The translations under genes were made by a program, and so were the position numbers. 64,000 nt of DNA from Hahella sp. (GTDB lineage: Bacteria; Pseudomonadota; Gammaproteobacteria; Pseudomonadales; Oleiphilaceae). Where the stretch lies: NCBI GenBank assembly GCA_028280065.1, contig JANQMN010000008.1, positions 1 to 64,000 on the forward strand, written 5' to 3'. The notes beneath the pieces are model-generated. The model did not search any database. It saw nothing but the letters and a program-made list of their open reading frames with translations, and was not told where the DNA came from. This document shows, piece after piece, positions 1 through 64,000 of the stretch; position 1 is the first letter of the stretch; each line of letters starts with the position of its first letter.

Positions 1-98
1 TGATCGCGCCGATCGCGATGGAAGAAGGGCTGCGCTTTGCGATCCGTGAAGGTGGCCGAACTGTAGGCGCAGGTGTCGTTGCCAAAATTTTCGAATAA
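1..98 (+). CDS. tuf: Elongation factor Tu, C-terminal end (partial)
   Basis: Only the last 31 codons are present, read in frame to the TAA at 96-98. They give the hallmark EF-Tu C-terminus ([18 protein letters not shown]), part of beta-barrel domain 3. EF-Tu is the GTPase that delivers aminoacyl-tRNA to the ribosome. A tuf copy at the end of the str operon just before rpsJ is the usual gammaproteobacterial arrangement, and a terminator plus a new promoter here separate the two operons. The 5' end lies outside the window. Confidence 0.96.
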
Positions 99-117
99 AT
101 CGAAGATTGGTTGAATG

Positions 118-149
118 AAAGGGGGGGCATGGGTGCTCCCCCTTTTTTT
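118..149 (+). terminator. Rho-independent terminator of tuf
   Basis: A G-rich arm at 121-127 pairs with a C-rich arm at 136-142 around a short loop, followed directly by seven T residues (143-149). A-residues at 118-120 mirror the T tract. It sits 20 nt after the tuf stop and should end the str operon transcript. Confidence 0.9.
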
Positions 150-214
150 GTTCTTTTAAATCCTGGAAAAGCGCTTTATTGGATCTGTTATTTAGAATTG
201 TCTAAAAAGTGCTC

Positions 215-243
215 TTGACAGTAGATATGTAGCCACTTAAAAT
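215..243 (+). promoter_or_regulatory. sigma70 promoter of the S10 operon
   Basis: Consensus -35 TTGACA at 215-220, a 17-nt spacer, and -10 TAAAAT at 238-243. The start site would be near 250, giving an rpsJ leader of about 50 nt, much shorter than the roughly 170-nt L4-regulated S10 leader of E. coli. A perfect inverted repeat TTTAGA-ATTG-TCTAAA lies just upstream at 191-206. Confidence 0.85.
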
Positions 244-298
244 GCGGCTCCTTTTTTATGGGTATGGCTAAGTTCGGTCATTGACTCGGAGTAAATAA

Positions 299-610
<312 letters not shown>

Positions 611-669
611 CTAGATCTGCAGATAGGCGCGCAACGCGCTGCTTCGTTAGTGTAACACTAGTAATCGTG

Positions 670-696
670 GCCATAGAGGGTGAAAGCCCCGTGCAC
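670..696 (+). promoter_or_regulatory. 23S rRNA-like element before rplC (candidate L4 autoregulatory site)
   Basis: The 27 nt from 670 to 696 read like helix-20-region 23S rRNA of domain I, with core ATAGAGGGTGAAAGCCCC at 673-690. From memory, the E. coli 23S counterpart has core AUACAGGGUGACAGCCCC, and about five of the 27 positions differ. The element ends two nt before the rplC Shine-Dalgarno (AAGAGGTG, 698-705). Two small hairpins precede it: GCGCG/CGCGC at 627-639 and TAGTG/CACTA at 648-660. Known: L4 binds 23S domain I in this area and regulates the S10 operon by leader mimicry in E. coli. Inferred: L4 (rplD product) may bind here and repress rplC translation. Confidence 0.55.
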
Positions 697-709
697 TAAG
701 AGGTGAAAA

Positions 710-1345
710 ATGGCAATAGGTTTGGTTGGCCGTAAGGCTGGCATGACTCGTGTATTTGAAGCAGACGGAACTTCTGTTCCTGTCACCGTTATTCAAGTCG
801 ACAAAAACGTTATTTCCCAAGTGAAGACCGTTGAACAGGATGGCTATAGTGCCATTCAGATTGCGGCCGGCTCGGTGAAAGCGTCGCACGTCAACAAGCC
901 GTCAGCGGGACACTTTGCTAAAGCAGGTGTCGAAGCTGGTTCGGTTCTTTGTGAATTCCGTTTGGATGCCGACTCCGATCAGTATAAACCGGGTGATGAA
1001 CTCACCGTGGAAATCTTTGAAGCTGGTCAAAAAGTCGATGTCTCCGGACGCTCTAAAGGTAAGGGTTTTGCGGGTGTGGTTAAGCGTTGGAATTTCTCCA
1101 TGCAGGATGCTACACACGGTAACTCATTGTCGCACAGAGCGCCTGGTTCTATTGGTCAGAACCAGTCTCCCGGCCGCGTCTTCAAAGGTAAGAAGATGGC
1201 AGGTCAAATGGGTAACAAAAATGTCACTGTCCAGTCTCTGAAATTAGTCCGCGTGGATCAGGAAAAAGGCCTGTTGCTGATCAAAGGCGCAGTTCCTGGC
1301 GCGACTGGTGCAGACGTTGTTGTTAAGCCTGCAGTAAAAGCGTAA
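710..1345 (+). CDS. rplC: 50S ribosomal protein L3
   Basis: The 211-residue product starts [16 protein letters not shown] and contains the conserved central loop [14 protein letters not shown] and the GKKMAGQMG segment, whose Gln is the usual site of N5-methylation by PrmB. L3 is an early-assembly protein whose extended loop reaches the peptidyl transferase centre. The ATG at 710 follows AAGAGGTG. rplD follows after 12 nt. The 23S-like element just upstream could couple its translation to free ribosomal protein. Confidence 0.98.
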
Positions 1346-1357
1346 GAGGGGTTGGAG

Positions 1358-1960
1358 ATGGAATTATCAGTAAACGGTGCAGGTACGGTTTCGGTATCTG
1401 ACGTTGCCTTTGCACGAGAGTTTAATGAAGCTCTGGTGCACCAAGTCGTTACCGCCTACATGGCAGGCGCGCGTCAAGGTTCCAAGGCGCAAAAGAGTCG
1501 CTCTCAAGTACGTGGCGGCGGCAAGAAGCCATGGCGTCAAAAAGGTACCGGGCGGGCGCGCGCCGGTACTATTCGCAGTCCTATCTGGCGTGGCGGCGGC
1601 GCTACTTTTGCCGCGACTCCTCGGGACTACTCGCAAAAAATTAATAAAAAGATGTTTCGTGCAGCCATGCAGGCCATTCTATCTGAGCTGGTTCGGCAGG
1701 AGCGTCTTGTTGTTGTAGAAGAAATGTCCGTTGATGCGCCAAAAACCAAAGTGTTTAACGCTAAATTGAATGGCTTGGGTTTAAGTAATGCGCTGATCGT
1801 AGCAGAAGAAGTGGATCAAAATTTGTATCTGGCTTCGCGCAATATACCTAATGTGGCGGTTTGCGATGCGACCGGGATTGATCCTTTGAGTTTGATTACT
1901 CATGAAAAGGTGGTGGTAACGGTGCCAGCTCTTAAGAAAATAGAGGAGATGTTGGGATGA
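1358..1960 (+). CDS. rplD: 50S ribosomal protein L4
   Basis: This 200-residue protein has the long conserved loop around residues 45-95, with [18 protein letters not shown], that lines the exit tunnel, and a C-terminal half with NALIVAEE and [11 protein letters not shown] chose ATG 1358, preceded by a GGAG site, over an in-frame TTG at 1352. In E. coli L4 also represses its own operon by leader binding. Here the candidate binding site is between rpsJ and rplC rather than in a long leader. The last four bases overlap rplW (ATGA). Confidence 0.97.
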
Positions 1961-2253
1961 GCCAGGAAAGACTTTTTAAGGTTTTGCTTGGGCCGCACAT
2001 TTCGGAGAAGGCCACCAGGGCAACCGAACTTAACAATCAGGTTGTATTCAAAGTGGCGCCGGATGCTAGCAAACCGGAAATCAAAAAGGCGGTTGAGTCT
2101 CTGTTTGACGTGAAGGTTGAGGCAGTGCAGGTGGTAAACATTAAAGGCAAAACCAAGCGCACCATTCGTGGTCTTGGTAAGCGCAAAGATGTGCGTAAAG
2201 CCTATGTTCGCCTGGCTCCGGGTCAAACGATTGATTTGGTTGATGTGGAGTAG
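1957..2253 (+). CDS. rplW: 50S ribosomal protein L23
   Basis: The 98-residue product has the L23 core [11 protein letters not shown] near the N-terminus and [20 protein letters not shown] in the second half. L23 lies at the tunnel exit and is the docking site for trigger factor and SRP. It overlaps the rplD stop by four bases (ATGA), consistent with translational coupling. rplB follows after 11 nt. Confidence 0.97.
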
Positions 2254-2264
2254 GGAGAAAGAAT

Positions 2265-3089
2265 ATGGCTGTTAATAATGTAAAACCAACCTCTGCCGGA
2301 CGCCGGCATGTGGTAGCGGTAAGCAACCCGGAACTCCACAAAGGCAAGCCACTATCTTCTTTGACGGAGAGTAAGCACAAGCGTGGCGGTCGAAATAATA
2401 CCGGTCGCATTACCGTGCGCCACCAGGGTGGCGGACACAAGAAGCAATATCGAGTGGTTGATTTCAAGCGCAACAAAGATGGTGTTCCTGCGGTCGTGGA
2501 GCGTCTTGAATATGATCCAAACCGGTCGGCGCATATCGCGCTGTTGAAGTATGCCGACGGTGAGAGGCGCTATATCATTGCGCCGAAAGGCTTGAAGACT
2601 GGAGATCCGGTGTTGTCCGGAATTGATGCTCCGATCAAGACGGGAAGCTGTTTGCCGCTACGTAATATCCCTGTCGGATCCTATGTGCATTGTATTGAAT
2701 TGAAGCCAGGACGTGGCGCGCAAATGGTGCGAAGTGCCGGAGGAACAGCACAGCTGGTTGCTCGTGAAGGCGCTTATGTAACGTTGCGTTTACGTTCCGG
2801 AGAGATGCGTAAAGTATTGGCCGAGTGTCGTGCCACTTTGGGTGAAGTTTCCAATAGTGAGCACAGTTTGAGAATGCTTGGTAAAGCCGGTGCAAGTCGC
2901 TGGAGAGGTGTTCGCCCGACCGTTCGCGGTACCGTGATGAACCCTGTTGACCACCCGCATGGTGGTGGTGAAGGTCGTAACTTCGGTAAGCACCCGGTTA
3001 CGCCCTGGGGTGTTCCTACGAAAGGTTATAAAACTCGTAAGAACAAGCGTACAGACAAGATGATCGTGCGTCGTCGCAAAGGTAAATAA
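2265..3089 (+). CDS. rplB: 50S ribosomal protein L2
   Basis: At 274 residues this is full-length L2. The RNA-binding OB-fold and SH3-like domains span about residues 40-200. The C-terminal [14 protein letters not shown] stretch carries the conserved His implicated in peptidyl transferase centre architecture, and the tail is strongly basic. L2 is a primary 23S-binding protein needed for subunit association. The ATG is preceded by GGGAGAAAG. It sits between rplW and rpsS in canonical S10 order. Confidence 0.98.
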
Positions 3090-3100
3090 GGGGGTCACTC

Positions 3101-3376
3101 GTGCCACGTTCTCTAAAGAAAGGACCATTTATAGACTTGCATCTTCTTAAGAAAGTAGAAGTTGCGGTTGAAAAAAGTGATAAGAAGCCAATTAAGACCT
3201 GGTCGCGTCGTTCGACCATCTTTCCTGAAATGGTTGGCTTGACTATCGCAATACATAACGGCCGCCAACATGTTCCTGTGTACATCACAGAAGACATGGT
3301 GGGGCATAAGTTAGGCGAATTTGCAGCCACCAGGACTTATCGCGGTCACGCTGCAGACAAAAAAGCTAAACGCTAA
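3101..3376 (+). CDS. rpsS: 30S ribosomal protein S19
   Basis: This 91-residue protein begins [11 protein letters not shown] after a GTG initiator at 3101, the only sensible start because the family begins with exactly this motif. The central [14 protein letters not shown] and the terminal [12 protein letters not shown] are also diagnostic. S19 sits in the 30S head and contacts S13 and 16S rRNA. An AAGGGGG-type site precedes the GTG. It lies 11 nt after rplB. Confidence 0.97.
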
Positions 3377-3388
3377 GAGGTAATAGAG

Positions 3389-3718
3389 ATGTCAGTAGCA
3401 GCAAAATTGACTGGTGCTCGCTTATCTGCTCAGAAAGCACGTTTAGTTGCAGATCAAGTGCGCGGTAAGCCAGTGGAAGAGGCTTTGGATACTCTGACTT
3501 TTAGTCCGAAAAAGGCCGCCCAGATTATGAAAAAAGTATTGGAGTCTGCAATTGCCAATGCTGAACATAATGAAGGTCTGGACGTTGATGAGTTGATAGT
3601 TGCGTCAGTACAGGTGGACGAAGGTCCTACCATGAAACGGATCAGACCACGGGCGAAAGGCCGGGCGGATCGTATTTTCAAACGCACTTGCCATATCACC
3701 ATCAAGGTAGCCGAGTAG
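3389..3718 (+). CDS. rplV: 50S ribosomal protein L22
   Basis: The 109-residue protein has [15 protein letters not shown] near the N-terminus, AIANAEHN in the middle and the basic [13 protein letters not shown] extension, which forms the beta-hairpin lining the exit tunnel; macrolide-resistance changes map to this hairpin in other bacteria. The hairpin appears intact. RBS AAGAGG lies ahead of ATG 3389. It is part of the S10 operon. Confidence 0.97.
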
Positions 3719-3727
3719 GAGTAAGAC

Positions 3728-4411
3728 ATGGGTCAGAAGGTAAATCCAGTCGGTATCCGGCTGGGCATTGTAAAAGATCATAATTCAGTCTGGTATGCAG
3801 ACAAGAAAGACTATTCCAGCAACTTGCTCACCGATATCAAGGTGCGTGAGTATTTAATGGAGAAGCTGGAAAAAGCATCTGTCAGTAAAATCGTGATTGA
3901 GCGTCCGGCACAAAACGCAAAAATCACAATCCATACGGCCCGCCCCGGTATCGTCATCGGTAAGAAGGGTGAGGACGTTGACAAGTTGCGTAAAGAAATC
4001 GGCGATATGATGGGCGTTCCTGTGCATATCAATATCGAAGAGATTCGCAAACCAGACCTTGATGCCAAGCTCGTTGCAGCAGGCGTAGCCAGTCAGCTGG
4101 AGCGTCGCGTAATGTTTCGCCGCGCCATGAAGCGGGCGGTACAGAACGCCATGCGGCAGGGCGCCAAGGGCATCAAAATTCAGGTAAGCGGGCGTCTCGG
4201 CGGTGCTGAGATTGCGCGTAGCGAATGGTATCGTGAAGGCCGCGTACCACTGCATACCTTGCGTGCGGATATTGATTATGCAACGCATGAGGCGAATACC
4301 ACTTATGGTGTTATTGGCGTCAAGGTGTGGATCTTCAAAGGCGAAATTCTGGGCGGTATCGAACAGGTTCGTGCCGAGAAGAAAGCGGCTAAGAAAAAAG
4401 CTACTAAGTAG
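3728..4411 (+). CDS. rpsC: 30S ribosomal protein S3
   Basis: This 227-residue S3 starts [15 protein letters not shown] type II KH domain with the loop [11 protein letters not shown] lies at about residues 75-90. The C-terminal domain contains [15 protein letters not shown] and [15 protein letters not shown]. The Lys/Ala-rich tail ([10 protein letters not shown]) is typical. S3 lies at the mRNA entry site and contributes to ribosomal helicase activity. It sits 9 nt after rplV. Confidence 0.98.
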
Positions 4412-4422
4412 GGAGCGCCGAG

Positions 4423-4836
4423 ATGTTGCAACCAAAACGTACAAAATTCCGCAAGCTGCATAAGGGGCGTAATACCGGCCTGGCACAGCGCGGTAACAAA
4501 GTGAGCTTTGGCGAGTTTGGTCTTAAAGCGACTGGCAGAGGAAGAATCACTGCCCGTCAAATCGAGGCTGCTCGTCGAACGATGACACGCCGTATCAAGC
4601 GTGGCGGTAAGATCTGGATTCGCATTTTTCCGGACAAGCCTATTACCAGCAAGCCCCTGGAAGTCCGGATGGGTAAAGGTAAGGGGCCGGTAGAATACTG
4701 GGTTGCGGAAATCCAGCCTGGCCGCGTTTTATATGAGATGGAAGGGGTTAGCGAAGAATTGGCGCGTGAGGCATTTACCTTGGCTGCGGCTAAATTGCCA
4801 ATTTCGACCACTTTTGTTACCAGAACGGTGATGTAA
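4423..4836 (+). CDS. rplP: 50S ribosomal protein L16
   Basis: At 137 residues, starting [17 protein letters not shown], this matches L16 exactly. [14 protein letters not shown] and [22 protein letters not shown] are the conserved tRNA-proximal segments; the Arg in this part (Arg81 in E. coli) is the target of the oxygenase YcfD/RoxA. L16 contacts the A-site tRNA elbow and 5S rRNA region. The stop codon abuts the rpmC ATG with no gap. Confidence 0.97.
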
Positions 4837-5028
4837 ATGAAAGCTGCGGAATTAAAATCGAAAACGACTGACGAGCTTCAAACCGAGCTGGTCGATTTGT
4901 TGAAAGAACAGTTTAACTTGCGGATGCGCAAAGCTACCGGCCAGTTAAATCAAACTCATTTATTGAAAAATGTTCGTCGCGACATCGCGCGGGTGAAAAC
5001 CATTTTAAATGAGAAGGCAGGTAATTAA
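4837..5028 (+). CDS. rpmC: 50S ribosomal protein L29
   Basis: A 63-residue, two-helix protein with the family motif [15 protein letters not shown] followed by [12 protein letters not shown]29 binds near the tunnel exit beside L23. Its ATG immediately follows the rplP stop, so reinitiation or coupled translation is likely. Confidence 0.96.
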
Positions 5029-5029
5029 G

Positions 5030-5296
5030 ATGAGCGCGTCAGAAAAAACAGTACGTACGGAAACCGGCCGTGTTGTCAGCGACAAGATGGATAAGTCCAT
5101 TGTCGTCATGATCGAGCGCCGCGTTAAGCACCCGTTATATGGCAAATATGTTAAGCGTTCAACCAAACTTCAGGCGCATGATGAAACGAATGAGTGCAAT
5201 ATCGGGGATCTGGTCACTATCCAGGAATCCCGGCCTTATTCAAAAAACAAGTCGTGGAAGCTGGTGAAAGTTGTTGAGCGTGCCGTTCGGGTCTAA
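5030..5296 (+). CDS. rpsQ: 30S ribosomal protein S17
   Basis: The 88-residue OB-fold protein contains [20 protein letters not shown] and [11 protein letters not shown], followed by the [13 protein letters not shown] end. S17 is a primary 16S-binding protein of the 30S body. I chose ATG 5030, two nt after the rpmC stop; an upstream in-frame ATG at 5009 lies inside rpmC and would add seven non-family residues. It is the last gene of the S10 block. Confidence 0.96.
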
Positions 5297-5335
5297 TCAA
5301 GCAACGAATTATTCGCTGGAAATTGGAGATAACCG

Positions 5336-5704
5336 ATGATTCAGACACAAACCGTGCTTGATGTGGCCGACAACAGCGGCGCACGTCGAGTGATGTGTAT
5401 AAAGGTACTGGGTGGCTCCCATCGCAGATATGCCGGAATCGGCGACATCATTAAGGTGTCAGTGAAGGAAGCTATTCCCAGAGGAAAAGTAAAGAAAGGT
5501 CAGGTGCTAAATGCCGTCGTCGTTCGAACCCGTAAGGGTGTGCGTCGTCAGGATGGCTCCCTGATCAAGTTCGACGGCAATGCAGCGGTATTGCTGAACA
5601 ATAGCGAGCAGCCGATTGGTACTCGTATTTTCGGTCCGGTAACCCGTGAGCTGCGCAGTGAAAAGTTTATGAAAATTATTTCACTGGCACCGGAAGTATT
5701 GTAG
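5336..5704 (+). CDS. rplN: 50S ribosomal protein L14
   Basis: At 122 residues and starting [27 protein letters not shown], split here at the conserved DNSGAR core, it is standard L14. The C-terminus reads [17 protein letters not shown]14 forms intersubunit bridge B5 and is the RsfS silencing-factor site. It opens the spc block. The 39-nt gap before it shows a good ribosome binding site (TTGGAGAT), but I could not identify a separate promoter. Confidence 0.97.
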
Positions 5705-5717
5705 GAGTCAGGCCGAT

Positions 5718-6035
5718 ATGAACAAAATCAGAAAAGACGATGAAGTCCTGGTAATCGCAGGACGAGATAAAGGGAAGCGCGGCAAAGTCTTGCGTGTTGA
5801 TAGCGACGGACGTTTGATTGTCTCCGGGATTAACATGATCAAGCGCCACACCAAGCCTAATCCTATGTTGGGAACTTCTGGCGGGATCGTGGAGAAGGAA
5901 GCGCCGATTCAGGCTTCCAATGTTGCTATTTTCAACCCTGCAACTAACAAAGCTGATCGCGTCGGTTTCAAAATTCTTGAAGACGGAAAGAAAGTTCGGA
6001 TCTTCAAGTCCAACAACGAAACTGTCGATCGCTAG
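5718..6035 (+). CDS. rplX: 50S ribosomal protein L24
   Basis: The 105-residue protein has the N-terminal KOW motif [17 protein letters not shown] and the conserved [19 protein letters not shown] segment. L24 is one of the two assembly initiator proteins of the large subunit and binds 23S domain I. It sits between rplN and rplE in the classic spc order. Confidence 0.97.
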
Positions 6036-6047
6036 GGGTGGTAAAAG

Positions 6048-6587
6048 ATGTCTAGATATAGAGAGTTATATCAAAAAGAAGTTGTCCCATCGCTGATGAA
6101 GGAGTTTTCTTACAAAAGCGTGATGCAGGTTCCTCGAATCGAAAAGATCACCCTTAACATGGGTGTAGGCGAAGCGCTAGGCGATAAGAAGCAAATTGAC
6201 GCTGCAGTAGCGGATTTGGAAGCGATTGCCGGGCAAAAGGCGATGGTCACCAAAGCCCGTAAATCTGTTGCCGGTTTTAAAATTCGGCAGGGGTTTCCGA
6301 TCGGCTGTAAAGTGACCTTGCGCGGCGAAAGAATGTGGGAGTTTTTTGAGCGGTTGGTAGACATTGCGTTACCGCGGGTTCGTGACTTTCGGGGAGTGAA
6401 CGGCAGATCGTTTGATGGTCGCGGTAACTACTCCATGGGTGTCAAGGAACAGATCATTTTCCCAGAGATTGATTACGACAAGATTGATCGCGTTCGCGGG
6501 ATGGATATCACCATTACGACGTCCGCTGACTCTGATGAAGAAGGGAAAGCGCTCTTGGGCGCGTTTAACTTCCCATTCCGAAAGTAA
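6048..6587 (+). CDS. rplE: 50S ribosomal protein L5
   Basis: This 179-residue L5 carries [34 protein letters not shown] and [19 protein letters not shown]5 binds 5S rRNA and forms the central protuberance, contacting the P-site tRNA. In E. coli, S8 represses the spc operon by binding mRNA at the rplE start. I did not recognise a clear S8-site mimic at 6020-6060 here. Confidence 0.97.
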
Positions 6588-6598
6588 GGTGAGACGAA

Positions 6599-6904
6599 AT
6601 GGCTAAAATTGGAATGAAAAATCGCGAACTGAAACGCGAAAAAACAGTTGCCAAATATGCTGAAAAACGTGCTGCGTTAAAAGCGGTTATTAAAAGCGCT
6701 ACGGCAACTGAAGAGGAAAAGTGGGAAGCTCAAGTGGCTCTGCAGAAGCTGCCACGGGACGCTAGCCCGAGTCGATTGCGCAACCGCTGCCAGGTAACTG
6801 GCCGTCCACATGCCGTGCTTCGCAAGTTTCGTTTGTCGCGCATCAAATTGCGCGAAGCGATGATGCGCGGCGATGTGCCAGGGCTGAAAAAAGCCAGTTG
6901 GTAA
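6599..6904 (+). CDS. rpsN: 30S ribosomal protein S14
   Basis: The 101-residue long form of S14 ends [24 protein letters not shown] (conserved part [15 protein letters not shown]). It lacks the two CxxC pairs of the short zinc-binding form; the corresponding place reads [14 protein letters not shown]. It is therefore the zinc-independent (C-minus) type usual in gammaproteobacteria. S14 belongs to the 30S head. An unusually long gap of 93 nt follows before rpsH. Confidence 0.97.
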
Positions 6905-6997
6905 CGGCTGTTGCGTTGGTAAGCTCACCAGGTTGAAGAAAAATCAGAGTTAGGCAACGCTGGTGCGCTGCACAACTAAAAAGTTTGGAGTATTTAC

Positions 6998-7390
6998 ATG
7001 AGTATGCAAGATCCTTTGGCGGATATGTTCACCCGTATCCGCAATGCTCAGATGTCCGAGAAAGCCACTGTTACCATGCCTTCATCCAAGGTAAAAGTAT
7101 CGGTTGCTGAGGTGCTGAAGAGCGAAGGTTATATCGCCGGCTACGCGGTCAACGAAGGAGCCAAGCCTGAGCTGGAAGTCGAGCTCAAGTATTTTGAAGG
7201 TCGGCCGGTCATCGAAAAGATCAGCCGTTACAGCCGACCAGGTCTGCGCCAGTACAAAAGCGCTACCGAACTGCCAAAAGTGAATGGCGGCTTGGGTGTT
7301 GCCATTGTGTCAACATCCAAGGGCGTTATGACTGACCGTGCCGCACGCCAAGCCGGCGTCGGCGGTGAAGTTATCTGCACCGTGTTCTAG
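6998..7390 (+). CDS. rpsH: 30S ribosomal protein S8
   Basis: This 130-residue protein starts [18 protein letters not shown] and ends [19 protein letters not shown], both S8 hallmarks. S8 binds helix 21 of 16S rRNA and is the spc operon autorepressor in E. coli. The 93-nt gap upstream (6905-6997) can form a long-range stem GCGTTG (6913-6918)/CAACGC (6955-6960); whether S8 binds there is unknown. RBS TTGGAG precedes ATG 6998. Confidence 0.97.
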
Positions 7391-7398
7391 GAGGAAAA

Positions 7399-7932
7399 AT
7401 GTCTAGGGTCGCTAAAAATCCAGTACAAATTCCTGCCGGTGTCGAAGTTAAGTTGAATGGTCAGGAAGTTAACGTAAAAGGTTCCAAGGGCGCGATGTCC
7501 TTGGATGTGCATGGTTCTGTCGAAGTCAAGCAGGACGGTGGACAATTAACGTTTGCTGCACGTGAAAAGTCCAAGCAATCCGTTGCCTTGGCAGGCACTA
7601 CGCGAGCATTGGTCAATAACATGGTCGTTGGCGTTAGCAACGGCTTTGAAAAGAAGCTCGAACTTAAAGGTGTCGGTTATCGTGCCCAGGCACAAGGCAA
7701 AGTGCTAAATCTTACTTTAGGATTTTCACATCCGGTAGCCTACAACTTACCGGAAGGCGTGACCGCTGAAACGCCATCACAGACCGAAATTACGATCCGT
7801 GGTGTCGACAAGCAGAAGGTCGGTCAGGTTGCGGCTGAAATTCGCAACTTCAGACCACCCGAGCCTTACAAGGGTAAAGGGGTTCGCTATGTCGGCGAGC
7901 ATGTTCGTGTTAAAGAAGCTAAGAAGAAGTAG
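7399..7932 (+). CDS. rplF: 50S ribosomal protein L6
   Basis: A 177-residue protein with two alpha/beta repeats; diagnostic segments are [23 protein letters not shown] and the C-terminal [18 protein letters not shown]6 sits near the factor-binding site and sarcin-ricin loop. RBS GGAGG is nine nt before the ATG. It follows rpsH by 8 nt. Confidence 0.97.
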
Positions 7933-7941
7933 GGCGCGGTT

Positions 7942-8292
7942 ATGAATGAGAAGAAAGTATCTCGTTTGCGTCGGGCGAAAAAGTCCCGTTTAAAAATACG
8001 TGAACTCAATGCAAATCGTCTGTGCATTAACCGCACTCCCAGGCATATTTATGCGCAGGTATTAACTCCTGACGGCAGCCAGGTACTTGCTGCTGCGTCA
8101 ACTCTTGATAAAGAGCTACGCGAAGGAGCTACCGGAAACGTTGAAGCGGCTGGTAAAGTCGGCGCGCTGATTGCGGAACGCGCCAAGGCGGCTGGAGTAA
8201 CCAAGGTTGCTTTTGATCGCTCTGGGTTCAGATATCATGGCCGTGTAAAAGCATTAGCGGATGCTGCGCGGGAAAACGGACTCGAGTTTTAA
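7942..8292 (+). CDS. rplR: 50S ribosomal protein L18
   Basis: This 116-residue protein has a basic N-terminus, [16 protein letters not shown] in the middle and [24 protein letters not shown] split across the C-terminus. L18 binds 5S rRNA with L5 in the central protuberance. Standard spc position between rplF and rpsE. Confidence 0.97.
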
Positions 8293-8304
8293 GAGGTGGA
8301 AAAA

Positions 8305-8805
8305 ATGGCAAATAACGAGCAGAAGGGATCTGATCTCCAGGAAAAGCTTGTTCAAGTCAACCGCGTGGCCAAGGTTGTAAAAGGTGGACGTATTTTTGGT
8401 TTTACCGCATTGACCGTTGTTGGCGACGGTAACGGTAAGGTCGGATTTGGCCGCGGCAAGGCCCGTGAAGTTCCGGTCGCTATCCAAAAGGCAATGGACT
8501 CCGCACGCAAGAATATGATTACCGTTCCTCTGAGCGGTACGACCTTGCAGTATCCCATTAAGGCCCGTCATGGATCGTCCAACGTGTTCATGCAACCTGC
8601 TTCTGAAGGTACCGGTATTATTGCCGGCGGTGCAATGCGCGCTGTGTTGGAAGTGGCTGGTGTGCAGAACGTTTTGGCGAAGTGTTATGGCTCAACCAAT
8701 CCGGTGAATGTAGTCAGAGCGACTTTCGAAGGTCTGAAGGCGATGCAATCGCCGGATGATATAGCTGCGAAGCGTGGCAAGACCGTTGAAGATATTTTGG
8801 AGTAA
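8305..8805 (+). CDS. rpsE: 30S ribosomal protein S5
   Basis: The 166-residue product contains the double-stranded-RNA-binding S5 motif [20 protein letters not shown] and the loop [14 protein letters not shown], known for accuracy (ram) and spectinomycin mutations in other bacteria; no obvious alteration stands out. ATG 8305 with RBS AAGAGGTGG is preferred over the in-frame GTG at 8296, which overlaps that RBS. Confidence 0.97.
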
Positions 8806-8808
8806 GTC

Positions 8809-8994
8809 ATGGCAGATAAAATCCTGAAAGTGACTTTGGTAAAAAGTACGATCGGTACCTTGCCCAAGCACAAAGACTGTGTCCGAGGACTCGGTTTGCG
8901 CAAAATTAATCACACCGTTGAAGTGGAAGATACTCCAGCGGTTCGTGGCATGATAAACAAAGTGAACTACCTGCTGAAGGTTGAGGGAGTTTAA
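8809..8994 (+). CDS. rpmD: 50S ribosomal protein L30
   Basis: A 61-residue protein with [21 protein letters not shown] and the C-terminal [16 protein letters not shown], both typical of bacterial L30. It starts three nt after the rpsE stop and ends one nt before rplO, so the three genes are probably translated as a coupled set. Confidence 0.96.
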
Positions 8995-8995
8995 C

Positions 8996-9430
8996 ATGGA
9001 ACTCAATACGCTGAAGCCCGGAGCGGGTTCGAAGCAGGCGGCTAAGCGCGTCGGTCGAGGAATCGGCAGTGGCCTTGGTAAAACCTGCGGACGTGGCCAC
9101 AAGGGTATCAAATCGCGTTCCGGCGGTGGAGCCAAGCCAGGATTTGAAGGCGGTCAGCAACCATTGCAGCGTCGTCTTCCGAAGTTTGGTTTTACTTCTC
9201 GCGTAGGACGCTTTTCTGAAGAAGTAAGGCTGAATGAAATCGACGGTCTTGGAACTGATCTGATTGATTTGGCTGCGTTAAAGGCGGCGAACATCGTCGG
9301 TGCGCGCGCTAAAACCGTGAAAGTGATACTTTCCGGTGAAATTACGAAAGCTGTTACTGTTAAAGGTCTCAAGATTACCAAAGGCGCGAAAGAAGCTATT
9401 CTGGCCGCCGGCGGTAAAGTCGAGGAGTAA
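8996..9430 (+). CDS. rplO: 50S ribosomal protein L15
   Basis: The 144-residue product begins [13 protein letters not shown] and has the glycine/arginine-rich N-terminal extension [20 protein letters not shown] that threads into 23S rRNA, then [13 protein letters not shown] chose ATG 8996 over an in-frame TTG at 8981 inside rpmD. The secY ATG follows without a gap. Confidence 0.97.
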
Positions 9431-10762
9431 ATGGCAAAATTGAACTCACTACCTGCTGCGGCAGGTAAGGGACTAGCCGAGCTTCGCGCTCGGCTTTGGT
9501 TTGTTTTATTGGCAATACTGGTATACCGAATTGGTGCGCATATTCCTGTGCCGGGAATCAATCCCGATCGGTTGGCTGCGCTTTTTGAGCAAAACCAGGG
9601 TACGATATTGAGTCTGTTCAATATGTTTTCGGGTGGAGCGTTGGAGCGAATGAGTATATTCGCTCTCGGTATTATGCCGTATATCTCTGCGTCGATTATC
9701 ATGCAGCTCTTAACGGTAGTGAGTCCAAAGCTTGAGCAGCTTAAGAAGGAAGGCGAGGCTGGCCGACGTAAGATCAGTCAGTACACTCGTTATGGCACGG
9801 TGGTGTTGGCCACTATTCAAGCCATCGGTATGTCCATAGGATTAGCCAATCAAGGGGTAACCTTTACGGCAGGTCCCGGATTCTTCTTGGTCGCCATAGT
9901 GACCTTTGTGTGTGGAGCTGTTTTCCTGATGTGGCTTGGTGAGCAAATTACTGAGCGTGGTATCGGGAACGGAATTTCACTACTGATATTTGCGGGAATT
10001 GTCGCTGGTTTGCCCGGCGCGATAGGTCAGACATTTGAGCAAACACGTTTGGGTGAAATGAGTGTTCTCACACTTATCGCCATTACTGTTTTTGCAATTG
10101 CTATCATCGCTTTTGTCGTGTTTATGGAACGAGGACAAAGGCGGATAACGATAAATTACGCTCGCCGTCAACAAGGTCGAAAGGTTTTCGCTCAACAAAG
10201 CAGCCACCTGCCTTTAAAAGTCAATATGGCCGGCGTTATTCCGCCTATATTCGCTTCCAGTATCCTGCTGTTCCCTGCGTCGCTTGGACAGTGGTTCGGG
10301 CGCGGTGAAGGGATGGAATGGTTGCAAGTGGTTTCCCAGGCCTTGGGGCCGAGTCAGCCGCTGTATATTATTTTGTTTGCAATTGCAGTTGTGTTCTTCT
10401 GCTTCTTTTATACCGCGTTGATGTATAACCCTAAAGATGTTGCCGACAATTTAAAGCGTTCCGGCGCATTCATCCCTGGCATTCGTCCCGGTGAGCAAAC
10501 TGCCAAATATATTGATGGTGTGTTGACCCGGCTCACTATGTTTGGCGCGATGTATATTGCGGCAGTTTCGTTGTTGCCGCAATTTCTTGTGGTTGCTTGG
10601 AATGTTCCATTCTATTTCGGTGGAACGTCGTTACTGATTGTGGTCGTGGTGGTCATGGACTTTATGGCGCAGGTGCAGTCACACCTGGTATCTCATCAAT
10701 ATGATTCGTTGATGAAAAAGTCCAACTTGAAGAACTACGGCAAGAGCGGACTAGTTCGTTAA
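9431..10762 (+). CDS. secY: Protein translocase subunit SecY
   Basis: At 443 residues with about ten hydrophobic membrane segments, this is the channel-forming subunit of the SecYEG translocon. Family signatures include IPVPGIN early, [14 protein letters not shown] in TM2, [14 protein letters not shown] in TM4, and the cytoplasmic loop [15 protein letters not shown] that binds SecA and ribosomes. The C-terminus [12 protein letters not shown] is typical. Co-translation with rplO is likely because the genes abut. Confidence 0.98.
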
Positions 10763-10786
10763 TTCGCCTTTAGGCAGGAGTAAATT

Positions 10787-10903
10787 ATGAAAGTCAGAGC
10801 ATCTGTAAAAAAGATGTGTCGGAACTGTAAGATCATTCGTCGCAACGGTGCGGTGATGGTTATTTGCAGCACCGAGCCAAGACACAAGCAAAAGCAAGGC
10901 TAA
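10787..10903 (+). CDS. rpmJ: 50S ribosomal protein L36
   Basis: This 38-codon gene reads [19 protein letters not shown] and ends EPRHKQKQG. Cys11, Cys14, Cys27 and His33 form the zinc ribbon, so this is the zinc-binding (C-plus) type. A GGAG site precedes ATG 10787. Location directly after secY is the normal gammaproteobacterial position. Confidence 0.95.
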
Positions 10904-10934
10904 AATCAATAACCGAGCTTGAATTGTGTGAATG

Positions 10935-10959
10935 AAGGCGCTATTATTGCGCGCCTTTT
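10935..10959 (+). terminator. Weak terminator or attenuator after rpmJ
   Basis: AAGGCGC (10935-10941) pairs with GCGCCTT (10951-10957) over a nine-nt loop, followed by only four T residues counting from 10956. It could partially end spc transcription or act with the downstream hairpin as an alpha-operon attenuator. Confidence 0.5.
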
Positions 10960-10970
10960 AATTCGTTGAA

Positions 10971-10996
10971 GGCCTATGCCAATGTTGGTATGGGCC
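10971..10996 (+). promoter_or_regulatory. Hairpin in the alpha operon leader (candidate S4 target)
   Basis: GGCCTATGCCAA (10971-10982) can pair with TTGGTATGGGCC (10985-10996) as RNA with two G-U pairs; a realistic hairpin has about ten pairs. It ends 28 nt before the rpsM ATG. Known: in E. coli S4 binds a pseudoknot in the alpha leader spanning the rpsM start and represses translation. Inferred: this hairpin may be part of an equivalent structure; I have not shown the pseudoknot pairing. Confidence 0.4.
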
Positions 10997-11024
10997 TATA
11001 AATGTAAACATCGGAGTAAGTTGG

Positions 11025-11381
11025 ATGGCACGTATAGCGGGTGTCAACATCCCAGACAATAAACACGCAGTGGTGTCCCTGACCTATATATATGGTATTG
11101 GGCGCACTGTATCGCGCACTTTGTGCACGACCACCGGTATCGATCCCCAGGCAAAGGTAAAAGACCTGTCTGAAGATCAACTGGATGCGTTGCGTGGCGA
11201 AATCGCGAAAATCACCGTTGAAGGTGATTTGCGTCGAGAAGTGCAAATGAATATCAAACGGCTTAAGGACTTAGGTTGCTATCGTGGTTTACGTCACCGC
11301 CATGGCCTGCCTGTTCGTGGTCAGCGCACCAAGACTAATGCGCGCACCCGAAAAGGTCCAACCAAGCCTATTCGTAAGTAA
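11025..11381 (+). CDS. rpsM: 30S ribosomal protein S13
   Basis: The 118-residue protein starts [16 protein letters not shown] and ends [18 protein letters not shown], the S13 tail that contacts P-site t[16 protein letters not shown] is the conserved motif before it. It heads the alpha operon (rpsM-rpsK-rpsD-rpoA-rplQ). RBS GGAG (11012-11015) lies nine nt before the ATG. Confidence 0.98.
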
Positions 11382-11395
11382 ATTAGGATTAGAGC

Positions 11396-11785
11396 ATGGC
11401 AAAACCAGGTACACGTACCCGTAAGAAGGTGAAAAAGAATGTTGTTGATGGCATCGCCCATATTCATGCTTCCTTCAACAACACTATCGTTACGATTTCT
11501 GACCGTCAGGGCAATGCTCTGAGCTGGGCCACTGCTGGTGGTTCCGGGTTTCGGGGTTCCAGAAAGAGTACACCTTTTGCTGCGCAGGTAGCAGCTGAAA
11601 GAGCCGGTAACGCGGCTGCTGAATACGGCCTAAAGAACCTAGATGTGATGGTTAAAGGACCTGGACCCGGTCGCGAGTCCGCAATCCGTGCATTGAATGC
11701 ATGTGGGTATAAGATCACCAACATTGTTGATGTGACGCCTATTCCCCACAACGGATGCCGTCCTCCCAAAAAGCGTCGAGTTTAA
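11396..11785 (+). CDS. rpsK: 30S ribosomal protein S11
   Basis: At 129 residues, with [21 protein letters not shown] near the N-terminus split at [18 protein letters not shown] in the middle and [18 protein letters not shown] at the end, this is standard S11 of the 30S platform at the E site. The PHNG motif is the isoaspartate site in other species. Confidence 0.98.
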
Positions 11786-11799
11786 GAGAGGAGTAAGAC

Positions 11800-12420
11800 A
11801 TGGCTCGTTATATTGGACCCAAGTGTAAATTATCTCGTCGGGAAGGCACCGATCTGTTCCTGAAAAGTGGTGTTAAAGCGCTTGAAAACAAGTGCAATAT
11901 GGAAACCGCTCCAGGACAGCATGGCCAGCGTCGTGGCAGACTGTCTGACTATGGTCTGCAGCTGCGTGAAAAACAGAAAGTGCGTCGTATGTATGGCGTT
12001 CTTGAAAAGCAATTCCGCAATTACTATAAAGAAGCTGCCCGGCTGAAAGGCGCGACCGGTGAAAACCTGCTTCAGTTGCTCGAGTCAAGACTCGACAACG
12101 TGGTTTACCGCATGGGCTTCGGCTCCACGCGCGCTGAAGCGCGTCAGCTAGTATCGCACAAGGCGATTTTAGTAAACGACAAGCAGGTGAATGTACCCTC
12201 CTATGTCATCAAGCCGGGCGATATTATCAGTATTCGTGAAAAGTCGAAAAATCAACTGCGAATTAAAGGTTCCCTGGAGCTTATGGCTTCTCGGGGCACT
12301 GTTGCATGGGTGGAAGTCGACTCCAATAAGATGTCCGGCACCTATAAGGCCGTCCCGGAAAGGACTGAACTGGCCGCTGACATCAACGAAAACCTGATTG
12401 TTGAGCTTTACTCGAAGTAA
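11800..12420 (+). CDS. rpsD: 30S ribosomal protein S4
   Basis: The 206-residue protein begins [20 protein letters not shown] and has an S4 RNA-binding domain at about residues 94-155 ([14 protein letters not shown], then [14 protein letters not shown]). S4 nucleates 30S assembly and is the translational repressor of the alpha operon in E. coli. RBS GAGAGGAG precedes ATG 11800. Confidence 0.98.
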
Positions 12421-12451
12421 AGGACAATTCTAATAGCCAATAGGGGCATCT

Positions 12452-13456
12452 ATGCAGCGTTCAGTTACAGAATTTCTTACTCCTCGTAACATCGAGGTGA
12501 ATCAAATTAGCACCACCCACGCTAAGGTCACACTGGAGCCTTTGGAAAGGGGTTTCGGCCATACCTTGGGTAGTGCGCTACGCCGCATTCTGCTGTCTTC
12601 AATGCCCGGTTGTGCTGTCGTCGAGGTCGAGATTGAAGGGGTCTTGCACGAATACAGTACAATCGAGGGTGTTCAAGAGGATGTAATCGAAATTCTTCTT
12701 AATCTGAAGAATCTCGCGATCAATATGCATAATCGTGACGAAGCCAGCCTGTCGCTATCCAAGAAAGGTTCAGGACCGGTCTTGGCGAGTGATATCCAGG
12801 TCGATCACGACGTTGAGATTGCCAATCCGGATTTGGTGATATGCAATCTCAACTCCAATGGTGAAGTAAAAATGACCCTCAAGATTGCCAGAGGGCGTGG
12901 ATACGAGCCATCGGATGCACGTAATTCAGCAGATGACGAAACTCGTGCAATTGGTCGCTTGCAGTTGGATGCCTCTTTTAGTCCGGTGCGACGGGTTTCC
13001 TACAATGTAGAGAGCGCGCGTGTAGAACAGCGTACCGATTTGGACAAATTGGTTATTGATTTGGAAACTAACGGAACTCTTGATCCGGAAGAATCCATTC
13101 GCAGAGCCGCAACGATTCTTCAGCAGCAGTTGGCCGTATTTGTTGATTTCGATCACCAAAGCGAGCCGGAAAAAGTTGAAGAGCAGGAGGAAATCGATCC
13201 GATCCTGCTGCGCCCTGTGGATGATCTCGAATTGACCGTTAGATCCGCAAACTGCCTGAAAGCAGAAAATATTTATTACATCGGTGATTTGATTCAACGG
13301 ACCGAAGTTGAATTATTGAAAACACCAAATCTTGGTAAGAAGTCACTGACGGAAATCAAGGATGTACTTGCTTCTCGCGGTTTGTCATTGGGTATGCGCC
13401 TTGAAAACTGGCCACCGGCCAGCCTTCGAGGTGACGATAGAGTTTTAGGCGGTTAA
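12452..13456 (+). CDS. rpoA: RNA polymerase subunit alpha
   Basis: The 334-residue subunit has the dimerisation N-terminal domain ([20 protein letters not shown] at about residues 28-47) and a C-terminal domain at about 245-325 with [20 protein letters not shown] and [18 protein letters not shown], which contacts UP elements and activators. An acidic linker ([11 protein letters not shown]) joins them. Alpha starts RNA polymerase assembly. Position between rpsD and rplQ is canonical. Confidence 0.98.
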
Positions 13457-13589
13457 GCGTTGTTGCGGAGTAAACAACTGAAGCCGTAGTTTTTAGTGCC
13501 TGTCAGCAGAGGCGGGCGGAAATGATAATATAGCGCAGTTGGCTCCGCAAAAATTATTGCGCCTACTGAGTAGTTGAAGGAATTCAAAG

Positions 13590-13979
13590 ATGCGTCATTT
13601 AAAAAGTGGTCGTAAATTTAACCGAAACAGTTCTCACCGTAAGGCAATGTTTCGGAATATGACGGCATCGCTGGTCGAGCATGAGCTGATAAAAACCACG
13701 TTGCCGAAAGCTAAGGAATTGAGAAGGGTCGCTGAACCTTTAATCACCTTAGCGAAGAAAGATAGTGTTGCGAACCGTCGTTTGGCCTACGCCAGAATTG
13801 GTGATCGTGATGCAGTCACCAAGTTGTTTAACGAACTGGGGCCCCGCTATCAAGAACGCCCCGGCGGTTACCTGCGTATCATGAAGTGTGGTTTGCGGGC
13901 TGGTGACAGCGCTCCGATGGCGTTTGTGGAACTGATCGACCGTCCGATCCCTGATGTGGATGTTGAAGACGAAGATTAA
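13590..13979 (+). CDS. rplQ: 50S ribosomal protein L17
   Basis: A 129-residue L17 starting [17 protein letters not shown], with [18 protein letters not shown] and [20 protein letters not shown] further on. It ends the alpha operon, followed by a strong terminator. A 133-nt gap separates it from rpoA and holds GTTGTT/AACAAC arms (13459-13464, 13473-13478) and an AT-rich TGATAATAT stretch that might be a -10; no matching -35 was convincing. Confidence 0.97.
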
Positions 13980-13993
13980 TAGTCGCTGACTAC

Positions 13994-14021
13994 AAAAAAG
14001 CCGCATTTTGCGGCTTTTTTT
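13994..14021. terminator. Bidirectional terminator between rplQ and uvrA
   Basis: GCCGCA (14000-14005) pairs with TGCGGC (14009-14014), flanked by six A residues on the left and seven T residues on the right, so it works for the alpha operon on the plus strand and for uvrA on the minus strand. Confidence 0.92.
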
Positions 14022-14042
14022 GGTTATGTGAGGAAGTATGGA

Positions 14043-16871
14043 TTAGTTTGCGTTGAGGATTTTCCGCAGGAAATGTCCTGTATGTGAATGATCGATTTTT
14101 TGCACGTCTTCCGGAGTTCCCTGGGCGATGATTTGGCCTCCGCCGGAGCCTCCCTCAGGACCGAGATCCACCAGCCAATCAGCTGTTTTAATGACATCCA
14201 GGTTGTGTTCAATCACGACGATGGTATTGCCGTGATCTCTTAGGCGGTGAAGTACTTTTAATAACTGGTCTATATCGTGAAAGTGCAGTCCGGTTGTGGG
14301 TTCATCCAATATGTAGAGCGTTTTACCCGTATCCCGCTTCGATAGTTCCCGGGATAATTTTACCCGTTGCGCCTCGCCTCCCGACAGGGTCACGGCGCTT
14401 TGCCCAAGCCGGATGTATGAGAGCCCCACATCGATGAGCGTTTGCAGTTTCTTTGCGATCACCGGCACCGCGTCGAAAAACTCTCTGGCATCTTCGACTG
14501 TCATTTCCAATACTTCGTGAATGGATTTTTTCTTGTAGGTGATTTCCAGGGTTTCACGGTTATAGCGTTTGCCTTTGCAGACATCGCACGGGACATATAG
14601 ATCCGGTAAAAAGTGCATTTCAACTTTAATAACGCCATCGCCCTGGCAGGCTTCACAGCGGCCGCCTTTCACGTTGAAACTGAATCTGCCGGGTTTGTAG
14701 CCCCTGCTGCGTGCTTCCTGGGTTGCAGAAAAGAGTTCCCGTATTGGCGTGAAGATACCGGTGTAAGTCGCGGGATTCGACCGCGGAGTTCTGCCGATAG
14801 GGCTCTGGTCTATATCAATCACCTTGTCAAACAGCTCGAGCCCTTTGATTTTGCGGTAGGGTTCACTGTTTAAGGTGGATGCCAAGTTGAGTTTTTGCGC
14901 TGCCAGCGGATAGAGTGTGCCGTTGATCAAGGTTGACTTTCCGGAGCCTGAAACGCCGGTGATGCAGGTAAACAGGCCCACGGGAATCCGCAGATCTACA
15001 TTTTGCAGGTTATTGCCGGTAGCCCCTTCCAGGTGAAGCCACTTGTCCTTTTCGGGAGAATTCCGCTGCTCCGGTATCGCAATTTTACGAGTTCCGCTGA
15101 GAAACTGTCCGGTAATCGATTCCGGGCACTGTTCAACGGCTGCCGGCGAGCCCTTGACAATCACTTGTCCGCCATGGACGCCAGCACCCGGCCCGATATC
15201 TACTACATAGTCGGCTGTGCGGATGGCGTCCTCGTCATGCTCGACGACGATCACGGTGTTTCCCAGATTACGCAGATGTTCCAAGGTCGCTAGCAGGCGG
15301 TCATTGTCTCGTTGGTGTAACCCGATCGACGGTTCGTCGAGAACATACATTACGCCCACCAAACCTGCGCCGATTTGACTGGCGAGCCGGATCCGCTGGG
15401 CTTCGCCGCCGGAGAGTGTTTCCGCAGAACGGTTAAGAGTTAAATATTCGAGCCCGACATTTACCAGGAATTGCAGTCTCAGTTGAATTTCGCGGACAAT
15501 TTTTTCGGCAATTTCGCCCTTGCGTCCGGGCAGCGCCAAGGCGTCAAAAAACTCCTTGGCATCGTTGATTGAAAGTTGGCTGACTATCGGCAAGTTACGG
15601 TCACCGATGAATACGTGCCGCGAAGATCGCTTCAAACGGCTGCCTTGGCAGTCGGGGCAGGCTTGCTGGGTGAGGAACTTGGATAGTTCCTCTCGTACCA
15701 TTTGCGAATCAGTGTCGCGGTAGCGCCTTTCTATATTGGGCAAGACGCCTTCAAACGGGTGCTCTCGAAAAACGGTATCGCCCCTGCTGTTGACATATTT
15801 AAACTTAATCTGCGTTTTGCCCGAGCCGCGTAAAATGACTTTCTGAAATTCTTTGGGTAGATCGATAAAAGCTTGATCGATATCGACCTCGTAGTGCTCC
15901 GCGAGACTGGTAAGCATCTGGAAATAAAAAATACTCCGCCGGTCCCAGCCTTTGATTGCACCTTCCGCAAGGCTGACATCCGGACGGTCCACAACCTTGT
16001 CGGGATCGAAATACTGCTTAACGCCCAGTCCGTCGCAGGAGGGGCAGGCGCCAGCGGGATTATTGAAAGAGAATACCCGTGGCTCCAATTCGCTGACACT
16101 ATAGCCGCAAACCGGGCAGGCGAATCTGGCGGAAAAAGTGAGTTCATCACCTTCATTGTCCATTGGCGCGGCGATGACAATACCATCGGCTATGTCGATA
16201 CAGGTTTCGATGGATTCGGCAAGGCGAACTTGAATTTCCGGTTTGATTTTAAGGCGGTCCACCACGGCTTCGATGGTGTGCTTTCTATTTTTATCTAAAG
16301 CCGGCGTTTCCTCCAGGTCGTAGACCTGCCCATCGATGCGCACGCGGATAAATCCTTGAGCTTTCAGACCGTCAATGACATGGAGGTGTTCCCCTTTGCG
16401 ATTGCGAATAACCGGTGCCAGGAGCATCCATTTACTGGACTCCGGAAGTTCCATAATATGATCCACCATCTGGCTAACGGTTTGCGCCTCCAACACCGTG
16501 TCGTGGTCCGGACAGCGCGGATCACCTACCCGGGCAAAAAGCAGACGGAGATAGTCGTAGATTTCAGTTATGGTCCCGACCGTCGAACGGGGGTTGTGGG
16601 ATGTGGACTTTTGCTCGATTGAAATGGCCGGTGATAGGCCTTCGATATGATCGACATCGGGCTTTTCCATCATGGAGAGGAATTGACGTGCATATGTCGA
16701 CAAGCTTTCTACATAGCGGCGTTGTCCTTCCGCATAAAGCGTATCGAAAGCCAAGGAGGATTTACCCGAACCGGACAGGCCCGTAATAACAATCAGCTTG
16801 TCCCGCGGCAAATCGAGGTCAATGTTTTTCAAATTGTGCGTGCGGGCTCCACGCACCTGAATGGTATCCAT
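14043..16871 (-). CDS. uvrA: Excinuclease ABC subunit A
   Basis: At 942 residues this is full-length UvrA, the dimeric damage-recognition ATPase of nucleotide excision repair that loads UvrB. It has two ABC ATPase modules: Walker A GLSGSGKS at residues 31-38 and [10 protein letters not shown] near residue 640, each with an LSGGEAQR signature and a DEPxxGLH Walker B. Zinc-binding Cys pairs are seen as CPVCG...CPSCDG and CEACQGDG...CDVCKGKR. It is divergent from the MFS-ssb pair. I saw no LexA box in the 16872-17070 interval. Confidence 0.98.
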
Positions 16872-16900
16872 AAATTCCCTACTCCAAAGAACAGCCGGAC

Positions 16901-16906
16901 ATTATA
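16901..16906 (-). promoter_or_regulatory. Candidate -10 element for uvrA
   Basis: On the minus strand this reads TATAAT, a consensus -10 placed to give a start about 22 nt before the uvrA ATG. The matching -35 region is poor (TTATGA-like), so this is a moderate call from one hexamer. Confidence 0.4.
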
Positions 16907-17070
16907 TCGTCTGCAAAGCGATTTCTCATAAGTAATTTCTCTTTTGCCTGCCATACGAATCCTATATAGGCAATTTAATTGCCATCTATCGCTTGGCTTC
17001 GCGGATGCGCCGGCTTGGTGTACAATGGCGCACTTTTTCCGGCGCCATTAGCAAAAGAATTGAAGTACGC

Positions 17071-18453
17071 ATGAAATCGACACCAGGATTCCTCCCCGCA
17101 GAACGGCGAGCCATCGGCTTGCTGGCTGCTGTTTATGCGGTGCGGATGCTGGGACTATTTATGGTGTTACCGGTATTTTTTATCCATGGCGTTGATCTGG
17201 TGGATGCCAGTCCGGAGCTGTTGGGGTTGGCAATCGGCATCTATGGATTGAGTCAAGCCTTGTTGCAGATCCCGTTTGGTGTTCTGTCTGACCGTTATGG
17301 TCGTAAACCGCTATTGATCGCCGGATTGCTCATTTTCATTTTGGGAAGTGTGGTAGCTGCATTCAGTGACTCCGTATATGGCGTCATCTTTGGACGCTTT
17401 TTACAAGGCGCAGGTGCGATCGCCAGTGTCTTGATGGCATTTTTAAGTGACTTGACGCGGGATGAACAACGAACGAAAGCCATGGCCATGGTCGGCATGA
17501 CCATAGGAATGTCTTTCGCCCTGGCTCTGGTGCTCGGACCCTTGCTTGCGGCATGGGCTGGATTGGCCGGCATATTCTGGGTCACGGCGGTGCTGGCGGC
17601 ATTGAGCCTGATCCTGGTTAGCCGGCTGCCAAGTGCGGTAAACCGGAAACGTCACCGGGACACCATGCTGGTAACTGCAGCGTTAGGCCAAGTAGTGAAC
17701 AACGGCCAACTGATGCGTTTGAACTTCGGTATCTTTGCGCTGCATTTGATCATGACAGGACTGTTTGTCGCGGTGCCAAAGTCGCTGCTCACCGGATTCT
17801 CTATTGCCGCCGATTATCATGGATACTTTTACCTGGCGGTGATTTTTCTGGCCTTCGTCAGCATGATTCCCCTGATAATCTATGGAGAGAAACAGCGCCA
17901 GGTCGGACGAGTGTTTAAAGTCTGTACGCTGTTGCTTACTCTGGTCCTAGGCTTGCAGGTGCTGGCACAGGAGCAACTGTTGGTGTTTACTTTACTCTTA
18001 TTTGGATTTTTTGTGGCGTTCAACTATTTGGAGGCAACCCTTCCGTCCTTGGTTAGCAAGGTAGCGCCTGCCGGGATGCGAGGAACGGCAATGGGATTGT
18101 ATTCCAGCTCGCAGTTTTTTGGCGCATTCCTAGGTGGAAGCTTGGGCGGTTTGGTATTTGCCGAAGGCGGTGTTTTGTTCGTTTATGGTCTTTGTGCATT
18201 GATCGGACTAGTATGGTGTCTGGTGAATGTAAAAATGCCGGAGCCTCCATATACTACCAGTATGGTGGTAGCGTTAAGTGAGATCGATCCCTCCCGGGCC
18301 GATCAAATCAGCAGCGACTTAGGTAAAATCGGCGGAGTGCAGGATGTGACTCTGGTGGTTGAAGATAGACTCGCTTACTTAAAAATAGACAGACACCAGT
18401 TGGATGAGAATCAATTGTACAATTACCCTCTAGTGATTCGACCCGAGGGATAA
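17071..18453 (+). CDS. MFS transporter with C-terminal YAM domain (YajR-like)
   Basis: The 460-residue protein has about twelve hydrophobic helices of the major facilitator superfamily, with the loop 2-3 motif [15 protein letters not shown]. After the last helix comes a soluble stretch of about 65 residues ([14 protein letters not shown] onward to [11 protein letters not shown]), matching the ferredoxin-like YAM domain of YajR-type drug-efflux-like transporters. Substrate is unknown. I chose ATG 17071 ([13 protein letters not shown]) because the upstream in-frame ATG adds a non-family N-terminus. The order uvrA | MFS-ssb is common in pseudomonads and relatives. ssb follows after 14 nt, probably co-transcribed. 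Confidence 0.88.
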
Positions 18454-18467
18454 AGCCGGAGAAAAAT

Positions 18468-18989
18468 ATGGCACGTGGAGTGAACAAAGTAATCTTGATC
18501 GGTAATCTGGGGGCTGATCCGGAAACGCGATATACGCCGTCGGGCAGTGCGGTCACCAACCTACGCTTGGCGACTGACGAAAGTTACAAAGATCGTCAAA
18601 CCGGTCAGATGGTGCCAAGGACGGAGTGGCATCGGGTTGTTATGTTCGGCAAGCTGGCGGAGATCGCCCAGCAATACCTCAGAAAAGGTTCCAAGGTTTA
18701 TATAGAAGGACGGCTGCAAACGAATAAGTGGCAAGACCAATCCGGTCAGGACCGTTACACCACAGAAATTATCGTCGATATGCAGGGCCAAATGCAGATG
18801 CTGGATAGCCGCTCGGGAGGCGAAGCCCCGGCAATGGATTCGGGTTGGCAGCAATCTGCGCCAAATGCTCCGCAAACCGGTGGCGCCGGCAGTGGCGGCT
18901 ATGGCGGAGCGCCGCAAGCGCCGGCCTCCAAGCCTAGCCAGTCAGCGCCCCAATCTGTAGATGATTTCGATGACGATATCCCGTTCTAG
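18468..18989 (+). CDS. ssb: Single-stranded DNA-binding protein
   Basis: The 173-residue SSB starts [21 protein letters not shown]. The OB-fold covers about residues 1-112 ([30 protein letters not shown]). A Gly/Gln/Ser/Pro-rich linker follows, and the acidic tip DFDDDIPF that recruits repair and replication partners is intact. Tetrameric ssDNA binding is expected. It follows the MFS gene by 14 nt and ends at a hairpin shared with convergent pckA. Confidence 0.98.
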
Positions 18990-19019
18990 GCATTGTCCTG
19001 GCAGCTTGGTGGATTAAGA

Positions 19020-19044
19020 CAAAGCCCTTTTGTCGAGGGCTTTG
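19020..19044. terminator. Hairpin between convergent ssb and pckA
   Basis: CAAAGCCCT (19020-19028) pairs with AGGGCTTTG (19036-19044) with a seven-nt loop. Neither side has a good T tract, but location between convergent genes supports a termination role. Confidence 0.55.
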
Positions 19045-19063
19045 CTGCCAGATAAAATGCGGT

Positions 19064-20608
19064 TCATAGCTTATCAACAGGCTTAGGCCCGGCGTTGGTA
19101 ATCTCTACCGTTGCATCAAACCTGCTGAAGTTATCAACAAATTTACCGGCTAATCGGGTTTCCTCCCGGTCGTAGGCAGCCTTGTCTTGCCAGCTATTGC
19201 GAGGATTCAGCAAATCCGGATCAAGTCCTTCGAGAGTGCGGGGAACTTCGAGATTCAGGTTGGCTAAGTGGTCGGTGGCTGTACTCTCAAGTTCACCGGT
19301 TTGGACGGCACGGACAATCTGGCGAGTGATTTGAAGCGAATAGCGCTGGCCTGTCCCGACCGGTCCTCCGGTCCACCCCGTATTCACCATGTACACCCGC
19401 GTACCAAACTCCTCGAGACGCTTAATCAGCAGCTCAGCATATTCAATAGGGCGACGTGGGAGGAATGCCGCGCCAAAACAAGGCGAAAAGGTGATTTTTG
19501 GCTTTTCGTTCTCCACGATATCGCTACTGGTCAATAGGGCGTTATAACCGCTTAGAAAATGATAAGCGGCTGCTTCATTGCTGAGTAAGGCGACAGCCGG
19601 GAGTATTCCTGTCATATCACAGACCAGAAAAATTATGCTTGAGGGTTCGGAATTGACTTTCTGTTGCTGGATTGTGCCGAAGTGATTTAAGGGGTAACTG
19701 CAACGGGAGTTTTCGCTTAATGCGCGGTCGCTGTAATCCGGGGCTCTGGTTGTATCGTCAATGACCACATTTTCCAAAATCGCGCCAAACTGAATCGCGT
19801 TCCAGATTTGCGGTTCGCTGTCAGGGTTTAAATCGGTGCATTTGGCGTAACATCCCCCTTCCAGATTGAATACCACCCCTCGGCCCCAGCCATGTTCATC
19901 GTCGCCAATCAAGATCCGGTCGGGAGCGGCGGATAAACTGGTTTTGCCTGATCCGGCGGAACCGAATAGCAGGCAGGTGTCGCCATCCTGGTTGGTGTTC
20001 GCGGCACAGTGCAGGGGCAGGATATCTTTTTCCGGCAACAGAAAGTTTTGCACGGCGAACAGGGCTTTTTTCATCTCGCCCGCATACTGCATGCCGGCTA
20101 ACAGCACTCTGCGGCGGGCAAAATTTATAATGACGGCGGCATCGCTATTGGTGTGATCCCGCTTTGGAACACAGATAAAGTGCGCGGCATTGAGGATTTC
20201 CCATTCCTGCTTTTCCGCCTGGTTGTAATTGTCGGCCTGAATGAAGATATTGTGGGCGAACAAGCAATGCCAAGCGGTATCGGTGGTAATCTTTATCGGT
20301 AGATAGTGGTCGTTGTCCGCGCCGGAATGCAGGTGCGCGACAAAACAATCGCATTCGCTCAAATAGCCTTCAACGCGATCCCAAAGTTCCTCAAATTGGT
20401 CAGGATCAAAAGGGCGGTTAACATTGCCCCAGGCAATATCATCTGAAGTACTGGGCTCCTTCACGATAAAGCGGTCCAATGGGGACCGGCCTGTGCGTCT
20501 GCCTGTCGATACGACCAAAGCGCCATTGTTTGCAAAGCGCCCCTCGCGACGCACGATTGCCTGTTCTAGGAGTTCGGTTCCGGATAGGTCAATTGAGGTT
20601 CTGCTCAC
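19064..20608 (-). CDS. pckA: Phosphoenolpyruvate carboxykinase (ATP)
   Basis: The 514-residue enzyme converts oxaloacetate and ATP to phosphoenolpyruvate, ADP and CO2 in gluconeogenesis. The P-loop GSAGSGKTSLSA, the metal-binding GDDEHGWG and the FNLEGGCYAKC segment are in order, followed by NTGWTGGPVG. STGRRTGRSPLDRFIV lies near the N-terminus as in the ATP-type family. It is last in the minus-strand group yrfG-hslR-hslO-pckA, 24 nt after hslO, an order also found (with yhgE inserted) in E. coli. Confidence 0.97.
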   Translation of the reverse strand: MSRTSIDLSGTELLEQAIVRREGRFANNGALVVSTGRRTGRSPLDRFIVKEPSTSDDIAWGNVNRPFDPDQFEELWDRVEGYLSECDCFVAHLHSGADNDHYLPIKITTDTAWHCLFAHNIFIQADNYNQAEKQEWEILNAAHFICVPKRDHTNSDAAVIINFARRRVLLAGMQYAGEMKKALFAVQNFLLPEKDILPLHCAANTNQDGDTCLLFGSAGSGKTSLSAAPDRILIGDDEHGWGRGVVFNLEGGCYAKCTDLNPDSEPQIWNAIQFGAILENVVIDDTTRAPDYSDRALSENSRCSYPLNHFGTIQQQKVNSEPSSIIFLVCDMTGILPAVALLSNEAAAYHFLSGYNALLTSSDIVENEKPKITFSPCFGAAFLPRRPIEYAELLIKRLEEFGTRVYMVNTGWTGGPVGTGQRYSLQITRQIVRAVQTGELESTATDHLANLNLEVPRTLEGLDPDLLNPRNSWQDKAAYDREETRLAGKFVDNFSRFDATVEITNAGPKPVDKL

Positions 20609-20632
20609 GGTTTAATGGCCTTGATTCCAGGC

Positions 20633-21490
20633 TCAGTGCAAAGTTGGATCGTTGAACAAACGATCTATCCTGGCCTGGTCAAATTTATACTGTTGATGGC
20701 AAAATTCACATCCCACAAGGATAGCCCCCTGTTCCTGCAGTATCGCATTGGCTTCCTGCTGACCAAGAGATTTGATCATTTGCAGGGTGCGTTCTTCTGA
20801 ACAGCTGCACCAAAAAGATGTCGGCTCATCATGGAGAACCCGAATATTTTCTTCGTGAAACAGACGGTGCAATAAAGTGGTAGAATCCAGGCCTTGGAAT
20901 TCATCAAGCGTCAAGGTTTCGGTTAAGGCGTTGATGCGATTCCAGTTTTCCTCAAACTCTTCGGTGTCGACGGTGAGCGGAAGCTGCTGGAGTAACAATC
21001 CTCCCCACATACCGGCATGATGAAACAGCTTGATTCTCGTATGCAGTTGCTCCGATTGCATAAAGTAGCCTTCCAGGCAGACATCCAGCTGCTCCTGTTC
21101 CAGCGCTACAATTCCCTGATATCTTTCACCCTTTTGCGGCGTGATAGTAATGGCCAGTGTGCTTTGTTGCCCCAGAAGCTGATGCAAATCCTGGTTCTCA
21201 GGGTCGGATTCCCAAATCGCGATTCCACGGCAGGTACGTTGATGGGTAGCTTCTGCCATGATGCTTGTAACAGGGCCTTGGCCTTTTGCCTGAATACTGG
21301 TGCTGCCTCTGATCTTCAGCGTGGCGCTGAGTAACAGGCTGGCGCAGGCCATCTCGCCCAAGAGGTTGGCAACCGGTGCGGGATATTGATGTTTGGAAAG
21401 CAACTCGTCAGTCGTTTGCTTCAGTAAAAGGAATTCGCCTCTGATGCCAAGGTCATCGAATAGAAAGCGTGTCAGTAAATCAGTTTTCAA
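20633..21490 (-). CDS. hslO: Redox-regulated chaperone Hsp33
   Basis: At 285 residues this is Hsp33, a cytoplasmic holdase activated by oxidative unfolding. The C-terminal zinc switch has CxC in WCSCSEE and CxxC in GCEFCHQQY about 30 residues later, so all four cysteines are present. The N-terminal RFLFDDLGIRGEFLLL and GEMACASLLLSATLKI segments are typical. It lies four nt after hslR. Confidence 0.97.
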   Translation of the reverse strand: MKTDLLTRFLFDDLGIRGEFLLLKQTTDELLSKHQYPAPVANLLGEMACASLLLSATLKIRGSTSIQAKGQGPVTSIMAEATHQRTCRGIAIWESDPENQDLHQLLGQQSTLAITITPQKGERYQGIVALEQEQLDVCLEGYFMQSEQLHTRIKLFHHAGMWGGLLLQQLPLTVDTEEFEENWNRINALTETLTLDEFQGLDSTTLLHRLFHEENIRVLHDEPTSFWCSCSEERTLQMIKSLGQQEANAILQEQGAILVGCEFCHQQYKFDQARIDRLFNDPTLH

Positions 21491-21494
21491 TAAA

Positions 21495-21932
21495 TTACTC
21501 CTGCGTCCCCTGGTCGTGAGTCTCCCTGAAGCGGTGAATCTGCCGCCGCTGTTTCTTGGTCGGCCGCCGTGGCGGAGGCATTGCGGCTGCCTGTAATTGG
21601 CGCCGTTGCCAAGCTTGGTCTTCCCGCGCCTTAATACTGTCTTCGGTTTCCTGGTAAAGCTGCTGGGCGACCGGCGCAGGCCCGCGTTGTTCGGAGAGTT
21701 TTAGCACGGTGACCGTTTTCTCTGTCCAGCCTTGCCGAATCGCCAAACGTGCCCCTACATCGACGAGTCTGCAGGGCTTGGCGCGCGCGCCGTTATAATG
21801 CACCTTGCCGCCTTCTATCGCTTCCTTGGCGAGATTACGGGTTTTAAAAAAGCGGGCTGCCCATAGCCATTTGTCGAGCCTGACTTTGCTTGGTTCCACT
21901 GCGGGTTGTTCCTGTTTGGAAGGCTGCGTCAT
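21495..21932 (-). CDS. hslR: Ribosome-associated heat shock protein Hsp15
   Basis: The 145-residue protein has an S4 RNA-binding domain from about residue 17 (VRLDKWLWAARFFKTRNLA, then GGKVHYNGARAKP) and a basic C-terminal tail (PPRRPTKKQRRQ). Hsp15 rescues stalled 50S subunits carrying nascent chains. It is between yrfG (8 nt away) and hslO (4 nt away), so it is clearly operonic. Confidence 0.95.
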   Translation of the reverse strand: MTQPSKQEQPAVEPSKVRLDKWLWAARFFKTRNLAKEAIEGGKVHYNGARAKPCRLVDVGARLAIRQGWTEKTVTVLKLSEQRGPAPVAQQLYQETEDSIKAREDQAWQRRQLQAAAMPPPRRPTKKQRRQIHRFRETHDQGTQE

Positions 21933-21940
21933 AGAATCTA

Positions 21941-22618
21941 CTACTCCTTCTGCATTTTGCTGGGTTGGATCTGCTGAAAATGCGTCAATGCCTTGAAACC
22001 TTCGGTTTGATTCTCTTCTCTGCGGGCCTTTTTGCTATCCGGTTGGATGATTGTCAATAAGTGTCGAATTCCAAAGGCTTGGGCGGAACGGAGAACGGGT
22101 ATACTGTCGTCGATCAGCAAAGTGGTTTCCGGGTTGTAGGGCTCTATTTTCTGCAGTTCCAGCCAAAATTTGGTGTTTTCCTTCGCCAGATTGAAATCGT
22201 GAGAACTCACCACCCTATCAAAATATTGTTGCAGCTGCGTGTGCTTTTCCTTTAGCTGAAGACTTTTTCGATGGGCATTCGTCACCAGGATTACCCGTTT
22301 TTCACCCTCTTGGAGTTCTGCGAGGAAGTCTTCCACGTGGGGGTGGAACTGGATCAGATGTTCGACTTCCAACTTCAAATCAGCAACATCCAAGCCAAGT
22401 TGTTCGCTCCAGTAGTCCAGGCAATACCAGTTTAAGTGGCCGCGCTGGGATTCGAAGTGTTGCATCAGATGTTTGTGGGCATCGGCATAGTCGAGCGCCT
22501 TGGTTTCGGCATAGCGTTTTGGCAGATGTTCAAGCCAGAAGTAGTTGTCAAAATGCAGATCTAGCAGGGTGCCATCCATATCCAACAGGACGGTTTCTAT
22601 TGAATTCCAGTCTAACAT
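21941..22618 (-). CDS. yrfG: HAD-family GMP/IMP nucleotidase (YrfG-like)
   Basis: The 225-residue HAD hydrolase has motif I VLLDMDGTLLDL with the nucleophile Asp, motif II ILVTNAH, a downstream Lys region (LAKENTKFW) and motif III TLLIDDSIPVL. YrfG of E. coli dephosphorylates GMP/IMP; substrate here is inferred from sequence and the conserved neighbourhood yrfG-hslR-hslO-pckA. It is the first gene of that minus-strand operon, divergent from cysQ. Confidence 0.9.
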   Translation of the reverse strand: MLDWNSIETVLLDMDGTLLDLHFDNYFWLEHLPKRYAETKALDYADAHKHLMQHFESQRGHLNWYCLDYWSEQLGLDVADLKLEVEHLIQFHPHVEDFLAELQEGEKRVILVTNAHRKSLQLKEKHTQLQQYFDRVVSSHDFNLAKENTKFWLELQKIEPYNPETTLLIDDSIPVLRSAQAFGIRHLLTIIQPDSKKARREENQTEGFKALTHFQQIQPSKMQKE

Positions 22619-22750
22619 AGTCTGGAGACTGAAAATTTGGTGTCTATTGTGTGGACCATAAACTAAGTTTACTGATTAATGGTGGTTGGGAACAGACTTT
22701 CATTGCAGCATTTCGCGTAATTTTTATTTTTAAATGGAATCACTTTCATT

Positions 22751-23585
22751 ATGAAGAATACCCCCCTTGCGAGTGAGGTTCACCGGGAAGTTCGGCGGAT
22801 TGTGCATCAGGCAGGGCGAGCGATACTGGATGTCTATAACTCTGGGGATGCGATTGAAATCGCCAGTAAGGCAGACGATTCACCTCTGACCCCAGGCGGA
22901 CCGGCGGGCGCACAAGGTTATCTTGGACGGCTTGCTGGTCTTGCCGGAAAAATTGCCCATCCTATCGGAAGAAGGAGAAATTCCCCCCTATTCGGAAAGG
23001 CGTCGATGGTCGCGCTATTGGTTGGTTGATCCGTTGGACGGCACTAAGGAATTTATCGATCGCAATGGCGAGTTCACGGTGAATATCGCCTTGGTGGAAG
23101 ATCAGAAACCGGTGGCCGGTTGGGTCTATGTACCGGTCAAGGAGCAGCTTTATTATGGATGGGTCACCCCTGAGCCGGAGGCATTCAAGGAGGCTGCCGC
23201 GGGTATCGAGCAAATCTTCAGTCGTAAGCTAGAGCCGACAAATCTGGCTGTTGTCGCCAGTCGTCGGCACGGCGGGGAAGCGTTACAGGAAATGTTGGAA
23301 AGAGCCAAGGGAGTTTTCGAGAACATTGACCTGAAGAACTTTGGCAGTTCGCTAAAAATCTGCATGATCGCCGAGGGGCGGGCGGATTGGTGCCCTCGCT
23401 TGGCACCGACATCAGAGTGGGATACTGCTGCCGCTCATGCCGTGTTGTTGGGGGCGGGCGGTTTGATAGTGGACTCTACGCTGCAGGACTTAGAGTACAA
23501 CCGAAAAGATTCAATGTTAAATCCACATTTTCACGCGTTTGGTGAAGCCAATTCGCTGTGGCAGAAATTAGTGAATCAAAGTTAG
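22751..23585 (+). pseudogene. cysQ: 3'(2'),5'-bisphosphate nucleotidase CysQ, interrupted by a +1 frameshift
   Basis: CysQ hydrolyses phosphoadenosine phosphate from sulfate assimilation. The first frame (from ATG 22751) carries the family N-terminus through SKADDSPLT and then turns into Gly/Ala-rich nonsense ending at 23029. The third frame resumes the family exactly with QADRRAHKVILDG and continues to TAG-free end at 23585 with PILSEEGE, WLVDPLDGTKEFI and WDTAAAHAV, so all metal-binding motifs are intact. Removing one C from the CCCC run at 22890-22893 restores one reading frame. It is either a sequencing error, a recent inactivation, or (least likely) slippage-decoded. A hairpin follows at 23635. 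Confidence 0.88.
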
Positions 23586-23634
23586 TTCTTTGATTTTTTA
23601 ACCGGTCGATTTATTGACGGTAAGATGCAACTTT

Positions 23635-23665
23635 CCCAGCGATGCGTGAAAAGAGCGTCGCTGGG
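23635..23665. terminator. Hairpin between cysQ and a convergent small gene
   Basis: CCCAGCGA (23635-23642) pairs perfectly with TCGCTGGG (23658-23665), with extra pairs inside. It lies between convergent genes. The tract after it is only weakly T-rich (TTTGCTT), so efficiency is uncertain. Confidence 0.5.
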
Positions 23666-23693
23666 TTTGCTTGAGAGACCTGTAAATGGAGGA

Positions 23694-24026
23694 CTATTGG
23701 CCTTCCGTGCCGACTACTTCGCCTTTCTTACCTACCCGCGTGCATCCCAGACATCGGACAAAAGTGGCGCGGGCCGGTCCTATCACCAGCGTTTCCCCGG
23801 CTTCTTCCATATTACCGCCCAATGCAGAGAAGGGTAATGAGATGATATAAACGGCCGCACCTACAATAGTCATACCCAGCATCACCGGACGAACGAACAG
23901 AGCATCACCAGTCATCGCCAAGGCACTTGGATTTTCTTCGACAGTTGCTGAGAAACCTGCTGTCGGCAGGGTGAGAGCCAAAACGGCAAGAATAGGCGCA
24001 ATCCAATGTACAAGTACCCGACGCAT
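23694..24026 (-). CDS. Small envelope protein of unknown function
   Basis: The 110-residue protein starts MRRVLVHWIAPILAVLALTL, a signal-like hydrophobic N-terminus with a plausible cleavage after GFSA. A second hydrophobic stretch (LGMTIVGAAVYIISLPFSAL) follows at about residues 49-68, then LVIGPARATFVRCLGC with a CxxC pair. RBS AGGAG lies nine nt ahead of the ATG, which supports it as a real gene. I recognise this as a conserved short gammaproteobacterial membrane protein type but cannot assign a function. Confidence 0.75.
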   Translation of the reverse strand: MRRVLVHWIAPILAVLALTLPTAGFSATVEENPSALAMTGDALFVRPVMLGMTIVGAAVYIISLPFSALGGNMEEAGETLVIGPARATFVRCLGCTRVGKKGEVVGTEGQ

Positions 24027-24178
24027 GATGGCGGTCTCCTAAATATAATCCACATCGATATATATAAATATAACAGGGATTTTCCAGGAATCTAAAAAAA
24101 TCAGCACTTTTGGTGAATTAATTGTGATGATTTCTAGCTATAGAGGCAGTCTTCGGGATTTTGCTGTAACGGTAGGTG

Positions 24179-24997
24179 CTAACGTTGGCATTGAGGGCAA
24201 TAGACGGTTGTACGCTGCCCTAGACGGATTTCCCGCAACTTGGTGTGACATACCCGGCAGGATTGGCCTGCACGGCCATACACCTGTAAGGTTTGTTGAA
24301 AATACCCCGGCTGGCCATCGCTATTGACAAAATCCCTTAGCGTTGTTCCCCCCATTTCAATGGCTGCCTGTAAAGTTTCCTTTATGTGCCGGGCGAGAGA
24401 GTGGTAGCGCTGCCGGCTTACTTTACTCGCCTGGCGTTTAGGATGGATGCCTGCCTTGAACAGTGCTTCGTTCGCATAGATATTGCCGACGCCGACCACG
24501 ATGCGCTGGTCCATGACAAAGTTCTTCACCGCGACTACCTTGTTCCGCGCGGTGGAATAGAAGTAACTCCCGTCTACAGTGTTGTCAAAAGGTTCCGGTC
24601 CAAGGCCATTAAGGAGATCGTGCTCCCGCCATCCAGCATGTGGCAGGATAAAATAACAACCGAATCGGCGCGGATCGTTAAATACCATGCGGGTTTGGTC
24701 AGCAAAAAACAACTCAACATGGTCGTGCTTCAAACGTTGGTATGAACCGCGGATAATCCGCAAACTGCCGGACATGCCGAGGTGAATTAAAAGGCAATAC
24801 TCATTCAATTCCACGATAATGTATTTAGCACGGCGAGCCACGCGGGTTACACTTTGTCCACTGCACAACGGAGCCATTTCCACGGGAATCGGCCAACGGA
24901 GATTGGCGTTATGTATCGCCAGGTGCTCAATGGTCTTGTTCAGAATGTGCGGTTCTACACCGCGCTTGGTGGTTTCGACTTCAGGTAATTCTGGCAT
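24179..24997 (-). CDS. mutM: Formamidopyrimidine-DNA glycosylase
   Basis: The 272-residue enzyme starts MPELPEVETTKRG, where Pro2 is the Schiff-base nucleophile and Glu3 is catalytic; this fixes ATG 24997 over upstream in-frame starts. IVVGVGNIYANEALF and the C-terminal zinc finger (CRVCH ... YCPQC) are present. It removes 8-oxoguanine and cleaves the abasic site in base excision repair. It is divergent from the hydantoinase-like gene. Confidence 0.97.
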   Translation of the reverse strand: MPELPEVETTKRGVEPHILNKTIEHLAIHNANLRWPIPVEMAPLCSGQSVTRVARRAKYIIVELNEYCLLIHLGMSGSLRIIRGSYQRLKHDHVELFFADQTRMVFNDPRRFGCYFILPHAGWREHDLLNGLGPEPFDNTVDGSYFYSTARNKVVAVKNFVMDQRIVVGVGNIYANEALFKAGIHPKRQASKVSRQRYHSLARHIKETLQAAIEMGGTTLRDFVNSDGQPGYFQQTLQVYGRAGQSCRVCHTKLREIRLGQRTTVYCPQCQR

Positions 24998-25122
24998 CTT
25001 TAGCGTTTTAGGCTGTGCGGTAATTGGATCGCCTTCGGAAGGACATTGGCTGGCGAAGTGCGTTAAGGTAACACAGAATGCAGTCCTCATCAAAGCAATT
25101 GCTAAGCGGAGAGTATACAGCA

Positions 25123-27165
25123 GTGAAATGGCTAGGCGTGGACACCGGAGGCACCTTTACCGATTTGGTATTCTGGGAACCGGACGAGATTCGAATACAT
25201 AAGGTCCTGTCCACGCCCAAAGCTCCCGAACAGGCAATTTTACAGGGGATTCGCGAAATGGGAATCCAGGCTGAGGTAGAAGCAGGCCGGGTGTTCTTTG
25301 TGCATGGCAGCACGGTGGCAACCAATGCAGCATTGGAGCGTAAAGGTGTGCGAACGGCTTACATAGGCAATGCCGGTTTAAAGGATGTTCTCACCATAGG
25401 TCGTCAAGCCCGCCCCGAGCTGTACAATCTCACCCCGACACCGAGAAAGCCGCCGGTTCCGCCGGAGCTTTGCTTTGAGCTTAATTGCCGGGTCGATGCA
25501 AATGGCGTGGTGGAAACCGCGCCAACCAAGGAAGAAATTTCACACCTCCTGCAAGCCCTCAATGCGGCAAAACCCAGGGCTGTGGCGATCAACTTTTTGT
25601 TTTCCTTTCTTAATCCGGCTCATGAAAAACTACTAAGAGAAGCGCTTCAGGAACACTATTATGTGTCTCTCTCCTCTGAAATCCTGCCGGTTTATAAAGA
25701 ATATGAACGGGGTATCGCGACTTGGCTGAATGCCTGGTTGGGTCCGGTTGTCGAGCAATATTTACGTCGCCTGGCGTCCGGTGTAAGTCCCTGTAGTGTC
25801 GCCTTGATGCAAAGTTCAGGTGGCACGATTAGCCTGGAACAGGCTGCCGACCGCGCGGTTAATCTATTGCTGTCGGGTCCTGCCGGCGGCCTGGCCGCCG
25901 CCGATTATCTCGGTAAGTCTTTGCAACGGACAAGGCTGATGACGTTCGACATGGGTGGAACATCGACGGATGTTGCACTCCTCGACGGCAAAATTAACCT
26001 GACCGATGAAGGTAAAATCGCCGACTATCCGGTGGCGGTTCCGATGGTGGACATGCATACCATCGGTGCTGGCGGCGGCTCTATCGCCTGGATTGACCAA
26101 GGCGGGTTGTTGCAAGTCGGCCCGGAATCTGCCGGTGCTGACCCCGGTCCCGCGTGCTATGGAAAAGGCGGTAACCAACCGACAGTGACCGATGCCAATC
26201 TTGTACTGGGCAGGATACCCGAATCCGTGTTGTTGGGGGGCTATTTGCCGTTGCGTAAAGAAGCGGCCATTGCCGCAATGCAACCCCTGGCAGAAAGATT
26301 GGACCTGAGTGTTCAGCAGTTGGCTGCGGGAATTGTGCGAATTGCCAACGAACATATGGCGCGGGCGCTCCGAGTAATCTCGGTATACCGAGGTTTTGAT
26401 CCGCAAGATTTTGCGTTGTTTTGCTTTGGCGGAGCCGGCGGTTTGCATCTCTGTGATCTGGCGGAGAATCTGCAGATGCGAGAAGCGATTGTGCCGGCAA
26501 ATGCGGGTGTGTTATCGGCGTTTGGCATGTTGGTCGCGCCAAAACAGCGCAATATGACACAAACTTTGGTCAAACTGTTGGAAGAATCGTCTGCGCAAGA
26601 ATTAATCAGTCGATGTCTTGAGCTCACACAACAGGCGCTCACTGAATTACTGGAAGAAGGCGTTCGCGCCGGGCAATGTGAGTATGACTGGTTGCTGGCC
26701 TGTCGCTACAAGGGCCAAAGCTTTACTTTGGATATACCTTTTCGCACCGGCATCCTCGATGACGAGGGCGCGCTTCTTGGTGAGCCGATTGAGCCATCTC
26801 TTCAAGCCGGCGAATCATTGGCAAGACTCATTGAAGCATTCCATGAATGCCATTTTCAACGCTATGGTTACCGGTTGGAGAGAGAGGTTGAACTGGTCAC
26901 TTTGCGATGTAAAGTATATGCCGAAGCCGAACAGCTCAATTTGTCTGACCAGGCCAACGAAGCGATAGCGCCTAACCCGGCAGGGCCAGAAGCCGGGGCT
27001 TCCGCAAAAACCAAGGTGCTGGCCAGGGACGCGTTGATCCTGGATAAACCTTATCCCGGGCCGATGATCGTCACTGACCAGGTGGCCACACTTTATCTCA
27101 AGAGCGGTTGGGAGCTGGTCCGGCAGCCGCAGGATCATCTGCTACTCAAGCGAATCGGTGATTAG
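25123..27165 (+). CDS. Hydantoinase A / 5-oxoprolinase family protein
   Basis: The 680-residue protein opens VKWLGVDTGGTFTDLVFW, the ASKHA-type phosphate-binding start of the HyuA family, and has NLLLSGPAGGLAAA, FDMGGTSTDVALLDG, TIGAGGGSIAWID, GADPGPACYG and VTDANLVLGRI in family order. Members are ATP-dependent amidohydrolases acting on N-methylhydantoin, 5-oxoproline or acetone-like substrates. A HyuB partner is usual but absent here, so the substrate is open. I chose GTG 25123 with RBS GGAGAG nine nt upstream; ATG 25078 is the alternative. Its end overlaps convergent rsmD by 24 nt. Confidence 0.88.
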   Translation: MKWLGVDTGGTFTDLVFWEPDEIRIHKVLSTPKAPEQAILQGIREMGIQAEVEAGRVFFVHGSTVATNAALERKGVRTAYIGNAGLKDVLTIGRQARPELYNLTPTPRKPPVPPELCFELNCRVDANGVVETAPTKEEISHLLQALNAAKPRAVAINFLFSFLNPAHEKLLREALQEHYYVSLSSEILPVYKEYERGIATWLNAWLGPVVEQYLRRLASGVSPCSVALMQSSGGTISLEQAADRAVNLLLSGPAGGLAAADYLGKSLQRTRLMTFDMGGTSTDVALLDGKINLTDEGKIADYPVAVPMVDMHTIGAGGGSIAWIDQGGLLQVGPESAGADPGPACYGKGGNQPTVTDANLVLGRIPESVLLGGYLPLRKEAAIAAMQPLAERLDLSVQQLAAGIVRIANEHMARALRVISVYRGFDPQDFALFCFGGAGGLHLCDLAENLQMREAIVPANAGVLSAFGMLVAPKQRNMTQTLVKLLEESSAQELISRCLELTQQALTELLEEGVRAGQCEYDWLLACRYKGQSFTLDIPFRTGILDDEGALLGEPIEPSLQAGESLARLIEAFHECHFQRYGYRLEREVELVTLRCKVYAEAEQLNLSDQANEAIAPNPAGPEAGASAKTKVLARDALILDKPYPGPMIVTDQVATLYLKSGWELVRQPQDHLLLKRIGD

Positions 27166-27735
27166 TGGTTCGCAGAGACAGTACTGCACTTGGCCCGCTT
27201 TTTTATGTTTGATTATCTGCCAACTGTCAGGAACAGGCAGCGGTTGCAGGCTGGTTTCTGCTTCCAAATAGATTCTGCATCCCTGCTTCAGGTATCCGTT
27301 GGTGGTGAGTAAGCGGCAGGCCGGCTCGATAAAATTCTGGTTGAACGGTGGGTCCATAAAAATCAAGTCGTATTTGGTCGTTGTCGATCGACCCAGCCAT
27401 TCGAGAACATCGGCCTGGACAAACTGCGCAGACTCTTTGAGCAGGTCGATTTGATCCCGCAGGTTGTTAACGATCGCCTGGTTGCGGTCTACAAAGGTTA
27501 CCGAACCTGCGCCCCTGGAAATTGCTTCCAAACCGAGCGCACCGCTACCCGCGAATAGGTCAAGACAGTTGGCTCCTTCAATGGTGAAGGTTAACCAATT
27601 GAACAAGGTTTCCCGGACCCGGTCCGGCGTTGGGCGAACTCCCGGAAGTGCCGGAAAAGTGAGGCGACGCCCCCGGTGTTTGCCGGCTATGATGCGTAGC
27701 TTTCCAGGTTGAACTTTCGATTTGGCATTTTTCAT
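27142..27735 (-). CDS. rsmD: 16S rRNA (guanine(966)-N(2))-methyltransferase
   Basis: A Rossmann-fold methyltransferase of about 197 residues: LRIIAGKHRGRRL and VRPTPDRVRETLFNWL at the N-terminus, the SAM motif LDLFAGSGALGLEAISRGA, and the catalytic DPPF motif in LIFMDPPFNQNF. It methylates G966 of 16S rRNA. Start taken as ATG 27735 (MKNAKSK); an in-frame upstream ATG at 27786 would add 17 residues. It is divergent from ftsY, the conserved neighbour. Confidence 0.95.
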   Translation of the reverse strand: MKNAKSKVQPGKLRIIAGKHRGRRLTFPALPGVRPTPDRVRETLFNWLTFTIEGANCLDLFAGSGALGLEAISRGAGSVTFVDRNQAIVNNLRDQIDLLKESAQFVQADVLEWLGRSTTTKYDLIFMDPPFNQNFIEPACRLLTTNGYLKQGCRIYLEAETSLQPLPVPDSWQIIKHKKAGQVQYCLCEPLITDSLE

Positions 27736-27993
27736 GGGAAATGGATTTAAACCTCTCCTTCGCACGGATGCAAGCGTCCGCAGCACTCGCTAACACAACC
27801 TTTTGTCGCTAGAATAGCGCGCTAACGTAAGTGCCTGCTTCGTCAATGGCCCTGAATTCGCCCTCGAATCGGTTTGATGTAGACAAAAAAACCAATACCT
27901 TCCACGATCCGAATAAAAGATGGAGCCGGTTATCACCGAACTATTTCAGGAATGCCAGCAGGTTACTGATATCGCACGTAACATGGAAAAGCT

Positions 27994-29121
27994 ATGGATT
28001 TAATTGCGTATTATGCTGTACTTGGGTTGACTGCCCTGTTGATTCTGATTTGGCTGGTTGACTTCTTGCGCGGTCGCGCCCGCAGACCTAGGCCAAAGCC
28101 CTTCAATCTGCGGGAAGCCGTCGGTAATCAGGGGGCAATCGCGGTAAAACCCTCCGCGGCTGTCGAACCCCTTAGGCCCGCCGGAACGGCAGAACAGGCC
28201 GCTCCCGCGACTTGGTTGGAACGGGTCAAAAAGGGCCTGGGCAAAACCCGGCATCAGTTTACCGATAATCTGGTGACCCTGTTCTCCGGTGCCAAGAAAA
28301 TCGATGACGAATTACTCGAAGAACTGGAAACGCTGCTTTTGACGGCGGATGTCGGAATTGAGGCAACCAATAGCATTATTCAACAGTTGACCGAAAGACT
28401 GCAGCGAAATCAACTGCGAGACGCAACGGCATTAAAGGAAGCGCTAAAAGAAGACCTACGGCAAATGCTCGAACCCTGTACCACTCCCCTGGAAGTTGCC
28501 GGTAAACATCCATTTGTCATGTTGATCGTAGGCGTGAACGGGGTGGGGAAAACCACGACCATCGGCAAACTGGCGAAGGCATTTCAGAATCAAGGCAAGT
28601 CAGTGCTGCTGGCCGCCGGGGATACATTTCGTGCTGCGGCAGTTGAGCAGCTTACCGTGTGGGGCGAGCGCAATCAGGTGCCGGTTATCGCTCAGCATAC
28701 CGGTGCGGACAGTGCATCGGTTATTTTCGATGCAGTCCAGGCCGCCAAGTCGCGTAATGTGGACCTGGTGCTAGCCGATACGGCAGGCCGCCTGCAAAAT
28801 AAAGAAAACCTGATGGCGGAGTTGGAAAAAGTAGTGCGGGTGATCAAGAAACACGATCAGGACGCCCCCCATGAAGTGCTTTTAGTGCTCGACGCCGGTA
28901 CCGGCCAAAACGCGCTGAGCCAGGCGCAGCTTTTTCGCCAGGCAGTTGGCGTATCCGGTATTGCGGTGACCAAGCTGGATGGAACCGCAAAAGGTGGCAT
29001 TTTATTCGCTATTGCCAAGCAACATCAGTTGCCAATCCGCTATATAGGCGTTGGCGAGGGAATTGATGACCTGCGGCCATTTAGTGCAGAGGATTTTGTT
29101 AACGCGTTGATGGGCGAGTGA
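27994..29121 (+). CDS. ftsY: Signal recognition particle receptor FtsY
   Basis: The 375-residue GTPase has an NG domain from about residue 70: P-loop [41 protein letters not shown] and [12 protein letters not shown]. It receives ribosome-nascent chain-SRP complexes at the membrane. The N-terminus is unusual: instead of a long acidic A domain there is a hydrophobic segment ([18 protein letters not shown], residues 8-25) followed by RGRARRPRP, a predicted membrane anchor with a positive stop. No other good start codon lies between this segment and the NG domain. First gene of ftsYEX-rpoH. Confidence 0.97.
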
Positions 29122-29164
29122 CCTTGGTCAAAAGGTAAGTTGATACTAACCCTGCCGACAGAGT

Positions 29165-29833
29165 ATGAATAGCGACAATATGATCCATTTCGACCGGGTG
29201 AACAAACGTTATCCAGGCGGTTTCGAAGCATTGGCAGATGTCTCCTTTCAGCTCCAACGGGCTGAAATGGCGTTTCTTACCGGGCACTCCGGCGCAGGCA
29301 AGAGCACTCTGCTGAAGCTGATTATGCTGATGGAGCGTCCTAATAAAGGTCAGATCTTCGTCGGAGGGCAGAATCTGGAGCGCTTTCCCCGGCGGCAAAT
29401 CCCATACTTTCGACGCCATATCGGTGTGGTATTCCAAAATCATCAACTCCTGTTTGACCGCACAGTTTTTGACAACGTTGCTCTGCCGTTGGAAATTGCC
29501 GGTGTGACGCCAAAGGAAATCGGCCGCCGGGTGCGGGCATCGCTGGACAAAGTAGGTCTGCTCAAAAAGGAAAAAGTAAAGCCCATCACCTTATCTGGCG
29601 GGGAACAGCAACGGGTCGGTATCGCCCGCGCCGTGGTTAACAAACCTTCCGTGCTGCTGGCTGATGAGCCCACCGGCAACCTGGACCCTGAACTGTCCGA
29701 AGAAATTATGCAGTTGTTTCAGCAATTTAATCAGGTTGGGGTGACAGTGCTTGTCGCCACGCACGACCTTGCCCTGGTAAAACAAATGCGCCACCGGGTA
29801 TTGCGCCTGGATCACGGCCAGCTGATTGTCTGA
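29165..29833 (+). CDS. ftsE: Cell division ATP-binding protein FtsE
   Basis: The 222-residue ABC ATPase has Walker A GHSGAGKSTLLK, the Q loop in VVFQNHQLL, signature LSGGEQQRVGIA and Walker B VLLADEPTGNLD. With FtsX it couples ATP hydrolysis to activation of septal peptidoglycan hydrolases through EnvC-like partners. It lies 43 nt after ftsY and 12 nt before ftsX. ATG 29180 is an alternative start. Confidence 0.97.
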   Translation: MNSDNMIHFDRVNKRYPGGFEALADVSFQLQRAEMAFLTGHSGAGKSTLLKLIMLMERPNKGQIFVGGQNLERFPRRQIPYFRRHIGVVFQNHQLLFDRTVFDNVALPLEIAGVTPKEIGRRVRASLDKVGLLKKEKVKPITLSGGEQQRVGIARAVVNKPSVLLADEPTGNLDPELSEEIMQLFQQFNQVGVTVLVATHDLALVKQMRHRVLRLDHGQLIV

Positions 29834-29845
29834 CAGAGAGTATTG

Positions 29846-30880
29846 ATGGCTAGTGTGAAAGATCGGAACGGGCGTGAGGCGAGCTATGATAACAGTCAAA
29901 GACGGGCCGCCCCGAATCCTGACACCGGACCTAAAGGTGCGTCTGCCGGGCTTCAATACAGTGGTTTGGAAGCCTATTTCGGGCATCATCGGCAGTCGGC
30001 GGGATCGAGCTTGCTGCGGTTGTTGCGTTCGCCATTTTCTTCCTTGCTTACCTGGCTGGTAATTGCGGTGGCATTGGCCTTGCCGATGGGCCTTACGGTA
30101 ATGTTGGACAACGTGTCCGGACTGACGGAAAACCTTGAAGGTTCTTCCAAAATCACGATCTATATGAAACTCACGGAAGACGATCAAAATGCGCTGCAGC
30201 TATCCCAGCAGATTGCCCAGCGACAGGATGTTGACAGTGTTGAGTTTATCAGCCGCCATGAAGCTCTCGAGGAGTTCAAAGAACTTTCCGGTTGGGGCGA
30301 TGTGCTGGCTTACTTGGATAACAACCCGTTGCCATCGGTGATTGTTGTACAGCCGGCTGAGCATGTTGACAGCGCGGGCAAAGTGGCGGGGTTGACGGAA
30401 AAGCTGGAAAGTTTAAGCGGCGTCGATAATGTGCAGGTGGATTTGCAATGGGTGCAACGGCTCAATGCCTTGTTTGCTGTGCTGAAAAGAGTGGTGATTG
30501 CTCTGGCGGCATTGTTTGGCGTGGCGGTTATCCTGATTATAGGTAACACCATTCGCCTGGCTATCGAAAATCGTCGTGACGAGATTATCGTGGTTAAGTT
30601 GGTTGGCGGTACTGACCCCTATGTCAGGCGGCCCTTCCTTTATACCGGATTCTGGTACGGTTTCATCGGCGCGGCCCTCGCCTGGTGTCTGGTCAATATC
30701 TCTTTACTGTGGATCGCCAATCCGGTGAATCAATTGGCCGCACTCTACTACAGTCGTTTCAATCTGCATGGATTGTCATTCGCCGACACATTTCTGCTTA
30801 TGTTGTTCGGAGGCTTCTTGGGAATTGCAGGAGCGTGGATTGCCGTGAAAAGGCATTTGGATGACATAGAGCCGCAATAG
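29846..30880 (+). CDS. ftsX: Cell division protein FtsX
   Basis: The 344-residue membrane protein has a cytoplasmic N-terminus of about 65 residues, TM1 (LLTWLVIAVALALPMG), a periplasmic loop of about 120 residues, and three C-terminal TMs, as in FtsX. SVEFISRHEALEEFKE and NPLPSVIVV in the loop are typical. Start is ATG 29846, directly after an in-frame TTG. Partner of FtsE. Confidence 0.95.
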   Translation: MASVKDRNGREASYDNSQRRAAPNPDTGPKGASAGLQYSGLEAYFGHHRQSAGSSLLRLLRSPFSSLLTWLVIAVALALPMGLTVMLDNVSGLTENLEGSSKITIYMKLTEDDQNALQLSQQIAQRQDVDSVEFISRHEALEEFKELSGWGDVLAYLDNNPLPSVIVVQPAEHVDSAGKVAGLTEKLESLSGVDNVQVDLQWVQRLNALFAVLKRVVIALAALFGVAVILIIGNTIRLAIENRRDEIIVVKLVGGTDPYVRRPFLYTGFWYGFIGAALAWCLVNISLLWIANPVNQLAALYYSRFNLHGLSFADTFLLMLFGGFLGIAGAWIAVKRHLDDIEPQ

Positions 30881-30992
30881 GTATCAACCTGCCTTAGAAG
30901 GCTTTTAGAAGCAAAGAGAGTATAAACATTTCTGAACTGTAATGTTGGGACGGACTTGAAAAGGCCGTGAAAGCACATATATCCCTTAGGGT

Positions 30993-31021
30993 TTGCTGGC
31001 GTTAAGCTAAGACTTTATTTT
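30993..31021 (+). promoter_or_regulatory. Candidate sigma70 promoter of rpoH
   Basis: TTGCTG (30993-30998), 17-nt spacer, TATTTT (31016-31021). A second possible pair is TTGAAA (30956-30961) with TATATC (30978-30983). Both lie in the 315-nt ftsX-rpoH interval; matches are partial, so this is a tentative call. Confidence 0.4.
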
Positions 31022-31112
31022 ACTTACAATCTAAACCCTTATTCTCTTAAGGACTTTTTCTCTTTAAGAATAGTGGTAGTAAAATCCACTTCTGAAGACA
31101 GTGCGTAAAAAG

Positions 31113-31140
31113 GGAACTTCGAGATAAGTTGGAAGTCTGA
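31113..31140 (+). promoter_or_regulatory. sigmaE-type promoter of rpoH
   Basis: GGAACTT at 31113-31119 and TCTGA at 31136-31140 are separated by 16 nt, which is the extracytoplasmic sigmaE consensus and the same spacing as E. coli rpoH P3. The start would be near 31147, leaving a leader of about 50 nt. It predicts that envelope stress raises sigma32 levels here as in enterobacteria. Confidence 0.75.
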
Positions 31141-31195
31141 TAGTTAGGTGCTATATTTACCGGCCCCGTTAGGGCCAACCAAGTGAGGAGACAGT

Positions 31196-32050
31196 ATGGG
31201 CACAAGTTTACGGCCAATTGAGATATATACTCCAGTCGGAAATTTGGAGAGTTATGTCCAAGCGGTAAACAGTATTCCTATTCTGACTGCAGAAGAGGAG
31301 CAGGAGTTAGCCTTGCGCTTCAGAGATCATGAAGATCTGGATGCCGCACGTCATTTGGTTATGGCGCATTTGCGGTTTGTTGTGCACATCGCCAAAAGCT
31401 ATGCCGGATACGGTTTGGCGCAGGCTGATCTGGTCCAGGAAGGTAACATCGGCTTAATGAAAGCTGTAAAACGATTTGATCCGGAATACGGAGTACGCTT
31501 GGTTTCCTTTGCGGTACATTGGATCAAGGCGGAAATTCACGAATTTATTCTGCGCAATTGGCGGATCGTGAAAGTGGCGACCACCAAAGCCCAGCGTAAG
31601 TTGTTTTTTAATCTGCGTTCCGCAAAGAAAAAGCTGGCTTGGTTAACCAACGACGAAGCAAACGCAGTCGCCTCGGATCTAGGCGTTGAGCCAAAGGTGG
31701 TGCGGGAAATGGAAAGCCGTCTGGCGGGTCAGGACACGGCTTTCGATGCGGCATCGGATGACGATGATGATTCGGCTTATCAAGCCCCTGCGAATTATCT
31801 CGAAGATAAGCGCGCCGACCCTGCATTGCTGTTGGAAAACCAAAATTGGGAAGAGGAATCCAATGGTAGGCTTTACCAGGCCCTTACGCAGCTCGACGAC
31901 CGGAGCAAGGATATTATTGAAAAGCGTTGGCTAAGCGAGAAAAAAGCCACACTTCATGATCTTGCCGATCAATATGGCGTTTCGGCGGAGCGCATCCGTC
32001 AATTGGAAAAGAATGCCATGAACAAAGTCAAGGGTATGCTTGCTTCCTAA
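31196..32050 (+). CDS. rpoH: RNA polymerase sigma factor RpoH (sigma32)
   Basis: The 284-residue heat shock sigma factor has region 2 with [22 protein letters not shown] and [17 protein letters not shown], the sigma32-specific RpoH box QRKLFFNLR, and a region 4 helix-turn-helix ([20 protein letters not shown]). It directs RNA polymerase to chaperone and protease promoters. RBS GTGAGGAG precedes ATG 31196. It is preceded by sigmaE-type and sigma70-like promoters and followed by a strong terminator. Confidence 0.98.
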
Positions 32051-32067
32051 CGAAAAATGATTTCTAT

Positions 32068-32091
32068 AAACCGCCGCTAGGCGGTTTTTTT
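32068..32091 (+). terminator. Rho-independent terminator of rpoH
   Basis: AAACCGCC (32068-32075) pairs with GGCGGTTT (32080-32087) over a four-nt loop, with T residues continuing to 32091. It lies 18 nt after the rpoH stop. Confidence 0.92.
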
Positions 32092-32170
32092 ATGCCTGTT
32101 CTGGTCCTGACCAGGCAAGGTCGGCAACCCGGTTTTCAGTTGGAAAATTTTACGATAGTGGAGTCAGGTT

Positions 32171-33058
32171 ATGTTGAGTATAGCTTTTCTTGGTATCGGT
32201 CTGATGGGAAAGCCAATGGTGGAGAACCTGCTCGCTGCTGGCTTTCCAATGCACTTATGGAATCGTACAGTGGCCAAAGCCCAGGCATTCCAGGATCAGG
32301 CGAGGGTTTATGCTACACCCGACGCAGCCGTTGCCGGTGCGGACGTCGTTATTACAATGCTCGAAAACGGTAATGTTGTGGACCGGATTCTACGGCAGCA
32401 CGGGATTCTCGACGCGATGCAACCGGGTAGTGTCTTTATTGATATGAGCTCTATTTCTCCGTCGCTGGCACGCCGGCACGCAAGGTTGTTATCCGCTAAT
32501 CAGGTCGACTACCTGGATGCCCCTGTCTCCGGAGGTACGGTGGGAGCGGCGGCAGCCAGTCTATCGATCATGGTGGGTGGTTCTGCAGAAGTATTGCGAA
32601 AGGTTTCCGCTGTGTTTAATGCACTTGGCGCAACCACTTATATTGGTCCCGTTGGATCCGGGCAGTTGGCGAAGTTAGCCAACCAGGCGATCGTCGGCAT
32701 AACGATTGAGGCTGTATCGGAAGCATTATTGCTGGCTGCCCAAGGCGGCGCTGACCCGGCCGCTGTGCGGCAGGCGCTCCTCGGAGGCTTTGCGGCAAGT
32801 AGAGTACTGGATTTGCACGGGCAGCGAATGCTGGAGCGAAATTTTGAACCAGGCGCTACCGTACGGGTTCAGCATAAGGATCTCACGATGATTGCCCAAG
32901 AGGCGAAAGCCACGGGTTTAGCATTGCCGTTAGTGAAAAAGACGCTTGAGCAGTATCAGGAGATGATGGTGCAAGGGCTCGAAAATGTCGACCATAGTGG
33001 CTTGTTGCTGTTGCTGGAACAGCAAAATCACTGCAAGCTTATTCGGGAAAAATCTTAA
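32171..33058 (+). CDS. NAD(P)-dependent oxidoreductase, 3-hydroxyisobutyrate dehydrogenase family
   Basis: The 295-residue protein has the N-terminal Rossmann motif IAFLGIGLMGKPMVENL, the substrate-binding DAPVSGGTVGAA, and the catalytic region GSGQLAKLANQAIVG with its Lys. A C-terminal helical domain completes the beta-hydroxyacid dehydrogenase fold. Possible activities include 3-hydroxyisobutyrate, tartronate semialdehyde or succinic semialdehyde reduction; I cannot choose. It follows the rpoH terminator by 79 nt and appears to be a single-gene unit. Confidence 0.88.
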   Translation: MLSIAFLGIGLMGKPMVENLLAAGFPMHLWNRTVAKAQAFQDQARVYATPDAAVAGADVVITMLENGNVVDRILRQHGILDAMQPGSVFIDMSSISPSLARRHARLLSANQVDYLDAPVSGGTVGAAAASLSIMVGGSAEVLRKVSAVFNALGATTYIGPVGSGQLAKLANQAIVGITIEAVSEALLLAAQGGADPAAVRQALLGGFAASRVLDLHGQRMLERNFEPGATVRVQHKDLTMIAQEAKATGLALPLVKKTLEQYQEMMVQGLENVDHSGLLLLLEQQNHCKLIREKS

Positions 33059-33217
33059 ATGTTGTTTATAAATCCTTATATTCTATGAAAAGACTTGTAA
33101 AGTACGCCGATGTGCCCAAATTACTAATTCTTAACTGGGTTAGAAAACCGTGCTTTTCTAGACTCGGATGTGGTCGATATTGCGCAAAAGCCTCGGAATT
33201 CGGGAGTCAAGGGAAGT

Positions 33218-34012
33218 ATGAGCTGGTGGGGTAAGGTGCTCGGAGGGGCATTCGGATTTGTTCTCGGCGGTCCACTGGGTGCGCTACTTGGTGCCGCGCT
33301 CGGGCATACCTTTGACTCCGGAATCAAACGCCTGGAATTGGAAGGGTTTGCCACCGGCGACCAGGAGCGTGTTCAAACCGCTTTTTTCACCGCTATTTTT
33401 GGCGTGATGGGACATTTGGCCAAGGCAGATGGCCGGGTGAGCGAGAGCGAAATCCAAGCTGCGCGGCAAATCATGACGCAGATGCGGCTCGATGAAGATC
33501 AGAAGAAAGTTGCAATTGCGCTGTTTAACGAAGGAAAACGGGCTGATTTTGATCTTGAGGGGGTGTTGACACAATTCCGCAAGGAATGTCACCGGCGTAC
33601 GCATCTCCTGCAGATGTTTTTGGAGATTCTCTTGGCTACGGCCCTCGCCGACCAGGAACTGCACAATCGGGAACAAGCGCTGCTGCTGAGGGTTGCCGAA
33701 GGAATCGGTTTTAGCCGTGGTCAGTTTGAGAAGTTACTGGCGATGGCGGTGGCGCAGCAACGATTTGCTTATGGCGGTGCCAGACAGGAACCTCAGACTC
33801 CGCCACTCGCCGAAGCCTATCAAGCGCTTGGCGTCAGCGAGGATGTTTCCGATGCGGAATTAAAAAAGGCCTATCGGCGATTGATGAGTCAGCATCATCC
33901 CGATAAGTTGGTAGCCAAGGGGTTGCCTCAGGAAATGGTAAAATTGGCCACCGAAAAAACCCAGGAAATACGAAGCGCCTATGAACAGATACTCAAGGCC
34001 AGGGGAGCATAG
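33218..34012 (+). CDS. djlA: Membrane-anchored co-chaperone DjlA
   Basis: The 264-residue protein starts MSWWGKVLGGAFGFVLGGPL, a short membrane anchor with small-residue dimerisation pattern. A TerB-like domain follows (about residues 45-165) and a C-terminal J domain (YQALGVSEDVSDAELKKAYR, then QHHPDKL with the HPD motif). DjlA stimulates DnaK at the inner membrane. ATG 33218 is chosen over an upstream in-frame GTG because family members start with this anchor. Confidence 0.94.
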   Translation: MSWWGKVLGGAFGFVLGGPLGALLGAALGHTFDSGIKRLELEGFATGDQERVQTAFFTAIFGVMGHLAKADGRVSESEIQAARQIMTQMRLDEDQKKVAIALFNEGKRADFDLEGVLTQFRKECHRRTHLLQMFLEILLATALADQELHNREQALLLRVAEGIGFSRGQFEKLLAMAVAQQRFAYGGARQEPQTPPLAEAYQALGVSEDVSDAELKKAYRRLMSQHHPDKLVAKGLPQEMVKLATEKTQEIRSAYEQILKARGA

Positions 34013-34082
34013 AGAAATACAGTTAATCACCAAACAACTGAGTGAAACGTTCCCGAAAAGTTAAATAGTGCAGGAAATAAAT

Positions 34083-34760
34083 ATGCGAGTTTTGGTTATT
34101 GAAGATGACAATGATGTAGCTTCCTATCTCAACAAGGGGTTGAAAGAGAGCGGTTACGTTGTGGATGTCTGCGAAAACGGTAAATCCGGCCTGCATATGG
34201 CTAAGTCAGAGGATTATGACCTGCTTATTGTCGATCGGATGCTGCCGGAAATCGATGGGCTGACGGTGATCAAGACGCTCCGTGGCGAAGGATTAAAAAC
34301 ACCGGTGTTGGTGCTCAGCGCACTTGGCGAGGTGGATGACCGGGTCCAGGGGTTACGTGCCGGCGGTGACGACTATCTCGTGAAACCATTTTCCTTTAGC
34401 GAGTTACTGGCCCGTATCGAAGCGTTGTTGCGCCGCTCGCAGCAGCAGGATGTGATTACAACCCTGCAGGTGCATGACCTGGAAATGGATTTATTGGCGC
34501 GAACAGTCAAGCGTTCAGGGCAGTCCATAGACCTGCAACCCCGTGAATTCCGGCTGTTGGAGTATTTCATGCGCAACCCAGGCCAGGTGCTTACCCGCAC
34601 CATGTTGCTGGAAAAAGTCTGGGATTACCATTTTGACCCGCAAACCAATGTCATCGACGTGCATATCAGCCGGTTACGCGCCAAAATAGATAAGGACTTT
34701 GAAACGCACCTGCTGCACACCGTCAGGGGTGCAGGATACGTGCTGCGTGAAACTGCCTAA
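34083..34760 (+). CDS. OmpR/PhoB-family response regulator
   Basis: The 225-residue regulator has a receiver domain: acidic pair in VIEDDNDV, phospho-acceptor Asp in LLIVDRMLPEIDG, and the conserved Lys in DDYLVKPFS. A winged-helix DNA-binding domain follows (LQPREFRLLEYFMRNPGQVL, NVIDVHISRLRAKID). The C-terminus resembles CusR/QseB-type regulators more than OmpR. ATG 34083 follows AGGAAATAAT. It overlaps the kinase start by 14 nt, marking a two-component operon. Confidence 0.93.
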   Translation: MRVLVIEDDNDVASYLNKGLKESGYVVDVCENGKSGLHMAKSEDYDLLIVDRMLPEIDGLTVIKTLRGEGLKTPVLVLSALGEVDDRVQGLRAGGDDYLVKPFSFSELLARIEALLRRSQQQDVITTLQVHDLEMDLLARTVKRSGQSIDLQPREFRLLEYFMRNPGQVLTRTMLLEKVWDYHFDPQTNVIDVHISRLRAKIDKDFETHLLHTVRGAGYVLRETA

Positions 34761-36201
34761 GCTCTTTAAATCCACCGCTTTTCAACTGGCGCTGCTATAC
34801 ACCGTACTGTTTGCAGCGTCAGTTTTGTTTTTGCTCGGCTTTATTTACTGGGCCACGGTCGGCTTCATGTCCGAGCAGATTGACGAGACCATCCAGGCTG
34901 AAATCCAGGGCCTCGCGGAACAATACCGGCGACAGGGGCTGCGCGGGATGGTAAGTGTTATCAACGAGCGGGTGATCAACAACCCTCAAGGCGAGACAGT
35001 CTATTTACTGGTCAATCCCGATAAGGAGCCGCTTGCCGGGAATTTGAACGAGTGGCCGCCGCTGATCGAAGACAAGGATGGCTGGATCGGCTTTTATCTC
35101 AACCGTACCAATCGGTTAATGGATACCCCGCATATCGCGCGTGCCCGCGTTTTTACCCTGCGTGGCGACTTCCGGCTGCTGGTCGGACGTGATGCATTCG
35201 AACTGTTTCGCGTTAAAGACCTGATCGAAAGGTCCTTGACCTGGGGGGTGGGCATAACCCTGCTAATGGCTTTACTGGGCGGTGTTTTTCTCTCTAAAAG
35301 CACCCGTAAACGGATTGAAACAATTACGCAAACCAGCCGGCAGATCATGCAGGGCGATTTGTCGTTAAGAGTACCAACCCGTGGCAGTGGCGACGACTTC
35401 GATGACCTCGCCGATCACCTCAATCAGATGTTGGACCAAATCGAGGCGTTGATGGCCGGGGTCAGACACGTTTCGGATAATATCGCTCATGACCTTCGAA
35501 CGCCGCTGACCCGTCTGCGGAGCCGCATGGAAGTGCTACAGGTAAAGTCCTTAGACAATGAATCCCGGGCGATTTTGCAGGAAATGGTGACGGAAGCCGA
35601 TCATCTTCTGCAAACGTTCAATGCCTTGCTTCGCATCACCCGGATCGAGTCCGGAGGTTATAACCGGAACTTTGCCGATATCGAGCTGTATGAGCTGGTG
35701 TCAGACGCCGTTGAGTTCTATGAAGCGCTGGCGCAGGACAAACGGCAAACCATGCGATTGGATCTTGCCAAAGGCGTGTGCATCGTGGGTGATCGGGATT
35801 TGCTGTTCCAGGCCATTGCCAATCTTCTCGACAATGCGATTAAGTACACGCCGGAAGGGGGACAGGTAGGCGTTAGATTGCGCTCCTTTGAGCAGGCTGT
35901 CGTGTCTGTTTGGGACGAGGGTCCAGGAATTGCCGAAAATGAGCGAAACAAGGTTGTGGAACGATTTTATCGGGTTGACAAAACCCGTGGTTTGCCGGGA
36001 AATGGGCTGGGCCTCAGCATGGTCAAGGCGGTCTGCGAAATGCACGATGGCACCTTGGAACTGAAAGATAATCAGCCTGGCTTGCGTGCGGAAATGCGCT
36101 TGCCGCTTAAGAAAGCTGTCAAAAAGACGACAGGGAACAAATCTGAAAATGAGAGACCGGCGCCGGCGAAGACGGCCGCAATACCTTCGCTTTCCAAATA
36201 G
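34747..36201 (+). CDS. Sensor histidine kinase
   Basis: The 484-residue kinase has TM1 (LALLYTVLFAASVLFLLGFIY), a periplasmic sensor of about 135 residues, TM2 (VGITLLMALLGGVFL), a HAMP domain, the H box NIAHDLRTPLTRLR, N box NLLDNAIKYTPEGG, G1 VWDEGPGIAE and G2 GNGLGLSMVKAVCEMH. A Lys/Pro/Ala-rich tail of about 30 residues follows the catalytic domain. Start is GTG 34747 (VKLPKLFKST), inside the regulator's last codons. The signal is unknown. Confidence 0.93.
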   Translation: MKLPKLFKSTAFQLALLYTVLFAASVLFLLGFIYWATVGFMSEQIDETIQAEIQGLAEQYRRQGLRGMVSVINERVINNPQGETVYLLVNPDKEPLAGNLNEWPPLIEDKDGWIGFYLNRTNRLMDTPHIARARVFTLRGDFRLLVGRDAFELFRVKDLIERSLTWGVGITLLMALLGGVFLSKSTRKRIETITQTSRQIMQGDLSLRVPTRGSGDDFDDLADHLNQMLDQIEALMAGVRHVSDNIAHDLRTPLTRLRSRMEVLQVKSLDNESRAILQEMVTEADHLLQTFNALLRITRIESGGYNRNFADIELYELVSDAVEFYEALAQDKRQTMRLDLAKGVCIVGDRDLLFQAIANLLDNAIKYTPEGGQVGVRLRSFEQAVVSVWDEGPGIAENERNKVVERFYRVDKTRGLPGNGLGLSMVKAVCEMHDGTLELKDNQPGLRAEMRLPLKKAVKKTTGNKSENERPAPAKTAAIPSLSK

Positions 36202-36234
36202 CCTGGCCCGAATTGCTTAAAGCTTGATAGAGAA

Positions 36235-36264
36235 GCTCACCTGCGTGTCGACACTCAGGTGAGC
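36235..36264. terminator. Long hairpin between convergent genes
   Basis: GCTCACCTG (36235-36243) pairs perfectly with CAGGTGAGC (36256-36264), and GTGT/ACAC inside extends the stem after one mismatch. It has no T tract on either side. It sits between the kinase gene and a convergent minus-strand gene, so it likely limits read-through or protects 3' ends. Confidence 0.55.
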
Positions 36265-36273
36265 GAAGAAAAA

Positions 36274-36573
36274 TTAGGATGCTTTTGGTTTGTTTATAAT
36301 GTTCTGCGCAACTTTTAACGGATAGGATGCCAACTCAAATCCTGCGGTAGCCAACGCTTCTGCCTGTTTCTTGATTCTTTCCACGCGCGCTTTCTGCTGG
36401 TCGATCTTGGCGTTGAGGCTGTCCATTTCACCACGAAGGTGATGTTGTTCCGCCATAACGAAAGCCAAGGCCGTATGGCGATTGACTTTGTCGGTAATGC
36501 CCAGGTCATCCAGTCGATAGCCGACTTGGTCTAGGCCTAAAAGTGCTTTATTAACAATGTCTTGCGTTTTCAT
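36274..36573 (-). CDS. Conserved-looking coiled-coil protein of unknown function
   Basis: The 99-residue protein starts MKTQDIVNKALLGLDQVGYRL. It has no signal peptide. A Glu/Lys/Gln-rich helix at about residues 45-75 (MDSLNAKIDQQKARVERIKK) looks like a coiled coil, followed by a mildly hydrophobic C-terminus. I do not recognise the family. ATG 36573 is preferred; an upstream start at 36606 adds 11 residues. Orientation is convergent to the kinase gene. Confidence 0.65.
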   Translation of the reverse strand: MKTQDIVNKALLGLDQVGYRLDDLGITDKVNRHTALAFVMAEQHHLRGEMDSLNAKIDQQKARVERIKKQAEALATAGFELASYPLKVAQNIINKPKAS

Positions 36574-36745
36574 GAAAATTTTGCCCGGATTAATCGAAGG
36601 AGCCAAAGTTTAAGTCGAAATCCCTATTGCATGCTGACTCAAATCAAGGGATTCGTTGTAAAAGCTACCGACCTAAGTATGCATGCTGCCTTAATATCGG
36701 CCGGAAATAATTACAAACCTCAACGCTCAAATTAGAGGCTTATCG

Positions 36746-36977
36746 TAGGTAGAACAACCTAAAGTTCGGTATTCGTTAACCCACTTTCGGCGTTAACAAA
36801 GGTTAATGCCGCGGCCACCTCCAAGCAACCTACCGAGCGATATTATGGCCTCATAGACTAAAGCGCGCGGTAAGCAATTTAGTCTAAGTTGATTGATTGT
36901 TTTTTTCCCTGTCTTTAGCGCATTTCATGCGTGTTAGCCACTGCCTAGCTCTCCCCCGAAATTCGGGGGTTTTTTTT
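36746..36977 (+). ncRNA. Candidate small RNA with orphan terminator
   Basis: The interval 36574-37115 (542 nt) has no convincing gene. On the plus strand it holds TAGGT/ACCTA arms (36746-36761), GTTAAC repeats (36776-36798), a perfect nine-bp stem TAGACTAAA (36854-36862)/TTTAGTCTA (36878-36886), a U-rich stretch (36900-36906) and a terminator at 36953-36977. No plus-strand gene lies between the kinase end (36201) and this terminator, so it may end a small RNA. I could not find a strong promoter, so boundaries are a guess. Confidence 0.35.
36953..36977 (+). terminator. Orphan Rho-independent terminator
   Basis: CCCCCGAA (36953-36960) pairs with TTCGGGGG (36962-36969) in DNA, leaving about a six-pair RNA stem with a small loop, followed by eight T residues (36970-36977). 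No protein gene on the plus strand ends nearby. Confidence 0.8.
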
Positions 36978-37033
36978 GCCTGAATTTTGCTGGAAACCTT
37001 TTTTCGCTACCGATATGCTTGTTATTCAGTTAC

Positions 37034-37104
37034 CGACAGCTCTTTTGGCAAGAGGGAGCTAACTGTCGAATCGCCAAACACCCTGGATGACAGATCTTTG
37101 GCGA
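37034..37104 (+). promoter_or_regulatory. Structured leader before a small membrane protein gene
   Basis: Two stem-loops in tandem: CGACAG (37034-37039)/CTGTCG (37063-37068) enclosing CTCTT/AAGAG, then TCGCCAAA (37071-37078)/TTTGGCGA (37097-37104). The second ends 12 nt before the ATG at 37116, so it could control access to the start. It does not match any riboswitch consensus I know. Confidence 0.45.
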
Positions 37105-37115
37105 TAGACCAATGA

Positions 37116-37568
37116 ATGGGAATGTCCAACCGTAAAATGACATTAAATTATCGTGCAGTACTAACAGGATTGGTGGTCGATCTAGTCGGAACCGTGGTGG
37201 CTACCGTGATAGTAGTAACGGTCTATGTAGGGGCACTTAGCGCTCAAGGGTCTTCCGACGAAGAAATCGCGACGATGTTGGCGAATCCTGCCGATTCTCC
37301 CGAACTGACCTTGATTCTAATTGCCATCGGAATTTTCTTTGACGGTCTTGCCGGCTATATCACGGCACGAAAAGCCGGGTATTTGGAATATTGGCATGTT
37401 CTTGCCATGTTGGGATTATTGGTCGTGATTCAGATTGCTATCGGCGGTGGAGCGGTATTGCCGGCCTTGGTGTTGGCATTGAGTTTTCTGGGCGGCTGTT
37501 CCGCGGCATTTTATGGCGCATATCTGGTTAAAAAAGAAAAACAGCGTCAACCGCCTTCTTCTGATTGA
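37116..37568 (+). CDS. Small multi-pass membrane protein of unknown function
   Basis: The 150-residue protein has about four hydrophobic segments: AVLTGLVVDLVGTVVATVIV, LTLILIAIGIFFDGLAGYIT, LAMLGLLVVIQIAIGGGAVL and ALVLALSFLGGCSAAFYGAY. The tail is basic (KKEKQRQ). I recognise no family motif. Start ATG 37116 (MGMSNRK), with a possible restart at 37122; no strong RBS is visible and a structured leader precedes it. greB follows after 33 nt in the same direction. Confidence 0.72.
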   Translation: MGMSNRKMTLNYRAVLTGLVVDLVGTVVATVIVVTVYVGALSAQGSSDEEIATMLANPADSPELTLILIAIGIFFDGLAGYITARKAGYLEYWHVLAMLGLLVVIQIAIGGGAVLPALVLALSFLGGCSAAFYGAYLVKKEKQRQPPSSD

Positions 37569-37601
37569 AATCCGCGAAAAACTGGAAATATTGCCAAGCT
37601 T

Positions 37602-38102
37602 ATGGTGAGAAAACCCTTTTCAGATCCCCCTAAATCCCATGTCATAACGCCGGAAGGCGAGCAACGCCTGCGTAAGGAACTCGACCATCTGTGGAAAGTG
37701 GAGCGCCCGGAAGTAACTCGCTCAGTCTCCGAGGCAGCGGCAATGGGCGACCGGTCGGAGAATGCAGAGTACATCTACGGTAAGAAGCGGCTAAGGGAGA
37801 TAGACCGCCGGGTGCGGTTTTTACGGAAGCGTCTGGAAGTTCTTAAAGTAGTGAGTAAGCCTCCGGATGATCGCAGCAAAATCTATTTTGGTGCCTGGGT
37901 TAACCTCGAAGACGAAGAGGGCAACGAGTTGCGTTATCGGTTGGTGGGTCCGGACGAGTTTGACCTTAAACAGGGATTAGTTAGCGTCGATGCGCCACTC
38001 GGCAGGGCACTGCTGCGCAAGCAGGTTGAAGACGAGGTTTGTATTCAGCTCCCGGACGGCTCGAACAAAAGCTTCTATGTGTTAGCTATTGAGTATCGTT
38101 AA
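37602..38102 (+). CDS. greB: Transcription elongation factor GreB
   Basis: The 166-residue factor has HVITPEGEQRLRKELDHLW at the N-terminal coiled coil, and the acidic tip region AAAMGDRSENAEYIYGKKRLREIDRR split at ENAEY, which inserts into the RNA polymerase secondary channel to trigger transcript cleavage. The C-terminal FKBP-like domain ends FYVLAIEYR. YIYGKKR and the RFLRKRL helix favour GreB over GreA. Confidence 0.95.
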   Translation: MVRKPFSDPPKSHVITPEGEQRLRKELDHLWKVERPEVTRSVSEAAAMGDRSENAEYIYGKKRLREIDRRVRFLRKRLEVLKVVSKPPDDRSKIYFGAWVNLEDEEGNELRYRLVGPDEFDLKQGLVSVDAPLGRALLRKQVEDEVCIQLPDGSNKSFYVLAIEYR

Positions 38103-38220
38103 AATCCGGATTTCTTTACGTCTGTGAAGCCGGTCTCATTACGCAGGCGCTTCTGTGATATCTTGGTCAAAATTTGTTTAATACCATCTATCGGTCGTCT
38201 CGGCCGTCCGGAAACAGCAG

Positions 38221-38607
38221 ATGCAACGCCACGATATCGATCAGGGAATAAAGACGGTCGCGCTTACCGCACTGTTACTAGGTGCGGCGCTTACTGGTCA
38301 TGCTGAGAACAGCCCGGCAGAAAGCGCTGCGGTCAAGTCAACATTAGAAACATTTCATTTGGCTCCATTGGATGCTGACAATCTCGCCGATGCCGTTATC
38401 GAGGGCGGATTGACCGCAACCGCCGCCGGGGAAGAAACTGTACCCGTAACCATCGTGGAGCGTTCAAACAAGGCAGAGAAGAAACTTTTGACCGATGAGT
38501 TGGTAGCCGCTCCGCAACCCCGGCGTCCCCAACCGAACCTAAATCTCGCTCCTCCGGTATCCAAGCAAACAAACTACGATTACCTGAACCGCATCGAACG
38601 GTTTTGA
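38221..38607 (+). CDS. Small secreted protein of unknown function
   Basis: The 128-residue product has a signal peptide (VALTALLLGAALTGHAEN, cleavage likely after HAE or GHA). The mature part is Ala/Glu-rich then Pro/Gln-rich (PQPRRPQPNLNLAPPV) and low in hydrophobics, so probably flexible and periplasmic. No family recognised. Its 3' end overlaps the convergent gene at 38580 by 28 nt. Confidence 0.6.
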   Translation: MQRHDIDQGIKTVALTALLLGAALTGHAENSPAESAAVKSTLETFHLAPLDADNLADAVIEGGLTATAAGEETVPVTIVERSNKAEKKLLTDELVAAPQPRRPQPNLNLAPPVSKQTNYDYLNRIERF

Positions 38608-38912
38608 GGCGTGCCGCTGTCCTTCGGTAAATTGTCGGGAAGGGGTTTTTGCAATACATGGAGATACATGAACCTAATTGCCACCAATGCCTGCTTGTAG
38701 CGGGCAGGGGAAGCTTTGAGCCGGTTGATGAGAAAGCGCAAAAACGCCTGAAAGTCGGCCTGATTTAAATCTTCCAACGATTTCTGGTGGTGAAAAGACA
38801 GAAATCTCGCCGCCCAGTGCAAATAGTTTTGCTGGGTGCGTTGGCTCAAGTCGGTGGACTGCACGGCGATACGAAGCTCGGCATACAAGTCGTCACTTGA
38901 CTGTAAATGCAT
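38580..38912 (-). CDS. Solitary integrase N-terminal (SAM-like, core-binding) domain protein
   Basis: The 110-residue protein matches the core-binding domain of tyrosine recombinases: LSQRTQQNYLHWAARFLSFH, then QADFQAFLRFLI and YKQALVAIRFMYLHVLQKPL, closely like the N-terminal part of integron-type integrases. It stops before any catalytic domain, and no RxxR/H-x-x-R/Tyr catalytic part follows in any frame on the minus strand. It is a relic or a stand-alone DNA-binding protein. Small downstream overlap with the convergent secreted gene. Confidence 0.75.
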   Translation of the reverse strand: MHLQSSDDLYAELRIAVQSTDLSQRTQQNYLHWAARFLSFHHQKSLEDLNQADFQAFLRFLINRLKASPARYKQALVAIRFMYLHVLQKPLPDNLPKDSGTPQNRSMRFR

Positions 38913-39243
38913 GGTAATTTTCTCGACCTGATTAGGTAATTGTGAGTGAATCGGCGGGCATTATCGGGATGAAATATGACGATCCTGTGTATATGAAGTG
39001 GCTGTAATCCGTTTTTTTGGTATCAATCGTGGTAGTCAGGAGTTGGGGCGGTTGTAATCGAAATTTACGATCCTGGTACGCTGTGTTAGTCTGGACGGCG
39101 TTATGAAATAGACAGCTTTTTGCACATATTAGGAACCTTACTCCAGGAAATGCGTTTCGTGCATCTCTAGGGCAATCCTGGTTGGTTCCGCTTATCCCTT
39201 ATTACTTCTTATTCGAAGCATTTTGCATTGAAGGATTATTGAT
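38913..39243. other. 331-nt intergenic region
   Basis: This lies between the divergent integrase-domain gene and the methyltransferase gene. I see no gene and no clear promoter. A short direct repeat ACGATCCTG occurs at about 38978 and 39069. I could not recognise an att or attI site despite the neighbouring integrase-like gene. Confidence 0.5.
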
Positions 39244-40074
39244 ATGTATAAAAAGTTATTCGACTTTTCTCAGCGCCCGGCTCCGTTCTCCCGGCATACG
39301 GTTAAGGAACTTTGGACACGGCCCCATCTCGCGAAGCAGATGTTAAGTTACCATCTGAATCAGGACACAGATCTGGCGTCCCGTAAATTTGAAACCATAG
39401 AAAAGGGAGTCAGCTGGATTGATTCCGAACTCAATCTTTCCGGGAAAAGGCTCTGTGATCTTGGTTGTGGACCAGGCCTGTACACAGAGCGGTTTGCTGA
39501 GAAAGGAGCACTTGTGACCGGTGTGGACTTTTCCGCTCACAGCGTTGACTACGCGAAGAAACATTCTCAGCATAATATCAACTACCTGTGTGCTGATTAC
39601 CTTGAAGACTCTCTGCCACTTGGATTTGATGTTGTAACGCTAATATACTGGGATTTATGTGTGCTCTCTGCCATTCAACGGCAGCAGTTGCTCGCAAGTA
39701 CGAATGAAATGCTCAATCCAGGCGGACATATCGTTGTCGACCTATTGACGGAAAGCGCCTTTGCAACGAAAACGGAACAGGTTTTTTTAGAGCCTAATTA
39801 CATGGGCGGATTCTGGAGCGCCAACGACTACGTTGGAGTACAACGAACATTTGTATATCCCGAAGAGCTATTGACACTCGACCGCTATATGATTGCAGAG
39901 CCGAATGAGACTTGGGAAATTTACAATTGGCTCCAATACTTTACGATAACGGGCATTCGGCAAGAGTTCGAACAAGCAGGCTTCAAAATTGAACGTTTGG
40001 CTGGAGATCTAACGGGCAGTCACTTTTCGGAGGGTAGCGAGCAAATTGGTATCATTGCCAGCACAGGCAAATAA
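39244..40074 (+). CDS. Class I SAM-dependent methyltransferase
   Basis: The 276-residue protein has SAM-binding motif I LCDLGCGPGLYTERFAEKGA, motif II acidic GVDFSAHSVDYAK, and FDVVTLIYWDLCVL followed by LNPGGHIVVDLL. The N-terminal YKKLFDFSQRPAPFSRHT segment and the C-terminal half are less characteristic, so the substrate (small molecule likely) is unknown. The gene is flanked by non-coding sequence on both sides and stands alone. Confidence 0.85.
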   Translation: MYKKLFDFSQRPAPFSRHTVKELWTRPHLAKQMLSYHLNQDTDLASRKFETIEKGVSWIDSELNLSGKRLCDLGCGPGLYTERFAEKGALVTGVDFSAHSVDYAKKHSQHNINYLCADYLEDSLPLGFDVVTLIYWDLCVLSAIQRQQLLASTNEMLNPGGHIVVDLLTESAFATKTEQVFLEPNYMGGFWSANDYVGVQRTFVYPEELLTLDRYMIAEPNETWEIYNWLQYFTITGIRQEFEQAGFKIERLAGDLTGSHFSEGSEQIGIIASTGK

Positions 40075-40129
40075 ACCGGCTGATTAATACGGATCGTTTA
40101 CCGATTTCAGTTTGTTATTATCTTCAGAG

Positions 40130-40171
40130 CCGGGCGACAGCTTCCGCAGGGATCGGTCGCCCGGTACCGGG
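40130..40171 (-). terminator. GC-rich inverted repeats downstream of the ACBP gene
   Basis: CCGGGCGAC (40130-40138) pairs with GTCGCCCGG (40156-40164), and a perfect 12-nt palindrome CCCGGTACCGGG (40160-40171) overlaps the right arm. It lies eight nt beyond the stop of the minus-strand ACBP gene. The following minus-strand tract is not T-rich, so a REP-like or mRNA-stabilising role is as likely as termination. Confidence 0.4.
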
Positions 40172-40178
40172 CATAGCC

Positions 40179-40436
40179 TTAGCCTTTTGAACTCTCAATT
40201 CGGTCAACGTAACTTTGCATTGCGTCGTCCTTGCCGGTGCCTTTGAGTTTCGCCCATGCGTCGTATTTGGCGCGACCGACCATATCCAGCATGCCTGGCC
40301 GTTTGCCGGAAACATCTCCTTCGGTTGCTTGCTTAAAAAGGGCATACATTGCCAGCTTCTCTTCGTTGGAAGCATTCCCTTCCGAGTTTTTTACATAATC
40401 CACGGCGTCTTCAAAGGCCTTTTGCAAGTCACTCAT
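40179..40436 (-). CDS. Acyl-CoA-binding protein
   Basis: The 85-residue protein is a close match to the ACBP family: LAMYALFKQATEGDV, KRPGMLDMVGRAKYDAW and LKGTGKDDAMQSYV, with the conserved Tyr, Lys and Trp residues that hold the acyl-CoA phosphate and chain. ACBPs buffer medium and long acyl-CoA esters in the cytoplasm. They are patchy in bacteria and frequent in lipid-storing or alkane-using marine gammaproteobacteria. RBS AGGAAAAAG-like before the ATG. Single gene. Confidence 0.95.
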   Translation of the reverse strand: MSDLQKAFEDAVDYVKNSEGNASNEEKLAMYALFKQATEGDVSGKRPGMLDMVGRAKYDAWAKLKGTGKDDAMQSYVDRIESSKG

Positions 40437-40626
40437 GCTTTTTCCTCTTTTGTATCGGTTTATATAGATTTTTGCTGCTAGGGGCGACTAGGTGCGAATC
40501 GCATCGGTTTTTCGATTTTACAATACTAGTCCGGTTTCTCCAGTTTTGCCTTAGTCATTGTCGAAGGAACTTCCAATGCGTTGTTTGGTCAAAGCTTGCA
40601 GGTTCCAAAGAGGCTGAGGTTTACCG

Positions 40627-41595
40627 ATGTTAAAGAGTAGAAGCAGGATAAAAGCGGGTTTCATTCGTCAACTCGTGGGGATTGGCTGTTTGGTGGTGTC
40701 TTCTTTTGTGTTTGCAGAAACATTGACAATCAATGGCTTTAAGATTGAGTCACCCTTGATTCCAGCCGATGAAATATTACGCGGAGGACCGCCGCGCGAC
40801 GGTATTCCTTCAATTGATTCACCCCGTTTTGTGGCCGCGTATGAGGCAGATCATTTAACCCCCGACGATCGCATTCTCGGCGTTAGTTTAAACGGAATTC
40901 AACGGGCCTACCCGATTCGAATTTTGAACTATCACGAGATCGTTAACGACCGGTTCGGCGAGCAGGCCGTGGTGGTCAGCTTTTGTCCGTTGTGCGGTAC
41001 AGGGATGGTCTTTGGCCGCGAATTCAAAGGAAAGCCGGTGGAGTTCGGCGTATCCGGATTGCTCTATAACAGCGATTTGCTAATGTACGACCGGCATACC
41101 GAATCGCTCTGGTCCCAGATTGAGGGCAAGGCAGTCGCCGGCCCTTTAAAAGGCGAGGAACTGGAGTTGCTACCGGCACAACATACGACCTGGGAAGCCT
41201 GGCTTGAGCAGCATCCGAAGAGCCAGGTACTGAGCATGCATACCGGATTTCATCGGGATTATTCGCGATCCCCCTATCCGGGTTATGAGGCTTCAGAATA
41301 TGTCTATTTTCCAATATCCAATGTGGATCGGCGTTATCATCCGAAGGAGCCTGTGCTGGGTATTCGCCTCAATGGCGAGGTAAAGGTATACCCGTTTCAG
41401 GAATTGCGGGCTGCGGGCGCCAGGATCGAAGATCAGTTGGGAGAACAGGCAATACTCATTTCCTATGACGATGCCAGCCAAAGCGCCAGGGCGTTGGATC
41501 AAGAGGGCCAGGAGTTACCTTCTATCATGGCGTTTTGGTTTGCCTGGATGACATTTCATCCCGATAGCCAGGTATTTACTGCCAAGTCGCTCTGA
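40627..41595 (+). CDS. Secreted DUF3179 domain protein
   Basis: The 322-residue protein has a signal peptide (LVGIGCLVVSSFVFAE) and a mature DUF3179 domain: DRILGVSLNGIQRAYPIRILNYHEIVND split at the second GV repeat, then VVVSFCPLCGTGMVFGR with a CxxC pair, and GLLYNSDLLMYDR. The second half repeats the theme (VLGIRLNGEVKVYPF). Function of the family is unknown; the CxxC might bind metal or act in redox chemistry. It appears monocistronic. Confidence 0.85.
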   Translation: MLKSRSRIKAGFIRQLVGIGCLVVSSFVFAETLTINGFKIESPLIPADEILRGGPPRDGIPSIDSPRFVAAYEADHLTPDDRILGVSLNGIQRAYPIRILNYHEIVNDRFGEQAVVVSFCPLCGTGMVFGREFKGKPVEFGVSGLLYNSDLLMYDRHTESLWSQIEGKAVAGPLKGEELELLPAQHTTWEAWLEQHPKSQVLSMHTGFHRDYSRSPYPGYEASEYVYFPISNVDRRYHPKEPVLGIRLNGEVKVYPFQELRAAGARIEDQLGEQAILISYDDASQSARALDQEGQELPSIMAFWFAWMTFHPDSQVFTAKSL

Positions 41596-41758
41596 TTAAA
41601 TGCCAAGGCTTTTGCTTTCGTAAATGGTCAAGCGTAGGTAAAGTGGGTACAGCAGGTGACCGGGAATCAGTCGGAATTAGACACTTGTCAAAGTCCGGCC
41701 GATTCCTGCAGGGCCTATACATTGGTTTCACCCCGTCTCCTTAAGTGAAGGACCTTGC

Positions 41759-42139
41759 TTGGCACTATCAGAACCTAAAATTGGGCAGGACTGGACTCCC
41801 GCTTTCACCGTGGAGCCTTCATCGGAACAAGAGTTTTCTTGGCCTGTGATCAAGGAGATGGTCTTGTACCATCGGCCTGTCAGCGTGGAAGTCGATAATG
41901 TTTGGTTTGGCTATGACCCGGAACAACCGGTTCTTTGCGGCGTGTCATTGCAGATTCCCGTAGGGAAAAAGGTAGCGCTTGTCGGCGCAAGTGGCGGTGG
42001 TAAATCCACCCCGGTTCAAGTGCTGCTGGGTTTGTATCAGCCCAACAGCGGGAAGGCTTATACGCGCAACTTTATGGGGTCAGGCAGCAATAGGATCAAC
42101 TTCCCATGCGAAAAGTTTATGAAGCGGCCGATATGTTAG
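41759..42139 (+). pseudogene. Truncated ABC transporter ATPase fragment
   Basis: A 126-codon open frame beginning at TTG 41759. Residues 42-100 are plainly the start of an ABC exporter nucleotide-binding domain (VEVDNVWFGYDPEQPVL, LVGASGGGKSTP for Walker A, LLGLYQPNSGKA). After that the sequence leaves the family and runs into the next gene out of frame. Q loop, signature, Walker B and any membrane domain are missing, so it cannot be a working transporter. It looks like a decayed remnant. Confidence 0.75.
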
Positions 42140-42447
42140 AGGCGCATGTCGTAAAAGGCGTGTTGCAGCAGGAAGGTATCTCCGGTTTCATTCAGGGCGA
42201 ATATTTGCAAGGCGGAATGGGGGATCTACCCGTGTCCGGTTTTGTTCGCATTGTTGTCAACGAAGCCGATTACCAGGATGCGAAAAACGTATTGGCAAGC
42301 TGGGAGCTACAACAATCCAACGTGCGGCCGCATGCGTCTTCCGACAGTTCCGGTTTCCGCTCTGCCTGGCTCGGACCAACCTGGCTTGGACCCTTTTGCA
42401 TTGGCGTTTTGGTCGGTGTGTTGTTGGCTTTGTGGTTGGTGAAATAG
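42106..42447 (+). CDS. DUF2007 domain protein with C-terminal membrane segment
   Basis: The 113-residue protein begins MRKVYEAADMLEAHVVKGVLQQEGI, the DUF2007 (putative signal-transducing, GlnB-like fold) start, followed by GGMGDLPVSGFVRIVV and DYQDAKNVLASWE. A C-terminal helix (CIGVLVGVLLALWLV) anchors it to the membrane. Family function is unknown. Its first 34 bases overlap the ABC fragment frame. Confidence 0.85.
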   Translation: MRKVYEAADMLEAHVVKGVLQQEGISGFIQGEYLQGGMGDLPVSGFVRIVVNEADYQDAKNVLASWELQQSNVRPHASSDSSGFRSAWLGPTWLGPFCIGVLVGVLLALWLVK

Positions 42448-42471
42448 TCCTTAGCGATGCGGTGTTTGGTA

Positions 42472-42903
42472 TTAGTAATTTGCAACGCTCGGCAGGTTTT
42501 GCACGTATGTCCTTAACCAGCTATCCAAGGTGTCGATAAATCCAGACTCATCGTCCCGCGCCACAATGTCGTCAATCGTGCCGTTTTTGCGGAATTCGTA
42601 GCCGTAGAGAGAGTTTAAACCACTTTCTGAATTACTTTGCATAACAAGAACCGGCGTCGGTTGTTGCGGATTCTGAAGCTGTCTGACCTGGGGGGCTAGG
42701 CGCACTGCCGATGCACCGATGAGGACCATATCGAAAGGGGTGTTCCCGGCTTGTGCTCGATGCAAGGACTGCAATGCCGATTCCGGCGTTTCTTTTATTT
42801 CGACCCGCTCTACTCCGAGTCTGTGTAAAGCGTCCAGTGTCTGTAACAGGTCGTGGTCATCATTTTCTACAACGAGTATTTTTGTACTGATTGCACTTAT
42901 CAT
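42472..42903 (-). CDS. Receiver-like protein lacking the phospho-acceptor
   Basis: The 143-residue protein has a receiver-type fold by pattern: ILVVENDDHDLLQTL for beta1 with acidic residues, FDMVLIGASAV for beta3 and TPVLVMQSNSES for beta4. The usual Asp at the end of beta3 is Gly (LIGAS), and no conserved Lys-Pro motif is seen near beta5. It has no output domain. It is likely phosphorylation-independent or degenerate. Convergent with the DUF2007 gene. Confidence 0.7.
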   Translation of the reverse strand: MISAISTKILVVENDDHDLLQTLDALHRLGVERVEIKETPESALQSLHRAQAGNTPFDMVLIGASAVRLAPQVRQLQNPQQPTPVLVMQSNSESGLNSLYGYEFRKNGTIDDIVARDDESGFIDTLDSWLRTYVQNLPSVANY

Positions 42904-42980
42904 CTGAGCAAATCTCTGAATATGGTTTAATACCTACGAGTATACGGAGCAGCTCGGACAGGTGGATCAGTGGATGTTTA

Positions 42981-43853
42981 CTAACGGTGGCGAAAGGGGA
43001 TTTGGCAATAGTCGATGCCGCGTTCAGGCCGGATTCCGTGCTTTTGTAAAAACAGATTAAGGGAATTCATGGATTGGCTGATATTGGGTGTCGGGCCCAG
43101 GAAAAGATGCTCAAACGCTAATGTCGGCTGTACGGCGGAAGTCAGTTTAAATTCTATATAAGGCACCAGCATCGAGGTCCCCTCGCGGAACTTGATTTCT
43201 GCTGACATAAAATCGGTAAACACCGGGCTGACCAATCGCCATTCCTCTTCTTCTTCAAAGGAAGGGTGTTTTAACAGTGCAGCGATTCGCAATAATTCGC
43301 TCTCCAAGGTTTCGAAAATCAGTTCCAGGTTCTTCGTTGTGGTTTCAATTTCCATCGCCCCGGCGCTTTGCTCCACCTCATCCACAACCTCGGCGATTAA
43401 CGCGCGTTGCCGTTGTGGGTGATACACGCACTTGCCGACCTGAAAGCGCTGATCGTCTGCGTACGTGCAAATACGTTTGGCATCGAAGCCGACGCTGACC
43501 CCTTTGCCGACCTGGCTGTAGCCGCGCCACTGACTGAGCAGATTGCCGTTGGAACGGAACGAAGATGCGTAAAGCATATGGCCGTTGGCAATTCTGTTGG
43601 CAAACCAGTCATGAAAGGCGCTTAACAAGTCCGGTTGCGGGTGGCCGTCGGCGATACGGTGTTTAACCTCCTGGCGTATTAAGTCGGCGGCATGACGTAA
43701 CTCGCTGGAGTCGTTCATGTAGCGAATATCGCTGGCCCAGAGCTTCGCGCTGCGGACCACGCCCATCATGCCGGAAAAGGATGTGTAATGGTAAAGGGTG
43801 TCAGTGGGGGTTGGCGAGTACAGCGATTCGGCAATGGCGCTGATTTGGCTCAT
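42981..43853 (-). CDS. DUF2971 domain protein
   Basis: The 290-residue protein has LYHYTSFSGMMGVVRSAKLWASDIRYMNDSSE split at the typical DUF2971 motifs (YHYTS, LWASDIRYMNDSSEL), then YASSFRSNGNLLSQWRGYSQVGKGVSVGF and a C-terminal FEEEEEWRLV and LFLGPTP. This family occurs in some abortive-infection or toxin-like contexts, but its biochemistry is not established. It starts two nt after the helicase stop, so the two genes are translationally linked. Confidence 0.88.
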   Translation of the reverse strand: MSQISAIAESLYSPTPTDTLYHYTSFSGMMGVVRSAKLWASDIRYMNDSSELRHAADLIRQEVKHRIADGHPQPDLLSAFHDWFANRIANGHMLYASSFRSNGNLLSQWRGYSQVGKGVSVGFDAKRICTYADDQRFQVGKCVYHPQRQRALIAEVVDEVEQSAGAMEIETTTKNLELIFETLESELLRIAALLKHPSFEEEEEWRLVSPVFTDFMSAEIKFREGTSMLVPYIEFKLTSAVQPTLAFEHLFLGPTPNISQSMNSLNLFLQKHGIRPERGIDYCQIPFRHR

Positions 43854-43855
43854 GA

Positions 43856-46102
43856 TTAAAGCTCGGCGAAGTATAAGTGGGCGCTTTTCTTACTGAAGTT
43901 TAGCAGGTTGCCGTCATCAAATCGTACCGAAAATGCGTCCCCTAGATCCGCCACCACTTTACCCGGACCAAGTAATGCGTGCCGCACTTTCTCCGCTTGC
44001 CAAACCGGCCCCATGGTGGGCATCGCGGCTTGCTTCGGCGCCGGGCTAAGATAGGAAATTCCATGGATGTCCAAATAACGCCGGCCAATGGAAGACAAGG
44101 GCAGCGGCGATAAGAAGCTAGGTTTTGTTCCCACGGTATTGCACTTTATCGATTCTAAAAAGTCGCCTGTTGTTTCCGAACAGCGCCAGTGCAAATTCGG
44201 TAAAAACCGGCTCGGTTGCAACTCTTTTTCCTCGAGCCCGTCTTGGCTTTGCGGGCCGAAAAGGTAGAGGGTTTCCTTGGCGCGGGTTAATGCGACATAA
44301 AAAAGACGCCGCTCGGATTCCAGATGGGTAAAAAAATTATCCTGGTTACGCATCGAATAGGGCAAGTATTGGTCGTTAAGGCCGATGAGCATCACCACCG
44401 GCCATTCCAAGCCTTTTGTTTGATGGATGCTGGTCAGCAGTACACCATGATTGGAGGTTTGTGCGTTAGCGCGCTGGCGCAGTTGGTCAAAGTGCTCAAG
44501 TACTTCGATGGGTGTGCCGTTCAGCGTGGTTAGATAGCGTGCCATGGCCATGACATGAGCAATGCGTTCTTCTGCAACTTCATGGGTCAGTGCGAGATCT
44601 GTTAACGCACTATAGAGGGCACTGTCATCGGCATAACTTTGCAGTAGCCGGTCTGCCCTGGCATTGGCTTTTAAGTGTTGCCAGGCGCTGGCGACAACTC
44701 GTAGTTTTTTCTTCTGCACGGCGTGCAGGTCAGCCGGCATCCAAGCTAAAAGAGCATCAGTCCAACCACCTGATTGCCGCGCCAGCAGATTAGCCAGTTC
44801 CCGTAACCGGTCTTCGTTAAGGCCGACATGGGGAAAGCGCAATAAGAGAGAGAAAAACTGTATTCTGTCCGGTTCCGGATATTCCAGTATGCGGCCGCTT
44901 GCCAATTCCAGGAGCGCCAATACCTGACTGACTTCCCGGGTTGCCAATGCGCCTTTGGCAGGATCGATTCGATAGGATACACCGGCAGCAAGTAGCGAAA
45001 GCTCCACCCCAACCGCCTGAGACCAGACCCTGAACACCACGACGATATCCTGTTGTTGACGGCCATTGGCAATGAGTTTTTCCAGCGTTGATACCACTTC
45101 CGTATTGTCGTTTTGGCTTAATTGAAGGTGGATCAGGGTGGCAGGCGTCGACGGATGAGCACGGCAAAGCACATCTTTGCGCTCGGAGTTGTAGGATATT
45201 AGATGGTTCGCCAGTAATGCCAGACGGTGACCGTATCGAAAGGAGTAGGAAAGCGAAAGTGCTAGCGGCGAGGGAAAGTCCTCGGCAAAGCGGCTGAGCA
45301 AGAATTCCGGACGCGCTCCGCGAAACTCATAAATAGTTTGGTCCGGATCGCCCACCACGGTCACCTGCGCACGCTCTCCGGCAATGTGTTTCAGTAGCAA
45401 ATGCTGGATTTCGTTAGTGTCCTGATACTCGTCGACGAGCAGAAGGTCCATTTTATTGGCGACAAGCCGCTGTAATTCCGGGGACGATTCCAAGCACGTT
45501 ACCGGCTCATACAACATGTCCGCGAAACCGATACGCCGATGATGTCTGCGCCAGGCTTCGAAACGCTCGACGATGTCCATCAGAAAGGCATGTTTGCTTT
45601 GGTAGCCCAGCTCCTCAAAGGTTTCCTGCACCGATACCAAGCTGGTTTTATTCAGGTCCAGAAGTGTTGCCGCCAGCTCAATGTAGTCTTTCTTGTTGCG
45701 CTTTAGATCGCCCTGAATATCTTTCGGACCATGCTGTTTGAGAAGTTGAAACAGTTGAAAATTGATTTCTTGTTCGCTGAGTATCGGTTCTTGGTAGGCA
45801 AGCAGGTGGCCATCTGCGACAAAACGTTTGTAAAGGCGCAAACCCATCGCATGATAGGTGCGAACCTCGGGCAGAAGTACCTTGGGATCATTCGCCAATT
45901 GCGCTAATTTTTGCTCGAACTCCTGTTTAGCCAGGCGATTAAACATCAGCACCAAAATCCTTCGCGGATCTTGGCCTTGTTTCAACAAATGGAGAATGCG
46001 ATGTGCTAAGGTGGTGGTTTTGCCACTACCGGCCACTGCCGTGATTAGGCAGTGTCGCTGTGGAGCCCGGATGATGGCATGCTGTTCTTCGGTTAATTGC
46101 AT
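43856..46102 (-). CDS. UvrD/Rep-family superfamily 1 DNA helicase
   Basis: The 748-residue protein has SF1 motifs in order: Walker A TAVAGSGKTTTLAHRI, motif II LLLVDEYQDTNEIQ, motif III VVGDPDQTIYEFRGA, motif V LTSIHQTKGLEWPVV and motif VI RRLFYVALTRAKETLYLF. The last 45 residues (VRHALLGPGKVVADL, VRFDDGNLLNFSKKS) look like the UvrD/PcrA C-terminal tudor-like domain. It is distinct in neighbourhood from housekeeping uvrD and is immediately followed by the DUF2971 gene. Confidence 0.93.
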   Translation of the reverse strand: MQLTEEQHAIIRAPQRHCLITAVAGSGKTTTLAHRILHLLKQGQDPRRILVLMFNRLAKQEFEQKLAQLANDPKVLLPEVRTYHAMGLRLYKRFVADGHLLAYQEPILSEQEINFQLFQLLKQHGPKDIQGDLKRNKKDYIELAATLLDLNKTSLVSVQETFEELGYQSKHAFLMDIVERFEAWRRHHRRIGFADMLYEPVTCLESSPELQRLVANKMDLLLVDEYQDTNEIQHLLLKHIAGERAQVTVVGDPDQTIYEFRGARPEFLLSRFAEDFPSPLALSLSYSFRYGHRLALLANHLISYNSERKDVLCRAHPSTPATLIHLQLSQNDNTEVVSTLEKLIANGRQQQDIVVVFRVWSQAVGVELSLLAAGVSYRIDPAKGALATREVSQVLALLELASGRILEYPEPDRIQFFSLLLRFPHVGLNEDRLRELANLLARQSGGWTDALLAWMPADLHAVQKKKLRVVASAWQHLKANARADRLLQSYADDSALYSALTDLALTHEVAEERIAHVMAMARYLTTLNGTPIEVLEHFDQLRQRANAQTSNHGVLLTSIHQTKGLEWPVVMLIGLNDQYLPYSMRNQDNFFTHLESERRLFYVALTRAKETLYLFGPQSQDGLEEKELQPSRFLPNLHWRCSETTGDFLESIKCNTVGTKPSFLSPLPLSSIGRRYLDIHGISYLSPAPKQAAMPTMGPVWQAEKVRHALLGPGKVVADLGDAFSVRFDDGNLLNFSKKSAHLYFAEL

Positions 46103-46226
46103 GAAAGGAGACGCTGCTGAATTTGCAGGGCATTGTAATCTGTCAGTGGAAAATTCTCATTATTGACAAGATGGAAAAGCAAGCGATTTGACTTTACACT
46201 TTGTCCAACAATCGATAATAAATTGA

Positions 46227-46928
46227 ATGCCGATACCCCTTATGTTGCCTGATCGTATATTGCTTTCCACCATTGTTTTCTCGCTTCTTCTCGGTCTGGC
46301 CGGTTGCCAGCAAACACCATCCCAGGACCAGCAAAAGGTGGTGAACGTCGTTGAGGTTACCGAATTGTTGGGGGCCGCGCGTAATGCGGACCTGGATGCG
46401 GTGGTCAGCTTAATCAAATCCGGCGCCCAGGTTAATGCAATTACTCCCGAAGGCACGGCCCTGACCAAGGGTGCGGAGGCAGGTAGCGCACCGGTAGTGT
46501 TAGCTCTGCTTAAGGCAGGCGCTGACCCTAACGCCGGCGTTACTTCGGGTCAGGCTTCTGCGCTGCATCACATGGCCGCGGCCGGCAAGGCTAACGGAGT
46601 TCTAGCGTTAAGTACGGCAGGAGCGGATTTGGAGCATCTTGACGGACAAGGTCATACGCCACTGGCTCTGGCGATTAAAAATGGCCACCTGTCCACGGCG
46701 AAAACCTTGATCAAGGCGGGTTGCGACGTGAACGCCGTAGCAGCCGACCGGTCATTGCTTATGACCGTTGTCGAGCAGAATTCCCTGTTAATGGCCCAGT
46801 TATTGGTCGACGCCGGCGTTAATGTCAACTATCGCAATAATGCGGGTGAAACAGCGTTGGGCCTGGCGCAGAGACTTGGCCGCACGGATCTTCAGATGTT
46901 GCTGTTGCAATCCGGCGCTCGAACCTAG
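46227..46928 (+). CDS. Ankyrin-repeat lipoprotein
   Basis: The 233-residue protein has a lipoprotein signal (STIVFSLLLGLAGCQQ, lipobox LAGC at about residue 24-27). Ankyrin repeats follow from about residue 47 to the end: units such as NADLDAVVSLIKSGAQVNA, GQGHTPLALAIKNGHLSTAK and NNAGETALGLAQRLGR. It should sit on the periplasmic face of a membrane and mediate protein contacts. It is divergent from the helicase gene. Confidence 0.88.
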   Translation: MPIPLMLPDRILLSTIVFSLLLGLAGCQQTPSQDQQKVVNVVEVTELLGAARNADLDAVVSLIKSGAQVNAITPEGTALTKGAEAGSAPVVLALLKAGADPNAGVTSGQASALHHMAAAGKANGVLALSTAGADLEHLDGQGHTPLALAIKNGHLSTAKTLIKAGCDVNAVAADRSLLMTVVEQNSLLMAQLLVDAGVNVNYRNNAGETALGLAQRLGRTDLQMLLLQSGART

Positions 46929-46978
46929 GCCCCGATGACAATAGAAAAGAGATAATGGCCGAATGTCATCAGAGCCCG

Positions 46979-47107
46979 TCACACCCATTTTATTTCGGTT
47001 AGCTGTAGCGGGCCATTGCCGCTGTAAGGCACCCAGTTGATTCCAGTCTTCTCGCCCTGGGCAATCTTCGTTACGCCATAACGCAAGGTGTAACTGCCGC
47101 CAAATCC
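46979..47107 (-). pseudogene. Possible gene remnant (C-terminal fragment)
   Basis: A 42-codon open stretch with protein-like sequence (GGSYTLRYGVTKIAQGEKTG, then INWVPYSGNGPLQLTEIKWV) ends at a TGA; in-frame stops lie directly upstream and there is no start codon. The alternation of small, aromatic and beta-prone residues looks like a real beta-rich protein end. I cannot name the family. Confidence 0.25.
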
Positions 47108-47180
47108 CTATTATCGCCTGCTGCAAGCAACTGATCGGTAAATTAAAAAATGATATAGAGCCGTAAGTTGGCTGTTATGC

Positions 47181-47224
47181 GTCAACCTGAGTTGACATTG
47201 GTCTTTTTGTCAACTAAGGTTGAC
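47181..47224 (+). promoter_or_regulatory. Twin operators GTCAAC-N4-GTTGAC
   Basis: Two 16-bp perfect inverted repeats with the same arms: GTCAACCTGAGTTGAC at 47181-47196 and GTCAACTAAGGTTGAC at 47209-47224, 28 bp start to start. A consensus -35 TTGACA (47192-47197) is formed by the right arm of the first; with a 17-nt spacer the -10 position is TAAGGT, inside the second. The second operator ends two nt before the HTH gene ATG and contains its only plausible ribosome site (AAGG). Confidence 0.8.
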
Positions 47225-47226
47225 GT

Positions 47227-47439
47227 ATGGCTAAGGAAAAACAGACAACCTCAGAACGTTTGGAGAGCCTCTTTCAAGAGGTCGTGGAAACCCGGGAAAA
47301 TGCTGAAAAACTCGAACGCAAATCGGTAAAACTGGCGGTTCAGGAAGGCTGGAGCTGGGCAAGAATTGCCAAGCAGCTAGGAGTCAGCCGGCAAGCCGTG
47401 CATAAAAAATATGCGAAAGACTATAAGAAGAAAAAGTAG
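47227..47439 (+). CDS. Small helix-turn-helix protein
   Basis: The 70-residue protein has an N-terminal charged helix (SERLESLFQEVVETRENAEK) and a C-terminal HTH (GWSWARIAKQLGVSRQAVHKKY), ending in KKKK. The size, HTH and operator pair at its start suggest an autoregulated DNA-binding protein, probably a dimer. Similar WSWARI-type HTH proteins are known from other phyla as short regulators. phoU follows 75 nt downstream. Confidence 0.82.
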   Translation: MAKEKQTTSERLESLFQEVVETRENAEKLERKSVKLAVQEGWSWARIAKQLGVSRQAVHKKYAKDYKKKK

Positions 47440-47514
47440 GCATTATTAAAATGGTTGATTACAGACTATCACCGACACGAAGCAGTGGGGGCGGTAGGAG
47501 GAATAAATAAAACG

Positions 47515-48231
47515 ATGACAATGCAAAATTTACAGAAGGATCATATATCGAAGCAGTATGACGTTGATTTAAAAATGCTTGAAGACCACGTATTAATCAT
47601 GGGCGAACTGGTCCAGGAGGTGGTTGATAAAGCCAGTCGGGCGTTACTAAAGCATGATGCAGAGCTTGCTGCGGAAGCCCGTGAACTGGAGTCCAGTGTG
47701 GACAAGCTTGAAGTCGTTATCGATAAGTCCTGCACCCGGATACTGGCCAAACGCCAACCTGCAGCGACCGATTTGCGGTTCATCGTTGGTTCAGCAAAGG
47801 CGATTTACGAACTTGAACACATCGGGGATCTGGCAAAGAAAATTGCCAAGACAGTATTCAAGAGTACCAGGGACAGTCTTCAGCCTGCAGATTTAAAAGG
47901 GATTGAGCTACTAAGCACCCACGTTGCGGAGATGCTCCAAAATGCTCTTGACGCCTACCGGCGGCGTGATGCGAGAAGGGCTGTCGAAATCATGAAGGAG
48001 GATAAGTTGGTGGACCGGGAGTATAAAGAAGTTGCCGATTCATTGATCGCAACGCTCGCTGAAAACCGCCAACGGATTCCCTCGGCGATGGATGTGCTTA
48101 ATGTATTTCATGCTTTGGAACGAATTGGCGATCACTCCCGAAACCTCGCCGAGCATGTCATCTATATCGTTGAAGGCGCGGATGTCCGGCATCTTCCAGT
48201 GGGTGCTGCCGAGCAGAAGATTTCAGCGTAA
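47515..48231 (+). CDS. phoU: Phosphate-signalling regulator PhoU
   Basis: The 238-residue all-helical protein has two three-helix repeats: DVDLKMLEDHVLIMGELVQ and a second unit with HVAEMLQNALDAYRRRD. RQPAATDLRFIVG and the metal-binding EHIGDLAKKIAK and ERIGDHSRNLAE motifs are typical of PhoU, which links the Pst transporter to the PhoR kinase. No pst or phoBR genes are adjacent. Start ATG 47515 after AGGAGG; the longer upstream frame lacks family similarity. Confidence 0.95.
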   Translation: MTMQNLQKDHISKQYDVDLKMLEDHVLIMGELVQEVVDKASRALLKHDAELAAEARELESSVDKLEVVIDKSCTRILAKRQPAATDLRFIVGSAKAIYELEHIGDLAKKIAKTVFKSTRDSLQPADLKGIELLSTHVAEMLQNALDAYRRRDARRAVEIMKEDKLVDREYKEVADSLIATLAENRQRIPSAMDVLNVFHALERIGDHSRNLAEHVIYIVEGADVRHLPVGAAEQKISA

Positions 48232-48240
48232 TTCTCGATA

Positions 48241-48264
48241 GACAAGACCCTTGCCGGTCTTGTC
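48241..48264 (+). terminator. Hairpin after phoU
   Basis: GACAAGACC (48241-48249) pairs perfectly with GGTCTTGTC (48256-48264) over a six-nt loop, nine nt after the phoU stop. No T tract follows, so it may be a Rho-dependent or 3'-protecting stem. The rest of 48265-48439 shows nothing clear. Confidence 0.5.
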
Positions 48265-48439
48265 GCTTGTCAAAATCTCCAGGGCATGGTTTGGTATCAT
48301 GTTCGCTTTCTTTTCTGCTACCCACTAACCAACTTTTACAGGCAAGCTATACTCCTTACATAAGGAAAATCATGGCATAGTTTGGCATGGCCAATTTCCG
48401 GCTGCGTAAAAAAAATAATATGAAAAGCGAGTAAAACCT

Positions 48440-50185
48440 ATGCGAGGCGACGAATCCATTCCAGAGGATTTTACGCAAACCAACTATTTCCGAATCCAAA
48501 GTCTCTATGGCGAAACTGAAGCTGAAGGGATAATGGATAGACTTTTACAGTTGATGCAGAAGCATATCAACGAAGCGCCCCCTAAGCCTGGTACGCGATG
48601 GTCTGAGCTCGATGTTTTATTGATTACCTATGGCGATAGCGTGTTGGATCCGGATGAGCGTCCGCTTTCCACTCTGTACAAGTTTATGAACACCTATCTG
48701 CGCGAGCAGTTTAGCGGCGTGCATATTCTGCCGTTCTTCCCCTACAGTTCCGACGACGGCTTTTCGGTTATCGATTATCGTAAGGTCAATAAAGATCTTG
48801 GTGATTGGGGGGATATTCGGAAGATTGGAGAAAACTTCGACTTGATGATGGACCTGGTTCTCAACCACGTTTCTGCGGAAAGCGAGTGGTTCCAGCATTT
48901 TTTACGGCAGGAGGGTAAATACAAGGACTTTTTTATCGAGTTGGACCCTGCCACCAACGTGTCTTCCGTGACCCGGCCCCGGACGCACAAACTGGCAGTT
49001 CCTTTTGAAACGGCGGAAGGTATTAAGCATGTCTGGGCAACCTTTAGTGCGGATCAGGTCGATATTAACTTTGCCAATCCCGCTGTTCTGCTTGAGATCA
49101 TTGACGTGTTGCTGCTTTACGTTAAAAAAGGCGGACGTTTTATCCGCCTGGATGCGGTGGGCTTTCTCTGGAAAAAGCTGAATACCAGCTGCATACACCT
49201 CCCCGAAACCCATGAAGTGATTAAAATTGTTCGGGATGTTTTGGAAGTGGTCGCTCCGCAGGTGGTTCTAATTACTGAAACCAATGTCCCTGAAAAAGAG
49301 AATCTGAGCTATTTTGCCGATGGCGACGAAGCGCACATGGTCTACCAGTTCAGCTTGCCGCCGCTGATGTTGCATGCTTTTCATCGGGGCACGTCCAAGT
49401 ACCTCCGGGAATGGGCGGAAAGGCTGCCGGATCCACCCGAGGGCTGCACTTACTTGAACTTTTCGACCTCCCATGACGGCATTGGGCTGCGCCCGGCGGA
49501 AGGATTGTTGCCTGCGGATGAGATTAATGACTTGGTGGAAGCGGTCTGTGAGTACGGAGGCAAGATCAGTATGAAAGCAGACCGGGACGGCAAGAATAGC
49601 CCCTATGAAATGAACATCTCGCTGTTTGACGCATTGATGGGTTTTAATAAGGATAAAGATCAGTGGCAGATACCCCGCTTTATTTGCTCGCAAGCCATGC
49701 TGCTGGCGTTAAAGGGAATACCGGCTATTTACATCCATAGCCTGACAGCTACGCCTAACCACCAAAAAGGGGTCCAGGTCACCGGCCACAACCGTTCGAT
49801 CAACCGGCGTCAGTGGGAATACCGGAAGTTGAAAGACCTGCTGTCCAACTCCCAAACGCCTAACGGGCTGGTTTTTCAGGAGTTTCGCCGTTTGCTCCGT
49901 AATCGCCGGTTTCAAATGGCTTTTCATCCCGAGGCTACCCAGGAAGTGCTGGATCTTGGCGACGGGTTATTTGGAGTGCGCCGTGTGAGCCTGTCTCAAA
50001 GCCAGGAAATCATCGCCGTGAACAACGTCACCGATATTACGCAGGAGCTGCAGTTGAAGAAGATTCATCGCATCAAGCCCTATCAGTCTTTTTACGATTT
50101 GATCAGTCGGCGGGATATCGACGGTACGCGCAGCAGAGTTCGCCTTCGCCCCTATCAGTCGATGTGGCTCACCGTGATGCAGTGA
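48440..50185 (+). CDS. GH13_18 sugar phosphorylase (sucrose/glucosylglycerate phosphorylase type)
   Basis: The 581-residue enzyme is a family GH13 phosphorylase. VHILPFFPYSSDDGFSVIDY is the diagnostic GH13_18 start of the barrel. The catalytic nucleophile Asp is in FIRLDAVGFLW, the acid/base Glu in VLITETNVP, and the third Asp in FSTSHDGIGLR. GH13_18 enzymes cleave sucrose, glucosylglycerol, sucrose phosphate or glucosylglycerate with phosphate to give glucose 1-phosphate. Marine relatives acting on glucosylglycerol are known; I cannot fix the acceptor here. Next to phoU, it may link phosphate and compatible-solute metabolism. Confidence 0.88.
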   Translation: MRGDESIPEDFTQTNYFRIQSLYGETEAEGIMDRLLQLMQKHINEAPPKPGTRWSELDVLLITYGDSVLDPDERPLSTLYKFMNTYLREQFSGVHILPFFPYSSDDGFSVIDYRKVNKDLGDWGDIRKIGENFDLMMDLVLNHVSAESEWFQHFLRQEGKYKDFFIELDPATNVSSVTRPRTHKLAVPFETAEGIKHVWATFSADQVDINFANPAVLLEIIDVLLLYVKKGGRFIRLDAVGFLWKKLNTSCIHLPETHEVIKIVRDVLEVVAPQVVLITETNVPEKENLSYFADGDEAHMVYQFSLPPLMLHAFHRGTSKYLREWAERLPDPPEGCTYLNFSTSHDGIGLRPAEGLLPADEINDLVEAVCEYGGKISMKADRDGKNSPYEMNISLFDALMGFNKDKDQWQIPRFICSQAMLLALKGIPAIYIHSLTATPNHQKGVQVTGHNRSINRRQWEYRKLKDLLSNSQTPNGLVFQEFRRLLRNRRFQMAFHPEATQEVLDLGDGLFGVRRVSLSQSQEIIAVNNVTDITQELQLKKIHRIKPYQSFYDLISRRDIDGTRSRVRLRPYQSMWLTVMQ

Positions 50186-50212
50186 TTCCCAGGCAATAAA
50201 GGGAAACCCGTG

Positions 50213-50620
50213 ATGCAAACTGTTTTGGTGTTGCCATATAGTCTGATATTTGCCGGCTTCGGGGTGCTTCTTGTCACCCTTTTAGCGCTGAATGTTTCGC
50301 GCCTGCGCATTCAGAAAGGTATCGTCATCGGTGACGGCGGCTACAAACCCATGGTAGGGGCCATGCGCGCCCATGAAAACACCCTGGAATGGATTATCCC
50401 CCTGCTGTTGCTGTTAATGCTGCTTGAAGCAAGCGGCTTAAGCGCAAGTCGGATTATCTTTTTCGGCGTGGCCCTATTAATCGCCAGACTGGCTCATGCA
50501 GCCGGTATGATCTGGCGTATTTTTACGCTCCGGCGTATAGGAGCGCTCGTGAGTTACCTATTGGCCGTTGCCATGTCAATTGCGGCTTTGGTACAAGGTT
50601 TTAACCATTTAAATGGTTAA
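50213..50620 (+). CDS. MAPEG family membrane protein
   Basis: The 135-residue protein has four hydrophobic segments and the family motif MRAHENTLEWIIPLLLLL, where RAHxNxxE marks glutathione-linked MAPEG enzymes. YSLIFAGFGVLLVTLLALNV and ASRIIFFGVALLIARLAHAA are two of the helices. Bacterial members may act as glutathione transferases or peroxidases at the inner membrane. ATG 50213, with GTG 50210 just before it. It follows the phosphorylase gene by 27 nt. Confidence 0.88.
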   Translation: MQTVLVLPYSLIFAGFGVLLVTLLALNVSRLRIQKGIVIGDGGYKPMVGAMRAHENTLEWIIPLLLLLMLLEASGLSASRIIFFGVALLIARLAHAAGMIWRIFTLRRIGALVSYLLAVAMSIAALVQGFNHLNG

Positions 50621-51005
50621 AAAATGATCGAAAATCGATTGCTGAAAAACTAATTCTGGTCAAAAATAGATCAGTATTTTGCCTTCCTGCATAAATTATT
50701 CTTATCGCTTACTTGAGCTTCAACGAAAAATATGGTTATTTAACTACTACGGAAAGATTCGCAGAGCGCAAAAACCAGCCAAAAGCAATATCGGATTGCC
50801 CTTACAAGGGTTCCATTTCGACAGTTTCTGCATTAAAAACAACTAGATAATTAATGATAGGGTGAGTTTCTCTCGTGTTGATGGGAGCAACAGGGCTTCC
50901 GTCGCCCTGAAATCACCTGTCGCGCACGGCTGGGTAGGAAATATAACGAGTTACGAAGCGCATCCAATTGAACTGGATGTGAAGATGAGAGAGCAGGAAA
51001 TCGCT
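50621..51005 (+). other. gltB upstream region
   Basis: This 385-nt stretch has no convincing gene, though the gltB frame stays open from 50862. It holds TAGATAAT (50844-50851), a possible -10 without a good -35, and a hairpin CAGGGC (50891-50896)/GCCCTG (50904-50909). If transcription starts near 50858, the leader is about 150 nt. Confidence 0.45.
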
Positions 51006-54000
51006 ATGACAATGACAGATCAACCATCTGTGGGCTTATATCGCCCGGAGTTTGAGCATGATGCCTGTGGTATCGGGTTTGTAGCAAACCTACATGGTGC
51101 CAAGTCCCACGATATTATTCAGAACGCGCTGACCATGTTGACCTGCATGGAACATCGTGGCGGCACGGGTTATGACGTCCGCAGTGGTGATGGTGCGGGT
51201 ATTCTGATCCAGATACCCCATGAGTTTTTTGCCGAGCAAGCGGAGTCTCGCGGCTTTGCACTTCCAGCCCCTGGAGACTATGGGGTGGGGATGATATTTT
51301 TTCCTCCCCAATCTGATACCTACGATGCCTGTAAGGCGGAATTGAATCAGAATATTGAAAAACTTGGCATGGAGCTGCTGGGCTATCGCCCGGTACCTGG
51401 GGATAACAGTGATTTAGGCCAGGCGGCGCTGACAACTGAACCCGCCATAGAACAGGTTTTTATCAAACGTCCTGCCCACCTGACTCAGCAGGAGTTCGAA
51501 CGCAAACTCTATGTGCTTCGTAAATACACGGCACACCATACCAATGACGAGATTACCGACGAAAAAGACGAGTTCTATATTGCTTCCCTGTCGTCTCGCA
51601 CCATTGTTTACAAAGGCCAGCTGACCACCGCTCAGGTGCGTGATTACTACCTCGATCTGCAAAACGAAAAAGTAGTTTCGGCGTTGGCCATGTTCCATTC
51701 GCGGTTTTCAACCAATACCTTTCCCGCCTGGCGGCGGGCCCAGCCGTTCCGTTTTCTTTCCCACAACGGCGAGATCAACACGGTGAAGGGCAACATTAAC
51801 TGGATGCAGGCTCGAGAGGCGCTGTTTGAGTCGGTCAACTTTTCCAAGGAAGAGTTAAGCATGCTGTATCCGGTCTGCAACCGCCGCAATTCGGACTCGG
51901 CTAATCTGGACATGGCCATCGAACTTTTGGTGTTAAGTGGCCGACCGCTGGCGCAGGTTATGATGATGTTGGTGCCGGAGGCCTGGCAAACCCAGGAAGA
52001 CATGGATCCGGTGAAAAGAGCGTTTTACGAATATTATGCCTGTGTGATGGAACCCTGGGACGGCCCCGCTTCCATTTCGTTTACTGACGGCAATGTGATC
52101 GGCGCTACGCTTGATCGTAACGGTCTGCGTCCTTCCCGGTTTTTGGTGACCGATGACGGTATGGTTGTGATGGGCTCTGAAACAGGCGCGCTTTGTGTCA
52201 ATCCGGCCTCCGTTGTGCAGAAGGGACGCCTGCAGCCGGGTAAGATCTTTATTGCCGACCTCAATGAAGGAAGGATTATCAGTGACGATGAGGTGAAAGC
52301 TGATATTTGCTCACGTCAACCCTATGCCGAATGGTTGCAACAGCATAAAATCGTCTTGGACGATTTACCCCTGCCCGACCAGAAAATACAACATCCTTCC
52401 TTGGCAAATTTACGCAAGCTGCAAAAAGCCTTCGGATATACGCTGGAGGATTTGAATGTCATCCTCAAACAGATGGTGGACACAGGCAAGGAGCCGCTAG
52501 GAGCGATGGGGGCGGATAATCCGTTGGCAGTCTTGTCTGACCGCCCACAGCATTTGTCCAATTACTTTAAGCAATTGTTTGCGCAGGTGACGAATCCGCC
52601 TATCGACCCGATCCGGGAAGAAATGGTGATGTCGCTCCGCAACTATATTGGCGCTTCGCGCAACCTGTTGAGCGAGACAGCGGAACACTGTCACAAGGTC
52701 GAAATTAAGCAGCCGGTTTTAGACAATCTGCAGTTGATGAAACTGAAAACCATCGACCAGCAGCACTTCCAATCGAAAACCTTAAGTACCGCTTTCCGTG
52801 CGAATGGCGATCCGGGCGAGTTGGAGCATGCGTTGGAACGTCTTTGTCTGTATGCCCGGGATGCCGTGAAAGACGGCTATTCAATTCTGATCCTCAGCGA
52901 CCGGCAGGTAGACACGGATCACGCGGCGATTCCTTCGCTGCTGGCAACATCCGCCGTGCATCATGATTTAATTCGCCATGGCTTAAGGGCCAAGGCGGAT
53001 TTGGTCATTGAAGCCGCCGATGTCATCGAAACCCATCACTTTGCGACCCTGATCGGTTTCGGCGCGGCGGCTATAAATCCCTACTTGGCCATTGCGACAT
53101 TGTTGGAGCTAAGAGATGAAGGTGTTGTAAAAGCCGCCCTTAGCGACCAGGAAGTTTTTACCAAGTATGCAAAAGCGGTGAACAGCGGGCTGTTGAAAAT
53201 CTTCTCCAAGATGGGGATTTCGACCTTACAATCGTACCTGGGCGCGCAAATCTTTGAAGCTCTTGGCATTGGTTCCGGTGTCATTAAAAAGTATTTCACC
53301 GGAACCGTCAGTCGTATCGAAGGCATCGGCCTGGATGAAATTGCCCGGGAAGCGCTATCTCGTCACCGGGACGGTTTCCCCGGCGCGGATCGGATTGCCG
53401 TTGACGATGTATTGAACTCCGGGGGTGAGTATGCCTGGCGTCACGATGGAGAGCGGCATCTGTTTAATCCCACCACTATTCGGCTATTGCAACACTCCAC
53501 GCGGGATAACAACTATGCCCAGTTTAAAGAGTATGCCCGCTTAGTCGACGATCAGTCGGAAGCGGCTTACACCTTGCGTGGCCTGCTTAAATTTGCAAGC
53601 GATCGCCCTGCAATTCCGTTGTGCGAGGTGGAACCGGCCGCGAATATTATGAAGCGCTTCGCCACCGGCGCAATGTCGTTCGGTTCGATTTCCTGGGAAG
53701 CGCATACCACGTTGGCAAAAGCCATGAACCGCATCGGCGGAAAGAGTAACAGCGGCGAAGGCGGCGAAGATCCGATTCGGTTTAAACCGGATGCCAATGG
53801 CGACATGATGATCTCGCGAATCAAGCAGGTTGCCTCCGGACGCTTTGGCGTAACCAGCCACTATCTTGCCAATGCCGACGAACTGCAGATTAAAATGGCG
53901 CAAGGCGCCAAGCCAGGCGAGGGAGGTCAACTGCCAGGCCATAAGGTAGATGCCTGGATCGGTCGCACCCGTGGTTCGACCCCTGGTGTCGGATTGATTT

Positions 54001-55607
54001 CTCCGCCGCCGCACCATGATATCTATTCCATCGAAGATTTGGCACAGCTTATTTACGACTTAAAAAATGCCAATCGCGATGCGCGGGTCAATGTTAAGCT
54101 GGTTTCGGAAGCCGGGGTCGGCACCATTGCGTCGGGTGTCTGTAAAGGCTATGCCGATGTCGTGCTGATATCCGGTTACGATGGCGGCACCGGAGCCTCG
54201 CCGCTAAGTTCGATCAAACATGCAGGGTTGCCCTGGGAGCTTGGTTTGGCCGAAACCCATCAGACTTTGGTGCGAAATCGCCTGCGCAACCGGATTACCG
54301 TCCAGACCGACGGCCAGATGAAGACCCCGCGGGATCTTGCCGTGGCAGCACTTCTCGGCGCCGAGGAGTGGGGGGTGGCGACCGCTGCCCTGGTGGTTGA
54401 AGGCTGCATCATGATGCGTAAGTGCCACTTGAATACTTGCCCGGTAGGGGTGGCTACGCAGGATAAACGGTTGCGTGAGCGATTCACCGGGAAGGTCGAG
54501 CATGTGGTTAATTTCTTTACCATGCTCTCGGAAGGACTGCGGGAAATCATGGCTGAGTTAGGCTTCCGCACGGTCGAAGAAATGGTCGGTCAGGTGCAAT
54601 GTCTGACACCACGTGAAAACCTCGACCATTGGAAGTTCAAGGGTGTTGATTTATCGCCTGTTCTGCATAAAGAACCCGCCGTTGGCGACGAAACTTTGTA
54701 TTGCAGTATTGAGCAGAAACACCTCATACATGACATAGTGGACCGGCGATTGATTCAAGACGCCGAACCTGCACTGAAAGATGGTGCGCCGGTCGATCTG
54801 CGATATGACCTGGTCAATACGGATCGTTCGGTCGGAACTATGCTGTCCAATGAGGTGAGCAAACGTTACGAAGCGGACGGATTGCCAACCGGCACCATTA
54901 ATGTGAAGTTTAACGGTTCGGCCGGTCAGAGCTTTGCCGCCTTCGCTGCCAAAGGCATTCGGTTCGAACTGGAGGGGGATGCCAACGATTACTTCGGCAA
55001 GGGGCTTTCCGGTGCCGAGCTGGTGGTCTACCCGCCGAAAGTATCGACCTTCAACCCCGGTGACAATATTCTCATCGGTAACGTGGCGTTCTTTGGCGCA
55101 ACCGGCGGCAAGTCTTTCATTCGTGGAATCGCCGGCGAGCGTTTTTGCGTGCGTAATTCCGGTGTGACAGCTGTTGTAGAAGGCGTCGGTGATCATGGTT
55201 GTGAATATATGACTGGCGGTAAGGCGATAATCTTGGGACCAACCGGACGAAATTTTGCCGCAGGCATGTCAGGCGGTGTTGCATATGTATTCGATCAAGC
55301 CGGTGACTTTGCCAATAAGTGCAATATGGAAATGGTCCAACTGGAAGCCATAGACGACGCGGATGAAATCGCCGAACTTAAATCGCTGATCGCGGAACAC
55401 CGTGAGCTAACCGGTTCCGATGTCGCGGAAGCATTGATCATGGACTGGGAAGAATCCATTGGAAAATTCGTCAAAGTGATGCCCGTGGATTACAAACGCA
55501 TGTTGGGTTACATGCAAGAGGCCAGGGAGTCAGGTGATTATCAGGATGACAACCAAGTGGCAGAAGCGGCATTTGATATGCATCTGCAGAAACTGGCAAA
55601 GGTATAG
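51006..55607 (+). CDS. gltB: Glutamate synthase (NADPH) large subunit
   Basis: About 1533 residues. The N-terminal amidotransferase begins at Cys21 ([13 protein letters not shown]), exposed after propeptide removal. The central and FMN-binding domains include [12 protein letters not shown] and the 3Fe-4S cluster cysteines in [15 protein letters not shown]. The C-terminal beta-helix has [11 protein letters not shown]. With GltD it turns 2-oxoglutarate and glutamine into two glutamates. Start ATG 51006 follows AGGAAA; the open frame extends upstream to 50862 without family similarity. gltD follows by 17 nt. Confidence 0.97.
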
Positions 55608-55624
55608 TCGGGAGGAATAAGAAT

Positions 55625-57112
55625 ATGGGGAACCCAACAGGATTTTTGCAAGTAAACCGAGCCTTGCCGGAAGATAGAGATCCATCCGAACGACTAATCG
55701 ATTGGCAGGAAATTCATGAACATATGCCGGACGAGGAAATTCGCCAACAGGCATCCAGATGCATGGATTGCGGCGTGCCTTTCTGTCAGTCGGGCATCTC
55801 CGAGTATGCGCCGAAAGTGGCTGGATGTCCGGTCAATAACCTGATTCCCGAGTGGAATGACTTGGTATATCGAGGTCGTTGGAAGGAAGCGCTGGAACGG
55901 TTGCATAAAACCAATAACTTTCCCGAGTTCACCGGCCGGGTATGTCCGGCTCCTTGTGAAGGGAGTTGCGTGTTAGGCATTAATGCCGATCCGGTAACCA
56001 TTAAACACCATGAATACGCCATCATAGAACGTGGCTTCGAGGAGGGCTGGGTAAAACCGAAACCGCCGGCGCGGCGCACCGGGAAGAAGGTGGCCATCGT
56101 CGGGTCGGGACCTGCCGGGCTGGCTTGCGCGGCGCAGTTAAACCAGGCAGGCCATGAAGTGACTGTGTACGAGCGTGCTGACCGGATTGGTGGCTTGCTC
56201 ATGTATGGCATTCCGAATATGAAGCTGCAAAAGGAACTTGTGCAAAGGCGTTTGGATATCCTGGCGGAAGAAGGGATTTGCTTTGTGCCGAACACCGAGA
56301 TTGGCAAGGACATCTCCGCCGAGGAGCTAAAAACGCAGTTCGACTCGGTGGTAGTGGCAACGGGAGCGACGGTTCCACGAGATCTGCCGGTTCCCGGACG
56401 AGAACTTAAGGGTGTGCATTTTGCCATGGAGTTCCTGCATAAGAACACCAAAAGCCTTCTGGATAGCGAACATCGTGACGGTGACTATATCAACGCCGAA
56501 GGCAAGCATGTAGTGGTGATCGGCGGCGGGGATACCGGTACTGACTGTGTCGGTACGGCGCTTAGGCATGGCTGCGCGAGTGTTCAGCAGTTGGAGATCA
56601 TGCCGAAGCCCGCCGATGCGAGACCGGGTGACAATCCATGGCCGGAATGGCCCAAAGTGCTGTTGGTCGATTACGGCCAACAGGAAGCGATTGCCCGGCA
56701 GGGCGGAGATCCCCGTGGTTATTTGCTAATGACCAAGCAATTGGAAGACGATGGGCAAGGACAGATTGCCGGCGTGCATACAGTTAACATCGAGTGGGTG
56801 AAGGATCAAGCGGGACGAATGACGCCAAAGGAAATCCCCGGTTCCGAACGCATCATCAAAGCGGATTTGGTGTTGCTCGCCATGGGGTTTCTCGGCCCCG
56901 AAGGCGATTTGTTGGAGCAGTTCGGCATTGAAAAAGATCCCCGCTCCAATGCCAAGGCTGAGTATGACAAGTTCGCGACTAACGTCAATGGCGTGTTTGC
57001 CGCTGGGGATGCCAGACGAGGTCAAAGTCTGATCGTTTGGGCTATCGATGAAGGACGGCGGGCAGCCAGGGAAGTCGATAAGTATTTAATAGGCCACAGC
57101 TATCTGCCTTAA
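55625..57112 (+). CDS. gltD: Glutamate synthase (NADPH) small subunit
   Basis: The 495-residue flavoprotein has N-terminal 4Fe-4S cysteines ([32 protein letters not shown]), the FAD motif [17 protein letters not shown], and the NADPH motif [15 protein letters not shown]. The C-terminus has [19 protein letters not shown]. It feeds electrons from NADPH to GltB. RBS GGGAGGAA precedes ATG 55625. A strong terminator follows. Confidence 0.97.
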
Positions 57113-57126
57113 TTCAGCAGGCCGCT

Positions 57127-57150
57127 AAAGGGCGGTTAACCGCCCTTTTT
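57127..57150 (+). terminator. Rho-independent terminator of gltBD
   Basis: A perfect palindrome at 57127-57148 (arms AAAGGGCGG/CCGCCCTTT with TTAA centre) continues into a five-T run ending at 57150. It lies 15 nt after gltD. Confidence 0.9.
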
Positions 57151-57243
57151 GCGTTATATTCGGGCCAAAAATGGTTCGCCGTTTGTCGGCATTTGTGCTA
57201 GCCTCTCTACTTTACTTCCTGCCAATTTTCATAATAAAAAGAG

Positions 57244-59166
57244 ATGCTTGTCCTGCGTCGACAGTTTCTGGAAAATTTCAGAAAGGTCTTTTTAAGCCTG
57301 CCTAAAGCAAATTTGGGAAGAGCACTCATTTTGCCTTTTCTGTGCATGTTGGCGAGCTCATGGACCCAAGCCTATATGCCCGGAGGGCCTAGGAATGCCG
57401 CCACCGTTTCCGAAGAAACGGTGGAGGTGGAGCTCGGTGGTTTTCTGGAAATTCTGGAAGACCCCGCGGGACAATTCAGTTTTGACCAAGTTGCGATCGA
57501 GCGATCTGTCAGGGGTTGGCAGCCGAATACCAAAGACATTCTCAACCTCGGTTATTCATCCTCGGTTTACTGGCTGCGGTTTGCCATCAAAAACGACGAC
57601 ACCCAGCGTTTACATAGGATATTGGAATTTGGCTATCCGCTACTGGATGAAGTGAAAATCTTCCTTCAGCGAAGCCATCAAAGCGATACCAATGCCTTGC
57701 CCGAGCCTATTATTTTTGGCGATATCCAGCCTTTTTCTGCAAGATCCTGGAACCACCGCAGTTTCATTCTGCCAGTTGACTTGTTTCCCGGCGAAACCAT
57801 CGATGTGCATATCCGGATCGAAACCAATTCTTCTATTCAGCTACCGCTGACGCTTTGGGAACAGCAGCGTTTCTTCGAGGTAGAGCAGTATGTAATTCTT
57901 GCCCAGGGAATCTACTTTGGGATCATGATGATCATGATGATTTACAATCTATTTCTGTTTTTTTCGGTGAGGGAAAACAGCTATCTCTACTATATCGTTG
58001 CCGTGTTCTTTATCCTGATGGTGCAGGCGAGCATTCGAGGTTATTGCTATCAGTTCCTTTGGCCGGATTCCCCCGGATTTCACAATGCCAGCATCCCGCT
58101 TTTCGTCAGTTTAGGCGTTGCCGCCGTGGCCATTTTCTCCATCAGCTTTCTCGACCTCAAAAAGCACAACCGGTTTTTTCTTCGTTTGTTACAAGCCATT
58201 GTTTTCATTCTGGTAGTGAACTCATTAGCGATTCCCCTCATGGGGTATAGTTTTTCCATCCAACTGGCCATTGTCGTCGGAGCTGTTTTTGTATTGTTCG
58301 GTTTGGCGGCAGGCTTGTATACCTGGCATAAAGGCTATCGTCCCGCAGCCTATTACAGTTGGGCCTATTTTGTGTTGTTTATCGGAACGCTGTTGATCGT
58401 GTTAAGCAAACTGGGTTACATACCCAGAAACTATTTCACGGAAAATGCGCAGCAAATCGGCTCGTTGATTGAAGTGGTCATATTGTCTTTCGCACTTGCC
58501 TACAAAGTGGCTTTGCTGAGACTTGAAAAGCAGCAAGCCGAGGCTAAATTAAAGGCCAATCTGGAAAGCGAGGTACAAAAACGCACCAGCGAGCTGAACG
58601 CCACACTTAATCAGTTGGAACTGCTCAATCACAAGCTTGCCAGACAAAGTCGGGAAGACGGGTTAACCGGGGCCTTAAATCGGCGAGCCTTCGAAGAACA
58701 CCTGGATATCGAGTGGAAACGGGCACAGCGATCCCATAGCCCTGTGGGGTTAATCATTGGTGATATCGACCATTTTAAAATGATTAACGATCAACATGGC
58801 CATTTGGTTGGAGACGATTGCCTCAAGAGGGTTTGCCAGGTGCTTAGGAATGGCCTGAAACGCTCTGGAGATAATCTTTATCGGTTTGGTGGCGAGGAGT
58901 TTGCCCTGCTTTTACCGGATACCGACCTAGAAGGTGCGATTATCGTGGCTGAGCGCATGCGCCAGTTAACCGCGGATATTCATATGGAAGTCTCTCATCA
59001 AGTTCTGGTCACGACCATGAGTTTTGGGGTGGCATCTGCTGTGCCGACGTCGTCGAACAGTATGCAGGACCTGGTCTTCGGTGCAGACCAAGCCCTATAT
59101 CGCGCCAAGGAAGGCGGCCGGAATCGGGTCGAACCGACCAACAGTATTGAGCAGCCCTCGTTTTAA
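57244..59166 (+). CDS. 7TMR-DISM diguanylate cyclase
   Basis: The 640-residue protein has an N-terminal signal or anchor, an extracytoplasmic 7TMR-DISMED2 domain (about residues 60-210, with YSSSVYWLRFAIKN and WNHRSFILPVDL), seven TM helices (about 215-415), a coiled coil (LEKQQAEAKLKANLESEVQK) and a GGDEF domain. The active site is YRFGGEEFALLL and the inhibitory I-site RSGD sits five residues before GGEEF, so it should make c-di-GMP with product inhibition. The ligand is unknown. It begins 94 nt after the gltBD terminator. Confidence 0.93.
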   Translation: MLVLRRQFLENFRKVFLSLPKANLGRALILPFLCMLASSWTQAYMPGGPRNAATVSEETVEVELGGFLEILEDPAGQFSFDQVAIERSVRGWQPNTKDILNLGYSSSVYWLRFAIKNDDTQRLHRILEFGYPLLDEVKIFLQRSHQSDTNALPEPIIFGDIQPFSARSWNHRSFILPVDLFPGETIDVHIRIETNSSIQLPLTLWEQQRFFEVEQYVILAQGIYFGIMMIMMIYNLFLFFSVRENSYLYYIVAVFFILMVQASIRGYCYQFLWPDSPGFHNASIPLFVSLGVAAVAIFSISFLDLKKHNRFFLRLLQAIVFILVVNSLAIPLMGYSFSIQLAIVVGAVFVLFGLAAGLYTWHKGYRPAAYYSWAYFVLFIGTLLIVLSKLGYIPRNYFTENAQQIGSLIEVVILSFALAYKVALLRLEKQQAEAKLKANLESEVQKRTSELNATLNQLELLNHKLARQSREDGLTGALNRRAFEEHLDIEWKRAQRSHSPVGLIIGDIDHFKMINDQHGHLVGDDCLKRVCQVLRNGLKRSGDNLYRFGGEEFALLLPDTDLEGAIIVAERMRQLTADIHMEVSHQVLVTTMSFGVASAVPTSSNSMQDLVFGADQALYRAKEGGRNRVEPTNSIEQPSF

Positions 59167-59186
59167 CGGATTTTCCCTGAGTAGTA

Positions 59187-60686
59187 ATGTCTAAGAAACT
59201 TGTTATACGTTTGAACAACCTCAAAGAGAAGCGGGAAATCGATCCTAGCCAATACACTATTACAACTTGGCGCTGGGATCGCATTATTGGCGCTGCTATT
59301 TTCGCTATCCTGGCATTGATAATTTTTGCTTGGTTGTTGTGGGGCCTGTTAGTCTCCGATAGCGCCGATCAGGTTGTGCCGCTGCCAACGAGGGAAGATC
59401 CTTCGGAACTGCTTTTTTTACCGGAGCCGGAGATTACTCAACAGGATGTCGAGACTGTGAAGGAAGCTGCCGTAGAGGCAACCGCTGAAACGCCCCTGAC
59501 CGGGGAACCCGCCACGCAAGCTCCTGCTGAGGATGCTGAGCAGGCCGCCCATACGGAGGCTGAAATCAATTTGTTGGAGAACGACCCGACGATTGAGTTA
59601 GTCGCCTATATGCTCGCATTGGCTCGGCATGATTGGCAGGATGTTGTCGAACACTATGCTGTTACCGCGCAAAGGGAGTTGGCGGCTGCCGAGGAGTTGC
59701 AGCAAGACGCAGAAACCGTTGCCGATGAGTCATTGCAAGAAGCGCCGAAAGCAGAGGCGGTTAGCCGAGTAGAGGAAAGCAGTGATTACCAGGCGTCTGC
59801 CGAAACGGATAGCCTGGTGTCGGAGCCGAACCTAAGCGAACGGGATGCGGATGGGACTGGCGACACTCCGATAGACATCGCGCCAGCCCCTGAGGAAGAG
59901 GGGGCCGTTAGCGTTATTCCGGAGCTGCCAGCATCCCCCGTGGGGCAAGATGAAGCAGCCGCGACCGAGCCAGCAACCTCTGAGATCATACAAGATGTCG
60001 ATTCCGATGTGGCCATAATATCAACGACGCAGCCTGAATCAGAAGGTCCGGAGGAACCGACGATAGGGCTCGCAAATAATGGACAAAGCACTGCCGACCG
60101 GAAAGTCGGAACACCGGACGATGATCCCCAAATTAGAATCAGCGCGGCGATGGAGCGGATGAGTGAAGCATGGGAGGACAATACCTCTTTATCAATTCCA
60201 CCAGGCTCGCCTGAGCCGGAAGCGGCTGAGGATCAGTCGCCTGAAGAAGATGTTCCTGAGATCAGCAAGCTGGAAACGTCTGACACAATTGCAAGCGAAC
60301 CACTGATACCATCGGAGCCAGTAACGCGGACACCGACCCGTGTCACCATCCATTCCAACCATATTACCCAAGCGCAACTTACCACCAATATCAGAAATAG
60401 AACGCCGGTTGATAATATCCAATCAAGTATTGATATGAACGCGGAAGGATTATTGCGCATTTATCTTTTCACCGAAATGCAGGATTTAGTGGGAAATACC
60501 CTTTATCACAGCTGGTACCGGAATGGAAAGCGCATGGCGCGCGTTCCGATCAGTGTTAGAAATCGATCTGCCAGAGCGTCCTCCAGCAAATTTATCGATC
60601 GCTTTATGACAGGCAATTGGACAGTGGAAGTAAGAGACAATGCCGGTACGCTAATGGTAACCGCCGAGTTTGACGTGCTGAAGTAG
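59187..60686 (+). CDS. DUF2914 domain protein with acidic repeat-like linker
   Basis: The 499-residue protein has a cytoplasmic start rich in charged residues, one TM (IIGAAIFAILALIIFAWLLW, about residues 32-52), a very acidic Ala/Glu/Pro-rich stretch of about 340 residues (for example EQAAHTEAEINLLEN and EESSDYQASAETDS), and a C-terminal DUF2914 domain (SSIDMNAEGLLRIYLFTEMQ, GNTLYHSWYRNGKRMARVP, FMTGNWTVEVRDNAG). The domain should face the periplasm at the end of a long tether. It starts 20 nt after the diguanylate cyclase and is probably co-transcribed. Confidence 0.82.
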   Translation: MSKKLVIRLNNLKEKREIDPSQYTITTWRWDRIIGAAIFAILALIIFAWLLWGLLVSDSADQVVPLPTREDPSELLFLPEPEITQQDVETVKEAAVEATAETPLTGEPATQAPAEDAEQAAHTEAEINLLENDPTIELVAYMLALARHDWQDVVEHYAVTAQRELAAAEELQQDAETVADESLQEAPKAEAVSRVEESSDYQASAETDSLVSEPNLSERDADGTGDTPIDIAPAPEEEGAVSVIPELPASPVGQDEAAATEPATSEIIQDVDSDVAIISTTQPESEGPEEPTIGLANNGQSTADRKVGTPDDDPQIRISAAMERMSEAWEDNTSLSIPPGSPEPEAAEDQSPEEDVPEISKLETSDTIASEPLIPSEPVTRTPTRVTIHSNHITQAQLTTNIRNRTPVDNIQSSIDMNAEGLLRIYLFTEMQDLVGNTLYHSWYRNGKRMARVPISVRNRSARASSSKFIDRFMTGNWTVEVRDNAGTLMVTAEFDVLK

Positions 60687-60910
60687 ATCTCAGAACAATA
60701 ACAGTTAGCGTTGTAAGAAATATCGCACACGCCAAATGGCAAATCTCCACTGCAAAATCCTACTTAGGCGAAATATACTCCACACAGCGCACAAGATCGT
60801 GCCGGATAAGGAAATAACTTCTTCAATAGGACGCAGACATCATGAGCATGGATGCTGACTCAGAAGGCAACTGGTATTTCTGAATGTGCCAAAGGAACCA
60901 AAGGACAAAA

Positions 60911-62341
60911 ATGATGTCGAAAAAAATCTGGATCGTAGGCTTTGCCGCCTTTTCTATAACAACGGCGGCAGCCGTTGGCTACTTCTATAAGTCCGGGCTC
61001 GGCCTGGACCAGGCGGAGCTGGGTTATCACCAGTCCCTGGAAGCGCTCAATGCCCATTTGCAACAGCAAAATCTGGATATAAGGGCCAATAATCTGAGTC
61101 TGTCCCGTCTGCCCGATGGCGAACGTCTCTACGCCATTACGCGACTGTCTGCCGCTAATGGCGAAGCCGATCAATGCATGGATTTGGAAACCACGATTAC
61201 GGTGGACTCCGCTCAGTTGATGTCGGGCAGCATGGCTGCCTCCAGCACCAATATTATTCATGACCCTACGCGGAGTAATTGCCGTTGGACAGAAAAGCTT
61301 GCCAACGATGCCGAAGCGCAAGAAATCTTTCAGCAGCTGGGTGGCAGAGTTCCTTTACAGCTAACCACGCAGCATCGTATCAATGGCGAACATCTGCTGA
61401 CGTTACAAAGTGATGCAATCGAAGTCTATCGCAAATCCGAAGATGCTGATTATCGCCTGGAGCCTGCCACTCTCAACGTGAACGTGAAATCTCCTGAAGC
61501 CATCCGGTTCGATTTCGATTGGCCGGGCTTTACCGCCGATATTCGCGACCCCAAGGACGATATCGGCTACCTGCGGCTCAAGACCATTTCGGGCAGTGGG
61601 GATCAGCATAAGTTAACCGAAAACATCTGGACCGGCACCTTCGACCTGGGTATCGAAACCATTAATTTCAAACATAGCGGCGACGAGTTCTCTGGCCGAT
61701 TCCGGTTAGAGAGCAAAGGGCAGCAAGCCGACCCTGGATTCCTTGATCAAGAAGCGAGTTTAACCTTTGTCGCCACCCAGGGAGGCAAAGATCTTGGTGA
61801 GGTCGGCTATCAGGTGAAGATGAGAAATATGCAGCTGGCGGCGCTGGATGCACTGACGGTCGCTTTGCGAAATCCGGCAATTGAGCGGTTTGGCTCCCCG
61901 GAAAGTACGCAGGCACTAAATACCGCCATTGAACAAGCGCAGAAAACCTTTGCCAACAGCATGCTTGAAATTCCGGTGCATTACACCCTGAGCGGTGAAC
62001 GCGCCGACATTGCAATTACCCTAACTTCTGAAAATCTGGATTTGATCGGATCGGAATTAGTGCAGGCTAACCCTGTTGCGCTGATTAGCGCATTAAAATT
62101 AGAAATCGACGGCTCCTTTAGCGAACAGCTATTGAAGAATGTCTTTTTGGCATTTCCATCAGGGAAAAGCGTATCTTTCCCGGCAGTACAGCAGCAGCTT
62201 GCACAACTTGAACAGCAAGGACTCTTGATCAATGAGGGTAATGGTACTTACTCCGTCAAGATACGGGCGGATCAGCAAACTACCGCTATCAATCAAAATG
62301 AAGTTCCTACCCAAAACCTGCCAATGTTGTTTGGAAAATAG
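60911..62341 (+). CDS. DUF945 (YdgA-like) family protein
   Basis: The 476-residue protein has one N-terminal TM (IWIVGFAAFSITTAAAVGYF) and a long periplasmic part with beta-rich repeats typical of the YdgA/DUF945 family (ENIWTGTFDLGIETINFKHSGD, then SLTFVATQGGKDLGEVGYQVKMRNMQL split in two). The C-terminus has LVQANPVALISALKLEIDGSF. Function unknown; relatives affect the envelope and motility in enterobacteria. ATG 60911 with RBS AAAGGA is preferred over an ATG at 60884. Confidence 0.8.
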   Translation: MMSKKIWIVGFAAFSITTAAAVGYFYKSGLGLDQAELGYHQSLEALNAHLQQQNLDIRANNLSLSRLPDGERLYAITRLSAANGEADQCMDLETTITVDSAQLMSGSMAASSTNIIHDPTRSNCRWTEKLANDAEAQEIFQQLGGRVPLQLTTQHRINGEHLLTLQSDAIEVYRKSEDADYRLEPATLNVNVKSPEAIRFDFDWPGFTADIRDPKDDIGYLRLKTISGSGDQHKLTENIWTGTFDLGIETINFKHSGDEFSGRFRLESKGQQADPGFLDQEASLTFVATQGGKDLGEVGYQVKMRNMQLAALDALTVALRNPAIERFGSPESTQALNTAIEQAQKTFANSMLEIPVHYTLSGERADIAITLTSENLDLIGSELVQANPVALISALKLEIDGSFSEQLLKNVFLAFPSGKSVSFPAVQQQLAQLEQQGLLINEGNGTYSVKIRADQQTTAINQNEVPTQNLPMLFGK

Positions 62342-62374
62342 TGGATCAGGAAGAAATAATACAAGGACTAAATC

Positions 62375-62905
62375 ATGAAACTTATAACGCTTCTCCTTCT
62401 GGCCTTTTTCCTGACAGCCTGTTCCACTCTCACTCTGCCACGAAAAACCGTGAGCGGTACTTTGTTAGTGCTTCCCAGTGACATACGGAACAGCAGCGTG
62501 GAAGGCTGGGCTCGATCGTACCAGCTCATATTATCCAAATATGATCATGATGAGTGGGTGGATTTATCCCGGCCGATTCCGGAGTTGGCGAAACCTTATT
62601 ACATCCTTACCGATCTCACTCCCGGCCGCTACCGCATAAATGCCCTGGGTTGGCGATTTAATCCTGGTTGGCGAACCGCTGGCGGCGGTAAAAAGAGCGG
62701 TGAATTTGTCGTTGCACCTGTTTATTTTGAGATGAAGTCCGGTCTAGCTACCGTGCTATCGGCGGATATCGTCATTCAGCAAAATGACGGCGGTGGTGGT
62801 ACTGCCAGTTTCTGGCGGATAAAGGAATTGACGGAAGAACGGGCGGTCGAAGTCGCCACCACGATCAAGAAAAATAATCCTGGTTACTGGACCATAGTGA
62901 ACTAA
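62375..62905 (+). CDS. Lipoprotein of unknown function
   Basis: The 176-residue product has a lipoprotein signal with lipobox LTAC at residues 13-16 (FFLTACSTL). The mature part is beta-prone (VSGTLLVLPSDI, PYYILTDLTPGRYRINALGW), resembling a carboxypeptidase-like beta sandwich, but I do not recognise a family. Its stop overlaps the next gene's start by one base (TAATG), so the two are translationally coupled. Confidence 0.75.
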   Translation: MKLITLLLLAFFLTACSTLTLPRKTVSGTLLVLPSDIRNSSVEGWARSYQLILSKYDHDEWVDLSRPIPELAKPYYILTDLTPGRYRINALGWRFNPGWRTAGGGKKSGEFVVAPVYFEMKSGLATVLSADIVIQQNDGGGGTASFWRIKELTEERAVEVATTIKKNNPGYWTIVN

Positions 62906-63795
62906 TGCGGCAACTTGTTCCTGCTTTTCTAACATTGACTATGGCCGTCGGTTGTATGTCAGGACCTAGCAAGTATGTTGATCCGGCAAACTTCGGTTAC
63001 AAGGGGGATACGCCTACGCCAATTGATACGCCTGTCACCATTGAGTTCACGCCTGCCCGAGCCTGGACCATGCGTTATACCAAATCTTGGTCTGGCGAAG
63101 TGATCATATCAATGCAGTATGCAGGCCGGCAGGTGAGTGGCTACGCATATGACTTTGCCGCCAAATCGTCGGATGCGGGATCGGTGAAAGCCAAGGCAAC
63201 CATTGCTACGGATGGGCAATTTCTGGGTTTAGGCGATTTTCGAGTCGATTACATTAAGGAAGAAGGCCTCGATGAAGCTGCGCTCAAAGTATTGGAATCC
63301 GAGCTACAGCTCGAGCTGGAGCAGCTTTCCGATGAACAACCCAGGCGTTTTTGGTTGGACACCCCCTGGTTGTCCGGGACGACGGTCGATGTCAGCGACT
63401 ATATGAAAGACCAGGCACAAGGGTATCTTGAAGAAATTCAAGAAGAGGAACCCGGCTATTCCGCAACGCTGTTTGGTAAGGGTGAAGTCATCGCTGTCGG
63501 ATTGGTGGATTATCTCGATCGTAAAGGATTGTTATTCAAGCATGCGGGCCAATTTGGCGTCACAGGTGAAAAGTGGGATGTAAAGGTCATCGAATCCGGC
63601 TTCACTATCGTGGATATGGCCACCGGGTATGAACTCAAATATGCCGAGCAACAAAGCGTCTATTATGGCGGCAAGGTGGAACGCTACGATTTTTCCCGGG
63701 AAATGACCGAGTTGGTAGACCTGAACACTGCCAAATCCAGCAAGGGGCTCATGGCGTCCATCCAATCGTTGATAATATTTGGCAGTAGAAATTAA
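62905..63795 (+). CDS. Lipoprotein of unknown function
   Basis: The 296-residue protein has a lipobox-like MAVGC at residues 13-17, so it is probably a lipoprotein. The mature part has an Asp/Glu-rich region (ELQLELEQLSDEQPRR, EEIQEEEPGYS) and beta-prone stretches near the end. No family recognised. It is coupled to the upstream lipoprotein by TAATG overlap, suggesting a shared complex. A 12-bp perfect inverted repeat spans its stop codon. Confidence 0.72.
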   Translation: MRQLVPAFLTLTMAVGCMSGPSKYVDPANFGYKGDTPTPIDTPVTIEFTPARAWTMRYTKSWSGEVIISMQYAGRQVSGYAYDFAAKSSDAGSVKAKATIATDGQFLGLGDFRVDYIKEEGLDEAALKVLESELQLELEQLSDEQPRRFWLDTPWLSGTTVDVSDYMKDQAQGYLEEIQEEEPGYSATLFGKGEVIAVGLVDYLDRKGLLFKHAGQFGVTGEKWDVKVIESGFTIVDMATGYELKYAEQQSVYYGGKVERYDFSREMTELVDLNTAKSSKGLMASIQSLIIFGSRN

Positions 63796-63811
63796 CTGGA
63801 TTTCTACTGCC
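63781..63811. terminator. Perfect 12-bp hairpin spanning a stop codon
   Basis: GGCAGTAGAAAT (63781-63792) pairs perfectly with ATTTCTACTGCC (63800-63811); the seven-nt loop contains the TAA of the upstream gene. It lies between convergent genes. No T tract follows on either strand. Confidence 0.6.
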
Positions 63812-63861
63812 TTGGATGGCGCGTGAAGCTGGGACGGGCAAGTTTATCCTGTTATGACCCT

Positions 63862-64000
63862 TTATGCGCGACGTTTGCGAAAGGCGTAAACTCCAGCGCC
63901 GGCCATCGTTTTCGCAAAAGCCATCCACTCACTCATATTGGGATCCGGCGATTTTTTATCCGCCATGCGCCACAACTGAAATTCGTACCAGGTAATATCT
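63862..64000 (-). CDS. C-terminal end of an unidentified protein (partial)
   Basis: The minus-strand frame is open from the window edge to a TAA at 63862-63864, giving 45 residues that end WMAFAKTMAGAGVYAFRKRR-Ala. A mildly hydrophobic stretch before the basic end might be a membrane segment or sorting tail. The convergent hairpin at 63781-63811 supports a real gene here. Identity unknown; the rest is outside the window. Confidence 0.5.
   Translation of the reverse strand, partial: DITWYEFQLWRMADKKSPDPNMSEWMAFAKTMAGAGVYAFRKRRA

Follow-up and report, generated by a model that had tools for sequence, protein, structure and literature searches.

The closest described counterpart of the element discussed here is the leader of the S10 operon of Escherichia coli, which belongs to the same operon, has presumably the same regulator, ribosomal protein L4, and is likewise an RNA that competes with domain I of 23S rRNA for this protein. 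In competition for L4, a fragment of 23S domain I with the binding site of this protein prevails over the S10 leader, and conservation of the E. coli-type site reportedly does not extend to Pseudomonas (both reviewed in PMC10931766, section 3.3); in PMC7186457, 23S domain I RNA and the S10 leader are used as L4-specific competitors. Control from inside a ribosomal protein operon is represented by the S8 site of spc and the S7 site of str (PMC2704228). These two sites share the internal placement with the present element, whereas the proteins and the RNAs are different. The S8 and S7 sites relate to 16S rather than to 23S rRNA. The candidate L4 leader of Archaeoglobi (Eckert and Weinberg 2020), the only motif assigned to L4 among the 20 leader candidates of that study (PMC7247131), also stands before an rplC-rplD-rplW-rplB operon, but it is archaeal and is placed there outside the section on rRNA imitation (which deals with L20, eL15, S15 and S4). 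The rpsJ motif of Peptostreptococcaceae stands before rpsJ (PMC11109978).

The locus analyzed here comes from Hahella sp. and lies in a stretch of 64,000 nt (hereafter, the window), in the 99-nt gap between rpsJ and rplC (positions 611-709; the rpsJ stop codon ends at 610 and the rplC ATG begins at 710). The E. coli site lies ahead of rpsJ, in a long leader, whereas the Hahella element is internal and follows rpsJ. We consider it probable, judging from the sequence and its comparison across genomes, that this gap encodes a cis-acting RNA for L4 autoregulation from inside the operon, with rpsJ left outside the loop. The features of the region are listed in Table 1, where R1 denotes a covariance model built from 26 mRNA elements of several families of the order of the window, with no rRNA sequence among them.

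Table 1. Coordinates of the features of the rpsJ-rplC region in the window
Feature	Positions	Strand	Basis and remarks
Promoter-like TTGACA-17-TAAAAT 5' of rpsJ	215-243	+	Consensus scan only
rpsJ (S10)	299-610	+	ORF list and annotated E. coli homologue; 5' of the element
Hairpin GGCGCG-CAA-CGCGCU, outside the mimic	626-640	+	Predicted fold
GCUUC, predicted pairing with Shine-Dalgarno 700-704	641-645	+	Fold; not general in relatives
Whole putative mimic of 23S domain I H18-H19-H20	642-700	+	R1, 68.7 bits, E 1.1e-14; the score is partly by construction, the window sequence being 1 of the 26 seed rows
P1 5' strand (H18-like), pairs with 692-699	647-654	+	Minimum-energy fold of 640-712
P2 hairpin (H19-like), CAC 656-658 with GTG 667-669	656-669	+	Fold; covariation
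Core GGCCATAGAGGGTGAAAGCCCCGT, 22/24 identical to Hahella 23S	669-692	+	Local alignment
P3 hairpin (H20-like) GGGU-GAAA-GCCC	678-689	+	Fold
P1 3' strand, abuts the Shine-Dalgarno core	692-699	+	Fold
Shine-Dalgarno core GAGG of rplC	700-703	+	Sequence
rplC (L3)	710-1345	+	ORF list and annotated E. coli homologue; relatives; first gene 3' of the element
rplD (L4), proposed regulator	1358-1960	+	Named by gene order as in E. coli

The gap contains no forward ORF of at least 60 amino acids, so that protein-coding content was rejected; a reverse-strand ORF, 647-889, overlaps it. Rfam 15 has no family match at 611-709 at the gathering cut-offs, and at E<=10 the only hit in this interval is ASdes (620-643, 15.6 bits, E 3.1), outside the element; accordingly, a leader known to Rfam was rejected as well. 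No description of the element was found in the literature, a mention in supplements or subscription journals being possible. The apparent kind of regulation, ribosomal protein autoregulation by rRNA mimicry, is known; what would be new is the RNA and its location, and its distribution appears to be wide. Upstream, the leader of rpsJ had been put at about 50 nt in the original prediction, which is plausible in that the promoter-like site would give about this length, although a consensus scan is its only basis and finds 2 such sites in the region against a shuffle mean of 1.2. A strong terminator-like hairpin (117-146) is seen between rpsJ and the preceding gene, which presumably has a tuf-like end; a weak match to the Rfam L20_leader family (19-156, 22.2 bits against a cut-off of 58.7) rests on this hairpin. 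The assembly of the window amounts to 6.68 Mb in 151 contigs; no 23S rRNA was found in it and, for this reason, the 23S rRNA of a complete genome of the same genus serves as the Hahella reference.

The starting observation was a match of positions 670-696 to domain I of 23S rRNA with about five differences. Compared by eye with E. coli 23S nt 318-344, this stretch differs at 4 of 27 positions; the match is real, but its extent had been taken too small, these 27 nt being only the 3' half of a likeness of about 59 nt that covers a three-way junction resembling 23S helices 18-20 and ends at the rplC Shine-Dalgarno. The best local match between the gap and the Hahella 23S rRNA has a score of 38, whereas 1000 dinucleotide shuffles of the gap reach at most 31; among the 1937 overlapping 99-nt segments of the 64 kb, a score of 38 is limited to the three with this match, and the next best score is 30. 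With none of the 1000 shuffles as good as the 22/24 match, chance similarity was rejected.

The likeness is recognized from both sides. Model R1 matches 23S rRNA at the same place in all seven rRNA loci given (32.6-65.3 bits; in E. coli, nt 288-348 with 47.8 bits). Whole-genome scans with R1 yield matches in 25 of 29 relatives; for the five relatives with a located 23S (G010, G011, G019, G031 and G037), the 17 matches consist of 5 before rplC and 12 in 23S, and an extra match in G163 is a further 23S copy. The Rfam LSU model, in turn, finds two of the four mRNA elements tested (L157 with 38.4 bits at model nt 329-385 and L145 with 28.5 bits at 332-380, with no match to L081 or L001) and, in a whole-genome scan, the element of G135 with 44.2 bits. 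The latter is the best of these matches to mRNA elements, all of which stay below the gathering score of 50; by this cut-off, the element does not count as a 23S gene fragment of LSU_rRNA_bacteria (RF02541). The model of this family does recognize some mRNA elements at about nt 329-385, but the element corresponds to only about 57 of 2925 positions and resides in mRNA, and the copy in the window goes unrecognized. Such mimicry would be unusually literal, in that a model made from mRNA finds rRNA. The imitated stretch is, we presume, the region of the minimal 53-nt L4 site; a domain I fragment of this length, in work of 2000 associated with Stelzl, reportedly binds L4 and, independently, L24. 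The placement of the L4 site in domain I is taken from the literature cited above. With H18-H20 as the L4/L24 site, the element appears to resemble the rRNA binding site of a ribosomal protein encoded in the same operon.

The consensus of R1 consists of P1 (GUGU/ACAC), the P2 hairpin and P3 (GGGU/GCCC). In an alignment of 75 distinct sequences fitted to R1, 94.1% of the pair cells are standard and 7 of the 13 pairs change on both sides, with 81 such cells compared to 18.6 in shuffles; covariation scores 0.305, compared to 0.117 for shuffled alignments and at most 0.082 with slid partners. The MAFFT alignment of the seed gives similar values (0.320 against 0.116 shuffled and at most 0.094 slid), and when the consensus of the seed is folded without constraints, P1, P2 and P3 emerge along with two extra inner pairs. 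All 5 pairs of P2 change on both sides, and the two basal ones are standard in 75/75 sequences via several pair types. In the model, P1 has four pairs (650-653 with 693-696 in the window), which are standard in 93.7% of the cells of these sequences, and the four P3 pairs are standard in 75/75 and almost invariant. Covariation strongly supports only P2; P1 shows little variation and P3 hardly any, so that P3 rests on its identity with rRNA and not on covariation. Together with its recurrence before rplC (see below), these patterns mark the element as a conserved structured RNA located in cis to ribosomal protein genes.

In the window, the predicted fold of 640-712 is the junction with P1 extended to pair with the Shine-Dalgarno (-19.2 kcal/mol, z -2.11), whereas neither the whole 99-nt gap (z -0.29) nor the 47-nt core (z 0.32) folds better than shuffled sequence; the predicted fold of the element of one relative, L081, lacks P1. 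Two short hairpins had been proposed ahead of the match. The one at 626-640 is present in the predicted fold, and its region varies in sequence and length among relatives; the other, 648-660 (TAGTG-TAA-CACTA), is absent from the minimum-energy fold and competes with the junction. Elsewhere, P2 is much enlarged in L138, L167 and L133, and the P3 loop is enlarged in L143, the junction core being kept while the peripheral helices grow.

In 50 of the 59 distinct gaps, a GAGG, AGGA or GGAG begins 3-4 nt 3' of the ACAC strand that closes P1. The Shine-Dalgarno is paired in 54 of 88 predicted folds, compared to 44 of 82 when the upstream sequence is shuffled (one mononucleotide shuffle each); 4 of the 92 distinct sequences were dropped for want of a recognized Shine-Dalgarno, the control lost more for lack of an anchor, and the start codons of 33 loci of the order were placed by pattern. 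A general fold that sequesters the Shine-Dalgarno is therefore not supported and, pairing being no more common than in shuffled sequence, no intrinsic switch is claimed, occlusion by a bound protein being the simpler idea. Instead of blocking translation, L4 bound to the element could cause transcription attenuation within the gap, either Rho-dependent or intrinsic. This option shares the ligand with the preferred explanation, and the likelihoods of the two need not sum to one; it appears rather improbable, given that no terminator-like site was found in 611-709 and that the 3' end of the element coincides with the ribosome binding site. Still less probable is the recruitment by the mimic of an assembly factor or nuclease that reads 23S domain I (e.g., a helicase or a processing enzyme) and would set mRNA stability. 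Any factor that recognizes H18-H20 could recognize the mimic, but a location immediately next to the Shine-Dalgarno agrees with translational control, and the known internal controls, through S8 and S7, act through ribosomal proteins (PMC2704228).

Conservation was assessed in 110 rplC loci, 30 from the family of the window (L001-L030) and 80 named ones (L031-L110), two sets that overlap (e.g., L002 and L031, Hahella ganghwensis DSM 17046, are identical in the gap); one locus without rpsJ, L096, was left out, so that gaps are counted over 109. The core is kept in related gaps, as the original prediction required: its GCCCCGT-type form is found in 73 of the 109 loci, in 59 distinct gaps, and R1 confirms 64 elements in L001-L100 and 9 in L101-L110. 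With this conservation, and with a match far above shuffled sequence, both computational checks set out for the earlier reading, L4 repression from inside the operon, come out in its favor, and the reading appears supported. The 36 loci without the element are of the Idiomarina type (including the MAG L040) or belong to Pseudoalteromonas, Neiella, Xenorhabdus, Lonsdalea, the MAG L042 and L018. The last of these, a member of the window's own family, shows a clean loss (at about 566-590), the rpsJ TAA directly abutting the rplC Shine-Dalgarno, and the element is therefore dispensable there.

For the order at large, 40 loci were sampled from 37 of the 46 families other than that of the window, namely, those with rplC among the matches listed. 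R1 has a match just before rplC in 33 of these 40 loci and 31 of the 37 families, the families without one being f17, f19, f21, f25, f28 and f43. The weakest elements of the order are those of L140 (24.6 bits) and L143 (17.9 bits); the latter fell out of alignment A2, which holds 77 of the 78 elements. R1 has no match anywhere in G276, from f43; G178, of the same genus, has a 23S rRNA with nothing unusual at the site, so that the loss there is not explained by a changed 23S. In G116, G118, G120 and G124, from four families without the element, 23S rRNA was not found.

The element can also be compared with the 23S rRNA of its own host, and a usable pair of the same length is available in 11 of 18 genomes, the others having been inspected by eye. 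Across the 11 comparable genomes, 21-26 of the 28 core positions are identical. The differences include positions at which the host 23S rRNA has changed and the element has not: in f36, the 23S has CAGGTGATAGTCCTG where the element has CGGGTGATAGCCCCG, and in f16, f23 and f34, the 23S has CGATACAGGG where the element has CCATAGnGGG. The sole hint of tracking is seen in f26 (G163), where the element and the host's 23S share CCGTAG. On the whole, the element shows, in these comparisons, little sign of tracking the host's own 23S. A recent rRNA copy was ruled out, since the host's 23S departs from the common sequence at positions where the element keeps it (as in f36 and f34), and because the element does not follow the host it is best seen as an old, independently maintained imitation that is not a fresh copy. 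These data also bear on the possibility of a functionless stray rRNA fragment or chance similarity. Although rRNA fragments do occur in genomes, we regard this as having a negligible likelihood in view of the 1000 shuffles, the covariation, the fixed place in most families and the variants of the host's 23S that are not followed.

In other orders, sampled as 60 of the 133 genomes of the class with an rplC match, R1 has no match at E<=10 in any of the 60 loci. A second hairpin, with a loop of the TCAATCGnAAT type, is found at the same site, just before rplC, in 10 of these 60 gaps (L171, L176, L178, L183, L190, L196, L219, L222, L224 and L227). The pattern occurs in mononucleotide shuffles with a mean of 0.08 and at most 2, compared to these 10 of 60; it was written after viewing the sequences, so that this shuffle test is post hoc and the model R2, made from the ten hairpins only, provides a fairer test on the enterics. 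The hairpin covaries strongly (0.747 versus 0.263). The best non-members found by R2 are all sites in the leader upstream of rpsJ, namely, those of Lonsdalea (25.7 bits), Xenorhabdus (25.1 bits) and E. coli (18.8 bits), with the next at 12.2 bits. There is also an R2 match of 31.3 bits before rplC in a Woeseiaceae MAG (L096, 83-121). The hairpin matched in E. coli we take to be hairpin D of the S10 leader, which is critical for L4.

The order of the window is different in this respect: in its 40 loci, R2 finds nothing above 12.4 bits (E 1) and the loop pattern is absent from the gaps, i.e., no convincing E. coli-type hairpin is present, whereas the Hahella element has its likeness to 23S across a three-way junction. 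Having neither the location before rpsJ nor the TCAATCGnAAT loop hairpin, the element is not a member of the E. coli-type S10 leaders. For the loci of the Idiomarina, Pseudoalteromonas and Neiella types that were given to R2, the scores likewise do not exceed 11.9 bits, and the leaders have a different appearance. By eye, the rpsJ leaders of these three types (L033, L057, L067, L068 and L070) contain a similar hairpin followed by a GAATG-related stretch, and several of them have T-runs; they possibly represent another type of S10 leader. Inspection by eye also shows that certain gaps of other orders contain a stretch resembling a promoter, with a GC-rich GGCCCG-type hairpin after it; the clearest cases, with TATAATGCGCG, are L202, L209 and L221, and others are L172, L173, L178, L179 and L223. 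The arrangement looks like a separate start for the rplC operon within these gaps.

The choice of ligand draws on both parts of this comparison. L24 binds the same rRNA segment as L4, and the ligand might be L24, whose gene, rplX, follows later in the same cluster, acting either by itself or jointly with L4. The element spans the whole H18-H20 junction, about the size of the 53-nt L4/L24 fragment, and L4 and L24 are two of the essential proteins that bind the first 23S domains early (PMC2672003). Against L24, the element stands directly before rplC-rplD, which favors L4; the hairpin in the same gap of other orders resembles the L4-controlled S10 leader hairpin, which independently supports L4 at this site; and rplX is part of the spc operon, for which S8 is the regulator in E. 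coli (PMC10931766). On balance, involvement of L24 appears unlikely, with a higher likelihood than that of the other alternatives.

With L4 as the ligand, the following scheme can be proposed. When L4 is in excess over rRNA, free L4 would bind the imitation of H18-H19-H20 in the rpsJ-rplC gap, and the bound protein would block ribosome entry at rplC, the 3' strand of the imitation ending at the rplC Shine-Dalgarno. Expression of rplC, rplD and the coupled downstream genes, which are tightly spaced or overlap (the rplD stop overlaps the next start in an ATGA at 1957-1960), would then fall, and rpsJ, located 5' of the site, would escape direct repression. The computations themselves show the position of the element, its conservation, its fold with covariation in the H19-like stem, its likeness to 23S and the lack of a convincing E. 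coli-type hairpin in the 40 loci of the order, whereas we infer L4 as the ligand, repression as the effect, translation as the affected step, and polarity or coupling as the route to the downstream genes. It may further be that L4 control at rplC is ancestral among gammaproteobacteria, with two unrelated RNA modules at one internal operator position (a nearly literal 23S junction in this order and the E. coli-type hairpin in some others), and that the E. coli leader results from a later move upstream; this scenario is tentative, and we rate it somewhat short of an even chance.

The different hairpin that some other orders have at this site amounts to a natural experiment in which the position of the operator would have been kept while the RNA target was replaced or moved. 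For most of the sampled families of the order, the proposed L4 autoregulation offers a concrete, testable answer to the question of how a large ribosomal protein operon is controlled. S10 is also NusE, which functions in transcription antitermination. If the proposal is true, S10 would be uncoupled from L4 feedback, and if the internal L4 control is ancestral, much of the class would make S10 (NusE) free of direct feedback from L4.
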